Part shown: piece after piece, positions 1 through 64,000 of the stretch
How the letters are laid out: the number at the start of each line of letters is the position of its first letter
How positions within the stretch are numbered: position 1 is the stretch's first letter
From: Cymbomonas tetramitiformis
Lineage: Eukaryota > Chlorophyta > Pyramimonadophyceae > Pyramimonadales > Pyramimonadaceae
Direction: 5' to 3'
Length of the DNA stretch: 64,000 nucleotides
NCBI GenBank assembly: GCA_001247695.2
Contig: LGRX02035154.1
Coordinates: 1-64,000 of the forward strand
Notes under the pieces: model-generated
The model's database searches: none
Told to the model about the DNA's origin: nothing
Seen by the model: only the letters and a program-made list of their open reading frames with translations
Position numbers and translations under genes: made by a program

Positions 1-1010
1 AGGACACGCACCGTGTGTGACTCGTGAAGACCTTATGCCTCTCTCGGTATAAGGACACGCACCGTGTGTGACTCGTGAAGACCTTATGCTTCTCTCGTTA
101 GATGGACACGCACCGTGTGTGACTCGTGGAAGACCTATGCCCTCTCGGTATAAGGATACGCACCGTGTGTGACCTCGTGGAAGACCTTATGCCTCTCTCG
201 GTATAAGGACACGCACCGTGTGTGACTCCTGCGGAAGACCTTTATGCCTCTCTCGGTATAAGGACACGGCACTAGGTGACTCGTGGAAGACCTTATGCTT
301 CTCTCGGTATAAGGACACGCACCGTGTGTGACTCGTGAAGACCTTATGCCTCTTCTCGGTATAAGGACACGCATCGTGTGTGACTCGTGAAGACCTTATG
401 CTTCTCTCGTTAGATGGACACGCACCGTGTGTGACCCGTGAAGACCTTATGCCTCTCTCGGTATAAGGATACGCACCGTGTGTGACTCGTGAAGACCTTA
501 TGCGTCTCTCGGGTATAAGGACACGCACCGCAGGGGACTCCCGTGAAGACCTTATGCCTCTCTCGGCATAAGGACACGCACCGCCGTGTGTGACTCTGCG
601 TGAAGACCTTATGCTTCTCTCGGTATAAGACATCAGACCGGTGTGACTCGTGTGAAGACCTTATGCCTCTCTCGGTATAAGGACACGCACGCGTGTGACT
701 CGTGCGGAAGACCTTATGCTTCTCTCGTTAGATGGACACGCGCACCGTGTGTGACTCGTGAAGACCTTATGCTTCTCTCGGTATAAGGACACGCACCGTG
801 TGTGTGACCTCGTGGAAGACCTTATGCCTCTCTCGGTATAGGACACGCACCGGTGTGACTCGTGAAGACCTTATGTTTCTTCATAGATGGACACGCACCG
901 TGTGTGACTCGTGAAGACCTTATGCTTCTCTCGGTATAAGGACACGCACCGTGTGTGACTCGTGAAGACCTTATGCCTCTCTCGGTATAAGGACACGCAC
1001 CGTGTGTGAG
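1..1010. repeat. 51-bp minisatellite, about 19 units
   Basis: A head-to-tail array whose unit contains GGACACGCACCGTGTGTGAC followed by a CGTGAAGACCTTATG block and CTCTCGGTATAA. Units differ by small indels, so no frame stays open in a consistent way and the apparent minus-strand ORFs are repeat translations. It most likely sits in an intron of the transporter gene that continues at 1408, with the 5' exons outside the window. Confidence 0.9.
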
Positions 1011-1407
1011 TCGTGAAGACCTGCTGCTCCTTGCAAGGCAGCGGGTACCTCAGTCGGTACTTGAGTAAGCACCTCGCACGCTCCGAGAACAAACGCGCGT
1101 ACTCGTGAGCGCCTCAATCCGTGCGTGAAAACCTCACTTGAGATCTCATCGAGTGCCTGTCTCGACATGTAAGCCCATGGCTCGCATGGCACGAGAACAA
1201 ACACCCTGCTCGGTGTTTGCGCAAGCGCCTCGCTGCCCGTGTTTGTCAGCATTCGTGTCTCTCGGAGCGAGCACAAACACCTTGCCCGGGAAGTGAGTAA
1301 CTCTCCCGTTACTTTATGCTGGTGCCCAATACTTCCCTCTCCCGTTGTGCTGGTGCCCGAGCTGGTTGTGGTTGTACCCAGCTGACCGCTGCGCCTGTAT
1401 ATGTCAG
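1011..1407. other. no gene seen; probable intron
   Basis: Sequence between the minisatellite and the first recognised transporter exon. It holds short degenerate echoes of a GAGCACAAACACC motif and ends in a splice acceptor (TGTCAG at 1402-1407). I see no conserved coding exon. Confidence 0.5.
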
Positions 1408-4237
1408 GCGCTCAAGATGGATATGGCCAACACAAAGTTCATCAGCCTTCTACCGTTCCTGATGATGTTCATCTTTTCCAACCTCAGCGGAGTGCTCGCT
1501 GATCGGCTCATTGGGTCTATGGGCATGCCGGTGGGGACGGCGCGGAAGCTTCTGAACAACAGCGGCTTCTGCACCGCCGCACTCGTGCTCTTCTTCCTTC
1601 CAGGTACTGTGGGCGCGTTACTTCCGCTTGCGCTGCCCGCTAGGTGCCTATCACATGCGAGTCAGATGACATCGACCATGTCAAACAATCATGCGCTTTT
1701 GTGTTTTACAGGATCCCACCCGTTGTTCATACCGGTAACAACGTTTCAAGGAGAACGCGAAGACGGAATGTGCTTACCGTCGGTCATGCGAAAGATAGGC
1801 GACGCCAGGCGCTTCAAGGACTTCGTGGATTATCACTTTCTGCAGTTTTTGTGCCGACCCGTAAATAACTTTGTAGGATTCTCGTTGACCATCGACATGA
1901 CCGAAGATTCCTCGTGCCATGCCGGGTGTGGCTTGCTGTATTCGTTTGGGGGAGTGATACCTGAAAACGTTTACTTCGCAACGCCGTTTGGTCGGCACAA
2001 AAACTGCAGAAAGTGATAATCCACGAAGTCCTTGAAGCGCCTGGCGTCGCCTATCTTTCGCATGACCGACGGTAAGCACATTCCGTCTTCGCGTTCTCCT
2101 TGAAACGTTGTTACCGGTATGAACAACGGGTGGGATCCTGTAAAACACAAAAGCGCATGATTGTTTGACATGGTCGATGTCATCTGACTCGCATGTGATA
2201 GGCACCTAGCGGGCAACATCGTGATGTGTCCTTATATACGCGCACGTTTTTGGTGGTATGCTTGTGAGTGCCTCAAATGCGAGACTGTCATATATTAGTA
2301 TCATATGCAAGGGCACGACCATTCTTCATTGCCGGATGCAAGCCAGTGTAAAAGTCAACGTGCAATGTAAAAGTCAACGTTGGGCCAGCTGCGGACGCAA
2401 GTTTGACATCCTATCTCCTTGAGCTGTCATAGTGGACTGTGACTGTGGTGACTTTTTGCTCCCAGTTGAGCGAGGCCCTGATTCCATGGTAGCTCAATCT
2501 CGTATGCATCTGATGCCACTTGCAACTCAAACGTTGCTCAAGCGATTTCCCTCATGTTCTGGAGAGCATGGGACCCGCGGAGTTATCATGTAGCTTGCAT
2601 CCGCCTTACATGCAGGGGCGGAGCTTTGTCGAAGAAAATTTTGCCATCCCCAACACTGTCGTTTAGCGCCGTGTGCTGTGAGGACAGTAGCGAGTGTGCC
2701 CCTCCAGGCAGCGCACACAAGGCTCCCCTCCAGGCGGCACACGCAGGGCTCCCCTCCAGGCGGCGCACGCAGAGCTCCCCGCCAGGCGGCGCGCGCAGAG
2801 CTCCCCGTTTGGCGGCGCGCGCAGGGATCTCCTCCAGGCGGCGCGCTCCCTGACAGGTGGCGCGCGCAGGTTTCCCCGTTTGGCGGCGCACGCAGGGATC
2901 TCCGCCAGGCGGCGCGCGCAGGGCTCCCCGTTTGGCGGCGCGCGCAGGGATCTCCGCCAGGCGGCGCGCGCAGGGCTCCCCATTTGGCGGCACGCGCCCG
3001 CAGGTCTTCCCGCCAGGCGGCGTGCGCAGGGCTCTCTGTTTGGCGGCGCGCGCAGGGCTCCCCGCTAGCCAGAGGCCACTTGAATTCCCTCCGATTACCA
3101 TCTGGCCCTATTTGTGCCACGAGAGGGAGGGATCCAACGCCTTTTTACAGCAGCTTGCTGTGAATGTCATGTTCATTATGTGTTCCCATGCACCTAACAA
3201 CCGGATGTTTGCCACGTGGCAGGAGTCACCAACCAATCTGCCGGCATCGCCGGCGTTTCCATTGTGCTGGGCAGCTGCGCTATCGCCCGGGGAGGTTTCG
3301 CCCTCAACCATCTCGACGTGGCGCCCACGTTTGCTGGATCGGTCATGAGCCTTGCCAACACTGCAGGTGAATTCATCTGGCTCAATATTCTCACACCTGA
3401 AAGTGGGCATCTCCAGTAGCAGTCTGCTTCAATATTCTCACACGTGAAAGTGGGCATCTCCAGTGGCAGTTTGCTTCAATATTCTCACACGTGAAAGTGC
3501 GCATCTCCAGTAGCAGTCTGCTTCAATATTCTCACACGTGAAAGTGGGCATCTCCAGTGGCAGTTTGCTTCAATATTCTCACACGTGAAAGTGGGCATCT
3601 CCAGTAGCAATCCACTGGTTGGTGCCATTTCTTTAGCTTTTTGAGATCTTAGTCCTACTGTCTCTGCTATTCCTTCGGAGTACATTACGGGCTGATCTCT
3701 CTACAATAGGGAGGCCATCCATTTTCCTCAGAATGCAGGTGCTGCAGCTAGCACAGTAGTCTTATTGAGTCCGGCTCTTGTCAGTGCCCTTGACTTTCAA
3801 CTGCATCCTACAGCTCCCAAATCCCACTGCTGATGTCTGGGCCCAGAAATCCCGCCTTGATCGTTATGAAGTTCATTTTGGTTTGGAAACTTTTCAGAGA
3901 GTGGATGCGCACAGCAACCCTCTAAGTACTTCCGACTTGGTAAAAGGATCATCACTGTGAACAAATGCCGTCGCCGCCTTGGTTGTTGAAAGTTCTGTCA
4001 ACCATTTAAACCTGGGCTCATTTCATCCCATCCTCCCTTCCTCCTAAGCAATGACTGCGATTTTGGGTGCGATGTGCAGGGACTATTGCTGGCATCATCG
4101 GAGTGAGCCTCACTGGCTTCCTGCTAGATGCGTCCGGCGGAGAGTCATGGAATGCAGTGTTTGGTTTCCTTGCTGGCATTTGTCTCACTGGAGCCTGCGT
4201 CTTCGGACTACTTGCAAGTGGCGAGAGGCTCTTTTAA
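1408..4237 (+). CDS. SLC17/ANTR-type anion transporter, C-terminal three exons
   Basis: Major facilitator superfamily transporter of the SLC17 (phosphate/organic anion, plant ANTR) type; it would move an organic or phosphate anion across a membrane. Three exons fit with matching phases: 1408-1603, 3223-3366 and 4080-4237. Each intron starts with GT, ends with AG and falls at phase 1, and the last exon ends in TAA. Seen motifs are LPFLMMFIFSNLSGVLADRL and a following RK in the first exon, FALNHLDVAP then FAGSVMSLANTAG in the second, and GIIGVSLTGFLLD then a final hydrophobic helix in the third. These match the late helices of SLC17 proteins (the NHxDxAPxxAG block is typical). The first four-fifths of the protein should lie upstream of the window. 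Substrate cannot be told. The introns are unusually repeat-loaded. Confidence 0.85.
1636..2215. repeat. foldback: 223-bp inverted repeat inside transporter intron
   Basis: Arms at about 1636-1859 and 1990-2215 are near-perfect reverse complements around a spacer of about 130 bp. The same short peptide can be read from the plus strand of one arm and the minus strand of the other. The outer ends read TGCCCGCTAGG and its complement. It lies wholly in the 1604-3222 intron, so the pre-mRNA would fold into a long double-stranded stem. The near identity suggests a recent origin or active homogenisation. Confidence 0.9.
2694..3065. repeat. 27-bp GC-rich minisatellite in intron
   Basis: About 13-14 units of GGCGGCGCGCGCAGGG followed by CTCCCCGTTTG, or CTCCGCCAG variants. 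Because 27 is a multiple of three, all six frames stay open and give Arg/Ala/Pro-rich pseudo-proteins. It lies inside the same transporter intron and is not coding. Confidence 0.9.
3383..3612. repeat. 47-bp minisatellite next to a splice donor
   Basis: About five units of CAATATTCTCACACGTGAAA followed by GTGGGCATCTCCAGTAGCAG and TCTGCTT. The array starts 16 bp after the donor that ends the second transporter exon (3366), and each unit carries CTCCAG, an acceptor-like motif. Confidence 0.9.
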
Positions 4238-5193
4238 TTTCTCAGAGGAGTGATTATTGCCTGCGTCGCAGCAGTGTCCCTTAAAGCGCCTTCTACAATT
4301 TTGTAAACTTGAGCGACTATTTGAGGGGAGTTGGAGAGGATACTTTTGCAACCTCAAATACTCTCTGGTGAACTGCGTAAAGTGTTACCATCACTGCAAA
4401 TATAAATTTCCCGGAGTTTTTGTTGTTGATTATTTTGGATATGCAAGCACAGGTGAGTTTTCCCATTCATGTCCCCTACATTTTACCATGGGACAATTAA
4501 GTTAGCCGAAATCGGGAGAAAATTACAAATGCGAAAGTCCACCCACATAGGAAGAGTGCAACAGAATGCCTCGAGGCACAATTCTCCTTCACTTGAATGG
4601 ATTTAACAACCATCGAGCTACTGGTGAAAAATCAGAAAACTATCTTCCTTAAGAAGGAGGTAATCTCCATGTGCTCAGTACATGGCTGTCTTCCCGTCAC
4701 GATATAAAGAAGGCAACTTTAATTTCCATGACACAACGATGTTGGAAACTATCAGGTAACATGAATTTATTACATCGGGTTTCAGCACAATTCTTCTTCA
4801 TGAATTGATCAACGATGGAGTTAATGTTGCCTGATTGGGACCCGCCTTATCCATCATAATTAGTTTTATACACATACGCGCAGGGCACTTGCAGAGAACC
4901 GCATATCAACGGAGCACATTTCTCGAGAACGCGGCGTAGGCAGAAGAGTCTGGGGCTGTGAATGCGCCCGCCTCACTGTCCACTTCGCTCTACACCGCAC
5001 TACAAGCTACGGAGATATCGCCGAAGTGCTAGTACCGGGATATCACAGATAAATCAAAACCGCGTTTCGGGCGAAAAACAGTGATGTGACAATCGATAAA
5101 CGGAATTATAGATACACGGTGTTCGGACAAGTTTGAAATGTAATGGCCTATCATATATTATGGCAATGGTAATGCCTCCGTACAATGCCGTCG
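4238..5193. other. transporter 3' flank, no gene seen
   Basis: AT-richer DNA after the transporter stop. It probably includes the 3' UTR. I see no conserved ORF, RNA gene or clear repeat. Confidence 0.5.
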
Positions 5194-5542
5194 CTACTGT
5201 ACGCTGCCGTCAGAATCCATGCCGTCAGAGACCGGCACATCCGAGAAATCCTCGATCACCGCTGAGTGGAAACCTAAAGATGTCTCCGAGCTCCCGTGTT
5301 GTGCAAGCCCAACAGACAACCTGTCCATGAAACTCTGTGAGAAAGGAACAGTAGGAGGTGCCGCAACCGACACTGGACGTAACTCGATCAGACCGTCTGC
5401 CGTAGGCAGCTCTTCACGCGTCGTGATGATTGGGGCCACCAGCGTTGGTGCCGGTGCCCGGTTATCGGCAATGCCGTCGTGCCCCGCCGTAGGAGGTACT
5501 ACCGCCTTCTCGTTGTCGTCGCCGACGGGGCCAAATGCCCCT
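5194..5542 (-). pseudogene. unknown gene, 3' part, cut by transposon
   Basis: The minus-strand frame is open from the transposon edge at 5542 to 5194 and reads an Ala/Pro/Glu-rich protein (VAPIITTREELPTADGLIEL is one stretch). It ends exactly at the terminal inverted repeat of the 5543-8150 element. Open minus-strand sequence resumes on the far side at 8157-8340, so the two pieces look like one exon split by insertion. Composition is low-complexity and no domain is recognised. Confidence 0.4.
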
Positions 5543-5973
5543 CTCGGGCGCGCTCAACCGGATTTGGATCGCCCGGATTCAAATCCCACATTTTCCGAGA
5601 CAAATGTGACATTAAATCCCACGCAGAATCCCTCAAAGTTTCAAGAACCTGGGCCGAAACGTATGCCACGTCAGTATCCACGCATGCAAACATGATGGAA
5701 TATTTTGCATGAAAAGCATTTTCCGAACCAATGCTCACGCCGCGATTGGCATGACCTGGCAGTTGAAATCAGGCAATCTGTCTTTAATTTGAAATCAATT
5801 TTATTACAATTATTGTTCCTGCAAATTCACAATATCGCGAATTTTTATTTCTTTAAAACATACGAAGTCGGGGGGGTCGCGGTGTCAAGTCCGGGGGGTC
5901 CACTCCGAATGCTGCCCGCGTGACAATGAGCATCGCATATGCCGAACCGAGACTGTGGCGTATATTACAAAAC

Positions 5974-7267
5974 ATTATCGTTCTGTACAGTTTATGTCGT
6001 TTTGTACAGTGCTTAACAGTGGTGGCTAATGTTTTTTTCCAGCCACGCACTCGAAAGGTTCTGAATTTCGGACAGAATAAATCGACGTATCAACGAACAA
6101 ATATGCCGAAAAGACAGTGCACCCACGACGAAAGTACATTTGACCGAGGTTTATGCACCGTGTGTCGTTCTGGCAATCTCGGATGCGAGCGAAACAGCGC
6201 GCTCGCATCCCAGATCGCAATACGTACATGAGGAGTGCAAGTAGCTTTCATTTGCGTATGCAAGAGACGTACTTGTCCGAAGTTTCCATCGAGACAAATT
6301 GGACAGAGTCTATTTTTAATGACGTTTTCGAAGACAAAGGGCGACAGAGCAGAGCAGTTGTGGAAGCGGAACACGTTCGCCAACTGCTCACCAAGTTCAA
6401 TGTCACGAACTTCAAAGACTCGAAGAAGATTAAAAGTAGGGTGATAGTTGACTTATTTGCAGCGGGTTCTGGAATTATGGGACACGTGAAAAATATCCTA
6501 CTGACAGATTTTCACGAAAAGTGTACTCTTATGTCGGTGGACCACCAAGCTATGGCAAAGTCAATAAAGGGGTGGCAAGCCAAGGACATCTTCGACCCGA
6601 AAGACTGGGGGGGGTCTTTTAAATGCGAACTACATCTGCGCACCACCCTCGAGTGGAATGAGCGACGCTGCATTCATTTTCTACGCAGCTGAGTGCAGGG
6701 ACTTCTGCGCATTTCTTTTGCCAAAGCACTGGCTCGCTGACCGCAGCTATCCATTGCGGAGGCTTTGGTGGGGACAACAACAAAAGAAGAAAACAGTTTA
6801 CATTATTCCGTCAGCGAAAGACCTAAGTTGGCATGTGTGCGTGAGGTACACGCGCAAAGGCCTAGACCTATTCGCTGGGAATGGCATGAAACCTCACTGG
6901 TCCGTCTTAGTAGAGTCACTCTACGAAGATAGAAAAGCGAAGAAGACAGCAGGGGGGAATGCAACGAGCGAGAGCGACCCCCTAGAGCTCGCGTTGCAAG
7001 ATGCTGTAAGCCAAGATGGGCTTTAGATCGCTGTATGCTCGGCATGCACAACCGCTGGATGGCACATGCCGAGATAGCCATATGATATAAAGTAAATTTG
7101 AATACAAAATATGATATGTCTTGAATGCTTGAAAATGCTTGTGCGTGCTGTGCGTGTGATATGCGTGATAATGAACTTTGGGTTTCTTGCTTGACTTGTG
7201 TAGACATGGGGCCACCACTGTTAAGCACTGTACAAAACGACATAAACTGCACAGAACGACATTATTC
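5974..7267. repeat. inner inverted repeat pair bracketing the methyltransferase-like ORF
   Basis: The left arm, 5974-6026, reads TCGTTCTGTACAGTTTATGT, then CGTTTTGTACAGTGCTTAAC and AGTGGTGGC. The right arm, 7211-7267, is its reverse complement with about two substitutions and a small indel. The arms sit just outside the 6102-7026 ORF, so that ORF is framed by two nested pairs of inverted repeats. This may be an older element inside a younger one, or subterminal repeats of one element. Confidence 0.75.
6102..7026 (+). pseudogene. SAM-methyltransferase-like ORF, frameshifted
   Basis: A class-I SAM-dependent methyltransferase-like protein, possibly N6-adenine type. One frame (about 6240-6620) holds DLFAAGSGIMG, a good motif I for SAM binding, about 20 residues after a basic KKIKSR stretch. 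A second frame (about 6615-7026) carries ICAPPSSGMSDAAF then FCAFLLPKHWL, where the catalytic (D/N/S)PP(Y/W) loop and following strand belong. The frames join at a run of eight G near 6607, so a one-base indel is the simplest break. At 6102 a separate frame begins MPKRQCTHDESTF with a small Cys/His cluster and may be the original N terminus. With APPS in place of DPPY, activity is doubtful even if repaired. Family placement is inference. Confidence 0.5.
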
Positions 7268-8156
7268 TGTATTAAAAACCACTGGCGCAGCACTGGCGCA
7301 CGAGCGGACTGCCCGCGCCGCCAAAAATGGTCACCATCCCGCATTCGGTTTGTCGCGGGCACTTCGTCATCGTCATAGATTATGGGGTGGGGATGGGGTC
7401 TGATTCTGTGTGGCGATTTTATTGAAAGGAATTTTCGCGAATTAATTCCTCCGTTCAACACACCCTGAATGCACTTAAAATAATAATTTGTCCATGAGAA
7501 ACATACCGATCGGTCGGATTAAATATCTGAGCGACAATGTCGTTCGTGCGATGGTAAGTGAAGGCCTCGACGAAGACTTGCGCTACTCACCGTCCGAAAC
7601 GCGGCTATCTGACGGGCGAAACGAATTTGCAGCGTATCGTATGATGAACGATGTGGAGCAGACGTGGCAGAAGATTTTGTTCCTCTCTCCGAACTCTCCA
7701 AGACAGCTTTGGGTCACGTTACAAGGGCCGTGTGGCGCCTATACGGCACTATTCTTTACACGTGGAAATTAAATGCCCAATTAAACAAGTCATGGATGGT
7801 GGCATGCACGTGGAAAGTAGGCATATCAATACTGGTTCAATTTCCTTTTGAAAGTGTTAGCATGTGGGATTTAATACCCCGAAAACATCCTTCAAATGTG
7901 AATAAATAACGCAGCGCTACAAGCGAGAAATGTTTAGCTACATCATCTATTAGGGCTTGGAAAGACCTTTCCAACGATACCCCATAACATTTCTCGGAGC
8001 GCGCGCTTGCTTTTATAATCCTGATAGTGTCGGATTTACATTGGGATTTAATCCCATTAAGTGCGTAATGTCGAAAAGGAAATCCGAATTTTACGATGAA
8101 AATGTGACATTCGAATCCGGGCGATCCAAATCCGGTTGAGCGCGCCCGAGCGAGCC

Positions 8157-8340
8157 GTAGCGACGGTCCCTCCACACCACCGCCGCCGTGATCACTCTCT
8201 GCCGCCTCAAATAATAAATCGTGCAAACACTCCATGCCGGAGAGGGTGGTAGGGTGACAGAAAGAGAAGGCAGAGATATCCCGCACAATCTCGGGTCTAC
8301 CGAAGACCGTGCACAGCCGCTCAACCCGTATGCTATTCAC
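8157..8340 (-). pseudogene. unknown gene, 5' piece of the split exon
   Basis: Open minus-strand frame with HPTTLSGMECLHDLLFEAAE followed by a Gly-rich stretch, ending at the transposon edge. It is the likely upstream half of the exon that resumes at 5542. No domain recognised. Confidence 0.35.
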
Positions 8341-8385
8341 TCTGGCTTACCACCACGCATTGTGCACAGTCGCTCAAACTGTCCC

Positions 8386-8760
8386 TCATCCGCGGTGTCG
8401 TATGCTTCCTGGACCAGGTGGGCCTCCAGGAAGCATAAGGACTTTACCCATTTCTTCACCTAGGCGAGCGCGTCGAGGAGAGATTTTAATTGGTTTATAC
8501 CAGAGCGGCGTTGCGCTCGCCGAAAGCCAAAGTCCGAAAGCAGCAGCAGCACGTTTCCAACCTTTCTCCGCGAACACGGTCATGACCCTTTCCTGCATCT
8601 TGAGCAAGATGGCGACCGCACGAGCGTCGTGGCCAATGAAATCGTCGAAGACCGGGGCTTAGAAGAGCGGGTCGAGAGCATCCATCAAGAAGACGTCCTT
8701 AATGCCCTCATCGTCGAAAATGGTCTTGCGCACACATGTCGTTCAACCATACATACTCGG
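8386..8760 (-). pseudogene. decayed coding region, unknown family
   Basis: A minus-strand frame with protein-like composition: FDDEGIKDVFLMDALDPLF, an in-frame TAA, then FDDFIGHDARAVAILLKMQE and VMTVFAEKGWKRAAAAFGLW. The coherent reading across the stop suggests a former exon. It lies upstream of, and may belong with, the split gene at 8157-8340. I do not recognise the family. Confidence 0.35.
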
Positions 8761-8889
8761 TGTCACAAGCCGTGCGACAAGCCGGTCGTGCGTGTCTCCA
8801 TAACCTTCGGGATTATACGCCGTGCGCGAATATTTACTACGGACAATCTAACAAAGAAACGGAGATATATATATATATATATGTTGTAG

Positions 8890-9028
8890 CAACAACTCGC
8901 ATCTAGCAACAACTCGCATGTAACAACCTAATATAAATGTGGATGATAGGCAATATAAACAGTCAAGGAAATTATACGGGCGGGGATAGTATATCCCAAA
9001 TACAAGGGTCTATGTCCCGAGAGGAATA
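8890..9028. other. short AT-rich spacer
   Basis: Begins just after a (TA)n run at about 8866-8882. Nothing else recognised. Confidence 0.4.
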
Positions 9029-9959
9029 TCAAGGAAAACCTGACAAAAAATAATGCTGTCTCAAGCTACCCGGTGGGCACAAAAGAATCCACTCTGCTCC
9101 ACCATCGGAGTCAACATGACGGCGCGCAAGTGGGGATGCCTGTGGAAGAAGAAAATGATAGAAGGCCTGAGAAGAACAGATATGAGCAGATTGCTCCCCG
9201 GGAAATGATGCGAAGATGCGTTTCCTTGGGATAAGTAGAGTAGTAGCTCCCATGCAAATCATGTCAGGATAAGTTTCCATAAGATGAGCAGCCTGCCAAG
9301 AAACCAAGCTATGGACTGGCTGTCGATTGTCTATTTGATTTGATATTAGGGTAGGAGGAAGATGAGTTGAAGATGGCAGGGACGTACCTGCAGCAAGAAC
9401 TGGTGAAGGTTCTCAATGGACTTTTTGGAGTCGGCTTCGCTGATGGTGGGTGTATCCGCGGACGGCTTGAGAACGGTGAAGTCGGAAATGTTCAAGGTAC
9501 CACCTGGTAGGATGCTTCAAGGGATCTTACGGGCTGGGCGTGGAGTATTCGAAGGGGAAGTGTGGGACTCTGATGGGTCAAGGTATGTGCGGAGTTTGCT
9601 GTAGTGAGGTTCGTTGAGATCGCGCCAGCCAAGGCCGCGATAGTGCTCAGAGCCGCCAGGAGGCATGACGGTCAAAGGTGGGCGAGAGATTTCCTGATGC
9701 GGAGGGACCTACGTCGCTGATTTTCAGGAGGTGGGGGTTGGGAAACTGGCGTGGGGATGGGCGTGGGGGCGGGGGAGGGGCTGTCGGAAGCCGGCTGTAC
9801 GGGGATATCGTGGCGGGTAGGATCAGTTGTGTCAGGAAGCGCGAAGTAACGTGTGACCAAGCACGTGTAACAAACACAGATTTTGTCGGCCTTCTTGAGG
9901 AAACAGGAACTGACGCTATGCTGCCAAGGTAAAGGTTTTAACTTCTTTTTGAGGGGCAT
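9029..9959 (-). pseudogene. multi-exon unknown gene, one frameshift and one stop
   Basis: An ATG at 9959 opens a basic, Pro-rich segment (ENQRRRSLRIRKS). After a one-base frame change near 9690 the reading continues with MPPGGSEHYRGLGWRDLNEP, an in-frame TGA, and SDFTVLKPSADTPTISEADS. A clean donor follows (CTGCAG|GTACGT, last exon base 9388), then an acceptor (TTGGCAG|GCTGCT, first base 9292), both phase 0. The next exon reads AAHLMETYPDMICMGATTLL and runs to 9029. The 95-nt intron matches the size of others in the window. The Pro-rich linker and RRSxRxRK motif resemble the integrase-RT linker of copia elements, but that is weak. Confidence 0.4.
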
Positions 9960-10120
9960 ACGGATCCTGCGTGCGGATAGAATGCCGGCAGAAACGCAGC
10001 TAGTGAGTGAGCGACAATCAATGGTATTGAAGAAAGCGAGGGATAAGTGTGTGATAGGGTCATATTTTGAAATTCATCTGGTGCACTGATGAGACACAGT
10101 TGAGACATAGGAAGCATACC

Positions 10121-10592
10121 TCAGACGTTGTTCCAGTAATCCAAGATATTCTGAACTCGCTTGGGCAAGCTGTTATGATGAATGGCAGAACTGCGGGCGG
10201 AGCGGCGTCGTGAAAAGGCCTTTCGAGGGATGTTTTGACGAGTCTGCGGTGGTGAGCGAGGCGCCGGCGTTAGAGGGAATGCAATAACGGGGCACGGTTG
10301 AATGGAATGGTCGCAGTAGCTCCTGAAACTGCGCTGAAGAAAAAGAAGTCCCTCACCTTGATTTCGGAGCGTTGCTCTTTGATACGGTTGAGCCTTTCCC
10401 TCCAACTATGGGCACGATATGCCGATTCGGAAGCGGCCGACGGGGAGTATTGTGTGTTAGATGCGCAGGCGGTATTGTTTTCGTGTCAATGAGCTGGCAA
10501 ATAAGAACTTCTAAAGCGTCGTAGATGTCCTCACTATTGTCCAAAGACTTAGAAGACATACAGTAGAGTTGATTATCGCAGACGCGAATGTC
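10121..10592 (-). pseudogene. unknown ORF fragments, two frames
   Basis: An acceptor-like TTTCAG precedes a frame starting at 10592 (DIRVCDNQLYCMSSKSLDNS), which ends near 10357. A second minus-strand frame (10322-10121) reads on through SYCDHSIQPCPVIAFPLTPA to RVQNILDYWNNV and a TGA. The two could be joined by a 34-nt GT-AG gap, but that is much shorter than other introns here, so a frameshift in a decayed exon is as likely. No domain recognised. Confidence 0.3.
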
Positions 10593-10639
10593 CTGAAAGA
10601 AAATTTGAAAATAGAAAACGTTTGAAATCATACTTTGAA

Positions 10640-11149
10640 ATGATCAACAGTAAAATATTTTTGCGAGATATATAGCGCAGTAGTTCCGGCAGTTGGTGGG
10701 AGACTTACGATGAAAAGTTCAGGGGGCAGAGGCAGTGTGCAGAAATTATACAACCATCACAAGATTTTCTCTTGAAAATATATAAATTAACTTTATAGTG
10801 GAGCGCCCCCTGAATTTTCGAAACACTTCGGACTTGACCGCGCTTCAAGTAAGCGGTGAAATAACCCCTTTGGGGCATTTTAAAGCAGCTTTAGCGCAGT
10901 ATTTTATTTTATTTGGTAACAATATTTTGTTTCAGAATGCCCACGCCTTGTTGTGGGCCACTCTAGAAGAGTTTTACGCTAGCGCTTGGGACGCTCTTTG
11001 GCTTTGGGAAGTTTCGACGAGATGGTGCACTGCGATCTTCTAACAGTTGATTTGTATTTTATTTCCGTTATATTGTATGGTAACATGACAATTTTCTAGC
11101 TACGCTTTATCATACGCGTTTGCACTCGAAGTTTCTCTTGTTCACAAAT
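10640..11149. other. no gene seen
   Basis: AT-rich DNA without a conserved ORF. The open frame at 10798-11043 has no recognisable domain. Confidence 0.4.
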
Positions 11150-11600
11150 TCACAGATCGGCAGACCCTTCGATAGCGGTAAAACTGCTATTCTGACGGCG
11201 GTTTGGACTTTACCGGCGTCTTCCTCGCGGAAATCTACCCCATTTAAGTATTTTCATCACTTCATTTGGTTAACTTTCGAGGAGATGGGTGATCTCTTCG
11301 CAACCCTATCTTTTTGACGACAGTTTTTTTCAGTTTGCATTGCGAACGTGGCATTAGCTCAAACAGAGCGCCAAACTGCGGTTTGGAGGTCTCGGTTAAA
11401 ACCCGGGATGCCACACAATAGAAGAGTGTTCAACGACACTCGTTTACTTACCTTCTACTTTTTGAAAGATTCGCAGGTTTTCAGACCCTTCGATAGCAGG
11501 AAAACCGCTATTTTCACGACTATTTTGACTTCACGAGCGTTTTCCTCGCGGAAAACTACCCCATGTAAGTATTTTCATCACTTCCTTGGGCCGCGCCTGC
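11150..11600. repeat. two diverged 110-bp direct repeats
   Basis: Blocks at about 11159-11275 and 11479-11590 share CAGACCCTTCGATAGC, a TTCCTCGCGGAAA core and TTTTCATCACTTC, with about 15-20% difference, 320 bp apart. Each ends near a GTAAGT, a donor-like site, which hints at duplicated exon edges. No protein family recognised. Confidence 0.65.
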
Positions 11601-12373
11601 CGGGCGCATGAAACTAAGCTGGGGGGGGCGCCTTGTCGGGCGCATTGAACTGAGCAGGGGGCGCACATGCCGGGCGCATGTGTGGTTTGGAGTGGTGTGT
11701 GTGTGGTGAGCAACAGGAGCGATTGGAGCAACAAAGCATGCCGCGACATGACCAGCGAAGCCATCGAGGGAGCGTGGACATCGCCGTTGCTGTTAACCCA
11801 CATGATCTGATTAGTAGCCGACAAGAATGTTGTTGCCATAAGAATTAGCCACGAAGAAGTGAAAAATTCATCCATGGTAGAACGTAGGTTGCAATCTTGC
11901 AAATGATTAGAGGGATGCGCTTAGGTTGGCGGGCGGCAATGTAAGTAAGGCATGTATATAAATGTAAAGGTGTGTGGGGCATGCATTATTTTGGGGTAGG
12001 ATTGTTGGTGATACAAGTAAACACGTGTTTCAGAAATGTGACCGTGGCAAGGAGAGTGTGGGCAAGTCCCCGACTACACAAAGGTATCGGGTTGGCAGCC
12101 CAAAATTTGTGTGGATCCCTTCTTGTGGCGGGCCATGGGCATTCCAAGCAAGGAGGCAACTTTCTTGATTCAATCCTTAGCCACACACCGTGGAAAGCAA
12201 GGGGGGTTGAGTAGCGGTGTTAAGCGGCAATTATAGGTTGAATACCCTTCCAGAGGGTTGTCTACTTGGGAGGAATGCCCGTCACTTGTATGAATAATGA
12301 CAACATATAATGGATAAGATGAGTATAGGGATGGGGGGGGGCATGCATAACTTGCAATGAAGTGCCCTGGCCG
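11601..12373. other. no gene seen
   Basis: A unique-looking spacer with a G-rich GGGGGG(C/T)GCC patch at 11620-11640. No supported gene. Confidence 0.4.
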
Positions 12374-13190
12374 ATTCAGGGCCTGAAAGGCATTTTCAGG
12401 GCCTGACAAGTCATTTTCTGGGCCCGAAAAGCATTCTCAGACCCTGAAAACCATTTTCAGGCCCTGAAAAGTCGTTTTCAGGCCCTGAAACCCGTTTTCA
12501 GGCCCTGAAACCCGTTTTCAGGGTCTGAAAACCATTTTCAGGGCCTGAAAACCATTTTTAGGGTCTGAAAAGTCATTTTCAGGGCCTGAAAACCATTTTC
12601 AGGCCCTGAAAACGTGAAAAGTCGTGTTCAGGCCTTGTAAACCGTTTTCAGGGTCTGAAAATCATTTTCGGGGCCTGAAAACCATTTTCAGCCTGAAAAG
12701 TCATTTTCAGGGCCTGAAACCCATTTTCAGGGCCTGAAAAGTCATTTTCAGGGCCTGAAACCCATTTTCAGGGCTTGAAAAGTCATTTTCAGGCCCTGAA
12801 AAGTCATTTTCAGGCCCTGAAAAGTCATTTTCAGGCCCTGAAAAGTCATTTTCAGGGCCTGAAAACCATTTTTAGGGCCTGAAAACCATTTTCAGGCGCT
12901 GAAAAGTCGTTTTCAGGCCCTGAAACCCGTTTTCAGGGTCTGAAAACCATTTTCAGGGCCTGAAAGTCCCTGAAAAGTCGTTTTCAGGGTCTGAAAATCC
13001 TTTTCAGGGCCTGAAAGTCCCTGAAAATGGTTTTCAGGCCCTGAAAGTCCCTGAAAATGGTTTTCAGGCCCTGAAAAGGATTTTCAGACCCTGAAAATGG
13101 TTTTCAGGCCCTGAAAAGGATTTTCAGACCCTGAAAACGACTTTTCAGGGCCTGAAAACCATTTTCAGGGCCTGAAAAGTCATTTCAGAG
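12374..13190. repeat. 0.8-kb array of a 17-bp palindrome
   Basis: About 35 copies of TTTTCAGGSCCTGAAAA, itself a near-perfect palindrome, separated by short spacers. In the first three-quarters the spacers read mostly CCA and GTC on the plus strand. After about 13025 they read TGG and GGA, their complements, so the array also flips orientation and can fold on itself at large scale. Every unit carries TTTTCAG, a splice-acceptor look-alike. The ORFs across it have no protein features. Confidence 0.9.
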
Positions 13191-13196
13191 GGGCTG

Positions 13197-13735
13197 TCCT
13201 CACACCGTTTCAACCGAGCCACGGGTCCGGGGCCGCGCCTCGAGCCTTGAATAACAAGGACACGCGCACGCCTCTCCTAACCCACCGGCTGTAATCCACA
13301 AAGAAGATGCCTTGCACACGAGTAGCCACGGGTACAGGGGGCGCGCAGCGAGCCTTGAATCAGGCCACGCGCACGCCGCTCCCGACCCACCGGCTCATCG
13401 TCGGGGAAAAGAAAAACAACCATTCGTGTTGTAACCTTACCGGCCGGTCGACGAATTTCCCCACGGTCCACCGCACCGAACCGAAACAGCAACATACATC
13501 CTACCGGTCACACCCCCTTATTATGCTCGCGTGTCCGAGGAGCTGTCCTCACACCGCACCATATACATTCCGTGTGCCCAACCCACATGCGCGCACGGTC
13601 CACCGCACCGACCCGAAACAACCACATACATCCTACCGGCCACACCCCCTTATTATGGTCGCGTGTCAGAGGAGCTGTCCTCACACCACACGATACATAT
13701 TCGGTGTGCCCTGTACGCGCATAGCACCACCTGAG
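13197..13735. repeat. 132-bp tandem duplication plus a related block
   Basis: The blocks at about 13463-13595 and 13597-13728 share GGTCCACCGCACCG, CATACATCCTACCGG, CACCCCCTTATTATG and GAG(G/A)AGCTGTCCTCACACC. A third, weaker copy of the GGCTGTCCTCACACCG end lies at 13197. It sits about 190 bp beyond the stop of the OTU-MYND gene and just after the palindrome array. Non-coding as far as I can see. Confidence 0.75.
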
Positions 13736-13923
13736 AGATGACATACGCTCATTCCACAAGACGTTCTAAAATTTATTTCAAAAGTTGCTTACATCTAGGG
13801 GGCTGCGCCACGCCCTTCCCTAGCGCACTCGCTACTATCCATGCAGACTGCTTATTTTGGGCATTGGTACACCGCTTAGATGAGTTCACCGCAGACCACC
13901 ACTATCTCAGCCACTATCGGGGT

Positions 13924-15765
13924 TCACAGTTCACATTGTCCCACTGCTGACACGAGGTCGCGAAGCTCGGGTATCTGATGCAAAAAACGGCCCAATATAC
14001 CCCGCGTGATCATACGGGCAGCGCAGCGTACGCTCCAAGTCTTGAACACATAACCGCCATATTCCCATAGCCCCGCCATATTCCTCCATTCCGACACAGC
14101 GATGGCCTTGCATTCGTGTCGGTGTGTCCGCTGCCAGTCTCCGCGCTGACACTCAGGTGAACAGTACACACGCGAAAGGCACCCTCCGCATTGACGGACG
14201 CCTTTCCCAATCAGGACACGGCGACATACGGAACAAGGCTCTTGTCTCTTCGGCAGGGATCTCGGGGGAATCGGTTGACAGTATTCCGCAAAGTGCGCAT
14301 GGATGTAGATTATTGTTCTCCAACACTCGTGGCCGTGTGAGTACTGGCGCGGAAAACTGGTGGATTCGCTTTGCCCGCGGTTTTGAAAAGATGAAGCGTA
14401 GATACCTTCCGCTGCACGTAAGCATACCACACGATTGGCATAGTCAGGTCTGCCGTATTTGGGAATTTTTTGAGTGGTACGCATCTGCCGAAATATGCAC
14501 TCCGGCGCGAACTGTGATACATTGTATCCAGTGCATTTTATGAGAGGTTCGATGGGATTCTCAGGACACCATGCCTCCACCATGATATCTCCACGCGCAG
14601 GATCCCCTGTCGCAGCATACTTGTCTTGCACATACACAAACGCCATCCACGTCTCGCCCGGCCGGCCAGTGGTCACCCAGCTTTTCCTCCACCATCCGCG
14701 ACGCAACTGACCTTCCACGACAACATTGCCTGATTGGAGCGACTCCACCCGCCATTGGACGACACGGTGGAACATGGTTCGCACGGCGGTAACCACCAGC
14801 GCCAAGAAAAGGGCACGCGAAGAAAACGGTCGTGGATCATAGCGCAGTTCCGGGCACTTTAGCGGACCGAACATCGCACATGCATCGCTTTCGGGCTCCC
14901 ATTGCCTTTGTGCAGTTTCCGGCACATCCAGGAGAAACATCTCTGCATTCCCTTGGGGACGGGCATCCTCCAACAGCGAGCCCCAGGATGCATCCGGGCC
15001 GTACAGGCAATGCCCGTGAAACGTGAACTCAAAGGAGTACGATTCGGCTCCCTCCACATTTTGACGCATGCGACGGACATAGCAGAACGCCCGACATCGG
15101 TACCGCAAAAATTCAGTCATGTCCACCCAAGAGTCGAGCGTGTCGTACGCATTCGCACACGCGGATCGCAGCGGTTCGTGCGGCAGACCGGTTAACGTGC
15201 CTGCAACCTAAAACACCGCACAATCGGTTTTCAATACACTTTAATGCCAAAAGTACTAGTCATCTGCAAGTTTTAGGTGCCTCCATAATGTACCTTTAAT
15301 AATTGGAGCAATTAACGGACAAGTGGTGCGCGCTCACGTGAGGTCTACAAGTGTACCGGCGGGCACGGGCGGAATCCACTCAACGACAATGCCGTACCCT
15401 TGCAAATCGACAAGCCTATACAGGCAGCACGGACTACCCCTTCGCCTAAATAGGTCTACATGAGTCCCGCCGCGCGAAAGTCTCAACACTAGAACCGTGC
15501 TGTGTACTCGTTCCGCATAAACCGTCAGGGTGTAGTTCACCAAATAGCCCCAGTGACACCGGTGTTCGTCACACAAATAATTTTTTTGTTGAGGAGTAAT
15601 GCCCGCCTGGGTTGAACACCAACCCACAGAGTTGGTCATCTTGGCCACTGTTCCCTGCAAGGCCTGCGCACGGTACTTGCCGCTAGTTGCCGCAGCCAGA
15701 GACCATATGAAACACTTGCCATCGCCAGGGACGCGTACAATATGCCATGTTCGGAGACAGCGCCC
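13924..15765 (-). CDS. OTU cysteine protease-MYND zinc finger fusion (5' end unresolved)
   Basis: Two exons, 15765-15357 and 15200-13924, join at phase 1 with a GT donor and a GTTGCAG acceptor. The first carries RTWHIVRVPGDGKCFIWSLA, which matches the OTU signature with Asp-Gly-x-Cys, followed by a WGYLVNYTLTVYAERV segment like the late OTU helix. I could not place the catalytic His with certainty. After about 270 residues without a known domain, the second exon ends in a MYND finger, CSVCRRVLIGKGVRQCGGC then YCSPECQRGDWQRTHRHEC, with all seven Cys and the His. OTU domains remove ubiquitin; MYND fingers bind proline-rich partners, so a targeted deubiquitinase is a fair inference. An exon upstream of 15765 (acceptor GTTGTAG) must supply the start and is not resolved. 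A second MYND ORF lies just upstream on the same strand. Confidence 0.7.
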
Positions 15766-16123
15766 CTACAACAACACGCAAACAGTCATGGCCAGGGAGG
15801 TTCACAGAGTTCACGTGCGCAGTGCAGGCATCCGTGACCGACAGGCAGGACAGGTGCGTTGCAATACAAGTATCAATCACGGAAATCATCACGATCAAAT
15901 CACTGCACCGTATTTCGCGAGTACAAAAAATACACCAATTCCCAAAGAAGCTCATTTTGGCTTTATACATAAAAAGTGTATAGAAATTGTATCACATATC
16001 GTGTTCTCCCTCACTATTCAAGAGTGTTATTAGCTGTTGCCAATGAGCTGTTGCCTCGTTATTAACACTATCACAATTCCAGTTTGTCATAAAAGCTATG
16101 TGATCCTCAATGGTCCACCTCGG

Positions 16124-16932
16124 TTAGCGGGCCGTGCACTCCATCCTATGCCCAAACGGCGCTCTCCAATGCGCACGCTGACAGACTATGTCGCAATAGC
16201 GTTCTTGCCGGCATGGGCACCGCCTCCTGGTTCCACGAGGCAGCCTGGTCTTGCACAATGAGCATCGGCCAATCCGAAGTGCGGTGGCACGCCAAGCTGA
16301 GAACGCCGCACACTTGGCGTTCACTGCATCCACTTGAACGCCAAGCTCCGCGTAGGTCAAGAGACGGTTGACAGCAAGGAGAGGGGAGTCTTCTGAAATG
16401 GAGGGGGCATCTGTAAGCTCTCGGTGAAGCTGCGTCCCAAAAAACGATTGGAAGACGTTGGTGAAGTGTAACCGAGGGTGACCCCACGGACCGTGAACAA
16501 GCACAACCTCCCCCCACCAACCATGGCAACCGCTGCCGTCGAGGGGCGTGGCATATACACGAAGTCGCAGCAGGCCCCGTAGGCCGTAGGGATGTCCCAA
16601 TTGGGGCACAGACCAGCCGCTCCGCGGCCACCCTGCAAACTCGAAAAAGTTGGCGGAGGGGTCAGCGGACACTCCCCGGCCTTCACGAATATAGCGTGAT
16701 GAAGATGTTGATCACCAAAGACGTCCAGCAGCAAGCTTTGCGCGTGCAACGCAAAGGAGTCCGCCGAGCTCTCAGGCCATAACCCACCAGCAAGGCGGCG
16801 TTGCTCAAGCGTCCAGATTTTCAATAGAGACCACCGCTCCAAGCCATCCTGGCTGCAATATGCGTGACGAGGTGTGGATGTTACCTGCGGCAAAAGGCAT
16901 GGTACGCAGGTTTTCAGAAGTAAAAAAACCAA
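16124..16932 (-). pseudogene. second MYND zinc-finger protein, probably frameshifted
   Basis: The C-terminal MYND finger reads CSLCKTRLPRGTRRRCPC then RYCDIVCQRAHWRAPFGHRM, followed by EC, with the full Cys/His set, ending in TGA near 16124. The frame upstream of about 16670 closes, while the neighbouring frame (16932 to about 16640) has protein-like sequence including LEQRRLAGGLWPESSADSFA. A frame change or a short intron near 16640 (an acceptor-like TTTGCAG lies there) is needed to join them. Same strand and adjacent to the OTU-MYND gene, so the pair may be a diverged tandem duplicate or one larger locus. Confidence 0.5.
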
Positions 16933-17096
16933 CCATCTCCATTCAACTGGCTGGATCGCTGTGATTTATCGCATGCCAGGAAGGCAGCTTTCTAGCCGCA
17001 ATGTAGGCATCATGCGGGAACATATGAACATCATCCAATACCCTATACGAGGACATCGGCGACGAACCTACCTCCTAGGTTAGCATCCATAGGCGC

Positions 17097-19364
17097 TTAT
17101 TGGTTCCCCAGACGGACTAACTTGCCATCGGTAGCCGCCTCGGAGGCCACAAAAAGACGGGCAAGGCTAGCGGCGGTTGGCCGTTTCGCGGGCTCGCGGT
17201 GCACGCAGTCCATAACTGGGTTCCAGATTGCACGGCTGACACTGGTATTGCTTGACCGCTTCCCCAGGATGTCATGCACAGTCGCGTTGGTGGCATCATC
17301 ATTAACTCTCTTCAGGGCGTCATGTGAATCTCGAATCAAGATGCGCACGAGGATCGGGGCAATCGCCCACATGTCGGTTGCAGATGTCGGTCCTCCATGA
17401 CTGTACTCCGGCGCATACACTGATCCAGGCTTCTGATGTGCATCGTCAGGCGTTCCGGAGGTCCATCGGTGCCTTCGGTAGTGATCTTCGGGCAGCCCTT
17501 CCTTATGCTGCCGCCTTGATAGCCCGAAGTCGATGATGACCAAGCTGTCGGGCCTCGTCCGGGAAAGCACCATGGTTGTTGCCCGGACATCCCCGTGGGA
17601 GATACCGGCTTTATGCAGCGCAGCAAAGCCTGTCAAGATTCTGGCGCACAGGTCTCTCTTGAAGGTCATGGTAACAGCCACGGGCGGTTGTGCCAGGAAG
17701 GCGTCTAGGGAGATGCCGTGGTCGATGGAAAGTAAGAACGGTGCACATGCGGGACGTTCTCGTTCGCCAAGCTGCCGCAAACCGAAGTGGAGTATGGGTG
17801 ACACGTACTGCGGAGCTGAATTCGCGGCGAGGGTCGTCATGTATAGTTCCCGAGCAAACTCAGAAAAGCGGGTTGACGCGCTTGGCCAGTGCTTTAGACT
17901 GAACTCTTTGTACACCAAAGGAACTGTGCCGTTGAGGGTGCAACCGACTCTACCGTCGTCGGCCTTGTCCTCCAACTCGGGGTACGTGAAGCAGATGCCA
18001 GACTCCTCCACTTGTAGTCCGTGCTGCGGCTGTCCGCGCAACTTGATGTTCTCCTCGTTCAACTCGTCCGCCTTTTTCAACGCGGCCTTGAGTTGCTCCT
18101 CCAGGGATAAGCGCAGCTTGTGCTTCTCCAATGCAGCCGTGCGGTGCCTCTGCAGGTGCCATTCCATGCTCGCGTTCTGCTTCTCGACGGCGCACTTCTC
18201 CTCGACGGTTTTCCTCAACATCTTGTTGCGGGCCTCCACCTTTATTTCCAGCGTCTCCTCGAGCTCCTTGGCCTTTGTTTCAGCTACTGCCACAGCTCCC
18301 CGGAGTGTCTCCAAATAACCATCGAGTGTCTCCACCTTCTCCTCAGCTGTCTTGGCCCTCTCCTCGAGCTCCGTCAGGAGCAACAACTGGTCGTCGGTAG
18401 ATATTGGGGGTTGTGTTTGGCTCTCCACCTCTGGCTCCTCGCGTAGCAGCTGTGCGAAGAGCGAGAGTGGCTCTCGGTGGATGGTCGCGACCTCGAGATG
18501 GCCTACCCAGCGAAGCGCGTTGAACTTTCTGGTGTTCTCCAGGAGGTAATGCTCGTGGAAGGACAGGTCCACGGTCTTTTCCTTCTGGCGGCAGTACTCC
18601 TCGTCCTCGAAGATGTAGTACACGGCCTTGACACACCGGTGTGAGCGCATCTTGAGGACGTGCACGGCATCGCCAACCTTCCTGGAACCATCCGTGTAGA
18701 TGTGCTCCATGATGTCCTGCGCTACCTTCTCGCCATCCTGAATGTCCTCGAAGTGCTGCTCGAGGGTGTGAAGCAGTCCCATGTGGCCATGTTCTCTCGG
18801 TGGTAGACTCCGGCCTCCCAGGCACAGGTAGCCGCTAATGGAGTGAGCGACAGACCTGATGTACTTCCTCCTGACCTTGCCGTCCAAGAACATCTTGCCG
18901 ACCCCCCGCTGTGTGTTTCCCTCACCAGCGAGAAACTCCAGGTTGCCATCGGTGGTCTTCCGATACCTGACCACAAACACCGTCTGTGCTGATTGGATTT
19001 TAAGCCAATTCAGCTGCAAACTCGTGGTCAGCCACTGGTTCCCTGCGTCCTCGTTGCGGTGACCATTGCTGGCTTTCTGGGGATCAAGTGGACTGTAGAC
19101 GAGCTGTGCAGGCTCTCTCGGGTCGAACGGCTTGTCGGTGGTGGTCATGGTCTTGGGGACGAGGTGTCGTACCAGCTGCTGTGGTTCCACCGGCTTCAGG
19201 CTGTCCTTCCAGACCGTCATCATGGTGGCCATGTCGTCATCCTCCGTGTTCGTCGGTGCCTTGGACTCCACCACTTTGACGTCCTCGGCGTTCACTCGTG
19301 CCAACGTCTTCCGTTTCACAGACCTCGGTGGTGCTGGAGCTCTCCGCTCGGGGTAGCTGGCCAA
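17097..19364 (-). CDS. protein kinase-like protein with coiled coil, single exon
   Basis: Intact 755-residue ORF. Residues about 1-310 have no domain I recognise, about 320-450 form a long Glu/Lys/Leu coiled coil, and about 470-745 are a protein-kinase fold. Visible motifs are VYKEF (candidate ATP-site Lys, about 484), HGDVRATTM for the catalytic loop (about 591), IIDFGLS (about 611), YAPEYS (about 653) and DMWAIAPILVRIL for helix F. The loop has HGD instead of HRD and Thr where the metal-binding Asn belongs; HGD is seen in Bud32-like and some atypical kinases. It may be an atypical kinase or a pseudokinase. No intron signals are needed, unlike most neighbours. The ATG at 19364 is the only in-frame start before the conserved N-terminal stretch. 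Confidence 0.7.
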   Translation of the reverse strand: MASYPERRAPAPPRSVKRKTLARVNAEDVKVVESKAPTNTEDDDMATMMTVWKDSLKPVEPQQLVRHLVPKTMTTTDKPFDPREPAQLVYSPLDPQKASNGHRNEDAGNQWLTTSLQLNWLKIQSAQTVFVVRYRKTTDGNLEFLAGEGNTQRGVGKMFLDGKVRRKYIRSVAHSISGYLCLGGRSLPPREHGHMGLLHTLEQHFEDIQDGEKVAQDIMEHIYTDGSRKVGDAVHVLKMRSHRCVKAVYYIFEDEEYCRQKEKTVDLSFHEHYLLENTRKFNALRWVGHLEVATIHREPLSLFAQLLREEPEVESQTQPPISTDDQLLLLTELEERAKTAEEKVETLDGYLETLRGAVAVAETKAKELEETLEIKVEARNKMLRKTVEEKCAVEKQNASMEWHLQRHRTAALEKHKLRLSLEEQLKAALKKADELNEENIKLRGQPQHGLQVEESGICFTYPELEDKADDGRVGCTLNGTVPLVYKEFSLKHWPSASTRFSEFARELYMTTLAANSAPQYVSPILHFGLRQLGERERPACAPFLLSIDHGISLDAFLAQPPVAVTMTFKRDLCARILTGFAALHKAGISHGDVRATTMVLSRTRPDSLVIIDFGLSRRQHKEGLPEDHYRRHRWTSGTPDDAHQKPGSVYAPEYSHGGPTSATDMWAIAPILVRILIRDSHDALKRVNDDATNATVHDILGKRSSNTSVSRAIWNPVMDCVHREPAKRPTAASLARLFVASEAATDGKLVRLGNQ

Positions 19365-20464
19365 CGAGGCCTGGGCTGCATCTGGAATTCGGCGTTCAGT
19401 TCTGAATGCGTAATCGACTGTTCCCCGTTCCCCCCCGTTGCGGAGCGCTCGTGTAACAAAGACGACACGTCACGATCCCCGTTGATGCATCGGCCCAGAG
19501 CGGACCTGTCATCATAAATATGTAACGTTGTTTTGCGTCTTCAGCGCAATCCACGAAGGAGGTTGGATCGAAACTCGAGAACCGAAACGCGAAGCGAAAC
19601 CTTGCGACTCGTGTTCCGAGAACAGTACAGAACGGCGAAGGAACCGTAGAATACAAGAGCTCACGGGGTTCGTTCAGCTTTCACAAACCCTCACCCAGTG
19701 TGTAAAATATTAAGAGATATTAAGTGGAGAAAGGTTTGTTGTAAAAAAAGAGACCCTTCGTTGATATTAAATAGGGTGTCCGCGGGAGACACGGAAGCCC
19801 CTAGAGTGCGGTGCGTGGTGCTGGAGGTTCGACCCGTAAGATTCACAGGTGCGCCTCATAGGTATATGAGCGCACGTGTGCTTAAGTATGATGTTCGTCA
19901 ATTTTGGATGTAATTTTTGACACCTGGAGCCGCCGGGGCACCTTCAAGGGCAGCGGTTCCGGGTGTCCCTTTCCCCAATAGGTAGCGAATTGAATGCTTT
20001 TGAAATGGGCGGCTGATGGGTGGGACACCCAAGAATGGTTGCAGTGATTTCCACTGCAACGTATTGGGATGGTTGATGGAGGATCTGACCATAACATCCG
20101 CCGGTGCATTTCAAATGCATACAACATACAGGAGGGCGAGTAGTGTAGTTGAATAGGGGCGTAGATACTGATGGGGGCTAGGGGCTCCCACGTTACGTGA
20201 TGTTTTAGTTTTTTTGAAGTTGGTTTCGTGTGTCGGTTGCACGGGAATGGGCGTCACCCCGTAGATTTTATGTTTTAATTACACATAAGGAACATATTTT
20301 TACTGACGGTTGCAGGACATATGTAAACTTTTACTGGAATTGTCAGAGGTGGGCCTTTTTAGCTGCTAAAAGGGCCCACCTCTTAACACCTGGGGATTCG
20401 AGTTCGTGAACTCGTTCTGACGGATTGCGTGGGGTGTGGTTTTTTGGTTCGCATGTAGGAAAAA
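19365..20464. other. spacer; no gene, two hairpins near its right end
   Basis: No convincing ORF. A strong stem-loop at 20345-20383 (18-bp stem, 3-nt loop, stem start AGAGGTGGGCC) and a smaller one at 20399-20414 (CGAGTTC / GAACTCG) lie 50-120 bp upstream of the Dam-like ORF. Confidence 0.6.
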
Positions 20465-21505
20465 ATGGTGAATAACAAAAGGAAGCGATCAGATGTGCGC
20501 GAACGTGCGAACGAAGATGTTTCCGGAGATTGTGCTGGCGGTGGTTCTACTACCTCAGGTGATATGGTCCGAACCCAGTTTACTCAGATGAGTACGCTGA
20601 GCTCAAGAGAGATCTTAACATCTTTTTTGTTTAGAGGGTTCGTCTCATGCGCGCTCGCATGTTATTTAGTAGTGGAAAGGAACACGGAAGACCCAGAGAA
20701 TAACGAGCCCCTAGACTTTTATTTTCGTGAGAATAACGCGGATAACATATTCTGTATCCGCACTGCATACGAGAGATATGTTCCAATGGGTAGATTGTTG
20801 CACGAAATGGCACACACCGAGTCACCTTGTGACCGGCTTCCTGAAACCTTTTGTGAGGCAGAGGCACTTTTACGCATCACCGGCAATAGGAATAGGGTGT
20901 GGCAATGTGTCTTGACCAAATTTCCTGGGCAAAGAATCACCCTCTCCGATTTGAATAGCGTGTGCCATGACCTTAAAGAGGCAGGGACATCTACGGTAGA
21001 TGCACGTGTTAAAGCTTGTACACCTTGGACGTCCGCTGAGAGTTGCCGGTGGTGGACTCCCATATGGATACTTGATCTTGTTAGGAGTGTTTATGAAGAC
21101 AGAATAGATTTAGATCCCTTCAGCGAGCGAGAGTGTAACCGTGAAAGGGTTAAGGCTAGGACGTATTACTCAGAAAAACGCGACGGTTATGCTAGGCGAA
21201 ATAGGTGGTTTAAAAAGGTATTTGCCAACCCTCCCGGTGGAACCACAGGGGGGAAGAGTAATATGGGAAGGGCTTTGAAGCGTGCGGTCTTGGAGTTTGA
21301 GGAAGGAAACGTGGAGTGTTGCATTCTTTTGCTCAAAGCCTCTGTGGGATACCAGTGGTTTGAATTGGTGTACACACTACCACACGTGTTCCTTCGGGAA
21401 AAACCGTCGTTTTTAAATCCTGAGCGACCGGAAGTGGACTCCCCTACCCTTCATGGGTATATATGTTGTTGTTTATCTTGGAAACAACGTCAGTGGTTTC
21501 ATTAA
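20465..21505 (+). CDS. phage-Dam-like DNA N6-adenine methyltransferase
   Basis: Intact 346-residue ORF. Residues about 195-340 match the Dam family found in phages and in DIRS retrotransposons: CRWWTPIWILDLV, then RIDLDPFSERECNRERVKA, then YYSEKRDGYARRNRWFKKVF, then ANPPGG, a variant of the (D/N)PP(Y/F) catalytic loop. A ILLLKAS strand follows, as in family members. Residues 1-190 are unrecognised; the first 45 are polar and basic, with a KRKR cluster that could be a nuclear signal. It would methylate adenine in DNA using SAM. The loop has Gly where the aromatic residue usually stacks on the base, which may lower activity. I see no RT, RNase H or tyrosine recombinase beside it, so it is either a domesticated gene or a relic of a larger element. 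Confidence 0.7.
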   Translation: MVNNKRKRSDVRERANEDVSGDCAGGGSTTSGDMVRTQFTQMSTLSSREILTSFLFRGFVSCALACYLVVERNTEDPENNEPLDFYFRENNADNIFCIRTAYERYVPMGRLLHEMAHTESPCDRLPETFCEAEALLRITGNRNRVWQCVLTKFPGQRITLSDLNSVCHDLKEAGTSTVDARVKACTPWTSAESCRWWTPIWILDLVRSVYEDRIDLDPFSERECNRERVKARTYYSEKRDGYARRNRWFKKVFANPPGGTTGGKSNMGRALKRAVLEFEEGNVECCILLLKASVGYQWFELVYTLPHVFLREKPSFLNPERPEVDSPTLHGYICCCLSWKQRQWFH

Positions 21506-22719
21506 TGTTTTTAAGGACGTGGGGTTCATTCCAGGGGTAGGGAAGTCCTGGGCGTTCAACAAGTCTAGCTAGGTTTGTTTTTTCCCATATCCCCACTAGA
21601 AACCAGGTCGAGATTTCGTGCACCTATGTCTCCTACCTACGGCGGGGGGCCTCGGGGTGAGGGGTGGGGGGGTTCAGAGGCTCCGCTGGACAACCTTGTC
21701 CACTTCTTGATGTTTTCAGAGGCCTTCCAGCAGCTGAGCCCAAGCGTGCGGGATAGTTTGCATCTGAAAACCCGTCTGTCTTGCAGTGACCGGTACCACC
21801 CTCACCCTCCCTCCATTGTTCGTGTATTGTTTCAGCATGCTTGAACTCTTATATTTCATGCTTAGGCATCTCAGAATATGTAACCTTTCTGAGTATGTGT
21901 GCCTTTTAATTCTACAGAGCTTGCAACGGCTTCGAGGTTGCACTTCGTCTAGAAGTGCACACAGTTAAAGAAAAATAAAATATTAATCGGTGTCATATGA
22001 GTCCTTTGCAGATGAGTCATTTGTACACTTTCTTACTCTTCCTCGTTAAAGTTATGTGTTTTAGTGTTTTAGGTGTGCTAAGATATGTGGTATGTGTTTT
22101 AGGCTGGAAGAGGCGGTGATCTTGAGGATCAAGAAGACCGTGATCAACGTGGCGAGGATCACGAAGACGGTGCTGAGGAAGGCCTCACCCGTCATTGCCC
22201 CGAGGTAAGCTGTGTCCATATGTTAGGAGTGCGAGGAGTCGTGTCTAGTGCCAAGTAAGACAACAAAAACGAACGGGCACAGCAAAAACGAACTCCCTTG
22301 GCCACACATTGGTGACTGTGCCATTGAAGGAACCAGGAGTGCGAGGAGTCGTGTATAGTGCCAAGTAAGACATATAGCTTTCACGAGTGTACTGTTGAAC
22401 GTATACCCTAGTGGGGCCCAGCAAAAACGAACTCCCTTGGCCACACACTGGTGACTGTGCCATTGAAGGAACCACTGTGGTCACGCTTTCTACTCTAGTA
22501 GAAGAAGGCGCCTGCACCCTTGGTCTGTGGGTTTGTTTGGAGCGCCCTTGATCCGCAAGCAGCAAGGTATTGGCCTTGCTGTTATGTATGGCATCTTGGG
22601 TTTGAGTAGGTCTGACACTCATGTGTCTGTGACCACTTGTCTCCCGCTGCGCCACGAAGAGGGTATAGGTTCAGCAGTATACCTGTGTAAGCTATATGAG
22701 CGCATGCTTTTGTGACCGA
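21506..22719. other. spacer with one tandem duplication
   Basis: No supported gene. Two copies of a block with GGAGTGCGAGGAGTCGTGT, TAGTGCCAAGTAAGACA, CCCTTGGCCACACA and GTGACTGTGCCATTGAAGGA lie at about 22228-22333 and 22334-22474. Confidence 0.6.
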
Positions 22720-23596
22720 CCTACCTCACCACCTCCGCAGGTGCGGGCTCTCCCGCCGCGGGGCTCCCCGTGATTGGGGGCGGAGCCAACACCACCTCCG
22801 CCGGTGCGGGCTATCCCGCCGCGGGACCCTTTGCGATTGCGGCATCCTCCACGACCACCTCCGCAGGTGCGGGCTCTCCCGCCGCGGGGCTCCCCGTGAT
22901 TGGGGGCGGAGCCAACACCACCTCCCCCGGTGCGGGCTCTCCCGCCGCGAGAACCTCCGTGCTCGTGGGGGCGGGAGCGTCCGCGGGTTGCTCCGCTCCC
23001 CACGGCGCTTCCGCATGCCCCTCACCAACCTCCCGGGGTGTGGCCGCTTCAAGGGGCGGTGGCCATTGCTTGAGCGCGCCTTCCAGCAGCAGGGCGCCTA
23101 CTTTTGAGAGCTTCGCAGCGTCCTTCTCCGCTTGCGAGGCTGGGTAGACCGTGCGCTTCGCCATGCACTCCGGTCTACCACAGTTGTTCACCTCCTCGAT
23201 CCCTTTGCCTAGAAGGCAGACGTTGTGGTAGCTCGCACCGCAGTGCGAGCACTTGTTTACTCCACGTCCGTCGTCCTTCTCGCAGAGGAAGCAGCAGTCT
23301 TCAGCTGCTGGCGGTGGGGGTGAGGGCGGAGGAGGCATGTTTCCACCTAATTCATACCACACCAAAACCAAAACCATTACACACGCAGTGTTTCGGGCAT
23401 TATCCATACGCATGACTATATAGGTTCTCCCAACATGTGATTCTAAAGGGTGCTCACCATCTTCATGCCCTGTATAGCATCTATCGTATGCTATTATCAG
23501 GGCATGATCGAAAGCATTCCAATCTAATGCTTTCGATACGGCGGTCTTCGGACCTGGCAGCTCCCCCAGTCGTCTCGTCGCCTCCATGTCGTGCAT
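22720..23596 (-). CDS. Cys-rich zinc-finger protein with Pro/Ala repeat tail
   Basis: The recognisable part starts at MPPPPSPPPPAAED (about 23338), just after an acceptor-like GAATTAG. A Cys/His cluster follows: CCFLCEKDDGRGVNKCSHCG, then SYHNVCLLG and NNCGRPEC, with PHD/RING-like spacing. The C terminus is a 20-residue tandem repeat (GEPAPAEVVLAPPPITGSPA type) encoded by 60-bp units at 22730-22960. A TAG at 22809-22811 replaces the GAG found at the same place in the other units, so the present frame ends one unit early; open sequence continues to about 22725. It may be one gene with the Cys-rich ORF at 23618-23986, joined through an intron. No function can be assigned beyond probable zinc binding. 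Confidence 0.5.
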
Positions 23597-23617
23597 GTTA
23601 ACGACAGGGGGCTCCGA

Positions 23618-23986
23618 TCATCCTCCGCCAGGCTCCTCCACGCATTCCGCGCGACCGCAGTTGAACAAATCTCTCTTTAGGCCTCTTGCCTCTTGACACT
23701 TAGGGTGGTAGCGAATCTCGCACACCTTGCATTGCGTAACGAAAGCCCCCTTTTGACAATAGCAGCACCTATCTTCTGGCAGTACCTCTTTGCATTCACC
23801 ACACTGCACCGCCGGATACTTTTTATTCGCACAGCTAAAGTGAAAGCTCCTATTGCAAACCCTACAAGTCTGCGCTGGAATTAGTTTACTGTCGCATCCA
23901 ACGACATGGCAGCGGTGGTATTCAGGGGCGTTTCGGGACATTTTCTTTGCACGCGCGTTGTTTCCGCCTCGGTTTCTTGAAGTCAT
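23618..23986 (-). CDS. small Cys/His-rich zinc-binding protein or first exon
   Basis: A 122-residue ORF with a basic N terminus and two to three zinc-binding clusters: CHVVGCDSKLIPAQTCRVC, then SFHFSC, CGECKEVLPEDRCCYC and CKVCEIRYHPKC, ending in FNCGRAEC. That last motif is nearly the NCGRPEC of the downstream ORF on the same strand, so the two may be exons of one gene or duplicates. It lies about 100 bp from the 104-bp promoter-like array, but that array's TATA boxes point away from it. Confidence 0.5.
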   Translation of the reverse strand: MTSRNRGGNNARAKKMSRNAPEYHRCHVVGCDSKLIPAQTCRVCNRSFHFSCANKKYPAVQCGECKEVLPEDRCCYCQKGAFVTQCKVCEIRYHPKCQEARGLKRDLFNCGRAECVEEPGGG

Positions 23987-24089
23987 TGCAGTTTCCGAAG
24001 TGCTAGTCCTAAGAAGTGTTCTTCAAGAATGGCTTCCGCTCGCTTGCACCAACTAGGGCGCTGAGACGCAGTAACTGTGCATGCATGTG

Positions 24090-24713
24090 TGACGTCAGCT
24101 CAGTATAAATCGAGGACAAAACCGCCCAAGCATTTCTCGTACGTCGATGGATCCGGGATCGGATCCGACATACGAGAAAAGTTCATGCACGTTTGACGTC
24201 AGCTCAGTATAAATCGAGGACAAAACCGCCCAAGCATTTCTCGTACGTCGATGGATCGAGGATCGGATCCGACATACGAGAAAAGTTCATGCACGTGTGA
24301 CGTCAGCTCAGTATAAATCGAGGACAAAACCGCCCAAGCATTTCTCGTACGTCGATGGATCTGGGATCGGATCCGACATACGAGAAATGTGCATGCGCGT
24401 GTGACGTCAGCTCAGTATAAATCGAGGACAAAACCGCCCAAGCATTTCTCGTACGTCGATGGATCTGGGATCGGATCCGACATACGAGAAATGTGCATGC
24501 GCGTGTGACGTCAGCTCATTATAAATCGAGGACAAAACCACCCAAGCATTTCTCGTACGTCGATGGATCTGGGATCGGATCCGACATACGAGAAATGTTC
24601 ATGCACGTGTCACGTCAGCTCAGTATGAATCGAGGACAAAACCCCCCAAGCATTTCGTGGAAGTAAGTATGTGAAAATGCTTGCAGAGAAAGACAAACTT
24701 GTATATATTACTA
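24090..24713 (+). promoter_or_regulatory. six exact 104-bp units: CRE + TATA + hairpin
   Basis: TGACGTCA occurs at 24090, 24194, 24298, 24402 and 24506, with CACGTCA at 24610, exactly 104 bp apart. Each unit has TATAAAT 14 bp after the CRE start. A 14-bp stem TTTCTCGTACGTCG / CGACATACGAGAAA with a 19-nt loop holding GGATCC and GATC begins 29 bp after the first T of the TATA box. That is the usual TATA-to-start distance, so the hairpin would fall at the 5' end of a transcript. The last unit is worn (TATGAAT, no hairpin). Orientation is plus, toward the ORFs from 24864. Confidence 0.8.
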
Positions 24714-24863
24714 TGGATATGCATACGCGATATGTCTTGGAATCGGAGCAAACGGTGTAGGAGGGCGCGAATATGGGTGGCAGCACGAAGCGGCGCCCCA
24801 ATCCCACAAGCTTTAACGGTATGAATATCTACACCCCGAAACGTGTGTACAAAAGACATGTGA

Positions 24864-25310
24864 TTGTGCTGCTGTGAGACTTCGCGTCAAGGAAGGGTTT
24901 ACGTGTGTCTTACTAGATTGTTTGGTGACAGGGACGCATATCGGGGAAGGGTTATTGAACGTCACGCTCGTGCGGGATCAACGATCGTGGCTATTTGGGG
25001 TGTTATGTACGACTCTCCACATTACGCTGCTTGCAGTGAGCGTTTTTTGGCGTTGTGTGGCTCCGACGCTGCCTACAATCCGGGACCGAATTGGGATATT
25101 CCTCCCGTTCTTATAGACTTGTTACCCCTTCTCGTAGAGGTTGGAGATTCCGCTCGCATTATACCTCTTGGAGTGTGGCCCCTGAAAGATGATGATATGG
25201 ATACGCTTGAGACGTTGGTGGGGAAGATAGATTTGTTGTGCGAGGCCTGGACATCAGCAAAAGGACAAGGTGATGTTAATCACGCTCACTCAGAGGAGGT
25301 TTATTTGTGA
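24864..25310 (+). CDS. unknown ORF upstream of the transposase
   Basis: A 148-residue ORF starting 200 bp after the promoter-like array. It has protein-like composition (NPGPNWDIPPVLIDLLPLLV is one stretch) but no domain I recognise. It overlaps the next ORF's longest frame by a few codons in another frame, so it may be an upstream exon or accessory protein of the same element. Confidence 0.35.
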   Translation: MCCCETSRQGRVYVCLTRLFGDRDAYRGRVIERHARAGSTIVAIWGVMYDSPHYAACSERFLALCGSDAAYNPGPNWDIPPVLIDLLPLLVEVGDSARIIPLGVWPLKDDDMDTLETLVGKIDLLCEAWTSAKGQGDVNHAHSEEVYL

Positions 25311-25320
25311 CGATGTGGAA

Positions 25321-28153
25321 ATGTCAGACGAGTTGGAAGGTGGGCATGAGGAAACTTGCGAACGTCCTAGAGCTCAATTGCCGCAAGTAAGTGACGGTTT
25401 TGAGGAGCTGACGCGCGGGAATAAGGGTTGGTGGGTCGAGAAGATGCGAACGGCATTTGGGAGAAGCCCTCACCGCATTGCGGGTGCGGTGAGGGCGTAT
25501 ATCGAGTCCCTTCCGGCGGGCTTGAGTTCGAAGGTGCACAAGGAGTGCAATGCGGCATTGGTGTCGTTAGGTGACCGGCGCGAGGAGACAGTGAAGAATT
25601 GTGTTGTGGTGAATTTGAGGGACGCGTTATCACGCTTAGCACGACGAAACACACGTGCGAACGTTAGTCTAACGAGGGGGATAGCGGCTGCGGCATTTGG
25701 GAGCAACTTGGCCGAGGATAACTTGGTGCGTACGGCTTGCACGATGCTTGGTGTGCATCAACGCGTTGGAACGCTTGGGGTGGTCGGAAATTCAAACTTG
25801 AGGGAGGGGGCACACATGGGAACTGAGGAGAGAGGGCGTCGTGGCCTTTGGGAGGGCGTGATGCTTGCGGAACGGAGATTGTCTACCCGATGCTTGACAA
25901 TGGCGACTTGTGCTCTTATTATTAGAGCTTTTTGGTTGCACCCGGACAACACTCGAGTTAGTCCTTGCAAAAAGGACGTCGTGTTGGCACGTGACCCCAA
26001 CACCGTTGCTTTGAGAACACCGAGGGAGTTCGTGAGCAAACATTGGTTGGAAGCCTCTCAACTAGTAATATATAGGAGGTTTCAAGCCAAGTACCCCGCT
26101 CTCAAGATTGGGCAACGTTCCTTTGAGAAGCAAGGGGTGTGCAAGCCGCACAATGTTGTGCGGCTGCGAAGGAAGGACAACATATCTTGTTGTTGTAGGT
26201 ACCACGAAGACATGAGAATGGTCCTTGAGGGCTTTGACAAGGCCCGAGAGGCGGTGCATTCACCATGTGCGTGCACTTCGGCGACATGTTGCCCACGGGT
26301 TCGAAGGACACCAGAGCATAGGCGAAAGGCGGTGGGGAACACGGGAATGGTTTGCACTATTGCAAAGGCGGGGAGGTCGACATCAACTTTCGCCGAGAGC
26401 TTGTTGTGTCCGCGGGTGGGGGTTAAGCATGCCATGGAGTGCTTGAGAGGGAGGTGCGAGAAGTGTGGCGGCTTGGCCAACTTCAAAGTGTGTGACAGTG
26501 AGGTGCAGCATGAGGCGCAAGTGCCGTGGTCTTGTTACGAGACTTGCGGCAGAAGACAGATGGACGAGGATGGTAAGGAGATTCGGCGACTGCAGTTTGT
26601 GCAGAAGAAGACGAAGCTGGCCGCCTTGATCGCCAAGTTGCAGGCGCTGTTGCTGGGGCACGAGCCGGGGGCTTCGCCAAATTGTCAGTGCAAGGGGAAC
26701 TTCTTAGTGAATAGCGCGACCGCAGGGCAACCGGAGGCATGGGCGTGGAAGAAGTTGGAAGGCTGCGGGGATTGCGCGTTTCTGCGGCCATATGCATATC
26801 ACACTTTCATGGCATTACACCAGCAGCGGCAGTTTCAGACGTGCGTCAGGGATTTGCCACTGGGACATGCGGTGTTCTTGTTTGACTTCTCGGAGAATCA
26901 TTCATTGAACATTCCTCGAGAAGTGCAAAGTCTGCATTGGGTGGAGAAGCAGGCGACCATATTAGTCTGCGTGGTGTGGAGACATGCGTGTATGGCCGTG
27001 GATGGGGTGGAATCAACCGCGGAGAACCCAGTGCTGGTGAAGGATTACGTGTACTTGCTGAGCGATGACCGGAAGCACGATCACCGCTTCATTCAGTACA
27101 TGCGGGAGTTGATCATCAGAGACTACTTCATCGGGAGGGGGATCGCAAAGCCCTTGTTTATCCACGAGTGGGCAGATGGTTGTGCGGGACAAAACAAGTG
27201 CGCGGCAGGGTTTGCGGATGTGGCGAATAGCAAATACGAGTGGTCATTAGGTGTACCTTGCCAACGGAACTTCTTTGAGACGGCGCATGCCAAGGGGGAG
27301 CAGGATGGGGCGGGGGCGCATGGCAAGCACGCAGCGGCGGTGGCGGTCATATCAGAGGGTGACAAGTGGTATGCCCGCATCAATTGCGCTGCAGACCTGC
27401 ATGCGTTCTGTTGCGAGAGATTGAGCCGACGTGCGGATAGCAGTTACGCCAAGGCAAGAGCGAGCTTCAATCAACGGCTTTTTTACTTGGTACCAGAGGA
27501 CGCACTGCACGAGGAGGCGGGAGGATTGCATGCGGTGGATCACAATGCTGGTGCAGCATACCAGGCGGTGGATGGGACGCAGCGCTTGCATTCTGTAAGG
27601 GGGGGAGGGCGAGGGGAAGTTGATGGTACGTGAGCGTACATGCTATTGTGTGAATTGTTATGCGGAGTGTGTGCGCTCCATTCCGGACTCGGAGGGATGC
27701 TTGGAGACGTCCCACGTGGATGCGTGGAAAGATGTGGAGTTGCGGCCGGCTACGGGCGCGGCCGCCGTGAGGATTCGCGGCATGGTGGAGGAGTATGCGG
27801 CGGGTGTGAGTGTAGCCGTGCGGCGTGGTAGCATCATGGCGGTGAAGAAGGATCCTACGGACGCATCACATGCCTACTACTTGGTGAAGGCGCTGTCTGG
27901 TGTCACGGAGGTCGGCGGGAGGATCCGCCGGGATGACTATAGACAGACATTTGCTCCTGGAGACTCGGTGATTTCGGGGAGATACTTTGAGTGGACGGAT
28001 CCAAACGTGCGAGATACATACACCTTAGATACTAGCAAGAAGTGCTTGATTCCGTGTGAAGCCGTACTAGCATGTGATGTTCGCCTAGTTAAGAGGGGGG
28101 ATGTGCACATGCTACCCCTGAGGGAGCATCAGCGGTTGTTGGCACTTCTGTGA
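25321..28153 (+). pseudogene. DDE-type transposase-like protein, one-base frameshift
   Basis: The frame from MSDELEGG (25321) runs to 27633 and carries a Cys-rich middle (CLRGRCEKCGGLANFKVC), then VLFDFSENHSLN, HEWADGCAGQNKC and ETAHAKGEQDGAGAHGKHA. This spacing of acidic residues (D...DG..GQ.K...H.KGE.DG) is typical of an uncharacterised RNase-H-fold transposase family common in algal and animal repeats. At 27597-27605 the sequence is GTA then a run of seven G after an A. Six G would join the frame in register to the 27620-28153 frame, which holds a Cys pair, a central segment of about 100 residues (FAPGDSVISGRYFEW) and a stop. I read it as one protein of about 940 residues broken by a single G. 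Terminal repeats of its element were not found. Confidence 0.55.
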
Positions 28154-28231
28154 GATTCTAGTGTTATGTAGATGTATATATTGTATATATTGTAGATACG
28201 GGCATGTTGCGGTGTATATTGTTATGACTTG

Positions 28232-29000
28232 TACATACTTCGAATAACTTCTCCGTATCACGTGCTACATCTCACGCACCCGCAATATATGCAATTTCTG
28301 CTTTGCAGCCCTTTTTACAGACGAAATTAGCTCCCCAGCACCCCGTGAATATGACCCGATGTGAAATTTCGCTTCTCATAGCCTAGGTATGACCTCTAAA
28401 TACTTCTCACAACTTCTAATAACTTCTCCGTATCACGTGCAACATCTCACGCGCCCACGAGACATGCATTTTCTGCTTTGCAGTCAGTTTACAGACGAAA
28501 TTAGCCCCCCAACGCCCCGTGAATGTGACCCGATGTGAAATATCACTTCTCGATGCCTAGTAATAACTTCTAGATACTTCTCACAACTTCTAATAACTTC
28601 ACCGTATCATTTGCATATCTCACGCGCCCACGAGACATGCATTTTCTGTTTTGCAGTCAGTTTACAGACGAAATTAGCTCCCCAACGCCCCGCGAATGTG
28701 ACCCGATGTGAAATATCACTTCTCGATGCCTAGTAATAACTTGTAGATACTTCTCATAAATTCTAATAACTTCACCGTATCATTTGCATATCTCACGCGC
28801 CCACGAGACATGCATTTTCTGTTTTGCAGTCAGTTTACAGACGAAACTAGCTCCCCAACGCCCCGCGAATGTGACCCGATGTGAAATATCACTTCTCGAT
28901 GCCTAGTAATAACTTCTAGATACTTCTCACAACTTCTAATAACTTCATCGTATCATTTGCATATCTCACGCGCCCACAAGACATGCATATCCTGCTCCGC
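28232..29000. repeat. 173-175-bp satellite, about 4.5 units
   Basis: CGTATCA recurs at 28254, 28429, 28603, 28776 and 28949. Units share TCTCACGCGCCCACGAGACA, TTTACAGACGAAATTAGC and GTGACCCGATGTGAAAT. It begins about 80 bp after the transposase-like stop, so it may be the 3' part of that element. Confidence 0.9.
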
Positions 29001-29616
29001 GGCCCATCTGCGACTTGTATAGCAGCCCTGTGGCCACAATAATTATCGAAAATGCAAAATATTGCATTCGGGTGATTTCTTATAAATTCTAACATGCTCT
29101 TGAAACTTCTTGCGACTTCTTAATGCCATTTTCATTGATTATGCAATTTATAGTGCAAGCCCGTCCACCTAGCCGTGCTACATGCCTGCGTGTGATATGC
29201 TTGTGCGAAAAAGAGTGTTTCTGGTATAGCATGCGTGGGTGAAAGGTGTGCTCAGGAAGGAAATATTCGCGCAGTGGTAAGCTACGCTATGGCAAATGGT
29301 CCAGAGGGCTATTATTTTGGAGACACCACTATCGGTGAGTGCATGAGGATATTGTATAGCGTGGAAACGGAAGGACAAGGAAAAGAAAAAGACTGCCACG
29401 GCTGGAATCTCACCAAGAAAGCGGTAAGGCCTCTTAACTTAACTTTTTGCAAAAATAAAAGAAGTGCGTGGTAAAAAAGTGAGGTGGGTTGAATGTACAG
29501 CTCAAGAACTCGGTCAGGGTGAACTCGCGCAGCAAGCTACAGCAGAAACTATTTGCAGGGACCATCCAAGCTTACCCAGAGGCGTTTAGTGGTGTTGGCA
29601 AGGACCGGGTATACAA
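29001..29616. other. no gene seen
   Basis: Spacer between the satellite and the gag relic. An ORF at 29235-29474 lacks recognisable features. Confidence 0.4.
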
Positions 29617-32087
29617 CTATAACATAACAACCCCGTACATACAAAGTATGTAATCCACCAAGGATTCCTCGTCGTCGTCAAACTCGCGTAGCATGGCCGC
29701 ATCGGCCACCCTTTTTACAGCGAGCAACTGCTCGGCCTTGTCATCAGGCTCGTGCAGTGTGGCCACGTCAGCAACCACCTTCTCAGTCATCAACTTCTCG
29801 GCCTCGTCGACAGCGAGCAGCGTCTGAATGTTGTTCGGAAGACTGACCAAGCCCCTCATGGACAAGTGCGCGGTCAAGCGGTTAAGCGTCTGCACAGCGC
29901 TCTCGAGGTGAGAGTGAAGGAGGTAGACCTTCCTGTCCAGGAGCTCAGCTGCAGGAGCTCGTGGTACTCGTGCATCTTCGTCGAACTCAGCTGGTGTCTT
30001 CACGGGAAAGCTCTGCATCATCTGCGTGTTCCCCAAAGCCACTGCCACCGCTGCGCAATGCTCAACCCCCTCCGCACAAGCCTTGGCCTCCATGCTCACG
30101 ATATGTGCTGCTGCACCACTGCCCAGGCCATCCAGACGCACATCGGAGCTCGCCTTCGGACCAGGTACGTCATAGCAGGCGTCCACACCAGTGACCTCAG
30201 CTGCCAGGCACTGTCTGGGCACCACCAAGTCCTCCGACATGTCCTGGGTGGAGTACACTGGTCTCTCTGCCGCAAATGACCGTGTTTGGCACTCCAGGTC
30301 ACACTCATCGTCCGAGAATGCCTGCGTGTGCACACTGCCAGTGACACTGCCTGACATGCACTGCCCCCTGAGTGGCTGAGATGTGACTCCATGGCGTCGC
30401 GCTCCTCCGCCAGGTTGACTGCTCTCGCCGTCTCGGCATCCTTCATCTTCCCCGAAGAGTCATTCACCAAGGCCTCCTTCTCAGAGTCGGGGATCTTGTT
30501 CTTCCACTCGGCCACCGTTACCCCCTGCTGTTTCTTCGGGAAGCGGTACCTGATGTTGTAGAGGCGCATCAACGCGTTTTGTGCCTCGTAGAACTTCGTC
30601 GACTTGAGCCGTGAGGTGTGGAAGTCCTTGGGTACCGAGGCCGTAGGACTCCCTGTCCAACAATCCGCTGGGTTGCTGGCATGCTGTCGACCACCGTAGC
30701 AGGTCGGACAGTAGGTGTTCGTGTTGGCGTTGTTCTGGCCGCCCTTCGGTGCAGTAGGTGGTGGTGTCTTGCTGTAATCCTTCTGCCGTTCACCCGCAGC
30801 AGCCTCCCACTTACCCTTCCCCGGTGTCGCTGGCTGCTTCTTCTTCTCCTCGGGAGCCTGATCACCCACCGACCCAGCACCAGCCTTGACAAGGGCGTGC
30901 TTCTTGATCTGATTGTTCAGCAGAACCAGATCAACACCGTTCTGCTTGGCCTCCCAGCACGCGTATGGACTGGTCACCCTCCGACTGATGTCCTGCCGGA
31001 ACGCCAAGATCCACTGAGAGTTGTCGTTCATGAGGTTGTCCTGTACCTCGACGATCTCCTCCAGGTCCTTCCAGGTCACCGGCTTCGGAGGTGGATGCTG
31101 TGCCCGCAACTGCTCCTTAACTGTCGTCCGGTACACCTTGATCCGAAGGTTGTCCACGCACTCCTCGATGTGCTGTCTGATCACGTCCTTGGTGACGTCC
31201 TCCCGCCCAGTGTGCACCATAGCTTCCCTACGCTGGCAGGCCTTCATGTAGGTGAGCCCGTCCTCCCCCGGAAGCTGCACCCTGCTCGTCAGCAGGTCCT
31301 TCTTCTCCTTGTCACCCTTGAGCATGAACTTCGCATCCAGCTCCGCCACAAAGAGTCTCAGTGCCCAATAATACATGCTCTCCTCACCGCCGTCAGGACC
31401 CGTGAGTCCCTTCACAGAAGTGCCCTCGGTCAGGTACTCCTCGGACTCCTCGCCATCCCGGTCTCCCTCCTCAAAGACCTTGGCCACTGTCCAGGTAGAT
31501 CCAGAAGCTCGCTCATGGAAAGGAGGCTTACCACAGGCGCACAGGGAATGGCCCCCTTCATAGGACCATGCTGTTCCAGGTTCTTGAGAATCCTCCATGC
31601 ATTGTTGGCCACCACCCCGTCCTTCTCGTAGGACTCCATGAACCAGCTGAAGGCAACCGTGGTGGCCAGTACGCCGTCCTTGCCCTGCATCAGTGTGGGC
31701 AGCAGGTCCCATATCGCTTGATAATCTGGCCGCGAATTCCTGATCCACGCCCTCTTCTCTGGTGACAAGGCTTGGGAGGCCCGTGAAGGACTTTAGCTTT
31801 GCCCTCACACTGGCCTCATGTGTCCGACGCAGTTCCTCCACCGCTCGTGCCAAGTTCTGGATGAACTATGCACGGTCCTCATCCTTGGCCCCCGTGTAAG
31901 AAGTGAGGAATCTCTTCCAACTGGAGCTAGAGCTTGACTCGTATGTTTCAGACATCTCGCACTCAACTTCTAGGAAGGCCGTCGCTATTGCTGCCTCTGA
32001 TTCTGCCGCCGCTGCCGCAGCCGCCGCCTGCTCGGATTCTGCCAGTTCTTCGCCCGTAAGAGTTCCAGCCGTGAAGTGCTGGGTCAC
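29617..32087 (-). pseudogene. LTR-retrotransposon gag, multiply broken
   Basis: Minus-strand gag-like polyprotein. Starting from the ATG at 32087, an Ala/Glu-rich N terminus meets an in-frame TAG at 31866-31868, then continues with FIQNLARAVEELRRTHEASV. Near 31770 the coherent frame shifts (MSPEKRAWIRNSRPDYQAIW, about 31768-31440) and then shifts back (ESMYYWALRLFVAELDAKFM). A zinc-knuckle-like CPTCYGGRQHASNPADC follows, and a further shift near 30350 leads into an Asp/Glu-rich tail ending at 29617. Gag packages element RNA. There is no protease, RT or integrase between it and the satellite, so the element is truncated. The upstream LTR, primer site and an inserted MITE lie at 32163-33360. 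Confidence 0.6.
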
Positions 32088-32162
32088 CCTCGCTCCCCTC
32101 TTTGCTGACCGGGTTTCCGTCTTGGCTGACCGTAGGGGTTAATTCGAAGACCGCACTTGCTG

Positions 32163-32452
32163 CAGGGAACATTGCTTACCCTGACGGGCCGGCCCGGGGC
32201 CGCTTGACGCCGCTCCGGGCCGCTCGCGGGCCGATGATGTGCCCACTTGCGGGCCGTCCATAATTTCGCACCGGCCATGTTTCGGCCAAAGAAAACAAGT
32301 ACTTTCGATACTATTTTAACAATTCGCCATACTTAAATCCAAAATTTCGCGCCTGCGGCGGGCGATTTTAGTGTTCGGCCGATTTGGCCGATGGCTGGCC
32401 TATGATATTATCGCATCCGGGCCGATGGAGAAAAATAAAGCAATGTACTCTG
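32163..32452. mobile_element. 290-bp hAT MITE, copy 1
   Basis: Ends are CAGGGAACATTGCTT and a complement with two differences (AAGCAATGTACTCTG). The element is flanked by a perfect 8-bp duplication ACTTGCTG (32155-32162 and 32453-32460). CAGGG ends plus an 8-bp duplication are hAT hallmarks. The interior is GC-rich with repeated GGGCCGG blocks and matches the copy at 45206. It lies in the leader between the LTR and the gag start. Confidence 0.92.
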
Positions 32453-32800
32453 ACTTGCTGTTCTACTGCTAACTCAGTGCAGAAGATGCCCCTGAGGTTC
32501 GCTAGTTGTGCTGTGGCTTTGATCCGTTTCCCGATTGATTCACCTTCACGCAGTTGCCTTCAGCTCCAGATTTCCTATCCGAGCCGCCCATTCCAGTGCA
32601 GAATATGCCCCTGGGTCCGGAACTGCACTCCTCAAGAATTACTGTGGAGCTCGCCAGTGCAGAATATGCCCCTGGGTCAGTTCCTTTTAGCTTTCAGGTT
32701 CGCAATTTGGGTTCGTCGCACGAGTCACTTCTCGCTGCCGCACTGTACCGCAAATGTACAAGCAAATGCTGGACCGAAAACAAACACTGGCGTCAATTCA

Positions 32801-32818
32801 GTAATCAAAGGTCCCCCA
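32801..32818 (-). other. retrotransposon primer-binding site
   Basis: Read on the minus strand, TGGGGGACCTTTGATTAC starts two bases after the LTR end. TGG at this place is complementary to a tRNA CCA end. The tRNA itself was not identified. Confidence 0.5.
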
Positions 32819-32820
32819 CA

Positions 32821-33360
32821 TGTCGCATTTTGTTTTGAAAAAGACTGACCCGAATCGTCAGTTCTGACACGCTAGTTAGAGCGCACGCGTTAAAATATCG
32901 CAAATATACTGTCCGAGCTGTTGCCGATGTTAGAGTTACTACTGTTTTCGCGGTCTGAGCACAAGCCTGTGCTGCTGCGAAGGCAAAACAAAATGAGTCA
33001 ACTGAACTTCCAGTCGCTCGCCGACAGTCTATCACAAAAACGGTTAGCCTCCAGCTTCCGTACACCACAGCGTGACTCAGCAGGTCACGTCTTGTCACAT
33101 TTCTCTGGTCACCCTCCACAGTGTCACCTGTCGTCTCGAGTGTCTCCTGTTACCGTCTTGGTCGCAGCTGGTCACCACTATACTGCTGCTCGTGATTGTC
33201 ACTTAGCCTTCACAACGTTGCTGACGTGCCACGTCACGCAAGCGTTTGTGACAATAACGCGAGACACCGTGACAGCCGCTCTAAGATTTTAAATGATTGT
33301 GTGTCACGAGAAGTTACTACTCGTATACGACTATAGTAAAATAGTTGTATACGCATGACA
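32821..33360 (-). mobile_element. 540-bp 5' LTR of the broken gag element
   Basis: On the minus strand it starts TGTCATGCG at 33360 and ends GCGACA at 32821, so the termini are TGTC/GACA. A primer-binding-like site follows, then gag. The right-hand 108 bp recurs at 34573-34680, and a TTTTCGCGGTCT...GAAGGCAAAACAAAA block is shared with the LTR region at 60.6 kb, which suggests related elements. Confidence 0.65.
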
Positions 33361-34572
33361 CCACCTGACTACGAAGTGGTCACACAGTTACATGCACCAC
33401 CTAAATAATGCAAGGGTACGGTTATTTATTTGCTAGGGATAGGAGGGGTCTTCTAGCATAATATTAATAACCTAATGCTTACTAATATCGTTTCAGCACC
33501 ACCAGAAATGTGAGATCGTCAGGAGGATGTCGTAGAGATAGCAGGAGTAGTTGTTAGAGTTTCAGCTCCCTCGAGAATCATCACTCGCAATAGCGGGGAG
33601 AAGGGTCTACGCTGATTGGGCTGTCTTCATGTAGTGGCAATTGTCGAAAATGAGAGATACATCGGGCGATTTTAAATACAAAACCGTCGAAATCTCTTTC
33701 GAGCAAGGTGTTGTTAAAGAAACAGCGTTTGTTGTGGGTATCGAAGTTGCTGACCGTGAAATACGTAGTGCTTGTTGAGGAATGTAGGCTTCTCAAAAGT
33801 GAATTTCCGGTAGGAGTTAAAGATCAGCAGATCTGCCTAAGGCTGATCAGTAAAAGTGACCATTAAGAACGTGATACGCAGAGGGGCGTCGTTCAGGAAG
33901 GTCTGGAGGGGCGGAGTCCAGGAAAAAAGGCATGGCAGTGTTAAAAAACCTCAAAGGTGACAAAACAGCACCACCAACCAAATGGAGTGGGGTGGCACCA
34001 CCAGAATTAATGTCCCAAGGTAGATGAACATATAGAAAAACGGTGGAGGCGGCGTCGCGCGTCTAAGGCATCCTGACCCAGCGGCCAAGGCGTCAGCTGA
34101 AAAGAAGGGGGCTAAGTGTAGATCGTGGACGATCGTCGTGGGCAAGGAGGGTCATCACTCCTACTTGCCCAGGAATTTGCGTCGCGAGATGACCAGTCTC
34201 GAAAAACGCGGAACGCTGCTGGAGTCCCAGCTGCGCTATAAGGGTTCAGCTGTCGCGAAGGGCGAGAATGGAGTTGGCAGCGATGGTAGCTCATAGAAAT
34301 AAAAGGATCTCCGGAATTACGTGGGGGAAGAGGATCAGAATAGCGGAAAGCAGTGGAAGCGGGGATAAGACCCATGACCAAATGGAGATACAAATATTCT
34401 AGGCTAAGTGAAAGGGGGGAAGTGATACAGAACCACAGTTACGCAGGGATATGAACTGTGGAACCGGACTCGGCGGCGGAGATAATTACCAAAGTGAGGC
34501 TTGAAGGCTTACGCCGACAAGTTAATTAGTTTGGGAAGTTGTTCTAGGCGCGGGCGTGTCAAAGGTCATCGT
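33361..34572. other. no gene seen
   Basis: Unique-looking DNA between an LTR and an LTR fragment. Small ORFs have no recognisable features. Confidence 0.4.
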
Positions 34573-34680
34573 CATAACGCGAGACACCGTGACAGCCGCT
34601 CTAAGATTTTAAATGACTGTGTGTCACGAGAAGTTACTACTCGTATACGACTATAGTAAAATAGCAGTATACCGCATGAC
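34573..34680. repeat. LTR fragment, 108 bp
   Basis: About 95% identical to 33253-33360, the U3 start (minus strand) of the 540-bp LTR, in the same orientation. It shares the outer GCATGAC end. Probably the remnant of a second insertion. Confidence 0.75.
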
Positions 34681-35850
34681 GTACTGACAAACACAGCAAA
34701 CCTCTCTTTGGACCTCACTTCGGAGGACATGCGATCGATCAGGATAACTTCCTGAAATCACTTCAAGTTGAGGAGCTGAGGGTCAGAAGACTTGTTATCT
34801 CATCATTGAATGCAAAGATCCAGGAGTTCCCACATCTTCAAACAAACATTCCTCCCGCTCTCCAGAAGCTGCGAGAAAAGGGCGTTGTCAACAGAGGAAT
34901 CATGCATTCGATATATTAATGACATGTAGTAAATAGAGAACATTTTAGTTTCATTGGCTACGCTGCCAACACCTCGAATCTCACCTGAGTATATTCTTAA
35001 TAAGGTAACCTGAATTTCCAATTGCTAGCCTTGACAATAGAATATGCCAATTGGAGATCGCTTTGAATGTTTTCAAATGTCCCAACTATTTATCCTGCTT
35101 GTTATATATCGTTAATGTGCCATTAAAGTTGAAATTACAACTAAGTTGTTCCTTTATTCAGTACTTTGATTTAACTAATAACAATACATTCCAATTATGC
35201 TTCTGAATTATATTCAACCTTTCCTTGAATATTAACAATATCAATATGGTATTATGGTTGGTCAGACTAGCAATATCTTGATTCTGTCAATATCCCAATT
35301 AATATGCTTGTGTCCATTTCATTTTAATTACCAATGCTAACCGCTTTTCTAAACTTTTATTATTCAATACTTGTCAACATTCCTTATTGCAACACACGCG
35401 TTCAATCACACTTTGAGTTGTGTTCAATAACAGGATAACAACAATGCAAGATTTAGGATTGGGGAATTTGGATTTTTCCCCACCTGTACGTTCACGTACC
35501 CCCTATAAATTTCCCCTATGATAGGGGTCACTAACTCAAGCCGTTACGTTTTGGAATACCCGTTCATTGGAAATAGGCTACAGTTTGGAAATGGGCTACA
35601 GTAGAGATAAAATTGACATTTGTGTCGCGATATCGTGCGATATCGCGCCAGGGTAAATTTTCATCATTTAAAGCACTTCCAGGCGGTGTGAAAACATATT
35701 ACAAGTTCCTTGAGCAGCCTTACAAAACGATTTTCAGACTCGCCGGAAGTTTGGTTTTAAGGTATAAAGGGTATTTCTTGGAGATAAAAGTGCATATTTT
35801 TTGCACGAGAACGAGCTGCTGGGTCTGTGAAGCATATATATTCTCGAGAT
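34681..35850. other. AT-rich spacer, no gene seen
   Basis: Strongly AT-rich with no conserved ORF. Small palindromes occur near 35632-35647 (CGATATCGTGCGATATCG). Confidence 0.4.
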
Positions 35851-38426
35851 ATGGTGTCAACACGTCGTGAAAGGTGTGCCTCACTCGCCAGCCTCGGTTT
35901 TAGCTTGTCTTGGAGCGTATTACATCTCGCACACTTTTTCAGTGTGAAACCTAATTTCTACCCATTTGTAATCATCAGGGCTGGACTGTTACGACCGCCC
36001 GTAACTCCCAAGTTGAACAAGGCTATGGAAGCGGCTAAAGCCTTTGTGACTGGGCAATATTCTGGGTGCAAGGCTGCTGCTGATGCCTTCGGAATTGACA
36101 ACCCGTCGCATGTTCGCTATTACGTAAATAAGTGGGCTGAAACTGATGTGGAAGCGGCATTACTTCATGTGGAGTGTGAGCGCGCGGACGCGTTTTTGAG
36201 AGGGGACACTCCTATGGAAGACCCACATACCCCGGCAGTGACGGTTGCCGCTGCTGCATCTTTGGCTTCCATGAGCCAAGATGTTACCTCGACGGGAAAT
36301 TTAAATTGCATGTCCAATAACGTGCCATCGATGATAGATGCTAGTGGGACTTCCCCACTGTTACCTCTAGACCTTTCGACTCACTTCCAGCACGATAGTT
36401 TGGACAGCATTGCGCACGCTGCGTATGTCCTTGAGGCCACATCTTCGCCCAACCCATCGCGAAAAGATTATCCCCCTGTTTTATCTCCTGGAAAGACACC
36501 ACGTGAAACGTATTGCGCAGGGTTTAAGTGGGCAGCACAGGCAGTGAAGGACGAGCTGCTTTCCAGTCGTATGGCGTCCAAGCGTGTATTGGAAGTGTAT
36601 GGAATCTCCATACACTTCACTACGATCTCAAAAGGGGCTCGACAAATAGAGATCGCATCACCGGAAAAAGCGGGTAGGAGGACTTTCATCCCTAGGGAAC
36701 ATGAGACTCGCTTATGGGAGTTCATGTGCGCGCTTCGTGCTATGAAGCTGGCAGTATACAAGAGCACGGTTTGCACGTATGCAAACCAGATGATAGAAGG
36801 CACGGACATTGCGGACAAGTTTGAATATGGCGTAGTAGATAACAATTGGTACTACGGTTTTTTAGATCGGTTCGAGATGCGGACTGGCAACCAGCGTCCA
36901 CTTGAGCTGACACGAGGGAAGTGGTGCACCGCTGACAATATGCACAAGCACTACGAGGTGGTAGCTGATGCATTGGTGGAAGCCAAACTAGCCGTGCCTA
37001 ATCCGGACTTTGACGAGTCGGACCCTGACTCGTGCAAGATTCACATCACGAAACCTAAACGTGTATTGAGTTTCGACGAAACCCGCCTCACCATGGACTG
37101 CACGGAGTCATCGAAGTCGAAGCAGGAGCGCATCGTGAAACCTGAGAAGGAGGATGATGGGGAGGTTTTGGTGAATAAGGGTGGTGGTGTCGCTAGTGGT
37201 GTTGGCGGTAGTACGGCGGATGGGGACAGTTTAGCACCGTTATTCATATTCGGTGGGGCGGACTCATACAAGGCGGCGTGGACACAGGGTGCTCCGAGAT
37301 CGACCGTGATACAGGAGGACACGGGTCGTGGGATGCCTGCCACTTTCTATGCGAATAAGAAAGGTGGAATGACTCATGCACTTGCATTGCAATATTTCAA
37401 AAACAATATTGCAACTATGTATCCGGACATGACTCCCGAGAACCCTATAGCCGTGATCTGTGACGGCCACGGCTCGCATCTATCATGTCAACTGTTGACA
37501 TTCTGCAGGGAGGTGGGGATAATCATTTTGTTGAGGCCTCCACACACGACTAACATATCACAAGGCGAGGACGTCGTGAACTTTGGCAAGTTCAAACCCC
37601 TGTTTCGCACGGCGAAGGCACGCAGGCTGCTGGAGAAGTTGAACACCGGCAGCAAGACACTGTTTCTGGATATGGGCGACTTGATGCCTTGCACGGCAGC
37701 AGCATGGGAGGCTGCTTTTTCCAAAAAGGAGAACACAAAAGCTTGGGCAGCAATAGGGGTTAACCCCTTCACCCGGTGTGTGTACTGGGAGCTGCGGAGG
37801 AAGGAAGAGGCAGCACAAGCGCGGGTGAAGAAGGTGGGGGGTGTGAACCTGGAGGTGCTGACTTTCGGCTTCAAAGGGAAGGAGCCGAGGAACAAGGCTG
37901 GGGAGGAAGAGGAGGAGGAAGGGGAGGGAGAGGGGGAGGGAGAGGGGGAGGGGCGGGCGGTACTCGAGGTGTGAGAGTGACCAGTGCACTCTTTTGGGAC
38001 AAGGGTCCCATGACCTCCGATGCTAGCTTCGCCGCAGTGGAGACAATGGCGAAGCAGAAGGAGCAGTCTGCTGCGGAGACACTCGTTAGGAAGAGGGAGG
38101 CGGCAGAGAAGGAGCTGCAGAGGTCCGTGAAATATGCCAAGTTGGCGGAGGCAGCTCAGCAGAAGTTGGCACGGGCAGGACAGGATGTGAAGCAGGCCAA
38201 GCTGTTGAAGGAGGAGCTGGTAGGAGTGCTTAGGGGCATGGGAGAAACCCCTGCCAGCAGTGCACGGAAGGAAGTGCTGGAAGGTGCACTGCAGGAACTG
38301 TTGGGACAACCCACACCAGCAGCAACAGCGGAGGAGGAGGCAGCAGCAGCAACCGGTGCAGCAGCTGCGGAACCAGCAGCAGTTACAACAACTGCAATAG
38401 CTGCAACAAGTAGTGTGGCTAACTAA
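35851..38426 (+). pseudogene. pogo/Tc1-type DDE transposase, C-terminal frameshift
   Basis: Cut-and-paste transposase of the pogo (CENP-B-like) group. A helix-turn-helix sits at the N terminus (MEAAKAFVTGQYSGCKAAAD, from 36025). The DDE_1 core has RVLSFDETRL, VICDGHGSHL and TTNISQGEDVVNFGKFK, giving three plausible acidic residues. MVSTRRE at 35851 is a likely start: splicing AAAG|GTGTGC (about 35873) to ATCAG|GGCTGG (about 35979) would drop a hydrophobic stretch and stay in frame, though the intron is also open. The frame ends at 37974 in a GAGGGAGAGGGG run. The alternative frame (about 37970-38426) gives a Lys/Glu/Ala coiled coil that looks like the true C terminus, so a slip in the run is likely. 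TIRs were not found. Confidence 0.65.
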
Positions 38427-39779
38427 GTGACATTATGTTTATAGATTGCACGGTAATACTTTGAACGCCAGAACTTGATGGTCGGTAATATTTCCTTAAT
38501 AACAATCCTGCTGCAAAGGGCATTCTGATGTGTATACAGGCTTGCGGTAGATGATATCCTTATGTGTACTAGATCCTGAAGTTGTCGAAGTTCTGCCTCC
38601 CGACTACGGGGGGGCCCCTACCCCTCCCTCCGTACTTTTTCCCTCCCCCCCTCGCCCCCTCTACTTTTTCCTCCTCCTCTTCTTCTTTCCCTTTTCCCGT
38701 TTCCCTTTTCCCTTTATCTACACCCTTTACGATATGCGAAATTGTTTCATCTCATATTCATAGCACATTCATGATGCTAACATGGTATACAAGCTTAATA
38801 ACAAACCTCCGCGCCTCCGCGTTATCTCATTTCCCCGCTTGATTCCGTATCACCGCGGTTTCCCATATCTAAGGTTTAGGGTTTAAGCCAACCCACACCA
38901 TCTAGTCGCATCGGCTGGCTCATGTAGATGTTCTTAGACTCCTTGTTTGTCTAATTCCGACTATTATTGCATCGGTTATTCACATTTTTATCTCAACTGT
39001 AGATAATTGCCAAACTGCCAAATTTCCAGGACCCTTTACCCCCACTTGCACGTGCCCCTATTCCTCCCCCAATATCCGCTTTGGGCCAAAACCAACCTGA
39101 CCCATCCATCCGCTAGGTCATGTAGATGCTCTCCGATATCTTGATCGATCGATTCGGAGTAATATACGATGAGTTATTCCCATTTTTATCTATTTGTGTA
39201 GATAATTGAGATATGACTAGGTACCTTATTTGGACGCGAGCTGGAAGGTAAGGTGGGCCGGATGTGTTGTGAACATTAGGATTTCTGTTTCAGGCGCTCA
39301 ACGATTTCTTTGTCTTTGCCTCGCCACCACCAGCTTCACGTTCGAATATCTCAAGAGACAAACCTGGTGCTCAACCCGTGTTCTGCATCTTGTGGTGCAT
39401 TACCTTTCTCACTGCCTGATTTCACGATGTGTGATGCCTAGTATTAAGTGAAGTGCAATTGAAACCATGTGGCAGTAGTTGAATTTGGGAGTATGTAAGC
39501 ATGCCACAGCGCGCACCGGCCCGCAGCCCGTACTCCCACGGCCCGCACAACTCCCAGACGAAACCTTGATATGTGACCTGTTTTGAGCTTCGGTATTTTC
39601 TTGGAGAATAGGTGTTAGGGTGCAGCCTACAACTTCTTGGAGCCATCAATACAGGTTTCACCCGCAGCTTTCACACTTTGTACGTCCCTAGCGACTTCCT
39701 ATGTGACGGTATTCGGCGTGAACTGCCCCGGTACCAAGCAGTTTTTAGCGTGCAGAACAGGGGCGTCTTGTTTCAGCAA
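38427..39779. other. no gene; two diverged 200-bp repeats
   Basis: C/T-rich tract at 38600-38720. Blocks at about 38890-39010 and 39090-39210 share CATGTAGATG, CACATTTTTATCT/CCATTTTTATCT and TGTAGATAATTG. No supported gene. Confidence 0.5.
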
Positions 39780-39920
39780 CGTGTTTCTCGTTGCGTTGAC
39801 GGAAAACGCCCGCAACCCCCCTTGATGGTTTCCTATCCTGGCAACGCCCGCACCCCCCCTTGATGGTTTCCTATCCTGGCAACGCACCCTCCCTTGATGG
39901 TTTCCTATCCTGGCAACGCT
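39780..39920. repeat. three short tandem units
   Basis: Three copies of CCTTGATGGTTTCCTATCCTG plus GCAACGC with C-rich spacers of varying length, inside otherwise unique sequence. Confidence 0.85.
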
Positions 39921-41384
39921 AGCGATGTGAATACGCATCCTCCCTTTCCGAACAGTTTGTAGATGGACAACTGGCGGGATAAAGTGAATACAAAGTCGCG
40001 CCACTGACCCAACGCAAGGAATCCTCGTGAGGACAGGTGAAATGTCGAAGAAGTGACCCTCGCTAGGGCTAGACTAAACCTCCTAATTGTATCAGATATA
40101 GTAGTTATTCACGCTACGTTTTAAGCCGGAGCACCAGCAAAGTGCCACTCCTCGGGATGTCCGCATATTGTCTTAAGGGGAGTAGCATCATTGTGGCCCT
40201 CCCACGGGTGCTCCCGGCGGCGCTCTCAGCGAAGTTCCCGACGGAGCTGTTATCATCTCAAGTGACAGCACTGTCGGAGCGCTGTGTCCAACCCGCGTGC
40301 CCACACGGGAGACGTTCCCGAATCCGCTGTCGCCCTCCCACGCGACACTTTTGACAGCATTGTCCCCATCTTGTCGGGACGGCACTCTCGCTCGGCTCTG
40401 TCGTCTCCGATTCGTAGAATGACCGGAAGGACACCTGCAGGTGGCGCTCTCGTCCCTGTCGGCCTTTGGACGCCCAGCGCTCTCTCTCAGAACACTGCCG
40501 GGCCTCTGGGAGGGCGGCCACGTGTCGCCCTCCCACGGGAGCCTTTCGGTGCTGCTCTCGGTCACCCAAGGGTGCCACGCATTTAGTGGCTTCCTCGGCC
40601 ACGCTGTCTTCTCCGTGTGAATGACGCTATCAGCGGCAGTGTCTCTCTCGCAAGGGGCGCGTACGTTCCGTAGGATTCCCGGTTGCCCCTCCAAACGGGC
40701 GGCATTGTCGCTTCAGGGGGTGCATATGCGGGGTGTAAACGAAATATCAGTTTCGGAGATGGCCGTTACTCCTACTTTCCGAGCGGGAAGGGGATCGAGA
40801 CGGCGACTCGAAGGGCGATCTTTTCGACACTCGACACCTCACTTTACCTTTAACTTGACACCACCCATTGCACACCTCGGTTACCTCTCATGTCCATCCC
40901 CGCACCCTGACACCTGTTCTGCCCAATCATTCGCCACACCCTTCTCTATTTTCTGAACTGCGGCTTTAACCCGCGATGATGTGCACCGCGTTTGAAAGAT
41001 CCGTTTGCTCAATCAATATGCCCTTGAGAGTGCTCTGAAGATACGTACGCTGTCAAAGCACGCACCGAAACGCGGCTTCTATCAGCTTCCCTGGTGCACG
41101 GCACACTCATCTTGCTGATAGGCTGACTGACATTTGTGAGCTATCATTGACGTCTGGTAAACACTTGCTAAATGGCAGTCTGAATAAGATAGTATGTCAA
41201 AACAGCGCTGTCTTGTGCCTTCATACTCGCCTGACGACCTAAAGTTGGAAGGGGAAGGGAATATTGAGGAGGCAAATGTTCACCCTCAAACACGTGGCTT
41301 GAAAGCGGCCACGGGCGAGTGAGTATTCAAGTTCCACGTGACGTGGAGTGGGTGCGGTGTGTAAAGGCACTATCAAATTCGGAG
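39921..41384. other. no gene seen upstream of the FSH1 gene
   Basis: A GC-rich part (40140-40700) repeats CCCTCCCACG-type and CTCTCGG-type motifs and keeps several frames open, but none looks like a protein. The last 300 bp may hold the promoter of the hydrolase. No clear TATA box. Confidence 0.4.
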
Positions 41385-42709
41385 ATGATGGATCCCTCGA
41401 CACTCATAACAGCTGTTGCAGTCCTTATGGCTACCACTGTGTCAGACGTAGACGCACTGAAGGTGCTCTGTCTGCACGGTGGCGGCAGCAACGCGGCGGG
41501 GTTTCAGAACGATGTCGGAATGACTCACCTCATGGCTGCACTGCCAGATTCTGAATTCGTCTTCGCGAATGCAGCGTATGGCTCTGGGATCGACGGCCTG
41601 GTATGGATGCGTGATGTGCCTGGTGGAAAGTCGTCCACCACAACGGATCCGGATTGGGATTTGGAATCGCGAGAGGTACTCGACGGTATCGTGGAAGCAC
41701 AGGGGCCTTTCGACGCCATCCTTGGCTATTCTCAGGGAGGCGCTTATGTGCTTGCGTATGTGGCATGGGCACCGGTGGACACGTTCAAAGCGGCGCTGGT
41801 GTTCTGTGGCTACGTGCCCTCAACGCACGAAGGCATCGTTGACCGCATTGACTCAAACGCGCCGCTCGGGGTGAGTACGTCGCTCGTGTTTATGGGCGAG
41901 CAGGACTATATCATTAGTAACGATATGACACGAGAGGCAGCAACTAAGTTCGAGTCTCCCACAATCGTCTCGAGTGCAGCCACTGGGCATCACTTGCCAT
42001 ACTCTTCAGACCCCACATTTAGCGATGTCATCGCGTTCATGAATGCGATCCCAGCAGGTTGGTTCTCTACCTATCGCCTTCATAATTAAGTCCCCGCCGA
42101 TACAAAACGTAGGAAGGTAGGAAGGGATGGGGCGAGAAGTCACTGAGACACCGAGTTTGAGAAGCTTATTCAACATTTAAGGGAAGAGTGCATGGTGGCC
42201 AAAGGTCCAATGTGAGTTGCTGTGACAATCGAGACTGTTAGAAAGATTTCTGAGAACAAATTTTTAAAAGATTCGAAATATGATATATGTGATCACAGAC
42301 ATGTGATGCGCCAAGCTAATGTAAAGTTTATACATTGGGCTGTGCTTATTTTGTTCCAGACGGTGAGACGCCTACTGCAGCCCCTACCACTTCCCCTACG
42401 CTTAGTCCAAACGGTGAGACGCCTATCGCAGCCGCCACCACTTCCCCTACGCTTAGTCCAAACGGTGAGACGCCTATCGCAGCCGCCACCACTTCCCCTA
42501 CGCTTAGTCCAAATGGTGAGACGCCTACTGCAGCCCCGACTACTTCCCCTACGCTTAGTCCAAGCGAGAAGACGTCGATTGCAGACGCCACCACTTCTCC
42601 TACTACTACTCCAAGTCCCCCGCCAGGAACCCAGGACGATAGCAGTGTCACTGCCATGACTGTTCACGTATTGTGGACCGTGGTTTGCATGTTTGGCTTA
42701 GTGTTGTGA
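41385..42709 (+). CDS. FSH1-family serine hydrolase with Thr/Pro stalk and hydrophobic tail
   Basis: Alpha/beta hydrolase of the FSH1 (ovarian-cancer-associated gene 2) family. The ATG at 41385 gives MMDPSTLITAVAVLMATTVS, a good signal peptide; an earlier ATG (41319) would bury it. Seen are LCLHGGGSNAAGF (oxyanion loop), ILGYSQGGA with nucleophile Ser116, GEQDYI with Asp174 and TGHHLP with His202. Exon 1 ends at 42057 (CAGCAG|GTTGGT) and exon 2 starts at 42360 (TTCCAG|ACGGTG), both phase 1; unspliced reading hits a stop at 42089. Exon 2 encodes about four 20-residue repeats (NGETPTAAPTTSPTLSP type) and ends in VLWTVVCMFGLVL, as in a GPI-anchored or single-pass protein. So a secreted, surface-tethered esterase of 340 residues is inferred. 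Most FSH1 proteins are soluble and lack this tail. Confidence 0.8.
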
Positions 42710-43516
42710 GTGCAATTTAGAAGGTATTCTGCAAAAGTTGAAGATCAGACTGTCATAGTAAGTAAACTCTCCTATCTAGCTTGAAATGGGTTGCCAGCTC
42801 TGTATACACGGCATGATACATATCTGCAAGATCCAAACAGGTGCGTATAGGACGCGTTCTAAAGAGTTGAAATAACTCATAAACACATCCGGACCCCACC
42901 TTTGTCCAATAGAGACAAGGCATGCTGAGAGCGGGTAGATGTTAAAGAATTCCGCCTACCGATTAAAAGATGTGCAAATATGTACTAACGGAATCTTAAA
43001 AGCGCCATTACGGCTCAAATGCATGCGTATACTTACGAAAGGCATAGTACCACGTACTAACACCACTAAGTGTACTCGGTATGCACATTGTATTGGCACG
43101 GTCTCCTAGCGCACGATGCTTGGTGGGGCACGCTTGGACCGGAACTCATGCCTAACGATGGTCTAGGGGATTTGGAAGGAAGAAAGAAGGCCAGGGACGC
43201 GGGATCTTGAAGCGTCTAGGAGAATGCCGTATTGGGCAGTTTTCCTTGGGAACGTGGTATTGGCACGGTCTGAAGATACCTGTCCTGAAGAGCACACGGT
43301 GCCAAATGCGAGTCATGAGTAGTTATCCTTTAACACCTCAAAGACGAAGTCCCTTTTGCAGTATGGAATATCAGCTTTAGTGCGGTATTGGGCATAACTT
43401 GATCATACGACCTTGAATGATGGCATATGAAGTATCTATGTTTAGTAGACTCAAATTGTGACATAGTGGTATGTCGCACATGCCCCGTACATCCCCTATA
43501 CCACCCGTTACGTGCG
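42710..43516. other. no gene seen
   Basis: Hydrolase 3' flank. No conserved ORF. Confidence 0.4.
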
Positions 43517-44110
43517 CTCAAAGTGCAGAGATTTCTCTGTAAACTGTCAACTTTAGGACTATCCGCCCTGAGCAAGTATCTGACATCCCGCGAGGTCGCA
43601 AATGCGTTCAATTGACATACGACGAGTATTGGAATGATATCCATGCTCTTTACGTCCTCAGATCATCATATTTCGTCCGGGAAATACGCTCAAAGTGCAG
43701 AGATTTCTGTGCAAACTGCTAATTTTAGGACTATCCGCCCTGAGCAAGTATTTGACATTCCGCGAGGTCGCAAATGCGTTCGATTGACGTATGACGAGTA
43801 TTGGAATGATATCCATGCTCTTTGGGTCCCTAGATCATCATATTTCGTCCGCGGGAAATACGCTCAAAGTGCAGAGATTTCTCTGCAAACTGCTAATTTT
43901 AGCACCGATCCGCCTTGAGCAAGTACTTGACATCCCGCGAGGTCGCAAATGCGTTCAATTGACGTATGACGAGTATTGGAATGATATCCATGCTCTTTGG
44001 GTCCCTAGATCATCATATTTCGTCCGCGGGAAATACGCTCAAAGTGCAGAGATTTCTCTGCAAACTGCTAATTTTAGCACCGATCCGCCTTGAGCAAGTA
44101 TCTCACATCC
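43517..44110. repeat. 172-175-bp satellite, about 3.4 units
   Basis: CTCAAAGTGCAG recurs at 43517, 43689, 43863 and 44038. Units share CCGCGAGGTCGCAAATGCGT, GACGAGTATTGGAATGATAT and CATCATATTTCGTCCG. ORFs across it are repeat translations. The sequence is unrelated to the satellite at 28.2 kb, but the period is the same. Confidence 0.92.
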
Positions 44111-44451
44111 CGCGAGGTCGCGATATTTCCTGCCGTTTCAATATTTCCACGATTTTACGTATGTGTATAGCTAACATATATCCACGTCGTAACATATGTA
44201 CATTCGCGTTTGACTTGGTCTTCTATTCCGACGTAAATGTTTTATTATTATCATGTACACCGTACCACATTATTAGAGATCCGATTATCTATCTGATTAT
44301 CAAATGATCAAATATGATCATCGAATGATCAATTTTGATTACCATCAAATGGCCCGACACTACTTGATGCACACAACTTCCATATTTGAACTAATTACTT
44401 GCTTCATACACATAGCACGTGCCGTCAAAAATAAATTTTATGCACATATCC
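44111..44451. other. AT-rich spacer
   Basis: Contains several ATGATCAAATATGATCA-like short inverted motifs near 44300. No gene seen. Confidence 0.4.
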
Positions 44452-44943
44452 TCAAGCACCAGCTAGAGCGCTCCTAATCAACTCCTGGTGAACGTCCACA
44501 TTTGGGAAGCATTCAGTACACATGATACTTCTCCGTCTACCGTCTTGCTCACACTGCACGCACTGAGTTTGGACCTGCTTCCTGCGCTCTCCCTTACAAT
44601 GGGAGCACGTTCGGCATGTAGACTGAAACGCGATGCTTAGCTTGTGCTCCCCGATTTGAGTGTATACTCCGCCCACTCGTGTGAGCTTGTACCTCTTGTT
44701 GGCATTCTGTGGAGCTTCAACAGGGACCTCGTCCTCGATCTCTCTGCAGGCAGGATGTTGTTTAGACAACAACTCAGCATGCACGGGGTGCTTCTCAAAG
44801 CATGTCTTGTGCATGTAACAGCCAACTCTGCTCTTGCTATCCTTGCACTTTTGACACATCCACCTGCACTGTGCTCGTTTGTTGTGCAACTTCCGGCATA
44901 CAAAGTAATCTATACAACCATGAGTCTTGTAGTTCAACTTCAC
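44452..44943 (-). CDS. Cys/His-rich protein, two piggyBac-like zinc modules
   Basis: A 163-residue ORF with two similar Cys/His modules: CIDYFVCRKL...CRWMCQKCKDSKSRVGCYMH then CFEKHP, and CRTCSHCKGE...CVQCEQDGRRRSIMC then CFPNVDVH. The CxxC...C...H..C pattern is like the cysteine-rich C-terminal domain of piggyBac-type transposases, which binds terminal repeats, but no DDE domain is next to it. It may be the last exon of the zinc-finger gene that starts upstream on the same strand (45488-46102). Function unknown beyond zinc binding. Confidence 0.45.
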   Translation of the reverse strand: MKLNYKTHGCIDYFVCRKLHNKRAQCRWMCQKCKDSKSRVGCYMHKTCFEKHPVHAELLSKQHPACREIEDEVPVEAPQNANKRYKLTRVGGVYTQIGEHKLSIAFQSTCRTCSHCKGERRKQVQTQCVQCEQDGRRRSIMCTECFPNVDVHQELIRSALAGA

Positions 44944-45205
44944 GAGAGTGTGCCCACACAGTTCTTAGGAATCCACAGCAGAGTGAGATCCCGCGCTCTC
45001 CCCGCTCCCGCCCCCCGCTCCGCCGCCGTCTGTAGCACCCTCATGGCGCAGTGTCCTCACCGCCCCACCCAGGCTGCCGTCCGCCGCTTCCCCACTGTCG
45101 CACGCCATCGGCGTCACTGATCCCTGCCCGCTCCCGCCCCCCGCTCCGCAGCCGTCTGTAGCGCCCTTGCGGCGCAGTGTCCTCACCGCCCCGCCTAGGC
45201 TGCCG

Positions 45206-45495
45206 CAGGGTAGAAGTCTTACCGTGGCGGGCCGGCCCGGGGCCGCAGAAGCTCGCTCCGGGCCGAAACCGGGCCGAAGGGGCTTTCGCCCCCGGGCCGC
45301 ACAAAAATATGAGCCGGCCAAACTTCGGCCAAAAATATAGGCATTTTATGCCACTTTTATCAAACCCCCATACTTAATTTCAAAATTTCGCGCCTGCGGC
45401 GGGCATTGTTCTTCCTTGACCGTTTTGGCCGAAAGCGGGCCAGCGGAAATATAGTTTACGGGCCGTAAAAAGAATTTTGGAAGACTTCTACCCTG
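45206..45495. mobile_element. 290-bp hAT MITE, copy 2
   Basis: Perfect 15-bp TIRs (CAGGGTAGAAGTCTT and complement) and a perfect 8-bp duplication GGCTGCCG (45198-45205 and 45496-45503). Same length and interior as the copy at 32163, including GGGCCGGCCCGGGGCCG and TTCGCGCCTGCGGCGGGC blocks. It splits a 126-bp repeat array, and removing it with one duplication restores the period exactly. Confidence 0.95.
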
Positions 45496-46102
45496 GGCTG
45501 CCGTCCGCCGCTTCCCCACTGTCGCACGCCATCAGCGTCACTGATCCCGGCCCGCTCCCGCCCCCCGCTCCGCCACCGTCTGTAGCGCCCTTGCGGCGCA
45601 GTGTCCTCACCGCCCCGCCCAAGCGTGTAAGGATGCGTGCTGCCACTGTAGGAAGTGGATTTCCTTGGCCAGAAGGAAGACATTTTGGACATTCCGGTTG
45701 ACCCGCGCACATGTCATGGCACGTGGTTTGACACGTTGCACAGGTTTTGCTCTCGATCGCGCCAAACCGCAAGTGCTCCTTACACCAAATGCAACACTCG
45801 CTGGGGAGGATAATCTCTGCTCCACCATCGCTGGTTCCCATCGTCGTCACCGCCCCGCCCAGGCCGTCATCTGCCGCTTCCCCACTGTCGCACACCATCG
45901 GCGTCACTGATCCCTGCCCGCTCCTGCCTCCCGCTCCGCCGCCGTCTCTAGCGCCCTTGCGGCGCAGTGTCCTCACCGCCCCGCCCAGGCTGCCGTCCGC
46001 CGCTTCCCCACTGTCGCACGCCATCAGCGTCACTGATCCCGGCCCGCTCCCGCCCCCCGCTCCGTCACCGTCTGTAGCGCCCTTGCGGCGTAGTGTCCTC
46101 AC
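45496..46102 (-). CDS. zinc-finger protein with 42-residue repeats, MITE-interrupted
   Basis: The minus-strand frame contains a Cys/His cluster, ECCIWCKEHLRFGAIESKTC then CQTTCHDMCAGQPECPKC (about 45830-45690), flanked on both sides by Gly-rich 42-residue repeats. Spacing is PHD/RING-like. The frame runs into the 290-bp MITE at 45495; beyond it, at 45205-44965, the repeats continue, then the Cys-rich ORF at 44943. The three pieces are probably one gene interrupted by the MITE. Start unresolved; no function assigned. Confidence 0.4.
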
Positions 46103-46780
46103 CGCCCCGCCGGACGTGTAAGGATGGGTGTTGCCATTGTAGGAAGTGGATCCTCCTCCTCCCCATCCTCACCCTCCTCTCCTCCTCCCCATCCTCCTCC
46201 TCCCCATCCTCACCCTCCTCCTCCTCCCCTCCTCCCAATCCTCACCTCCTCCTCCTCCCCATCCTCACCCTCCTCCTCCTCCTCCTCCTCAGTGAACCAT
46301 GCCTGTGGTGCAAACTTACGCATACGGATCCCTGATGCAGCGATTTTGTCTCGGTACCCCTTGAGAACTGCACCAAGGAAGTCCGACTTCTGCTTTGTGG
46401 CAACCGCTCCTTGCTCTGACTGATACTGTAGGTGCGCACACGTACTATTCATGTTCAGCGCATACAAAACTGCTTTGGTGGGGTGCCTGCGGTATCCTCT
46501 TCTTCCCTTACTATCACGCATGCGTCGCACTCGATGTCGGCGGTGGGACAATGCGCGGAGTCATGCCAATACCCCGGAGGGCAACGGACACACTCAGGCA
46601 CGAACGCTTTGGAGACGACGTGGAAAGAAACGGAGTGCATGCCGAAATGCTTCTCGTCGCGGCGTCCGCGGCCTTGCTTGTGGCCAAGTCCCGCCCTTGG
46701 GGAGGGGCGAAGCGGTAAAGCGGTGTTTCCAACTTCGCCCTCGGCCGTGAAATTTCCCATCTTCCCGACGGTTCTGGCGG
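46103..46780. other. TCC microsatellite and spacer
   Basis: A (TCC)n-type tract with CCCATCCTCA interruptions lies at 46147-46292. The rest up to 46780 has open frames on the minus strand that may continue the copia-like gag, but no motif could be confirmed. Confidence 0.5.
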
Positions 46781-47404
46781 TCACGCCAGGAGGAGCGAGG
46801 GTGGAAAATGCACACCTGGCTTGCCCGAAGGCTTGCCCGTAGACGGAACCGGCCACCTCGTCGTCGGCTCGTCGTTCGCACTTTCGTCGGATAGCGTGGC
46901 AAGCACCATGTTGGCGGCGTCGAGGTGGAATTGAAATTCTTTAATCAAGGCATTCACGTCAACGTCGGACGGTAGGCCAGAGTACAGGACGTTCGACTTG
47001 TCCACGAAGGGCACGTGCTTGCGCTTGCCGGCGCTCGCATCCCAAATCTCAAGAATATGGGCGTAGATGTCCTCGAGCTCGACATTGGCCAACTCAACGT
47101 CGAGACGAAGCGGGGTAAGCACCTTGTCGTAGAACTCCGTGTCGAGGGAAGCTAGTAGTTGCTTCTTGGCCACCATGCCGTCGAGAGGCCCAGAAGCGAT
47201 GTTGCTAATAGCAGTCAGGCATGCGTCGAAATCTTGGTTAAGGGGGTCGGGGTCCTTCTTGTCGTCGAAAGAAATAGAGCAAAGCTCCTCGTAATGCCCA
47301 AGAGGCCGAACCACGCGAGGGATCAACCTCTTGGTGACCTCGAGAATAGCACGCTTGCCATCTCGAGGTGAAGCCCGTCCCGAGGCTTCCATACATTCGC
47401 GCAC
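46781..47404 (-). pseudogene. copia-type gag fragment
   Basis: A 207-residue minus-strand frame with the helical pattern of the gag-polypeptide (UBN2) family of Ty1/copia elements: DFDACLTAISNIASGPLDGM, KKQLLASLDTEFYDKVLTPL, then VELEDIYAHILEIWDA and a basic KRKH. A Pro/Lys-rich tail follows before the stop. No zinc knuckle, protease or RT is seen downstream. The 8.1-kb transposon begins 64 bp upstream of its ATG, and the sequence past the far end of that transposon (55618 on) looks like the U5 end of a copia LTR, so the transposon seems to have landed in the element's 5' region. Confidence 0.55.
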
Positions 47405-47642
47405 ATGTGCCGCGACGCCACCCCGACGTTATGGCATGGCAGACGCGGTGTTCAGAATTGAGAATACCAGGGTTCGGCGTTCGTTTAATTCGCCGTAATA
47501 AACGACTAATAAACGAACGTTTAGTAAGCGGGTGCTTACTAAGCAACCCCCTTGGGTTTTGTAATAAACGGTTAGTAAGCGAATTAACGAAAATGCTTGA
47601 TAAGCGGGACTTAAATTTTGATTTTCCACCCGTTTTTCAAGT

Positions 47643-50629
47643 ATGAATCATGTGCACGCAAAGACCGCTTCGAGGGGGGGGCTTAAATACGGAGTGTGCG
47701 AAACTTGCGGAGCCCACGCAGGTGAGATGAGGTGTCGCGAATGCGGAATCACCTATATGTTATATGTATGCCAAGTTCCAGCCGGAAAGACCATGTGAAT
47801 CGAAAGTTATTCACGGTAGCAGAAAACTAATTTGCATCCATTTCGGTTGCAGGACTTACTTTTACCTCCTTCATTGAATGATGTGTTCAATTTCTCATGT
47901 CGCTGTAAGAGGTTATGTTCGTCGAATATTTCTAAACAAGAGGTGAAGGATCTTCGCTCTGAATTCTGGACCTTGAACGCGGCATCTCCCAAAGAGAAAA
48001 GTCTTCAAGGAATGCAGAGACAATGGATCATATCTACCCTTAAAAAGTCGTCCGACTTTTCAGATCAAGATGCACCAGTTCTCAAATTTGCCATTGGTTC
48101 TCAGCGTGTGTGTCGCAAGTTTTATGAGAAATGTTTGTCGATATCTCATGGACGGCTGACGAAGCTAATAAAGGATTTATTTGCCGGAAGAAAACATAAC
48201 AGGTAAACCAATTTACAGTTTTCCTATAGGCTCCCATTCTTTGCATCAGATTCATTATAATAATATACATTTTCCCCTTTTCAGGCTGCACGGAAACAGC
48301 AAACAAGTGCAAGTACAGGGCTTGTCATATATTCCAAAAAACTCTCTAAAGGTTTCAGCAGTGAAAACCTTTCAGCAGAAGATTGCCAAAGAGCAAGGTC
48401 AACATCAACCGGACAAGAAAGAAACACATCTGCCTCAAGGAATGACAAAGCTTGACGTCTACGAAAAGTTTATCGAAGAGATTCCAGCCTTTGGTTCTGA
48501 GAGATTCAAGGTCAGCGAGCCATACTGGTATACGATCTGGAGAAAACACTTCAAGTAGCTTAAGTGTCCGAAGATTTGCAAGTTCTCGGAGTGCAAGATC
48601 TGCTCGACCGCAAAGCTTCACAAGCAAGTCGCTCCGGCCGAAATGAGAGGTATGTTAGAAAGAAAACCCAATCTTGTTCGTAAGAGGTATGTTCAGAAAG
48701 AAAACACGTGACCACTTACCTGAATGTGTTTGCGTTGCAGTACGAATCGAAAATCTTTTGCAAGCTCATCGACTGGATGCAAGGGCTGAACGGGAGAAGT
48801 ACTACAAACACATTCAGAAATCCAGCGCAGCAAAAGGCAACGCGAAGTGGTGGAAATATACTACCATGATCATCGATGGCATGACACAACGTACCACACA
48901 ATTGCCTCACTTTCGTCGAATGCCCTCTTGGGTCAAAGACAATAAGGCATTGATAGATACCCACTGCATGGGGATCCTAATCGAAGGCATCGGTCGTTTT
49001 ATGGAATTCAATTTCAGTCATAACTACTCTGACAACTCGAACTATCTTGCGAACGTCATACAGCGGGCAGTAGCACGAGTTCATGAGCATCGACGATCGG
49101 GTGGGCATCCGTTACCGGAAGTATTGTATCTACAATTGGACAATGTAAGCAGCAATAAGAGCCACTTCTTGATTGCTTATTGTGCCATGCTGGTCAAACG
49201 TGGGGTATTCCGCAAGGTGAAGATCAACTATCTGATCGTGGGACATACACACGAAAATATCGATCAGATGTTTTCAAGGTTTTCTGTGGCTTTGAGGAGG
49301 CTGAACGTTTGGGACATCGAGCATTTGATGGAGGTGGCTAGGAACTGCTTTAAGGATGGAGTAGTTCCGGAATGTCAACTGATCGATGAGGTGCACGATG
49401 TCAAGGGCTGGATGCATGGATGCTATAACGAAGTGCGCGATGTCAGCTTCCAACATGCATTCAAGATTTTTTCTGGCCCCACCGGCGACGTGTTAGTGCA
49501 GGCGAAACGTTATTCATTCGATCCAGTCTGGCTTCCAAAGGAAGGTGGGGTGAAGGTATTTAAGAGCAGCCTGCCCGAGGGCTCACCATGCTTTGTCGAG
49601 CCTAAATCCATTAACGAATTGAGCGCACGGAAACAAGCGAAGCAGCTTGCGACTTCCAGGAAGTCTACGAGCAATCCATTGAAAGAGATCGAGGATCTTG
49701 TCATTCAATGCCAGAGGAATCTTTGCTTATGCATTCGAGGTAAGCACTGCACTGCTAGCGATTACGATTTGATTTGTCATATTTCAAATGTAAGTGGCCT
49801 TCTTAGTTTCTCGGGTTATGTTTTGCAGATGTCGCAACCACCGAGGAGGCGGAGCGGCTTCAATTTCTAGCCAAGCGCGCAAATACTTTTCTTGAAGGGT
49901 ATGTTCAAATGCAACGTGACATTGCGGCAGGAACGTTCGAACTGAAAGAGAAGACAACGTGGGTGCTGCACGAGGCTCCCTTTGAGGTTACTGGACCCAT
50001 GATGCCTGTTCCTTCGGGTGCTTTGAGCGCGAACGGGCGAGATGCGGAAGTACTGATTGTCGATGAGCCAATGGCTGATACGAATGATATTGAACGTGGA
50101 TACACGGATGCGCAACTGGCTGATTACGTGCAGGGCCTTCGGGACTCCGTAGCGGTTCACGTGCGCCCAGTACCTCGTCCTATCTACATCGGGGCACAAA
50201 AAAATACCATTGGAAGACGAGCTCGAGATCATCTTGCGCAATACATTCTGGGAGAAACTGACGACCCGGACTACGATGTGAGCTACAGCAAGATGAAGAA
50301 AGGTAGCATGGCTGTGTTGATTGCTCCCGAATCCGAGAAGACTGCCCGGACGGAATACCCGTTTCGTATCGCTCTGGGAAGGAGCCGAGGATGGTCGAGA
50401 TATCTGTACCTTTGTGAAGTACAAGAGCAGCTGCTAAATGAGAAAGGTGAGAAATGTTTATTGATGTGATTGCGCGCGCAACCTGCTTTTAACATCACAA
50501 CGTTTTATGTCAATCTAATATCTCTTTTATCTTCTTTCTGGTGCAGGAGAAAAATGTTTGCGGTGGTTGACTTGTGGTACATTTAAGCTCACGAGCGCCT
50601 CCGCTGTCGCCGGCATCGTCTTCAGATGA
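47643..50629 (+). CDS. DUF7869-type transposon protein, six exons, one in-frame TAG
   Basis: Exons 47643-47765, 47853-48202, 48285-48649, 48741-49739, 49829-50446 and 50547-50629 join with GT-AG borders and matching phases to 846 codons including the stop. The N terminus has a small Cys cluster (CETCGAHAGEMRCREC). Exon 3 ends in CPKICKFSECKICSTAKLHK, another likely zinc site. Exon 4 carries LYLQLDNVSSNKSHF, then VGHTHENIDQMFSRFSVALR, the signature of DUF7869, thought to be an RNase-H-like transposase core. One TAG at 48556-48558 (codon 249) breaks an otherwise coherent reading. It is the only large gene in the 8.1-kb element and the best candidate for its transposase. The last exon is the least certain: a neighbouring frame (50574-50807) gives a Ser/Pro-rich acidic tail. 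Confidence 0.7.
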
Positions 50630-51354
50630 CGAGGCCCCACCGTCGGGCAGCACTTGGCAGCACCCCGGTGCGGTGCAGCCTCCTGTGATCGAGGATTCAA
50701 CAATTTCTTCTACGAATGATTCACCACCGGCCCCGGAGGCCGGCAACTACTTCACCCTCACGCTGCTCCGAGCCGGACCGCCAGCTCCGAAGACCTCTAG
50801 TGGCTGAGATTTGATCACACCGTGCCTGCCTAGAGATTGGCTATAGTGTAGCTTCCTAGATGTGCAGAAGAGCTCTCTGAATTTGAGCTGTGTTTAGGGT
50901 TTTGGCACCTAACAGCAGTATCTGACAATCTTTGCTGTGAACTGGGACCGCCCTGACCAAGAGTACAGGCCCCCAGTTGTGCTACAGTTTCCTCCTGAAG
51001 TTGAGTAGGGAGTTTGTTGCTTCGTTTCACTACTAGCTCCGGTCACCACCCTAGGTGGTGTGCTGGATTTGACACTGTGACACTCAAAACTGTCACATGT
51101 CACTTCCTATGGTAGGCTGGGTGACCGTCACGAGTAGACGGGAAACACCCGTTAGGTATTTATGTATGCCTCTCTTTTATCTATCACACTTTTACCGTTC
51201 TGATTCCGTAACCCTTAACCCTTAAGCCGGTGGTTAGAATTCGAGGGTTTTCTATATGTGTTGTGAGAATGGATTTTTGCGATGTATGCTTAGTCACTAA
51301 ATGCCCGTTTGCTTTACCAATTATTGTATACCTATATTACCAACTATTTGCGAC
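50630..51354. other. 3' flank of the DUF7869 gene
   Basis: Includes the alternative Ser/Pro-rich frame to 50807 and a short palindrome CACCCTAGGTGGTG. No other gene seen. Confidence 0.4.
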
Positions 51355-52194
51355 CTAGGTTGGCGAAAACGTCCCCGCCCTCCCGATTAATCGCGCGATT
51401 AATCGTATTTGGGCCTCTCCCGATTAATCTTTGCCGATTAATTGGCTTAATAGTGTTGGAGATGCTTAATAGTGTAAAACCGATGCGGGCTTACAAAAAA
51501 TGTCGAAACTTTTGATGTTTCGTACCTATGTTAAGTTGACGTTTGAATATTCGTACCTATTCACACGTTCGCGGTATGCTTCCTCAGTCTCGTCAATCTC
51601 ACGGGAGTACGCACCAGGACATATCTCAACACCACCACCTTTCTTCTGCGCACAGTGGTGCAGAATCCGTTGACTCTGTGTGACTATGATCCGCTTGCAA
51701 CTTAAACACTTGCAGCGCTCACTGGGTGATCCTATATGACCGGCTAGGTAGAATTCGAGGGGAGTGGCTGTATGGCTCCCTTTAATAACGCGGACGAGCC
51801 ACCATATCCACGCGGTGGGATTCGCCTGCTTGTCAGCTGTAGGAGCGGCTGCGGGAGGCATAGTTAAGAGGTTTAGGTTATTGGAAACTATAGCGGTACT
51901 GCAGACTCATGAGAGCTGTTCCGTGTTCCCGTGTTCGCCTTGTTGCCTACAAGTATCTGCTATCCGCCTATCTCTCGTCGCGTGTTCCGTCTGACACGTC
52001 CTCCAAACAGTTTGATCCTCCAAGGCAAAGCCAAGTTAAGTATGGGACATCAACGCCCTAAGTATGGGACGGCATGCCTTAAGTATGTAACGTGGTCCTT
52101 AAGTATGTAACGCGAGACCCCCCCGATTAATCGCGCGATTAAACGTATTTGGCACCCTCCCGATTAATCGTTGGCGACGTTTTCGCCAACACAG
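51355..52194. mobile_element. 840-bp hAT-like element nested in the 8.1-kb transposon
   Basis: The TIRs start CTAGGTTGGCGAAAACGTC at 51355 and the right end reads CTGTGTTGGCGAAAACGTC in complement. An 8-bp duplication TTTGCGAC lies at 51347-51354 and 52195-52202. Subterminal repeats of CGATTAATCGCGCGATTAA occur near both ends, one a 22-bp perfect palindrome at 51383. It carries a BED-like zinc-finger ORF on the minus strand. Confidence 0.88.
51526..51861 (-). pseudogene. BED-type zinc-finger fragment of a hAT transposase
   Basis: An ORF of 111 residues with CKCLSCKRIIVTQSQRILHH followed by C, i.e. CxxC then HxxxxC/H spacing as in BED fingers, which bind the ends of hAT elements. It starts near MPPAAAPTADKQ, and WIWWLVRVI precedes the finger. 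The RNase-H core and dimerisation domain of a full hAT transposase are missing, so this is a remnant in an internally deleted element. Confidence 0.5.
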
Positions 52195-52932
52195 TTTGCG
52201 ACACTACATGTCGATATATGTCGAATATATCCACTCTTATATGCGCACATGGTTAGAATGTTTTCGATTTTACAGGCACGCGATTTAATTTCATCGTCCT
52301 TGTTGATGACATCTGCTCGACATATTTTTGCACAATTTTGGAACTAAATCATCGACCTTGATGATACGTTCCAAGGATGATTCACTTGCACGGATGTGCG
52401 TTCATCTGCCTATCGTTTTCTGTGGATTTATGCCAAAAAAAACACTAAAAATACATATATTTCACAATGTTTTCCATACTTAAGGAATATTTTCCATACT
52501 TAACGGACACGTGTGGTGATTTTTGCGATACTATGGATCATATTCCATGATGATAGCCACCAATCACTTACATAATGATCGGGACATGGCCCATGATGCA
52601 ACGCGTGCTTGTAGATGAGCCGTAGGTAAGTATAACGTTGCAGTTTAGGCGCGTTTTGTATGGTTTGCAAGATAAAATTACGCAAAAAACGTACAAATGT
52701 GCAACTGATTCGCGACAAATATGCGGGGTAGGCAATTTAATTTAGATTATTTCTCTCTGAATTTAGATTAACCCATTTTGCATGTTGATTTTAGATTAAG
52801 TTTTTTTTGATGTCATCCGGCTATTACCGGTGCGGTGCATGCATCCATGACGCTGTATTGTACCTGTTGAGCTATCGCCATGCCATGCGAAATATTACAC
52901 TGAAGAGTTGTCTTGCCGTGATGTCCATATGT
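52195..52932. other. no gene seen
   Basis: AT-rich stretch of the 8.1-kb element between the nested hAT-like element and the hairpin region. Confidence 0.4.
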
Positions 52933-53027
52933 CCGAATGGAACCAAAAACCGTCCGATTTTAATCGAACGGTTTTTGGTTCCATTCGGAAAGATTCACGG
53001 CCGTGAATCTAAAAGTCACGGCCGTGA
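52933..53027. repeat. three consecutive palindromes
   Basis: A 21-bp stem (CCGAATGGAACCAAAAACCGT and complement, 14-nt loop) at 52933-52988 is followed by the perfect palindromes ATTCACGGCCGTGAAT (52993-53008) and TCACGGCCGTGA (53016-53027). No coding potential. Confidence 0.92.
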
Positions 53028-53115
53028 AGAACAACTCTTTCCGCATAATGACTTTTATTATTTGCCATCTTTGCCACAATAGACACTCACGGCGTGTTCT
53101 GCTTGAAAACAAGTA

Positions 53116-53320
53116 AGTAACTTGAAGCCTTGAGCTTCAAGTTACTGAAAGATATGTATCTTGGCAGTATTCGTGCCAAGTTTCGTGCTCTAGGACGCAC
53201 GGGAAGCCCTCGGCTGTTTGGCATCTTTGGGTTTGGGTGTCACGTTCGAACCCAAACCCAAAACATCTGCCTTAGAAATAAATTGCGCGTTTCGCGCACA
53301 AGTTACTTGAAGCCTTGAGC
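53116..53320. repeat. chain of eight hairpins, left arm
   Basis: Consecutive stem-loops: 53116-53146 (13-bp stem), 53149-53162 (6), 53160-53180 (7), 53184-53201 (5), 53205-53215 (4), 53226-53262 (13; TTTGGGTTTGGGT), 53284-53298 (6; TGCGCG/CGCGCA) and a GAAGC/GCTTC stem near 53311-53325. Spacers are only a few bases in most cases. The whole chain recurs inverted at about 54655-54861. Confidence 0.85.
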
Positions 53321-53325
53321 TTCTG

Positions 53326-54654
53326 ACGATATATATTATGCATACGTGCCCCGCACAAGTACGCTACGCTTACATATGCACACAACGGTGTACGTGCAAA
53401 TACCCGGTGCACAAATCATGCAAGGTATGCAACCGCAATTGCCCAAGCAGCATATACTTTGGCATCGCTTCTGGGTCAGATCTGACCCAGATACCGGCTT
53501 AAGGGTTAACTCAGGGTTTTTCTCACTAGTTAGATATATATTACCGCCGAACTATATATCTGCCAAGTGCTTCAAGAGGGGAGGAAGGGTTGGGTGCACT
53601 AATATATAATAACTATGGAAACGAACAGCAAACGATCAGTTATATATATATAAGACCGAGAATCGTGCGATTATAAATTGTTAAATCGTGGGATCATCGT
53701 TCGCAAAGGCGTCGACGGCTAGCGCAAAATCCGTAACGTATACCTCGGATACCTTGAATCGTCACTCTGACGCACGATACGTGTGGATCAATCAGTAATC
53801 CAGCGTCAATCTGTATCACGAAACGCAATTCATTGAACCTTGAATCGTCACTGTCTCTGCAATACGATACGCAATTCAAAGGGGGCTACATCCTAAGAGC
53901 TGTAAGGCTAATGCCTAAGGTGAGGGACTAAAGTGGACTCAGTTCCCCCCAATATCCTAAAAACACCATGAGGGACGCCTCAAATCGGTGTAAGAAGATT
54001 GGTACCAGCAAGAAGCAATAACAACAAAGACATCATAGACATATACAAAGGTATGCCCGTTGTGAGGTCACAACTCATTTAAGAGGGGAGATTTGTCAGG
54101 GTTATGACCGATGACATATGTATCATACATGTCATATGTGTCATACCTGTCAGGCATGTCATACCATGTCATGTCATGTCATGTCGAGTCATGTCATACA
54201 TTATAATGACGGACATTCGTCAGACAGTCGTCAGACAGTCGTCATACAATCGTCAGTATGGTCGACTATGACTGTACATGTCATCGAGAGGCCGTATGTC
54301 GCGGACTCGAGATGGCAAAGCAAGATCCATCTTGAAGAACCGGAATGGTTCGGAGAAGTATGCATCTTTGCTTCTAGCATGTTCTGAATAAGCATGCGCA
54401 GTATCATGTGGCAAACGCATTATTCGTTTAGCCGATACTGGTCGTTCAACCAATGTCTTGGGTTCACAACCCGATTGCGGTGCCAACTATGAGTTGGGGG
54501 ACATCTGGTATATGAGCTAGCGTTGTGCTAGAGTAGCATCTTCTGTCCGAAGTCTGCACTCATACCCGCACATATCTACACGCGTGTTGCTGTTCCTTAA
54601 CACCGTGTTATTTATCTTAAACATAAAGATATACTAAGGCTCGCCTGCGCAAGC
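53326..54654. other. interior between the hairpin-chain arms
   Basis: A perfect 20-bp palindrome CTGGGTCAGATCTGACCCAG lies at 53471-53490, and a run of ATGTCAT/GTCATAC short repeats at 54110-54260. A near-duplicate CCTTGAATCGTCACT motif occurs at 53752 and 53839. No gene recognised. Confidence 0.6.
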
Positions 54655-54861
54655 CTTAAGACTTCAAGTTACTTATGCGCGAAACGCGCAATTTATTTCT
54701 AAGGCAGATGTTTTGGGTTTGGGTTCGAACGTGACACCCAAACCCAAAGATGGCAAACAGCCGAGGGCTTCCCGTGCGTCCTAGAGCACGAAACTTGGCA
54801 CAAATACTACCAAGATACATATCTTTAAGTTAACCGAAGCTCAAGGCTTCAAGTTACTTGT
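54655..54861. repeat. chain of hairpins, inverted right arm
   Basis: Reverse complement of the 53116-53320 chain at about 90% identity, including the GGGTTTGGGTTCGA stem, the CGAGGGCTTCCCGTGCG segment and TGCGCGAAACGCGCA. The two arms bracket about 1.3 kb. A third partial copy (AAGGCAGATGTTTTGGGTTT) lies at 55151-55173. Confidence 0.85.
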
Positions 54862-55196
54862 GCGCGAAACGCGCAATTTGTACTGGAATATCCCGGTTCA
54901 AGATATCAGACAGTCAGTGAACCAATATAGATAAACTCCTATAAGAAATAAACCCTAAGCTAGATATACCCGGAACGGTCACGGAGTCGGAACGGTCTCG
55001 AGTCTAGCTACCTGTGACACTCGGTGTGTCACAGCACAGGCTTACGGAGCAGTCACGGTCCAGTGTTGGCTACCTAGGAATCTGCCATAGGGGCCTGCAC
55101 CGGGACTCCCGGTCAGGGCTGCCTATACAGATTTCAGCAATTTGTTTCTAAGGCAGATGTTTTGGGTTTGGGTTCGTCGAACGATTATATAGAAGA

Positions 55197-55259
55197 AGTA
55201 GGAATAGTTTTCAGAAGCACTAGAATACTTTTCATATGCTTCTGAAAACTATTCCTACT
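55197..55259. repeat. 23-bp-stem hairpin
   Basis: Perfect 23-bp arms at 55197-55219 and 55237-55259 (core AGGAATAGTTTTCAGAAGCA and complement) around a 17-nt loop. Confidence 0.93.
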
Positions 55260-55378
55260 GCCGCTAAATCTTAAACCCTTTGCCTTTCCCTTTGCCTTTG
55301 ACCTTCCGTTCGCAACTTTACCATGTGCACCTCGGAGCGGTGGCACCTCGTGGACATTTGCTGACATCGTGATGACAT

Positions 55379-55557
55379 GGTATCGCGAAACCACAGTTTC
55401 CAAACCGTGGTTTCGCGAAACCATGGTTTGGGGGAACGTGACACGCGATCAGCATATCCCCCGCCACCCAGGCGCCACCAAGCGGAATATTCGGGGGAAT
55501 ATCGCGAAAAGCGTGGTTTCGCGAAACCACGGTTTGTAACCATGGTTTCGCGATACC
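55379..55557. repeat. nested inverted repeats near the right end of the 8.1-kb element
   Basis: GGTATCGCGAAACCAC at 55379 pairs with GTGGTTTCGCGATACC at about 55541-55556. Between them GTGGTTTCGCGAAACCA(C/T)GG occurs twice more and can pair in several ways. The right TIR begins about 27 bp further on. Confidence 0.85.
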
Positions 55558-55617
55558 ACGGTTCAATAAGTACAAAGTAGCCACTAAACGAACGCCGAAC
55601 CCTGCGCTGGAGAATAC

Positions 55618-56529
55618 TTGCACAGAGAGAGAGACACAGATCGTCAGAATAATAAAACTCGGTTACTAATCGTATCGTGCCAGTGCCGTCCGATCGCAAA
55701 ATGACGTCAAATATTCAGTCGCAGGCCTAGTGGAGATCTTTAGATCGATTAGCGCTAGTGTCACTGTATCGCTATCGGTTCGGTTGGGCGTTTCAGACGA
55801 GAGCTCGCAGCTCCACCTCCCCCCCACACCTCCCCCACCCCCCACCCCCCTCTTTATCGCGAAGCGCCAAGAAATTTCAAGCAAATATGTTATATAAATT
55901 ATATATACCATAAATCATATATATAATTATATATCCTTAACTTCTGGCGGTAATATTAATATACGTCGCCCCCCACCGCAATAAATTATTATTTATATAT
56001 GTGATGGGCGAGGTGAGAGAGTTTTCTGAATTAATTGGTATTCGGTTGGTGACATCGTATTCAGTCGGTGACATGAACTGATTTGGTTTTTGTCGCTCAT
56101 GTCACTGACTGAATTAATCAATCAGTCTAATCAGTCGATACCTTCACGAGTATCAGCTCCACCTCACGTCAGAACAGATGTTCCGACGAGAATCACGCGA
56201 CGGGTTACTGTACCTGTTTCGTGTTTCTGTTAAACGAAAGGAAAGCAACCATCTGACGAAGGCTGCAATTCGAGAGCACTTGTACGACGATTTTTTTCGC
56301 AGATGATCAGAAATCTCAAACTCTCACATTAGTGGAATGGGCCGTACGAATCTAATCACGAGACTTGTCCCACAACAGGATCACGGCTCTGGTTCCTATT
56401 TCGGCGAGAGCAAAAGCAGTTCGCACGTCATCAGCTAAAAGCACGTTTCCCTACACGTTCCCAAATAAGCACTGAATTTTGTACCACAACAAAGCAGTTC
56501 GACCACGCTTCCGCACAGATATCACTGGA
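55618..56529. other. probable copia LTR remnant, then lipase upstream region
   Basis: On the minus strand the first 60 bp read like a copia U5 end (a TTATTATTCTGACG block, then CTCTCTCTCTGTGC). A C-rich tract lies at 55809-55850 and AT-rich DNA at 55880-56000. From 56030 on the DNA is unique and may hold the lipase promoter. Confidence 0.4.
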
Positions 56530-58167
56530 ATGAAACCTTGTTTCCGGGCGTTAACACAGGCTTTGAAAACTCTAATTGCCGCTTCAAGAAGTGTGTCACC
56601 AAGTAGGAACACTACTTTCGGCGGCTTATCTGCAGCTCAAGTACGGACAACAGGGGTCGCAGTGCTTGCAACGTTCGGAGGTATCACTGTATGTTGTGAT
56701 TCTAAGAACGACGACGTGCGCACTAGCATTCCTAGCATTCCGTATGTCGAGCGCGCGGCCGAAAGTATCGCGTTTAATATCTATCGACTCCAGACGAAGC
56801 TAGGCTTACCACCGTTCGAAGACGTGCAAGAAGCTATTGCCATACTTGAAAGCCAAATCGGTGATGCTTTCAGCTCGAAGTCTCCCCTGTCGCCCCGCTC
56901 GGACGCTCCATCAGTGCTGTCGATGTATTACCTGTGGAGAACCAAGTTTCAGCATCGTTCGTCTGAGTTTAAACGCAACGCCTCAATCCGAGCTGGACAA
57001 GAGCCTTTGAAAGATAGGCAGTTGCTTGACGTCCTGATATGGATGGCTGGAGTCAGCGACATAACGTATTTGAATACCAGCTCTGAGAGTGAACTATACA
57101 AGACGCTGAACAAATACGATGCCATCCCGAGCTCACTTCACGGAGCTGCGCGCGCTGCGCGGACCGCAAAACTCGCGACGGAGGCTGGCCAGTCTGATCC
57201 CTCGAAACCCTTGCCCAAGCAAAGTTTGGATGAATCTGTGCCAAACCCTTCCTGGGAGATCCTGTTTCTGCAAAGCAGCGCGCAGAAAGCCGTCCCTGTA
57301 CATTTCGTCGCTGTGGACCATACACGTCGTTGCTTGATCATGGCCATCCGAGGAACCTTCGGGCTGACTGATGCGGTGACGATGGCTGGCGCGAACTTAC
57401 AGCCAGTTACACTAGGCCGAAAATCTCCTAACTGCGCTGCGCACGCTGGCATTGTAAAGTCAGCCAACACCTTAGTCGAGCTCCACGTGGGCACTCTCTG
57501 CAGATACGCCTGGGAGGGATACCAGGTCAGGCTAGTCGGACACAGTTACGGAGGTGCCGTAGCGGCCATGATTGCGACCTATCTTCATGAGCTTGAGCCA
57601 AGCATTACTGCGTTCTGTTTCGCGTGCCCTCCTTGTGTCACTGCACAGCTCGCTGAGAAGACCCGTCACTGCACAACGACGGTGGTGCTGGATGACGACG
57701 TCATTCCTCGTCTCACCCGGCACTCCATATTCGAACTTCACAACGAGCTTGTGGAGACTGAGAGAAACTTGGGCAACCTCATATCGAAGGACAAGGACAG
57801 ATTCACAACTGAGCCTTGGGACACAACACTGTATGAATGGATGCGGGCCAAGAGCGACGAACTGGAGAAAGGTGGCTTGGAACGCAAATCTTGCACAGTT
57901 GATATTCCACCTGAAGAGGAGTTGCTATATGTCCCGGGGACTGTAATTCATCTTCATCGCTCTACAAGTACGCAAAATCTAGGAGTAGAAGCAGTTCAAC
58001 AGATACCTGAAGAAGAACATTTCGGAGCCGCCGTGGCGGACCCTCAGTTTTTCAGGAAGATTGAGCTGTCAAAAACAATGGTAACGGACCACTTGATAAG
58101 CAACGTGCGAGACGCGATACGGAAGTATAGAGATAGTTTACCATTGTCAGCGAAGCCGTTAAAGTAA
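56530..58167 (+). CDS. class 3 lipase, diacylglycerol-lipase-like
   Basis: Intact single-exon ORF of 545 residues from the ATG at 56530 (an in-frame ATG at 56479 is possible). Hydrolyses ester bonds of di- or triacylglycerols. The lipase-3 core is clear: LIMAIRGTFGLTDAVT, AHAGIVKSAN, then VRLVGHSYGGAVAAMIATYL with nucleophile Ser339, TTVVLDDDVIPRL with the catalytic Asp (about 389), and PGTVIHLHRS with a candidate His. This arrangement matches the plant/animal sn-1 DAG-lipase-like group. The N terminus (CFRALTQALKTLIAASRSVS) is basic and Ser/Ala-rich, like a transit peptide, and residues 41-56 are hydrophobic, so organelle targeting or membrane attachment is possible. It is flanked by mobile DNA on both sides. 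Confidence 0.85.
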   Translation: MKPCFRALTQALKTLIAASRSVSPSRNTTFGGLSAAQVRTTGVAVLATFGGITVCCDSKNDDVRTSIPSIPYVERAAESIAFNIYRLQTKLGLPPFEDVQEAIAILESQIGDAFSSKSPLSPRSDAPSVLSMYYLWRTKFQHRSSEFKRNASIRAGQEPLKDRQLLDVLIWMAGVSDITYLNTSSESELYKTLNKYDAIPSSLHGAARAARTAKLATEAGQSDPSKPLPKQSLDESVPNPSWEILFLQSSAQKAVPVHFVAVDHTRRCLIMAIRGTFGLTDAVTMAGANLQPVTLGRKSPNCAAHAGIVKSANTLVELHVGTLCRYAWEGYQVRLVGHSYGGAVAAMIATYLHELEPSITAFCFACPPCVTAQLAEKTRHCTTTVVLDDDVIPRLTRHSIFELHNELVETERNLGNLISKDKDRFTTEPWDTTLYEWMRAKSDELEKGGLERKSCTVDIPPEEELLYVPGTVIHLHRSTSTQNLGVEAVQQIPEEEHFGAAVADPQFFRKIELSKTMVTDHLISNVRDAIRKYRDSLPLSAKPLK

Positions 58168-58183
58168 GCACGAGGATATTCTT

Positions 58184-58765
58184 TCAGCAAACGGTGCTAT
58201 TGCAGGCTTGTCGTACCCAAAACCGATGGTCACGGGAGTCTTCTGCAACTTTCACTGAGAACACTGCAACTTTGCTACCATCTTTGTTTTCAAGCACCTT
58301 GACCTTTATTGCAGTAGTACTGCCTAGAATTAAACTTTCTCTTGCTTGAAATGAAGGGTGTTTATAGATACGCGTTGGGAATACGCGTTGGGATTGAGCA
58401 TTTTGGGCACAGCCAAGGAGTTGCTCGGGTGACCCATAGGACTCAACGACTATAGCACAGCCAAGGAGTTGCTCAGGTGACCCATAGGACTCAACGACTA
58501 TAGCACAGCCAAGGAGTTGCTCAGGTGACCCATAGGACTCAACGACTATAGCACAGCCAAGGAGTTGCTCAGGTGACCCATAGGACTCAACGACTATAGC
58601 ACAGCCAAGGAGTTGCTCAGGTGACCCATAGGACTCAACGACTATAGCACATGGCGTTTTGAATGGAATGGATGAAATGTCAGCGGTGTAGTGCATGCAT
58701 GTCGGCTGCGAATAAAGAAAATATAATGCAGTGATAATGCTAAACGACTTCGGGAATTTGGTCAA
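58184..58765 (-). CDS. ORF with five 16-residue repeats, unknown
   Basis: A 193-residue minus-strand ORF ending 17 bp past the lipase stop, so the two are convergent. It has a hydrophobic N-terminal stretch (FSIITALYFLYSQPT), five exact CAIVVESYGSPEQLLG repeats and a tail without a known domain (AIKVKVLENKDGSKVAVFSV). The 48-bp repeat keeps frame. Without the repeats it would be a small secreted protein; it could also be chance openness over a minisatellite. Confidence 0.35.
   Translation of the reverse strand: MTKFPKSFSIITALYFLYSQPTCMHYTADISSIPFKTPCAIVVESYGSPEQLLGCAIVVESYGSPEQLLGCAIVVESYGSPEQLLGCAIVVESYGSPEQLLGCAIVVESYGSPEQLLGCAQNAQSQRVFPTRIYKHPSFQARESLILGSTTAIKVKVLENKDGSKVAVFSVKVAEDSRDHRFWVRQACNSTVC
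58408..58647. repeat. 48-bp tandem repeat, five units
   Basis: CACAGCCAAGGAGTTGCTC starts at 58408, 58456, 58504, 58552 and 58600. Units are almost identical (one G/A change in the first), which points to recent expansion. Confidence 0.97.
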
Positions 58766-59109
58766 GCAGCGGGTTAGACCACAATGACGCAGGGCACCGT
58801 GATTCGGCAGTATTTGTCTGGTAACCGGGGCTGGAGTGCGCTACCTAACGCTCCGTCGTCGAAGAGATGATGACCAGGTTTAGATCGCATGGCCCACCTG
58901 GTACCGAATCACCTGACGGGGGGGGATGCATTCACCTCCTGGTAGTATGCGTTGTCCCAGCACATGCCAACGAACGAAACAACCCACAAAAACAACGCGT
59001 ACAATAACACAAGCCCAAATGGAAGGGAAAACCAGAAAATCGAAATGCAACTGACAAACAGACGAGGACAAAAATGACAAAGAACGGAAAGAGAGGGAGC
59101 CGGAAAACC
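58766..59109. other. no gene seen
   Basis: Spacer between the repeat ORF and the 586-bp element. The open minus-strand frame at 58880-59239 shows no recognisable domain. Confidence 0.35.
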
Positions 59110-59695
59110 CTATGTTGCATGATACGCCCCCCCCCCGGGCGTAAATTACGCGTAAATTACGTATTTCGGGCCTTGTGAGTTTTACGCGTAACACGTAACA
59201 CGCCATAGGAATCTCACCCAAATATAGGCTGAAATTCAACCTATATATGAGCTGAAATTCAGCCTATATATGAGGCTATATATGAGCTGAAATTCAGCCT
59301 ATATATGAGGCTATATATGAGCTGAAATTCGGCCTATATATGAGCTGAAATTCAGCCTATATATCACCTGAAATTCAGCCTATATATGAGCTAAAATTAA
59401 GTGCTAAAATAAAGAGGGCTTCCGTCCGTGCAGCTCAGACCGTCGGAAAGTGTAATAAGACCTAATTTTGCCTGGTTGGAAACCTTGGAATTCACAACTT
59501 AGAACTTTTTCATTGTCGGGGCTTCTGGGCGAGGCGGCTCGCGACGACCTCTGGCTCCCGCGCGTTTGGTGTAAAATCGCGATTTTACGCCACCCAGCGT
59601 AAAATTGCCCGGAAATTAAGCCGACGTAAATTACGCGTAAATTACGTATTTCGGGCCTTGTGAGTTTTACGCGTAACACGTATCATGCAACATAG
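59110..59695. mobile_element. 586-bp MITE with 8-bp target duplication
   Basis: The TIRs are CTATGTTGCATGATACG at 59110 and its exact complement ending at 59695. The duplication GGAAAACC lies at 59102-59109 and 59696-59703. Subterminal inverted copies of GTAAATTACGCGTAAATTAC, GTATTTCGGGCCTTGTGAGT and TTTACGCGTAACACGTA extend the pairing to about 95 bp. The centre is a short tandem of GAGCTGAAATTCAGCCTATA. No coding capacity. Confidence 0.93.
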
Positions 59696-59703
59696 GGAAA
59701 ACC

Positions 59704-60291
59704 AAACACCGCGAGAAAAGCTCGGCACAGTAACACGGTGCCGCCGGAGAAAGACAAACTACAGACCACGAAATCTAACGCTTGACCAAAGTAATGTCAT
59801 TATCATACATGACTGCCCGGATCTCGGCCAGATAACCACCACCGACAGACGGACTGATGAAAACAAATTGTATAGTAAGTGCGCTTGGAGATAAATAGGA
59901 TAGAAGGCCGGCGCACCGGAATACCGCACGGGACACACATATATGAAGGCATGGAACTAGGGGGGGTTCATTGCCACGTCCTCCCTGCCCACCCCTTCCC
60001 CGCATCAAGAGCCAAGGCCCCTCTTATCCGTGTTTCGTGTTTACGAGAGCAATTTTCTCCCGGCGGATTAAAACTAGCACCCGCACATTGTCTCTGTCAC
60101 AATCACAGGCGGTTGCTGGCGATTAGGTGACTGGAGGGGTATTGTGGGCCCTGAGTCTGACCAGCAGTAATCGCGTATCTGTCGTACCTGACACACTATG
60201 ATGTCAATTGCTTGCCTTAAAACCTACCAATGTCTACATGTACTGAGCTTAGATAAGCCAGCAGTGCCAATTATTATATTTTTCTTATTTA
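59704..60291. other. no gene seen
   Basis: Unique-looking spacer between the MITE and the LTR. Confidence 0.4.
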
Positions 60292-61213
60292 TGTCGCGAA
60301 CTTATGCACAACGTGTCCACACAAAGCACGACCCTCTAGCCCTACTACTAAACAGTCTTACTTATTGTCAGCGCTCCTACAACACCAGCTCGGTACTGTA
60401 TATATTGTCTTTTATACTCGTACAGTTGACTTTCTACTGCACCTGCACAAATTTTCAAAATTTTTGATATCTTCTTCTCTTATACACTTATGCAAGCTCT
60501 TTTTCTCGACATGAAAAAGACTGTTAATTACAGTTCTGACACTATCGCACACGAGCAAGTTCCACAAAAGTATATCTTTACAAGCAGAAGAATGCTATAT
60601 CTTACAAATCATATCATAACACTGCTGTTTTCGCGGTCTAAGCGAGTCCTTGTTATTTTCGGAATCACTGTTACGAAGGCAAAACAAAAATGAGCGTCTG
60701 CCTCACACTTCCACGCCGCCCTATATCTCTTCTCGCTGTCTCCGGAACACTGTCACCAACTGTCTCTCCGCTGTCACAACTTGTCAGGCTACAGTCACCA
60801 ACTGTCTTGACTAGCTCGTAACCTGTACTGCGCTAGTTACAAGGTGTAACACCCATCCGTACTTCCGTACCATATCACTGCTATAACCGCTCGCGCGTAT
60901 CGTACTGCGCGTGTTATATGTTCGTCACAGAGACTACTGTCCCAAGTGTCACAACCCGGCTAAGGTACACGACAAGCCGCGGTTTGTGACAGCTGTCGCG
61001 AACTTATGCACAACGTGTCCACACAAAGCACGACCCTCTAGCCCTACTACTAAACAGTCTTACTTATTGTCAGCGCTCCTACAACACCAGCTCGGTACTG
61101 TATATATTGTCTTTTATACTCGTACAGTTGACTTCCTACTGCACCTGCACAAATTTTTAAAATTTTTGATATCTTCTTCTCTTATACACTTATGCAAGCT
61201 CTTTTTCTCGACA
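60292..61213 (-). mobile_element. 3' LTR region of the gypsy element, with internal 220-bp duplication
   Basis: Two copies of a 220-bp sequence at 60292-60511 and 60994-61213 differ at about two bases. Each starts TGTCG and ends CGACA. The second abuts a purine tract of the downstream-ending polyprotein, as a 3' LTR should. Either the LTR is 922 bp with its ends duplicated, or a 220-bp LTR pair brackets 482 bp (a TRIM-like unit). The 482-bp middle is related to the 540-bp LTR at 32.8-33.4 kb. Confidence 0.6.
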
Positions 61214-61224
61214 TCCCCCATCTG
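61214..61224 (-). other. polypurine tract
   Basis: Minus strand CAGATGGGGGA directly before the LTR start TGTCG: the expected plus-strand primer of an LTR retrotransposon. Confidence 0.55.
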
Positions 61225-61248
61225 TAGCTGCCACTGGTAGCACAGACA

Positions 61249-64000
61249 TTAAACAAGAGCTTGCTCAGCATCTTCTGTCGTAGCACCATCCAGCGCGAAC
61301 TTGCCCATGCTGAAGGTAAACATACCCACTCCAGAAGCTTCCCCTCCTCGCAGCATTCTAGCCCGCGTCAAGGGATTCCGAAACACCACGACCCACATGC
61401 ATCTTCTACCAATAGGTCCATGCTCTAAGTGTCCAATCACATGTAAGCGCCCAGCGTGACACAACTTACGAAAGTACTGTGCCCTGCTCTCTGTCATATC
61501 TGTCATGTAGTGCGATGGCACATGAATACAAGCCACCACTCGGCTAGCCAGCCCTGCCAATGGCAACGCAATATCCAACACTGCGAACCAGGGTGAGGTC
61601 ACCACTGCGTCACACACCCCATACTTCTCCTTCCAGGCACGATAGTTGCCTGGCTGCAAGGCGTTAAGGGCCTCGTGCCATTTCAGCTGTGGGTTCCAAT
61701 CGTTATTCATAAACTTCAGGTGAGGCCATTCCAGTGACATAACTTTGCCAATGACACCTGTGCCAGCCCATGGGTCCCAGACCTGTGTGATCTTTTCCCA
61801 AGTCACCTCGTGCGCCAGGCGCCTGACCTCCTGGGGAACTGTCATCACCAGCTCCAAGCCCCAGTTTAGTTGACTGGCAATTTTCACCTGGGCTCTGCTC
61901 AACTGCGTAACATCCCCCCTCTTCTGCACCTCCTCTGGGCTCATGGCCTGCACCGTAGCCATCCTGCGAAGGTTTCTTGCGCGAGTGTGCTGCTCTGCAC
62001 ACTTTCTGCTCAAGATGGTGCGATGGCCCTCATGCCAGAATCCTGGCATCACGTCTGTAATCACTCTGCTGAGCTCCTCCTGGTTCCCCCAGGCTACTCT
62101 GTCAGGGAGATCCCCCATGCTCCCTTCTTTCCTGAGCATCTGTCGCGACGTGAGTGCCTGCCATGGGTCTTCACGCCCCAGTTTCACTGCACGATGTGGA
62201 CCCACGTCTGCAGGCAACAACACCACATCTGAGCCCAACTTCTCTCTCAGCTGTAGCTTCACGGCAGCCATCTTCTCCACGATCGACGCGCTCACCTCAG
62301 CAGCAGCTGCCACCACCGCGCCACCCAAGCATTTGGGACATTGCCACTCTCCTTCAGGTACTCCATCCAGCGCTGGCTCCAGACACCACTTGTGATAGCC
62401 ACGATTACAGGTGTCACACAGCAACATCGCTGCCTCCCCATCTGCTCTCATGCACCTCTCACACGCGAGGTGCTTGCTGGGGATGGCTGCACTGCAGTCA
62501 TACTGGTCTTTAACCTGCAGGTGACACGGTGCAATGTTCTGCACTGTGCTCTTCTCCCGCAGCTTCGTGCTGTCCTCCAACACCACCACCCCATCTCTCT
62601 GCACCTTAACTATCTTTAAGATGACTGGCTTGGTGGCCACCTCCATGCCAGAGCGTGGCTGCTGCCGTATGTATACAAAATCGCCCGCCTTGAACTGATG
62701 CGGCTTCGGCTCGTAGCTGCCACTCCTCCGGTGCTCATACCGCAAGGTGTCGCGGTGTTGCGCGATCTCCAGGTTGCACCCTGCGTGCACCATGAGCTTC
62801 TTCACGATGGCTGCTCGCTGCAGCAAGTCCTCAGCCAGTGTCCTCTCCTCCTGCTTCTCAAAGTCCAACTCGGGTCGGGTGCGAAGGTCTGGTGGCACCG
62901 TGGCTTCCTGAGCGAACAACAGGGTGAATGGCGCCACTCCAGTCGACTGCTGTTTAGCTGCATTGTAGCTGAGCACTAGTGACCAAAGCATCTCGTCCCA
63001 CTCGAAGTCCAGGCCCTTGTCGAGGGCCATCTTCTTAAAGCAAAACTTGAGAGTGCGCACCACCCGCTCAGTCAAGCCGTTGCTCTCTGGGGAACTCGGC
63101 GATGTCACTCTCCGGTCAATGAGACACTGCCTGCATAGTGCGGCGAACTCGCCCTCAAACTCCGTACCCCCATCCACGAGGCATTCTGCCGGCGCCCCAA
63201 ACACGGATAGCACGTGATTGCGAAACGCACTGGCGATGGTGGCAGCCTCCTTGTCAGGAATTGGAACGCACACGACGAACCGCGTATAGTGCTCGATCAT
63301 GACCAAGACGCGTTGGTTCCTAGCCTTCGTGATGCGCTTCGTGGGCCAGGCTAAGTCCAAAGACCAGCGGTACATGAAGGACTTGATTTCCAGCGGCGTG
63401 AGCATCGCCTCCTCCCGTGCATAGTGGGTCTTCACCCTCTGACAAGTCTGACACTGAGTGACCACTGCTCGTACATCCTGTTTCATGCCCACCCAGTAAT
63501 GGCGTTGCCACAACAAGTTAAGCGTCCGCCTGATGCCCCAATGGCCAGTCCTCTCATGGTGCTCACGCACCAGCTGAATCCGGTCACAGGGCTTGGGCAC
63601 CAGAAGCTCCTTGCCACTGACGGTGACCATGTATAACTCGCCCATGAGCTCGTCCCAACGGTGGCGTGCTGCTCTCTTCCTCACTCTGTGGTACTCCTCC
63701 TTGGGCACCTCCACTCTTCCTCCTGCCTTTATCCACGCGAGGCACAGCTCGTCCTCGTGTATGTCAGGGTGCTTCTCTCGAAGTGACTCCTGGTGGGTTA
63801 CGCTGGCCAGCATGGCGACCATTCTCGTAGTGTCAGACAGCCTAGGCAGCCTCATCTCTTTCTCCTTCGCCACTGGTGCCCATTCTGGGGCTGAGCTTGT
63901 CCCTGCTGGCTTGACCCCAGGTCTTGAAAAGGCCTGGCGATGGCGCGCCTCATAGCCCGCGAGCTTCATGGAGGCAAGCTTCCACTGTCTGCGTCGTGGG
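61249..64000 (-). CDS. Ty3/gypsy polyprotein C-terminal part: integrase-PHD-methyltransferase
   Basis: The open frame continues past the window edge; numbering here is from the Met at 63969 (906 residues). Integrase: zinc site HHERTGHWGIRRTL with CQTCQRVK (137-179), then catalytic Asp205 (SLDLAW), Asp266 (LVDGGTE) and Glu301 (GLTERVV), with a chromatin-type beta domain at 425-485. A complete C4HC3 PHD finger spans 503-547 (CERCMRADG, LLCDTCNRGYHKWCL, EWQCPKC). Residues about 720-870 resemble a SAM-dependent methyltransferase: WDPWAGTGVIGKV as motif I (731-743) and VVTSPWFAVLDIALPLAG where an SPPW-type catalytic loop belongs, followed by a VVACIHVPSHY strand. The last fusion is unusual; its activity is inference. 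Protease, RT and RNase H should lie beyond 64000. No stop or frameshift interrupts the visible part, so the element is probably young. Confidence 0.8.
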   Translation of the reverse strand, partial: PRRRQWKLASMKLAGYEARHRQAFSRPGVKPAGTSSAPEWAPVAKEKEMRLPRLSDTTRMVAMLASVTHQESLREKHPDIHEDELCLAWIKAGGRVEVPKEEYHRVRKRAARHRWDELMGELYMVTVSGKELLVPKPCDRIQLVREHHERTGHWGIRRTLNLLWQRHYWVGMKQDVRAVVTQCQTCQRVKTHYAREEAMLTPLEIKSFMYRWSLDLAWPTKRITKARNQRVLVMIEHYTRFVVCVPIPDKEAATIASAFRNHVLSVFGAPAECLVDGGTEFEGEFAALCRQCLIDRRVTSPSSPESNGLTERVVRTLKFCFKKMALDKGLDFEWDEMLWSLVLSYNAAKQQSTGVAPFTLLFAQEATVPPDLRTRPELDFEKQEERTLAEDLLQRAAIVKKLMVHAGCNLEIAQHRDTLRYEHRRSGSYEPKPHQFKAGDFVYIRQQPRSGMEVATKPVILKIVKVQRDGVVVLEDSTKLREKSTVQNIAPCHLQVKDQYDCSAAIPSKHLACERCMRADGEAAMLLCDTCNRGYHKWCLEPALDGVPEGEWQCPKCLGGAVVAAAAEVSASIVEKMAAVKLQLREKLGSDVVLLPADVGPHRAVKLGREDPWQALTSRQMLRKEGSMGDLPDRVAWGNQEELSRVITDVMPGFWHEGHRTILSRKCAEQHTRARNLRRMATVQAMSPEEVQKRGDVTQLSRAQVKIASQLNWGLELVMTVPQEVRRLAHEVTWEKITQVWDPWAGTGVIGKVMSLEWPHLKFMNNDWNPQLKWHEALNALQPGNYRAWKEKYGVCDAVVTSPWFAVLDIALPLAGLASRVVACIHVPSHYMTDMTESRAQYFRKLCHAGRLHVIGHLEHGPIGRRCMWVVVFRNPLTRARMLRGGEASGVGMFTFSMGKFALDGATTEDAEQALV

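Follow-up and report, generated by a model that had tools for sequence, protein, structure and literature searches.

Retroelements are mostly on the receiving end of DNA methylation, and in chromoviruses, the Gypsy elements with a chromodomain after the integrase, a chromatin-reader module lies right behind the integrase. Cytosine methyltransferases encoded by retrotransposons have already been published (de Mendoza et al. 2018, PMC5890265). According to the description given there, on which the comparison is based, KnitGypsy-Dnmt3 of Klebsormidium nitens combines a Gypsy-type pol with a Dnmt3-like domain and has repeats like those of a DIRS element; the main text of that paper contains no 'PHD', and its accessible text mentions no second methyltransferase for this element. 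SymbioDIRS-Dnmt3, with A-coding-B-A-B repeats, and SymbioLINE-Dnmt likewise carry a cytosine methyltransferase, but in the accessible text of that source they rely on tyrosine recombinase or LINE machinery in place of a DDE integrase, and no PHD finger or amino-type methyltransferase is described for them. DIRS elements cited in PMC5890265 resemble the element reported here in having an amino-type enzyme, which is however of the Dam family and accompanied by a tyrosine recombinase. According to Morozov et al. (2019, PMC6338049), green algae are among the groups in which Ty3/Gypsy and DIRS elements encoding DAM and DCM occur, and an algal Gypsy element with a methyltransferase is therefore not in itself new; the main text of that paper has 0 occurrences of the PHD finger, and its accessible text describes no element with both kinds of methyltransferase. 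For Cymbomonas, scaffolds with >10,000x coverage and homology to RNase H and cytosine methyltransferase (2015, PMC5741210) probably represent, as far as that text describes them, the family of the element reported here, and a 2023 long-read paper (PMC10675990) mentions chromoviral elements, with 'methyltransferase', 'methylation' and 'PHD' absent from its main text. Within open-licence PMC papers, no description was found of a Gypsy element that has a PHD finger together with an amino-methyltransferase, or that combines the two kinds of methyltransferase, and the accessible text of the review PMC9033089 contains no such element. Within this scope, what appears new is a family in which a DDE integrase is accompanied by a PHD finger and two methyltransferases, elements with one methyltransferase having been reported before.

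The locus analysed here lies in a 64,000-nucleotide stretch of DNA from Cymbomonas tetramitiformis (the window), where one long frame contains the following features, with residues in 916-aa numbering:

61249-63999, minus strand: 3' portion (916 aa) of a pol polyprotein of Gypsy type, still open where the window ends
63427-63585, minus strand: integrase H2C2 zinc-binding domain, residues 139-191 (Pfam PF17921 Integrase_H2C2, 1.4e-16)
63058-63369, minus strand: DDE integrase core, with residues 211-304 matched by Pfam PF00665 rve (E 1.4e-7)
62329-62463, minus strand: C4HC3 PHD finger, residues 513-557 (Pfam PF00628, 1.1e-9), without the Trp of methyl-lysine cages
61345-62112, minus strand: predicted amino-type class I SAM-methyltransferase domain, residues 630-885 (AlphaFold, VIA-align, hhalign)
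61756-61782, minus strand: motif I VWDPWAGTG, the SAM-binding loop, residues 740-748, from the alignment of relatives
61687-61707, minus strand: NNDWNPQ with the acidic residue after strand 2, residues 765-771, from alignment and model
61585-61605, minus strand: motif IV VVTSPWF, read as a changed SPPF, residues 799-805

The frame stops at 61249 and has its first ATG at 63969, which gives 906 aa (61249-63969); since it is open on the 5' side, the pol gene must be longer, with no more than its 3' part inside the window. Gene models of the prasinophyte C. tetramitiformis are its best relatives; P0001 shares 68.6% identity with it over a 916-column alignment, and P0035 shares 93% identity with window residues 560-916 over 98% of that span. 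The original prediction of a single frame with zinc site, DDE integrase and PHD finger was borne out on the minus strand by Pfam and by the catalytic triad (D215, D276 and E311, assigned by eye), the rve score being 32.2 bits, 0.4 bits under the Pfam cut-off of 32.6. A PDB sequence search with the integrase retrieved those of Ty3 and of foamy virus (PFV). The frame combines an H2C2 zinc site and a DDE integrase in pol, as is characteristic of Ty3/Gypsy, and in relatives such as P0069, P0073 and Cymbomonas P0021 a reverse transcriptase and RNase H, a region beyond the window here, are listed before the integrase. The element is probably a Ty3/Gypsy-type retroelement represented by the 3' part of its pol gene; identity as a DIRS retrotransposon was ruled out by the DDE integrase in place of a tyrosine recombinase.

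As in chromoviruses, a chromatin-reader module stands right behind the integrase, but it is a PHD finger followed by a methyltransferase domain instead of a chromodomain, for which no PF00385 row was obtained C-terminal to the integrase in the window frame up to E 10. PHD fingers that read H3K4me3 have a Trp at the cage position, and readers of unmodified H3K4 lack it. PDB sequence matches of the window PHD finger comprise KMT2C, CHD4, Lid, ATXR5 and KDM5A, several of which we take to be readers of unmodified H3K4. Judged by its sequence, with no cage Trp before the YH, the window finger qualifies as a candidate H3K4me0 reader, and among 117 PHD fingers found by pattern in the 127 family proteins scored, the position two residues before the zinc-binding His is never Trp (0/117) and is Gly in 111. 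Two of the 12 aligned members gave a weak match of Tudor-like type (PTM/DIR17, E 0.0023 at best) in their C-terminal piece, where, as read from the sequences, it directly follows the PHD finger. For P0158 and P0172 the precomputed Pfam list shows a chromodomain (PF00385) in addition to the PHD finger. In public records the Cymbomonas polyproteins P0001 and P0021 are labelled 'Methyl-CpG-binding domain-containing protein 9', perhaps owing to their PHD finger.

Behind the PHD finger, the predicted motifs DPWAGTG and TSPWF are present at residues 742-748 and 801-805. A profile search of the C-terminal residues had been proposed with the original prediction; no Pfam, NCBIfam or PHROG model reached its cut-off on residues 560-916, so that the earlier methyltransferase call rested on motifs. 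The family profile, compared by hhalign, matched a phage DNA methyltransferase. This match (97.8%, E 1.1e-12) spans the motif X-like, I and IV positions, and phage DNA methyltransferases are the best sequence-profile matches. Members of PHROG 799, e.g., Listeria phage LMSP-25 gp046, have the same succession as the family domain of TPxE stretch, motif I, ND acid and NPPF/SPPF, the phage enzyme being a stand-alone protein of 189 aa outside any integrase. The methyltransferase fold anticipated for residues 720-870 was recovered by AlphaFold, which modelled residues 630-890 confidently as a Rossmann methyltransferase fold (pLDDT 83.6, pTM 0.85) with a DPFxGxG-like motif I ahead of motif IV. VIA-align relates the domain to N6A DNA methyltransferases; Foldseek with either model placed generic methyltransferases on top and by itself gives no support for a DNA enzyme. 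The canonical motif IV, [DNS]PP[YFW], is not matched by the window, which reads TSPWF instead; among the 127 proteins scored, SPPF occurs in P0074, P0082, P0092 and P0093 only, and SPW in 24, in separate branches of the tree. Model and profile match thus support the view that the domain has an amino-type (N6-adenine or N4-cytosine, not C5) class I methyltransferase fold. The sole weak Pfam row on residues 560-916, PGA_cap (PF09587; E 0.17 there, 0.015-0.17 for the domain), lies about 12 to 15 bits below cut-off and was taken as chance.

Eleven relatives, found in Cymbomonas, Volvox africanus and metagenome records, could be aligned with the window domain. A family search seeded with residues 330-1574 of P0020 (E 1e-10 or better, 8000 candidates scored) yielded 146 proteins, 120 of them among the matches listed. 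Scoring covered 127 proteins: the frame of the window itself, eight proteins known from the first search and a further 118. Domain shares among them depend on the seed, because P0020 has both methyltransferase domains. Haematococcus lacustris, Pleodorina starrii and Volvox reticuliferus are among the organisms represented, together with a member coded Chrzof1, presumably Chromochloris. Proteins named 'gene...-biopygen...' were assigned to Cymbomonas by high identity; the name alone is no proof, since P0162 shares this style and yet does not group near Cymbomonas in the tree.

Presence of the amino-type domain in other copies, also anticipated, was borne out, although not throughout the family: the same domain was matched in 75 of the 126 other proteins, behind the PHD finger wherever the PHD pattern was found, and 51 of the 127 have no match. 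Since 45 of these 51 extend past the PHD pattern, the domain is truly missing in most; at least one of the 51, P0132, ends too early to judge. Both motifs are intact in 32 of the 127 proteins, motif I only in 4, motif IV only in 7 and neither in 23, with a partial alignment in 10; one or both motifs are hence lost in 34. DPWAGTG is the form of motif I in 26 of 32 Cymbomonas-like copies, and 14 of the 16 that cover motif IV have the SPWF end. On a tree built from the integrase-PHD region of 124 of the 127 proteins, 18 changes were needed to account for absence of the domain, and well-supported branches make at least 8 of these unavoidable. This indicates repeated gain or loss of the amino-type domain, with the C5 domain retained in most proteins. 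The search for a stand-alone eukaryotic relative with alignment A1 gave 43 matches among 8000 candidates scored, none of them clearly outside the element family, and in IMG/VR 30 stretches matched the pattern of the amino-methyltransferase alignment, with 0 relatives.

The second methyltransferase of the relatives was overlooked earlier because it lies outside the window edge. It sits between RNase H and integrase (Pfam PF00145 in P0001, P0011 and P0020), and in a PDB search its profile matched DNMT3A best (2.9e-10) and M.HhaI at 2.6e-5; by sequence it is a Dnmt3-like cytosine methyltransferase within the same polyprotein, beyond the edge of the window copy. Across the 127 proteins, 9 have no match in this slot (including the window frame, which is partial), 110 retain the catalytic Cys and Glu-Asn, and 8 were flagged as dead. 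Two of the latter, P0161 and P0178, are merely N-terminally truncated, so that the corrected tally is 110 intact of 116 and six dead (P0027 of Volvox africanus, P0164 of Pleodorina starrii, P0184 of V. reticuliferus, P0173, P0180 and P0186), which keep the domain and have lost the catalytic Cys and Glu-Asn. The amino-methyltransferase motifs are kept in P0027 and degenerate or partial in the other five. Both C5 and amino motifs are intact in 23 of the 127. The C5 alignment matched 14 loci in GTDB and 6 in IMG/VR, 12 of these 20 at E 1e-5 or better and only with the C5 region of P0001/P0020; those 12 show no match in integrase, PHD finger or amino-methyltransferase.

We are highly confident in the identity of the parts. 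The reading that overall explains them best, and that is reasonably likely to be correct, is a Gypsy pol family with up to two methyltransferases and a PHD finger that marks its own copies. With architecture, fold, spread through the family and motif conservation observed as described, we infer substrate, base, timing and purpose as follows. The family carries a Dnmt3-like C5 methyltransferase between RNase H and integrase, seen in relatives, and a C-terminal amino-type one; the latter is linked to the integrase through a PHD finger that may stand in for the chromodomain of chromoviruses. This finger could tether the integration complex to nucleosomes with unmodified H3K4, a preference that would steer insertions away from active promoters. 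Since reader and writers share a polyprotein with the integrase, they are likely to enter the nucleus together with the cDNA, and methyltransferases held in the integration complex might methylate the cDNA of the element or its new insertion, the C5 enzyme writing 5mC and the amino-type enzyme probably 6mA. A new copy would thereby bear host-like or transcription-permissive marks from the start. In some green algae 6mA marks active genes; if so here, the amino-methyltransferase may keep the copy transcribable and 5mC may give it the look of host DNA. As a whole this tether-and-mark mechanism is put forward tentatively, and the repeated loss of amino-methyltransferase motifs counts against an essential role. 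Marking of the own cDNA or insertion has been discussed for DNMT elements in the accessible text of de Mendoza et al. (PMC5890265). An element whose family has two kinds of methyltransferase and a chromatin reader around the integrase would allow direct tests of three questions: do retroelements write marks of their own, do transposons contribute part of the 6mA or 4mC of algae, and can the choice of insertion sites be made by a PHD finger in place of a chromodomain?

Among the alternatives, the one to be taken most seriously, although we consider it unlikely, is that the C-terminal domain of the window is an integrase module holding DNA or RNA, with the fold kept and methylation lost. The Trp in motif IV would fit such a pseudo-enzyme, as would the persistence of the domain in the 23 proteins without either motif and the 11 more without one, the retention of W204 in 74/74 and D144 in 71/76 near-complete domains, and the likewise dead C5 slot in six proteins of, among others, both Volvox species and P. 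starrii. Against this, motif I, the ND acid and SPWF are all retained in the window and in most of the Cymbomonas-like copies covering these motifs, and the recurrence of SPW (24/127) in separate branches suggests a kept variant and not decay. Active methylation could also be directed at RNA, namely the element's own transcript or primer tRNA; METTL5 and KsgA methylate rRNA adenines. The fusion behind an integrase and the best sequence-profile matches, which are phage DNA methyltransferases, speak against an RNA substrate and make it rather improbable.

The absence of a curated family at cut-off on residues 560-916 would be expected if the integrase frame simply ran into unrelated sequence, as in a motif look-alike or a chimeric gene model; the relatives and the confident model show the domain to be more than chance motifs, and this explanation, hardly credible with the same domain behind the PHD finger in other proteins, was ruled out. 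Protection of the host against DNA viruses, with the methyltransferases serving the host and not the element, was suggested by Morozov et al. (2019), who in the accessible text argue from algae rich in large DNA viruses (PMC6338049); marking of the element's own DNA needs fewer assumptions, and we regard the host-protection proposal as very improbable.

Own-copy marking, the preferred reading, concerns an element of which only the right end is within the window:

61215-61222, minus strand: putative polypurine-tract-like run GATGGGGG, between the stop codon and the first repeat
60994-61214, minus strand: terminal repeat copy 1 (B1), 221 nt, with TGTCG...CGACA ends
60513-60993, minus strand: stretch between the repeats, 481 nt, the 'A' of a possible B-A-B end, its left-hand partner being outside the window
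60292-60512, minus strand: terminal repeat copy 2 (B2), 221 nt

The GATGGGGG run starts twenty-six bases past the pol stop and is directly followed by the first 221-nt repeat; the two repeats, 481 nt apart, are 99.1% identical with 2 differences. This end, which reads B-A-B, may represent either a 3' LTR followed by another LTR or one half of a set of split direct repeats, the DIRS scheme being that reported for KnitGypsy-Dnmt3 in the accessible text of PMC5890265. A more far-reaching interpretation, which is possible and for now doubtful, would be a large green-algal Gypsy family whose single polyprotein unites, around the integrase, a Dnmt3-like enzyme writing 5mC, a reader of histones and an enzyme of phage origin writing 6mA (or 4mC). 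Each new copy would then receive both marks and be directed to particular chromatin, the repeats would be split as in DIRS elements although the integrase is of the DDE type, and SPWF would be a new catalytic form of motif IV.

Elsewhere in the window, the plus-strand ORF 20465-21505 has a match to a Dam-like N6-adenine methyltransferase (PF05869, E 2.1e-5, under cut-off); hhalign of the family profile against this ORF gave E 0.33 and no support for kinship with the pol methyltransferase domain, and the two are regarded as unrelated. A PHD-like Cys/His pattern was seen by eye in the minus-strand ORF 22811-23596, with no Pfam match at E 0.01. The plus-strand ORFs 35827-37974 and 48674-49870 are DDE_1 transposase-like (7.9e-14) and matched by DUF7869 (1.2e-49), respectively, and a 48-nt tandem repeat at 58359-58699 corresponds to CAIVVESYGSPEQLLG units in the minus-strand ORF 58184-58765.
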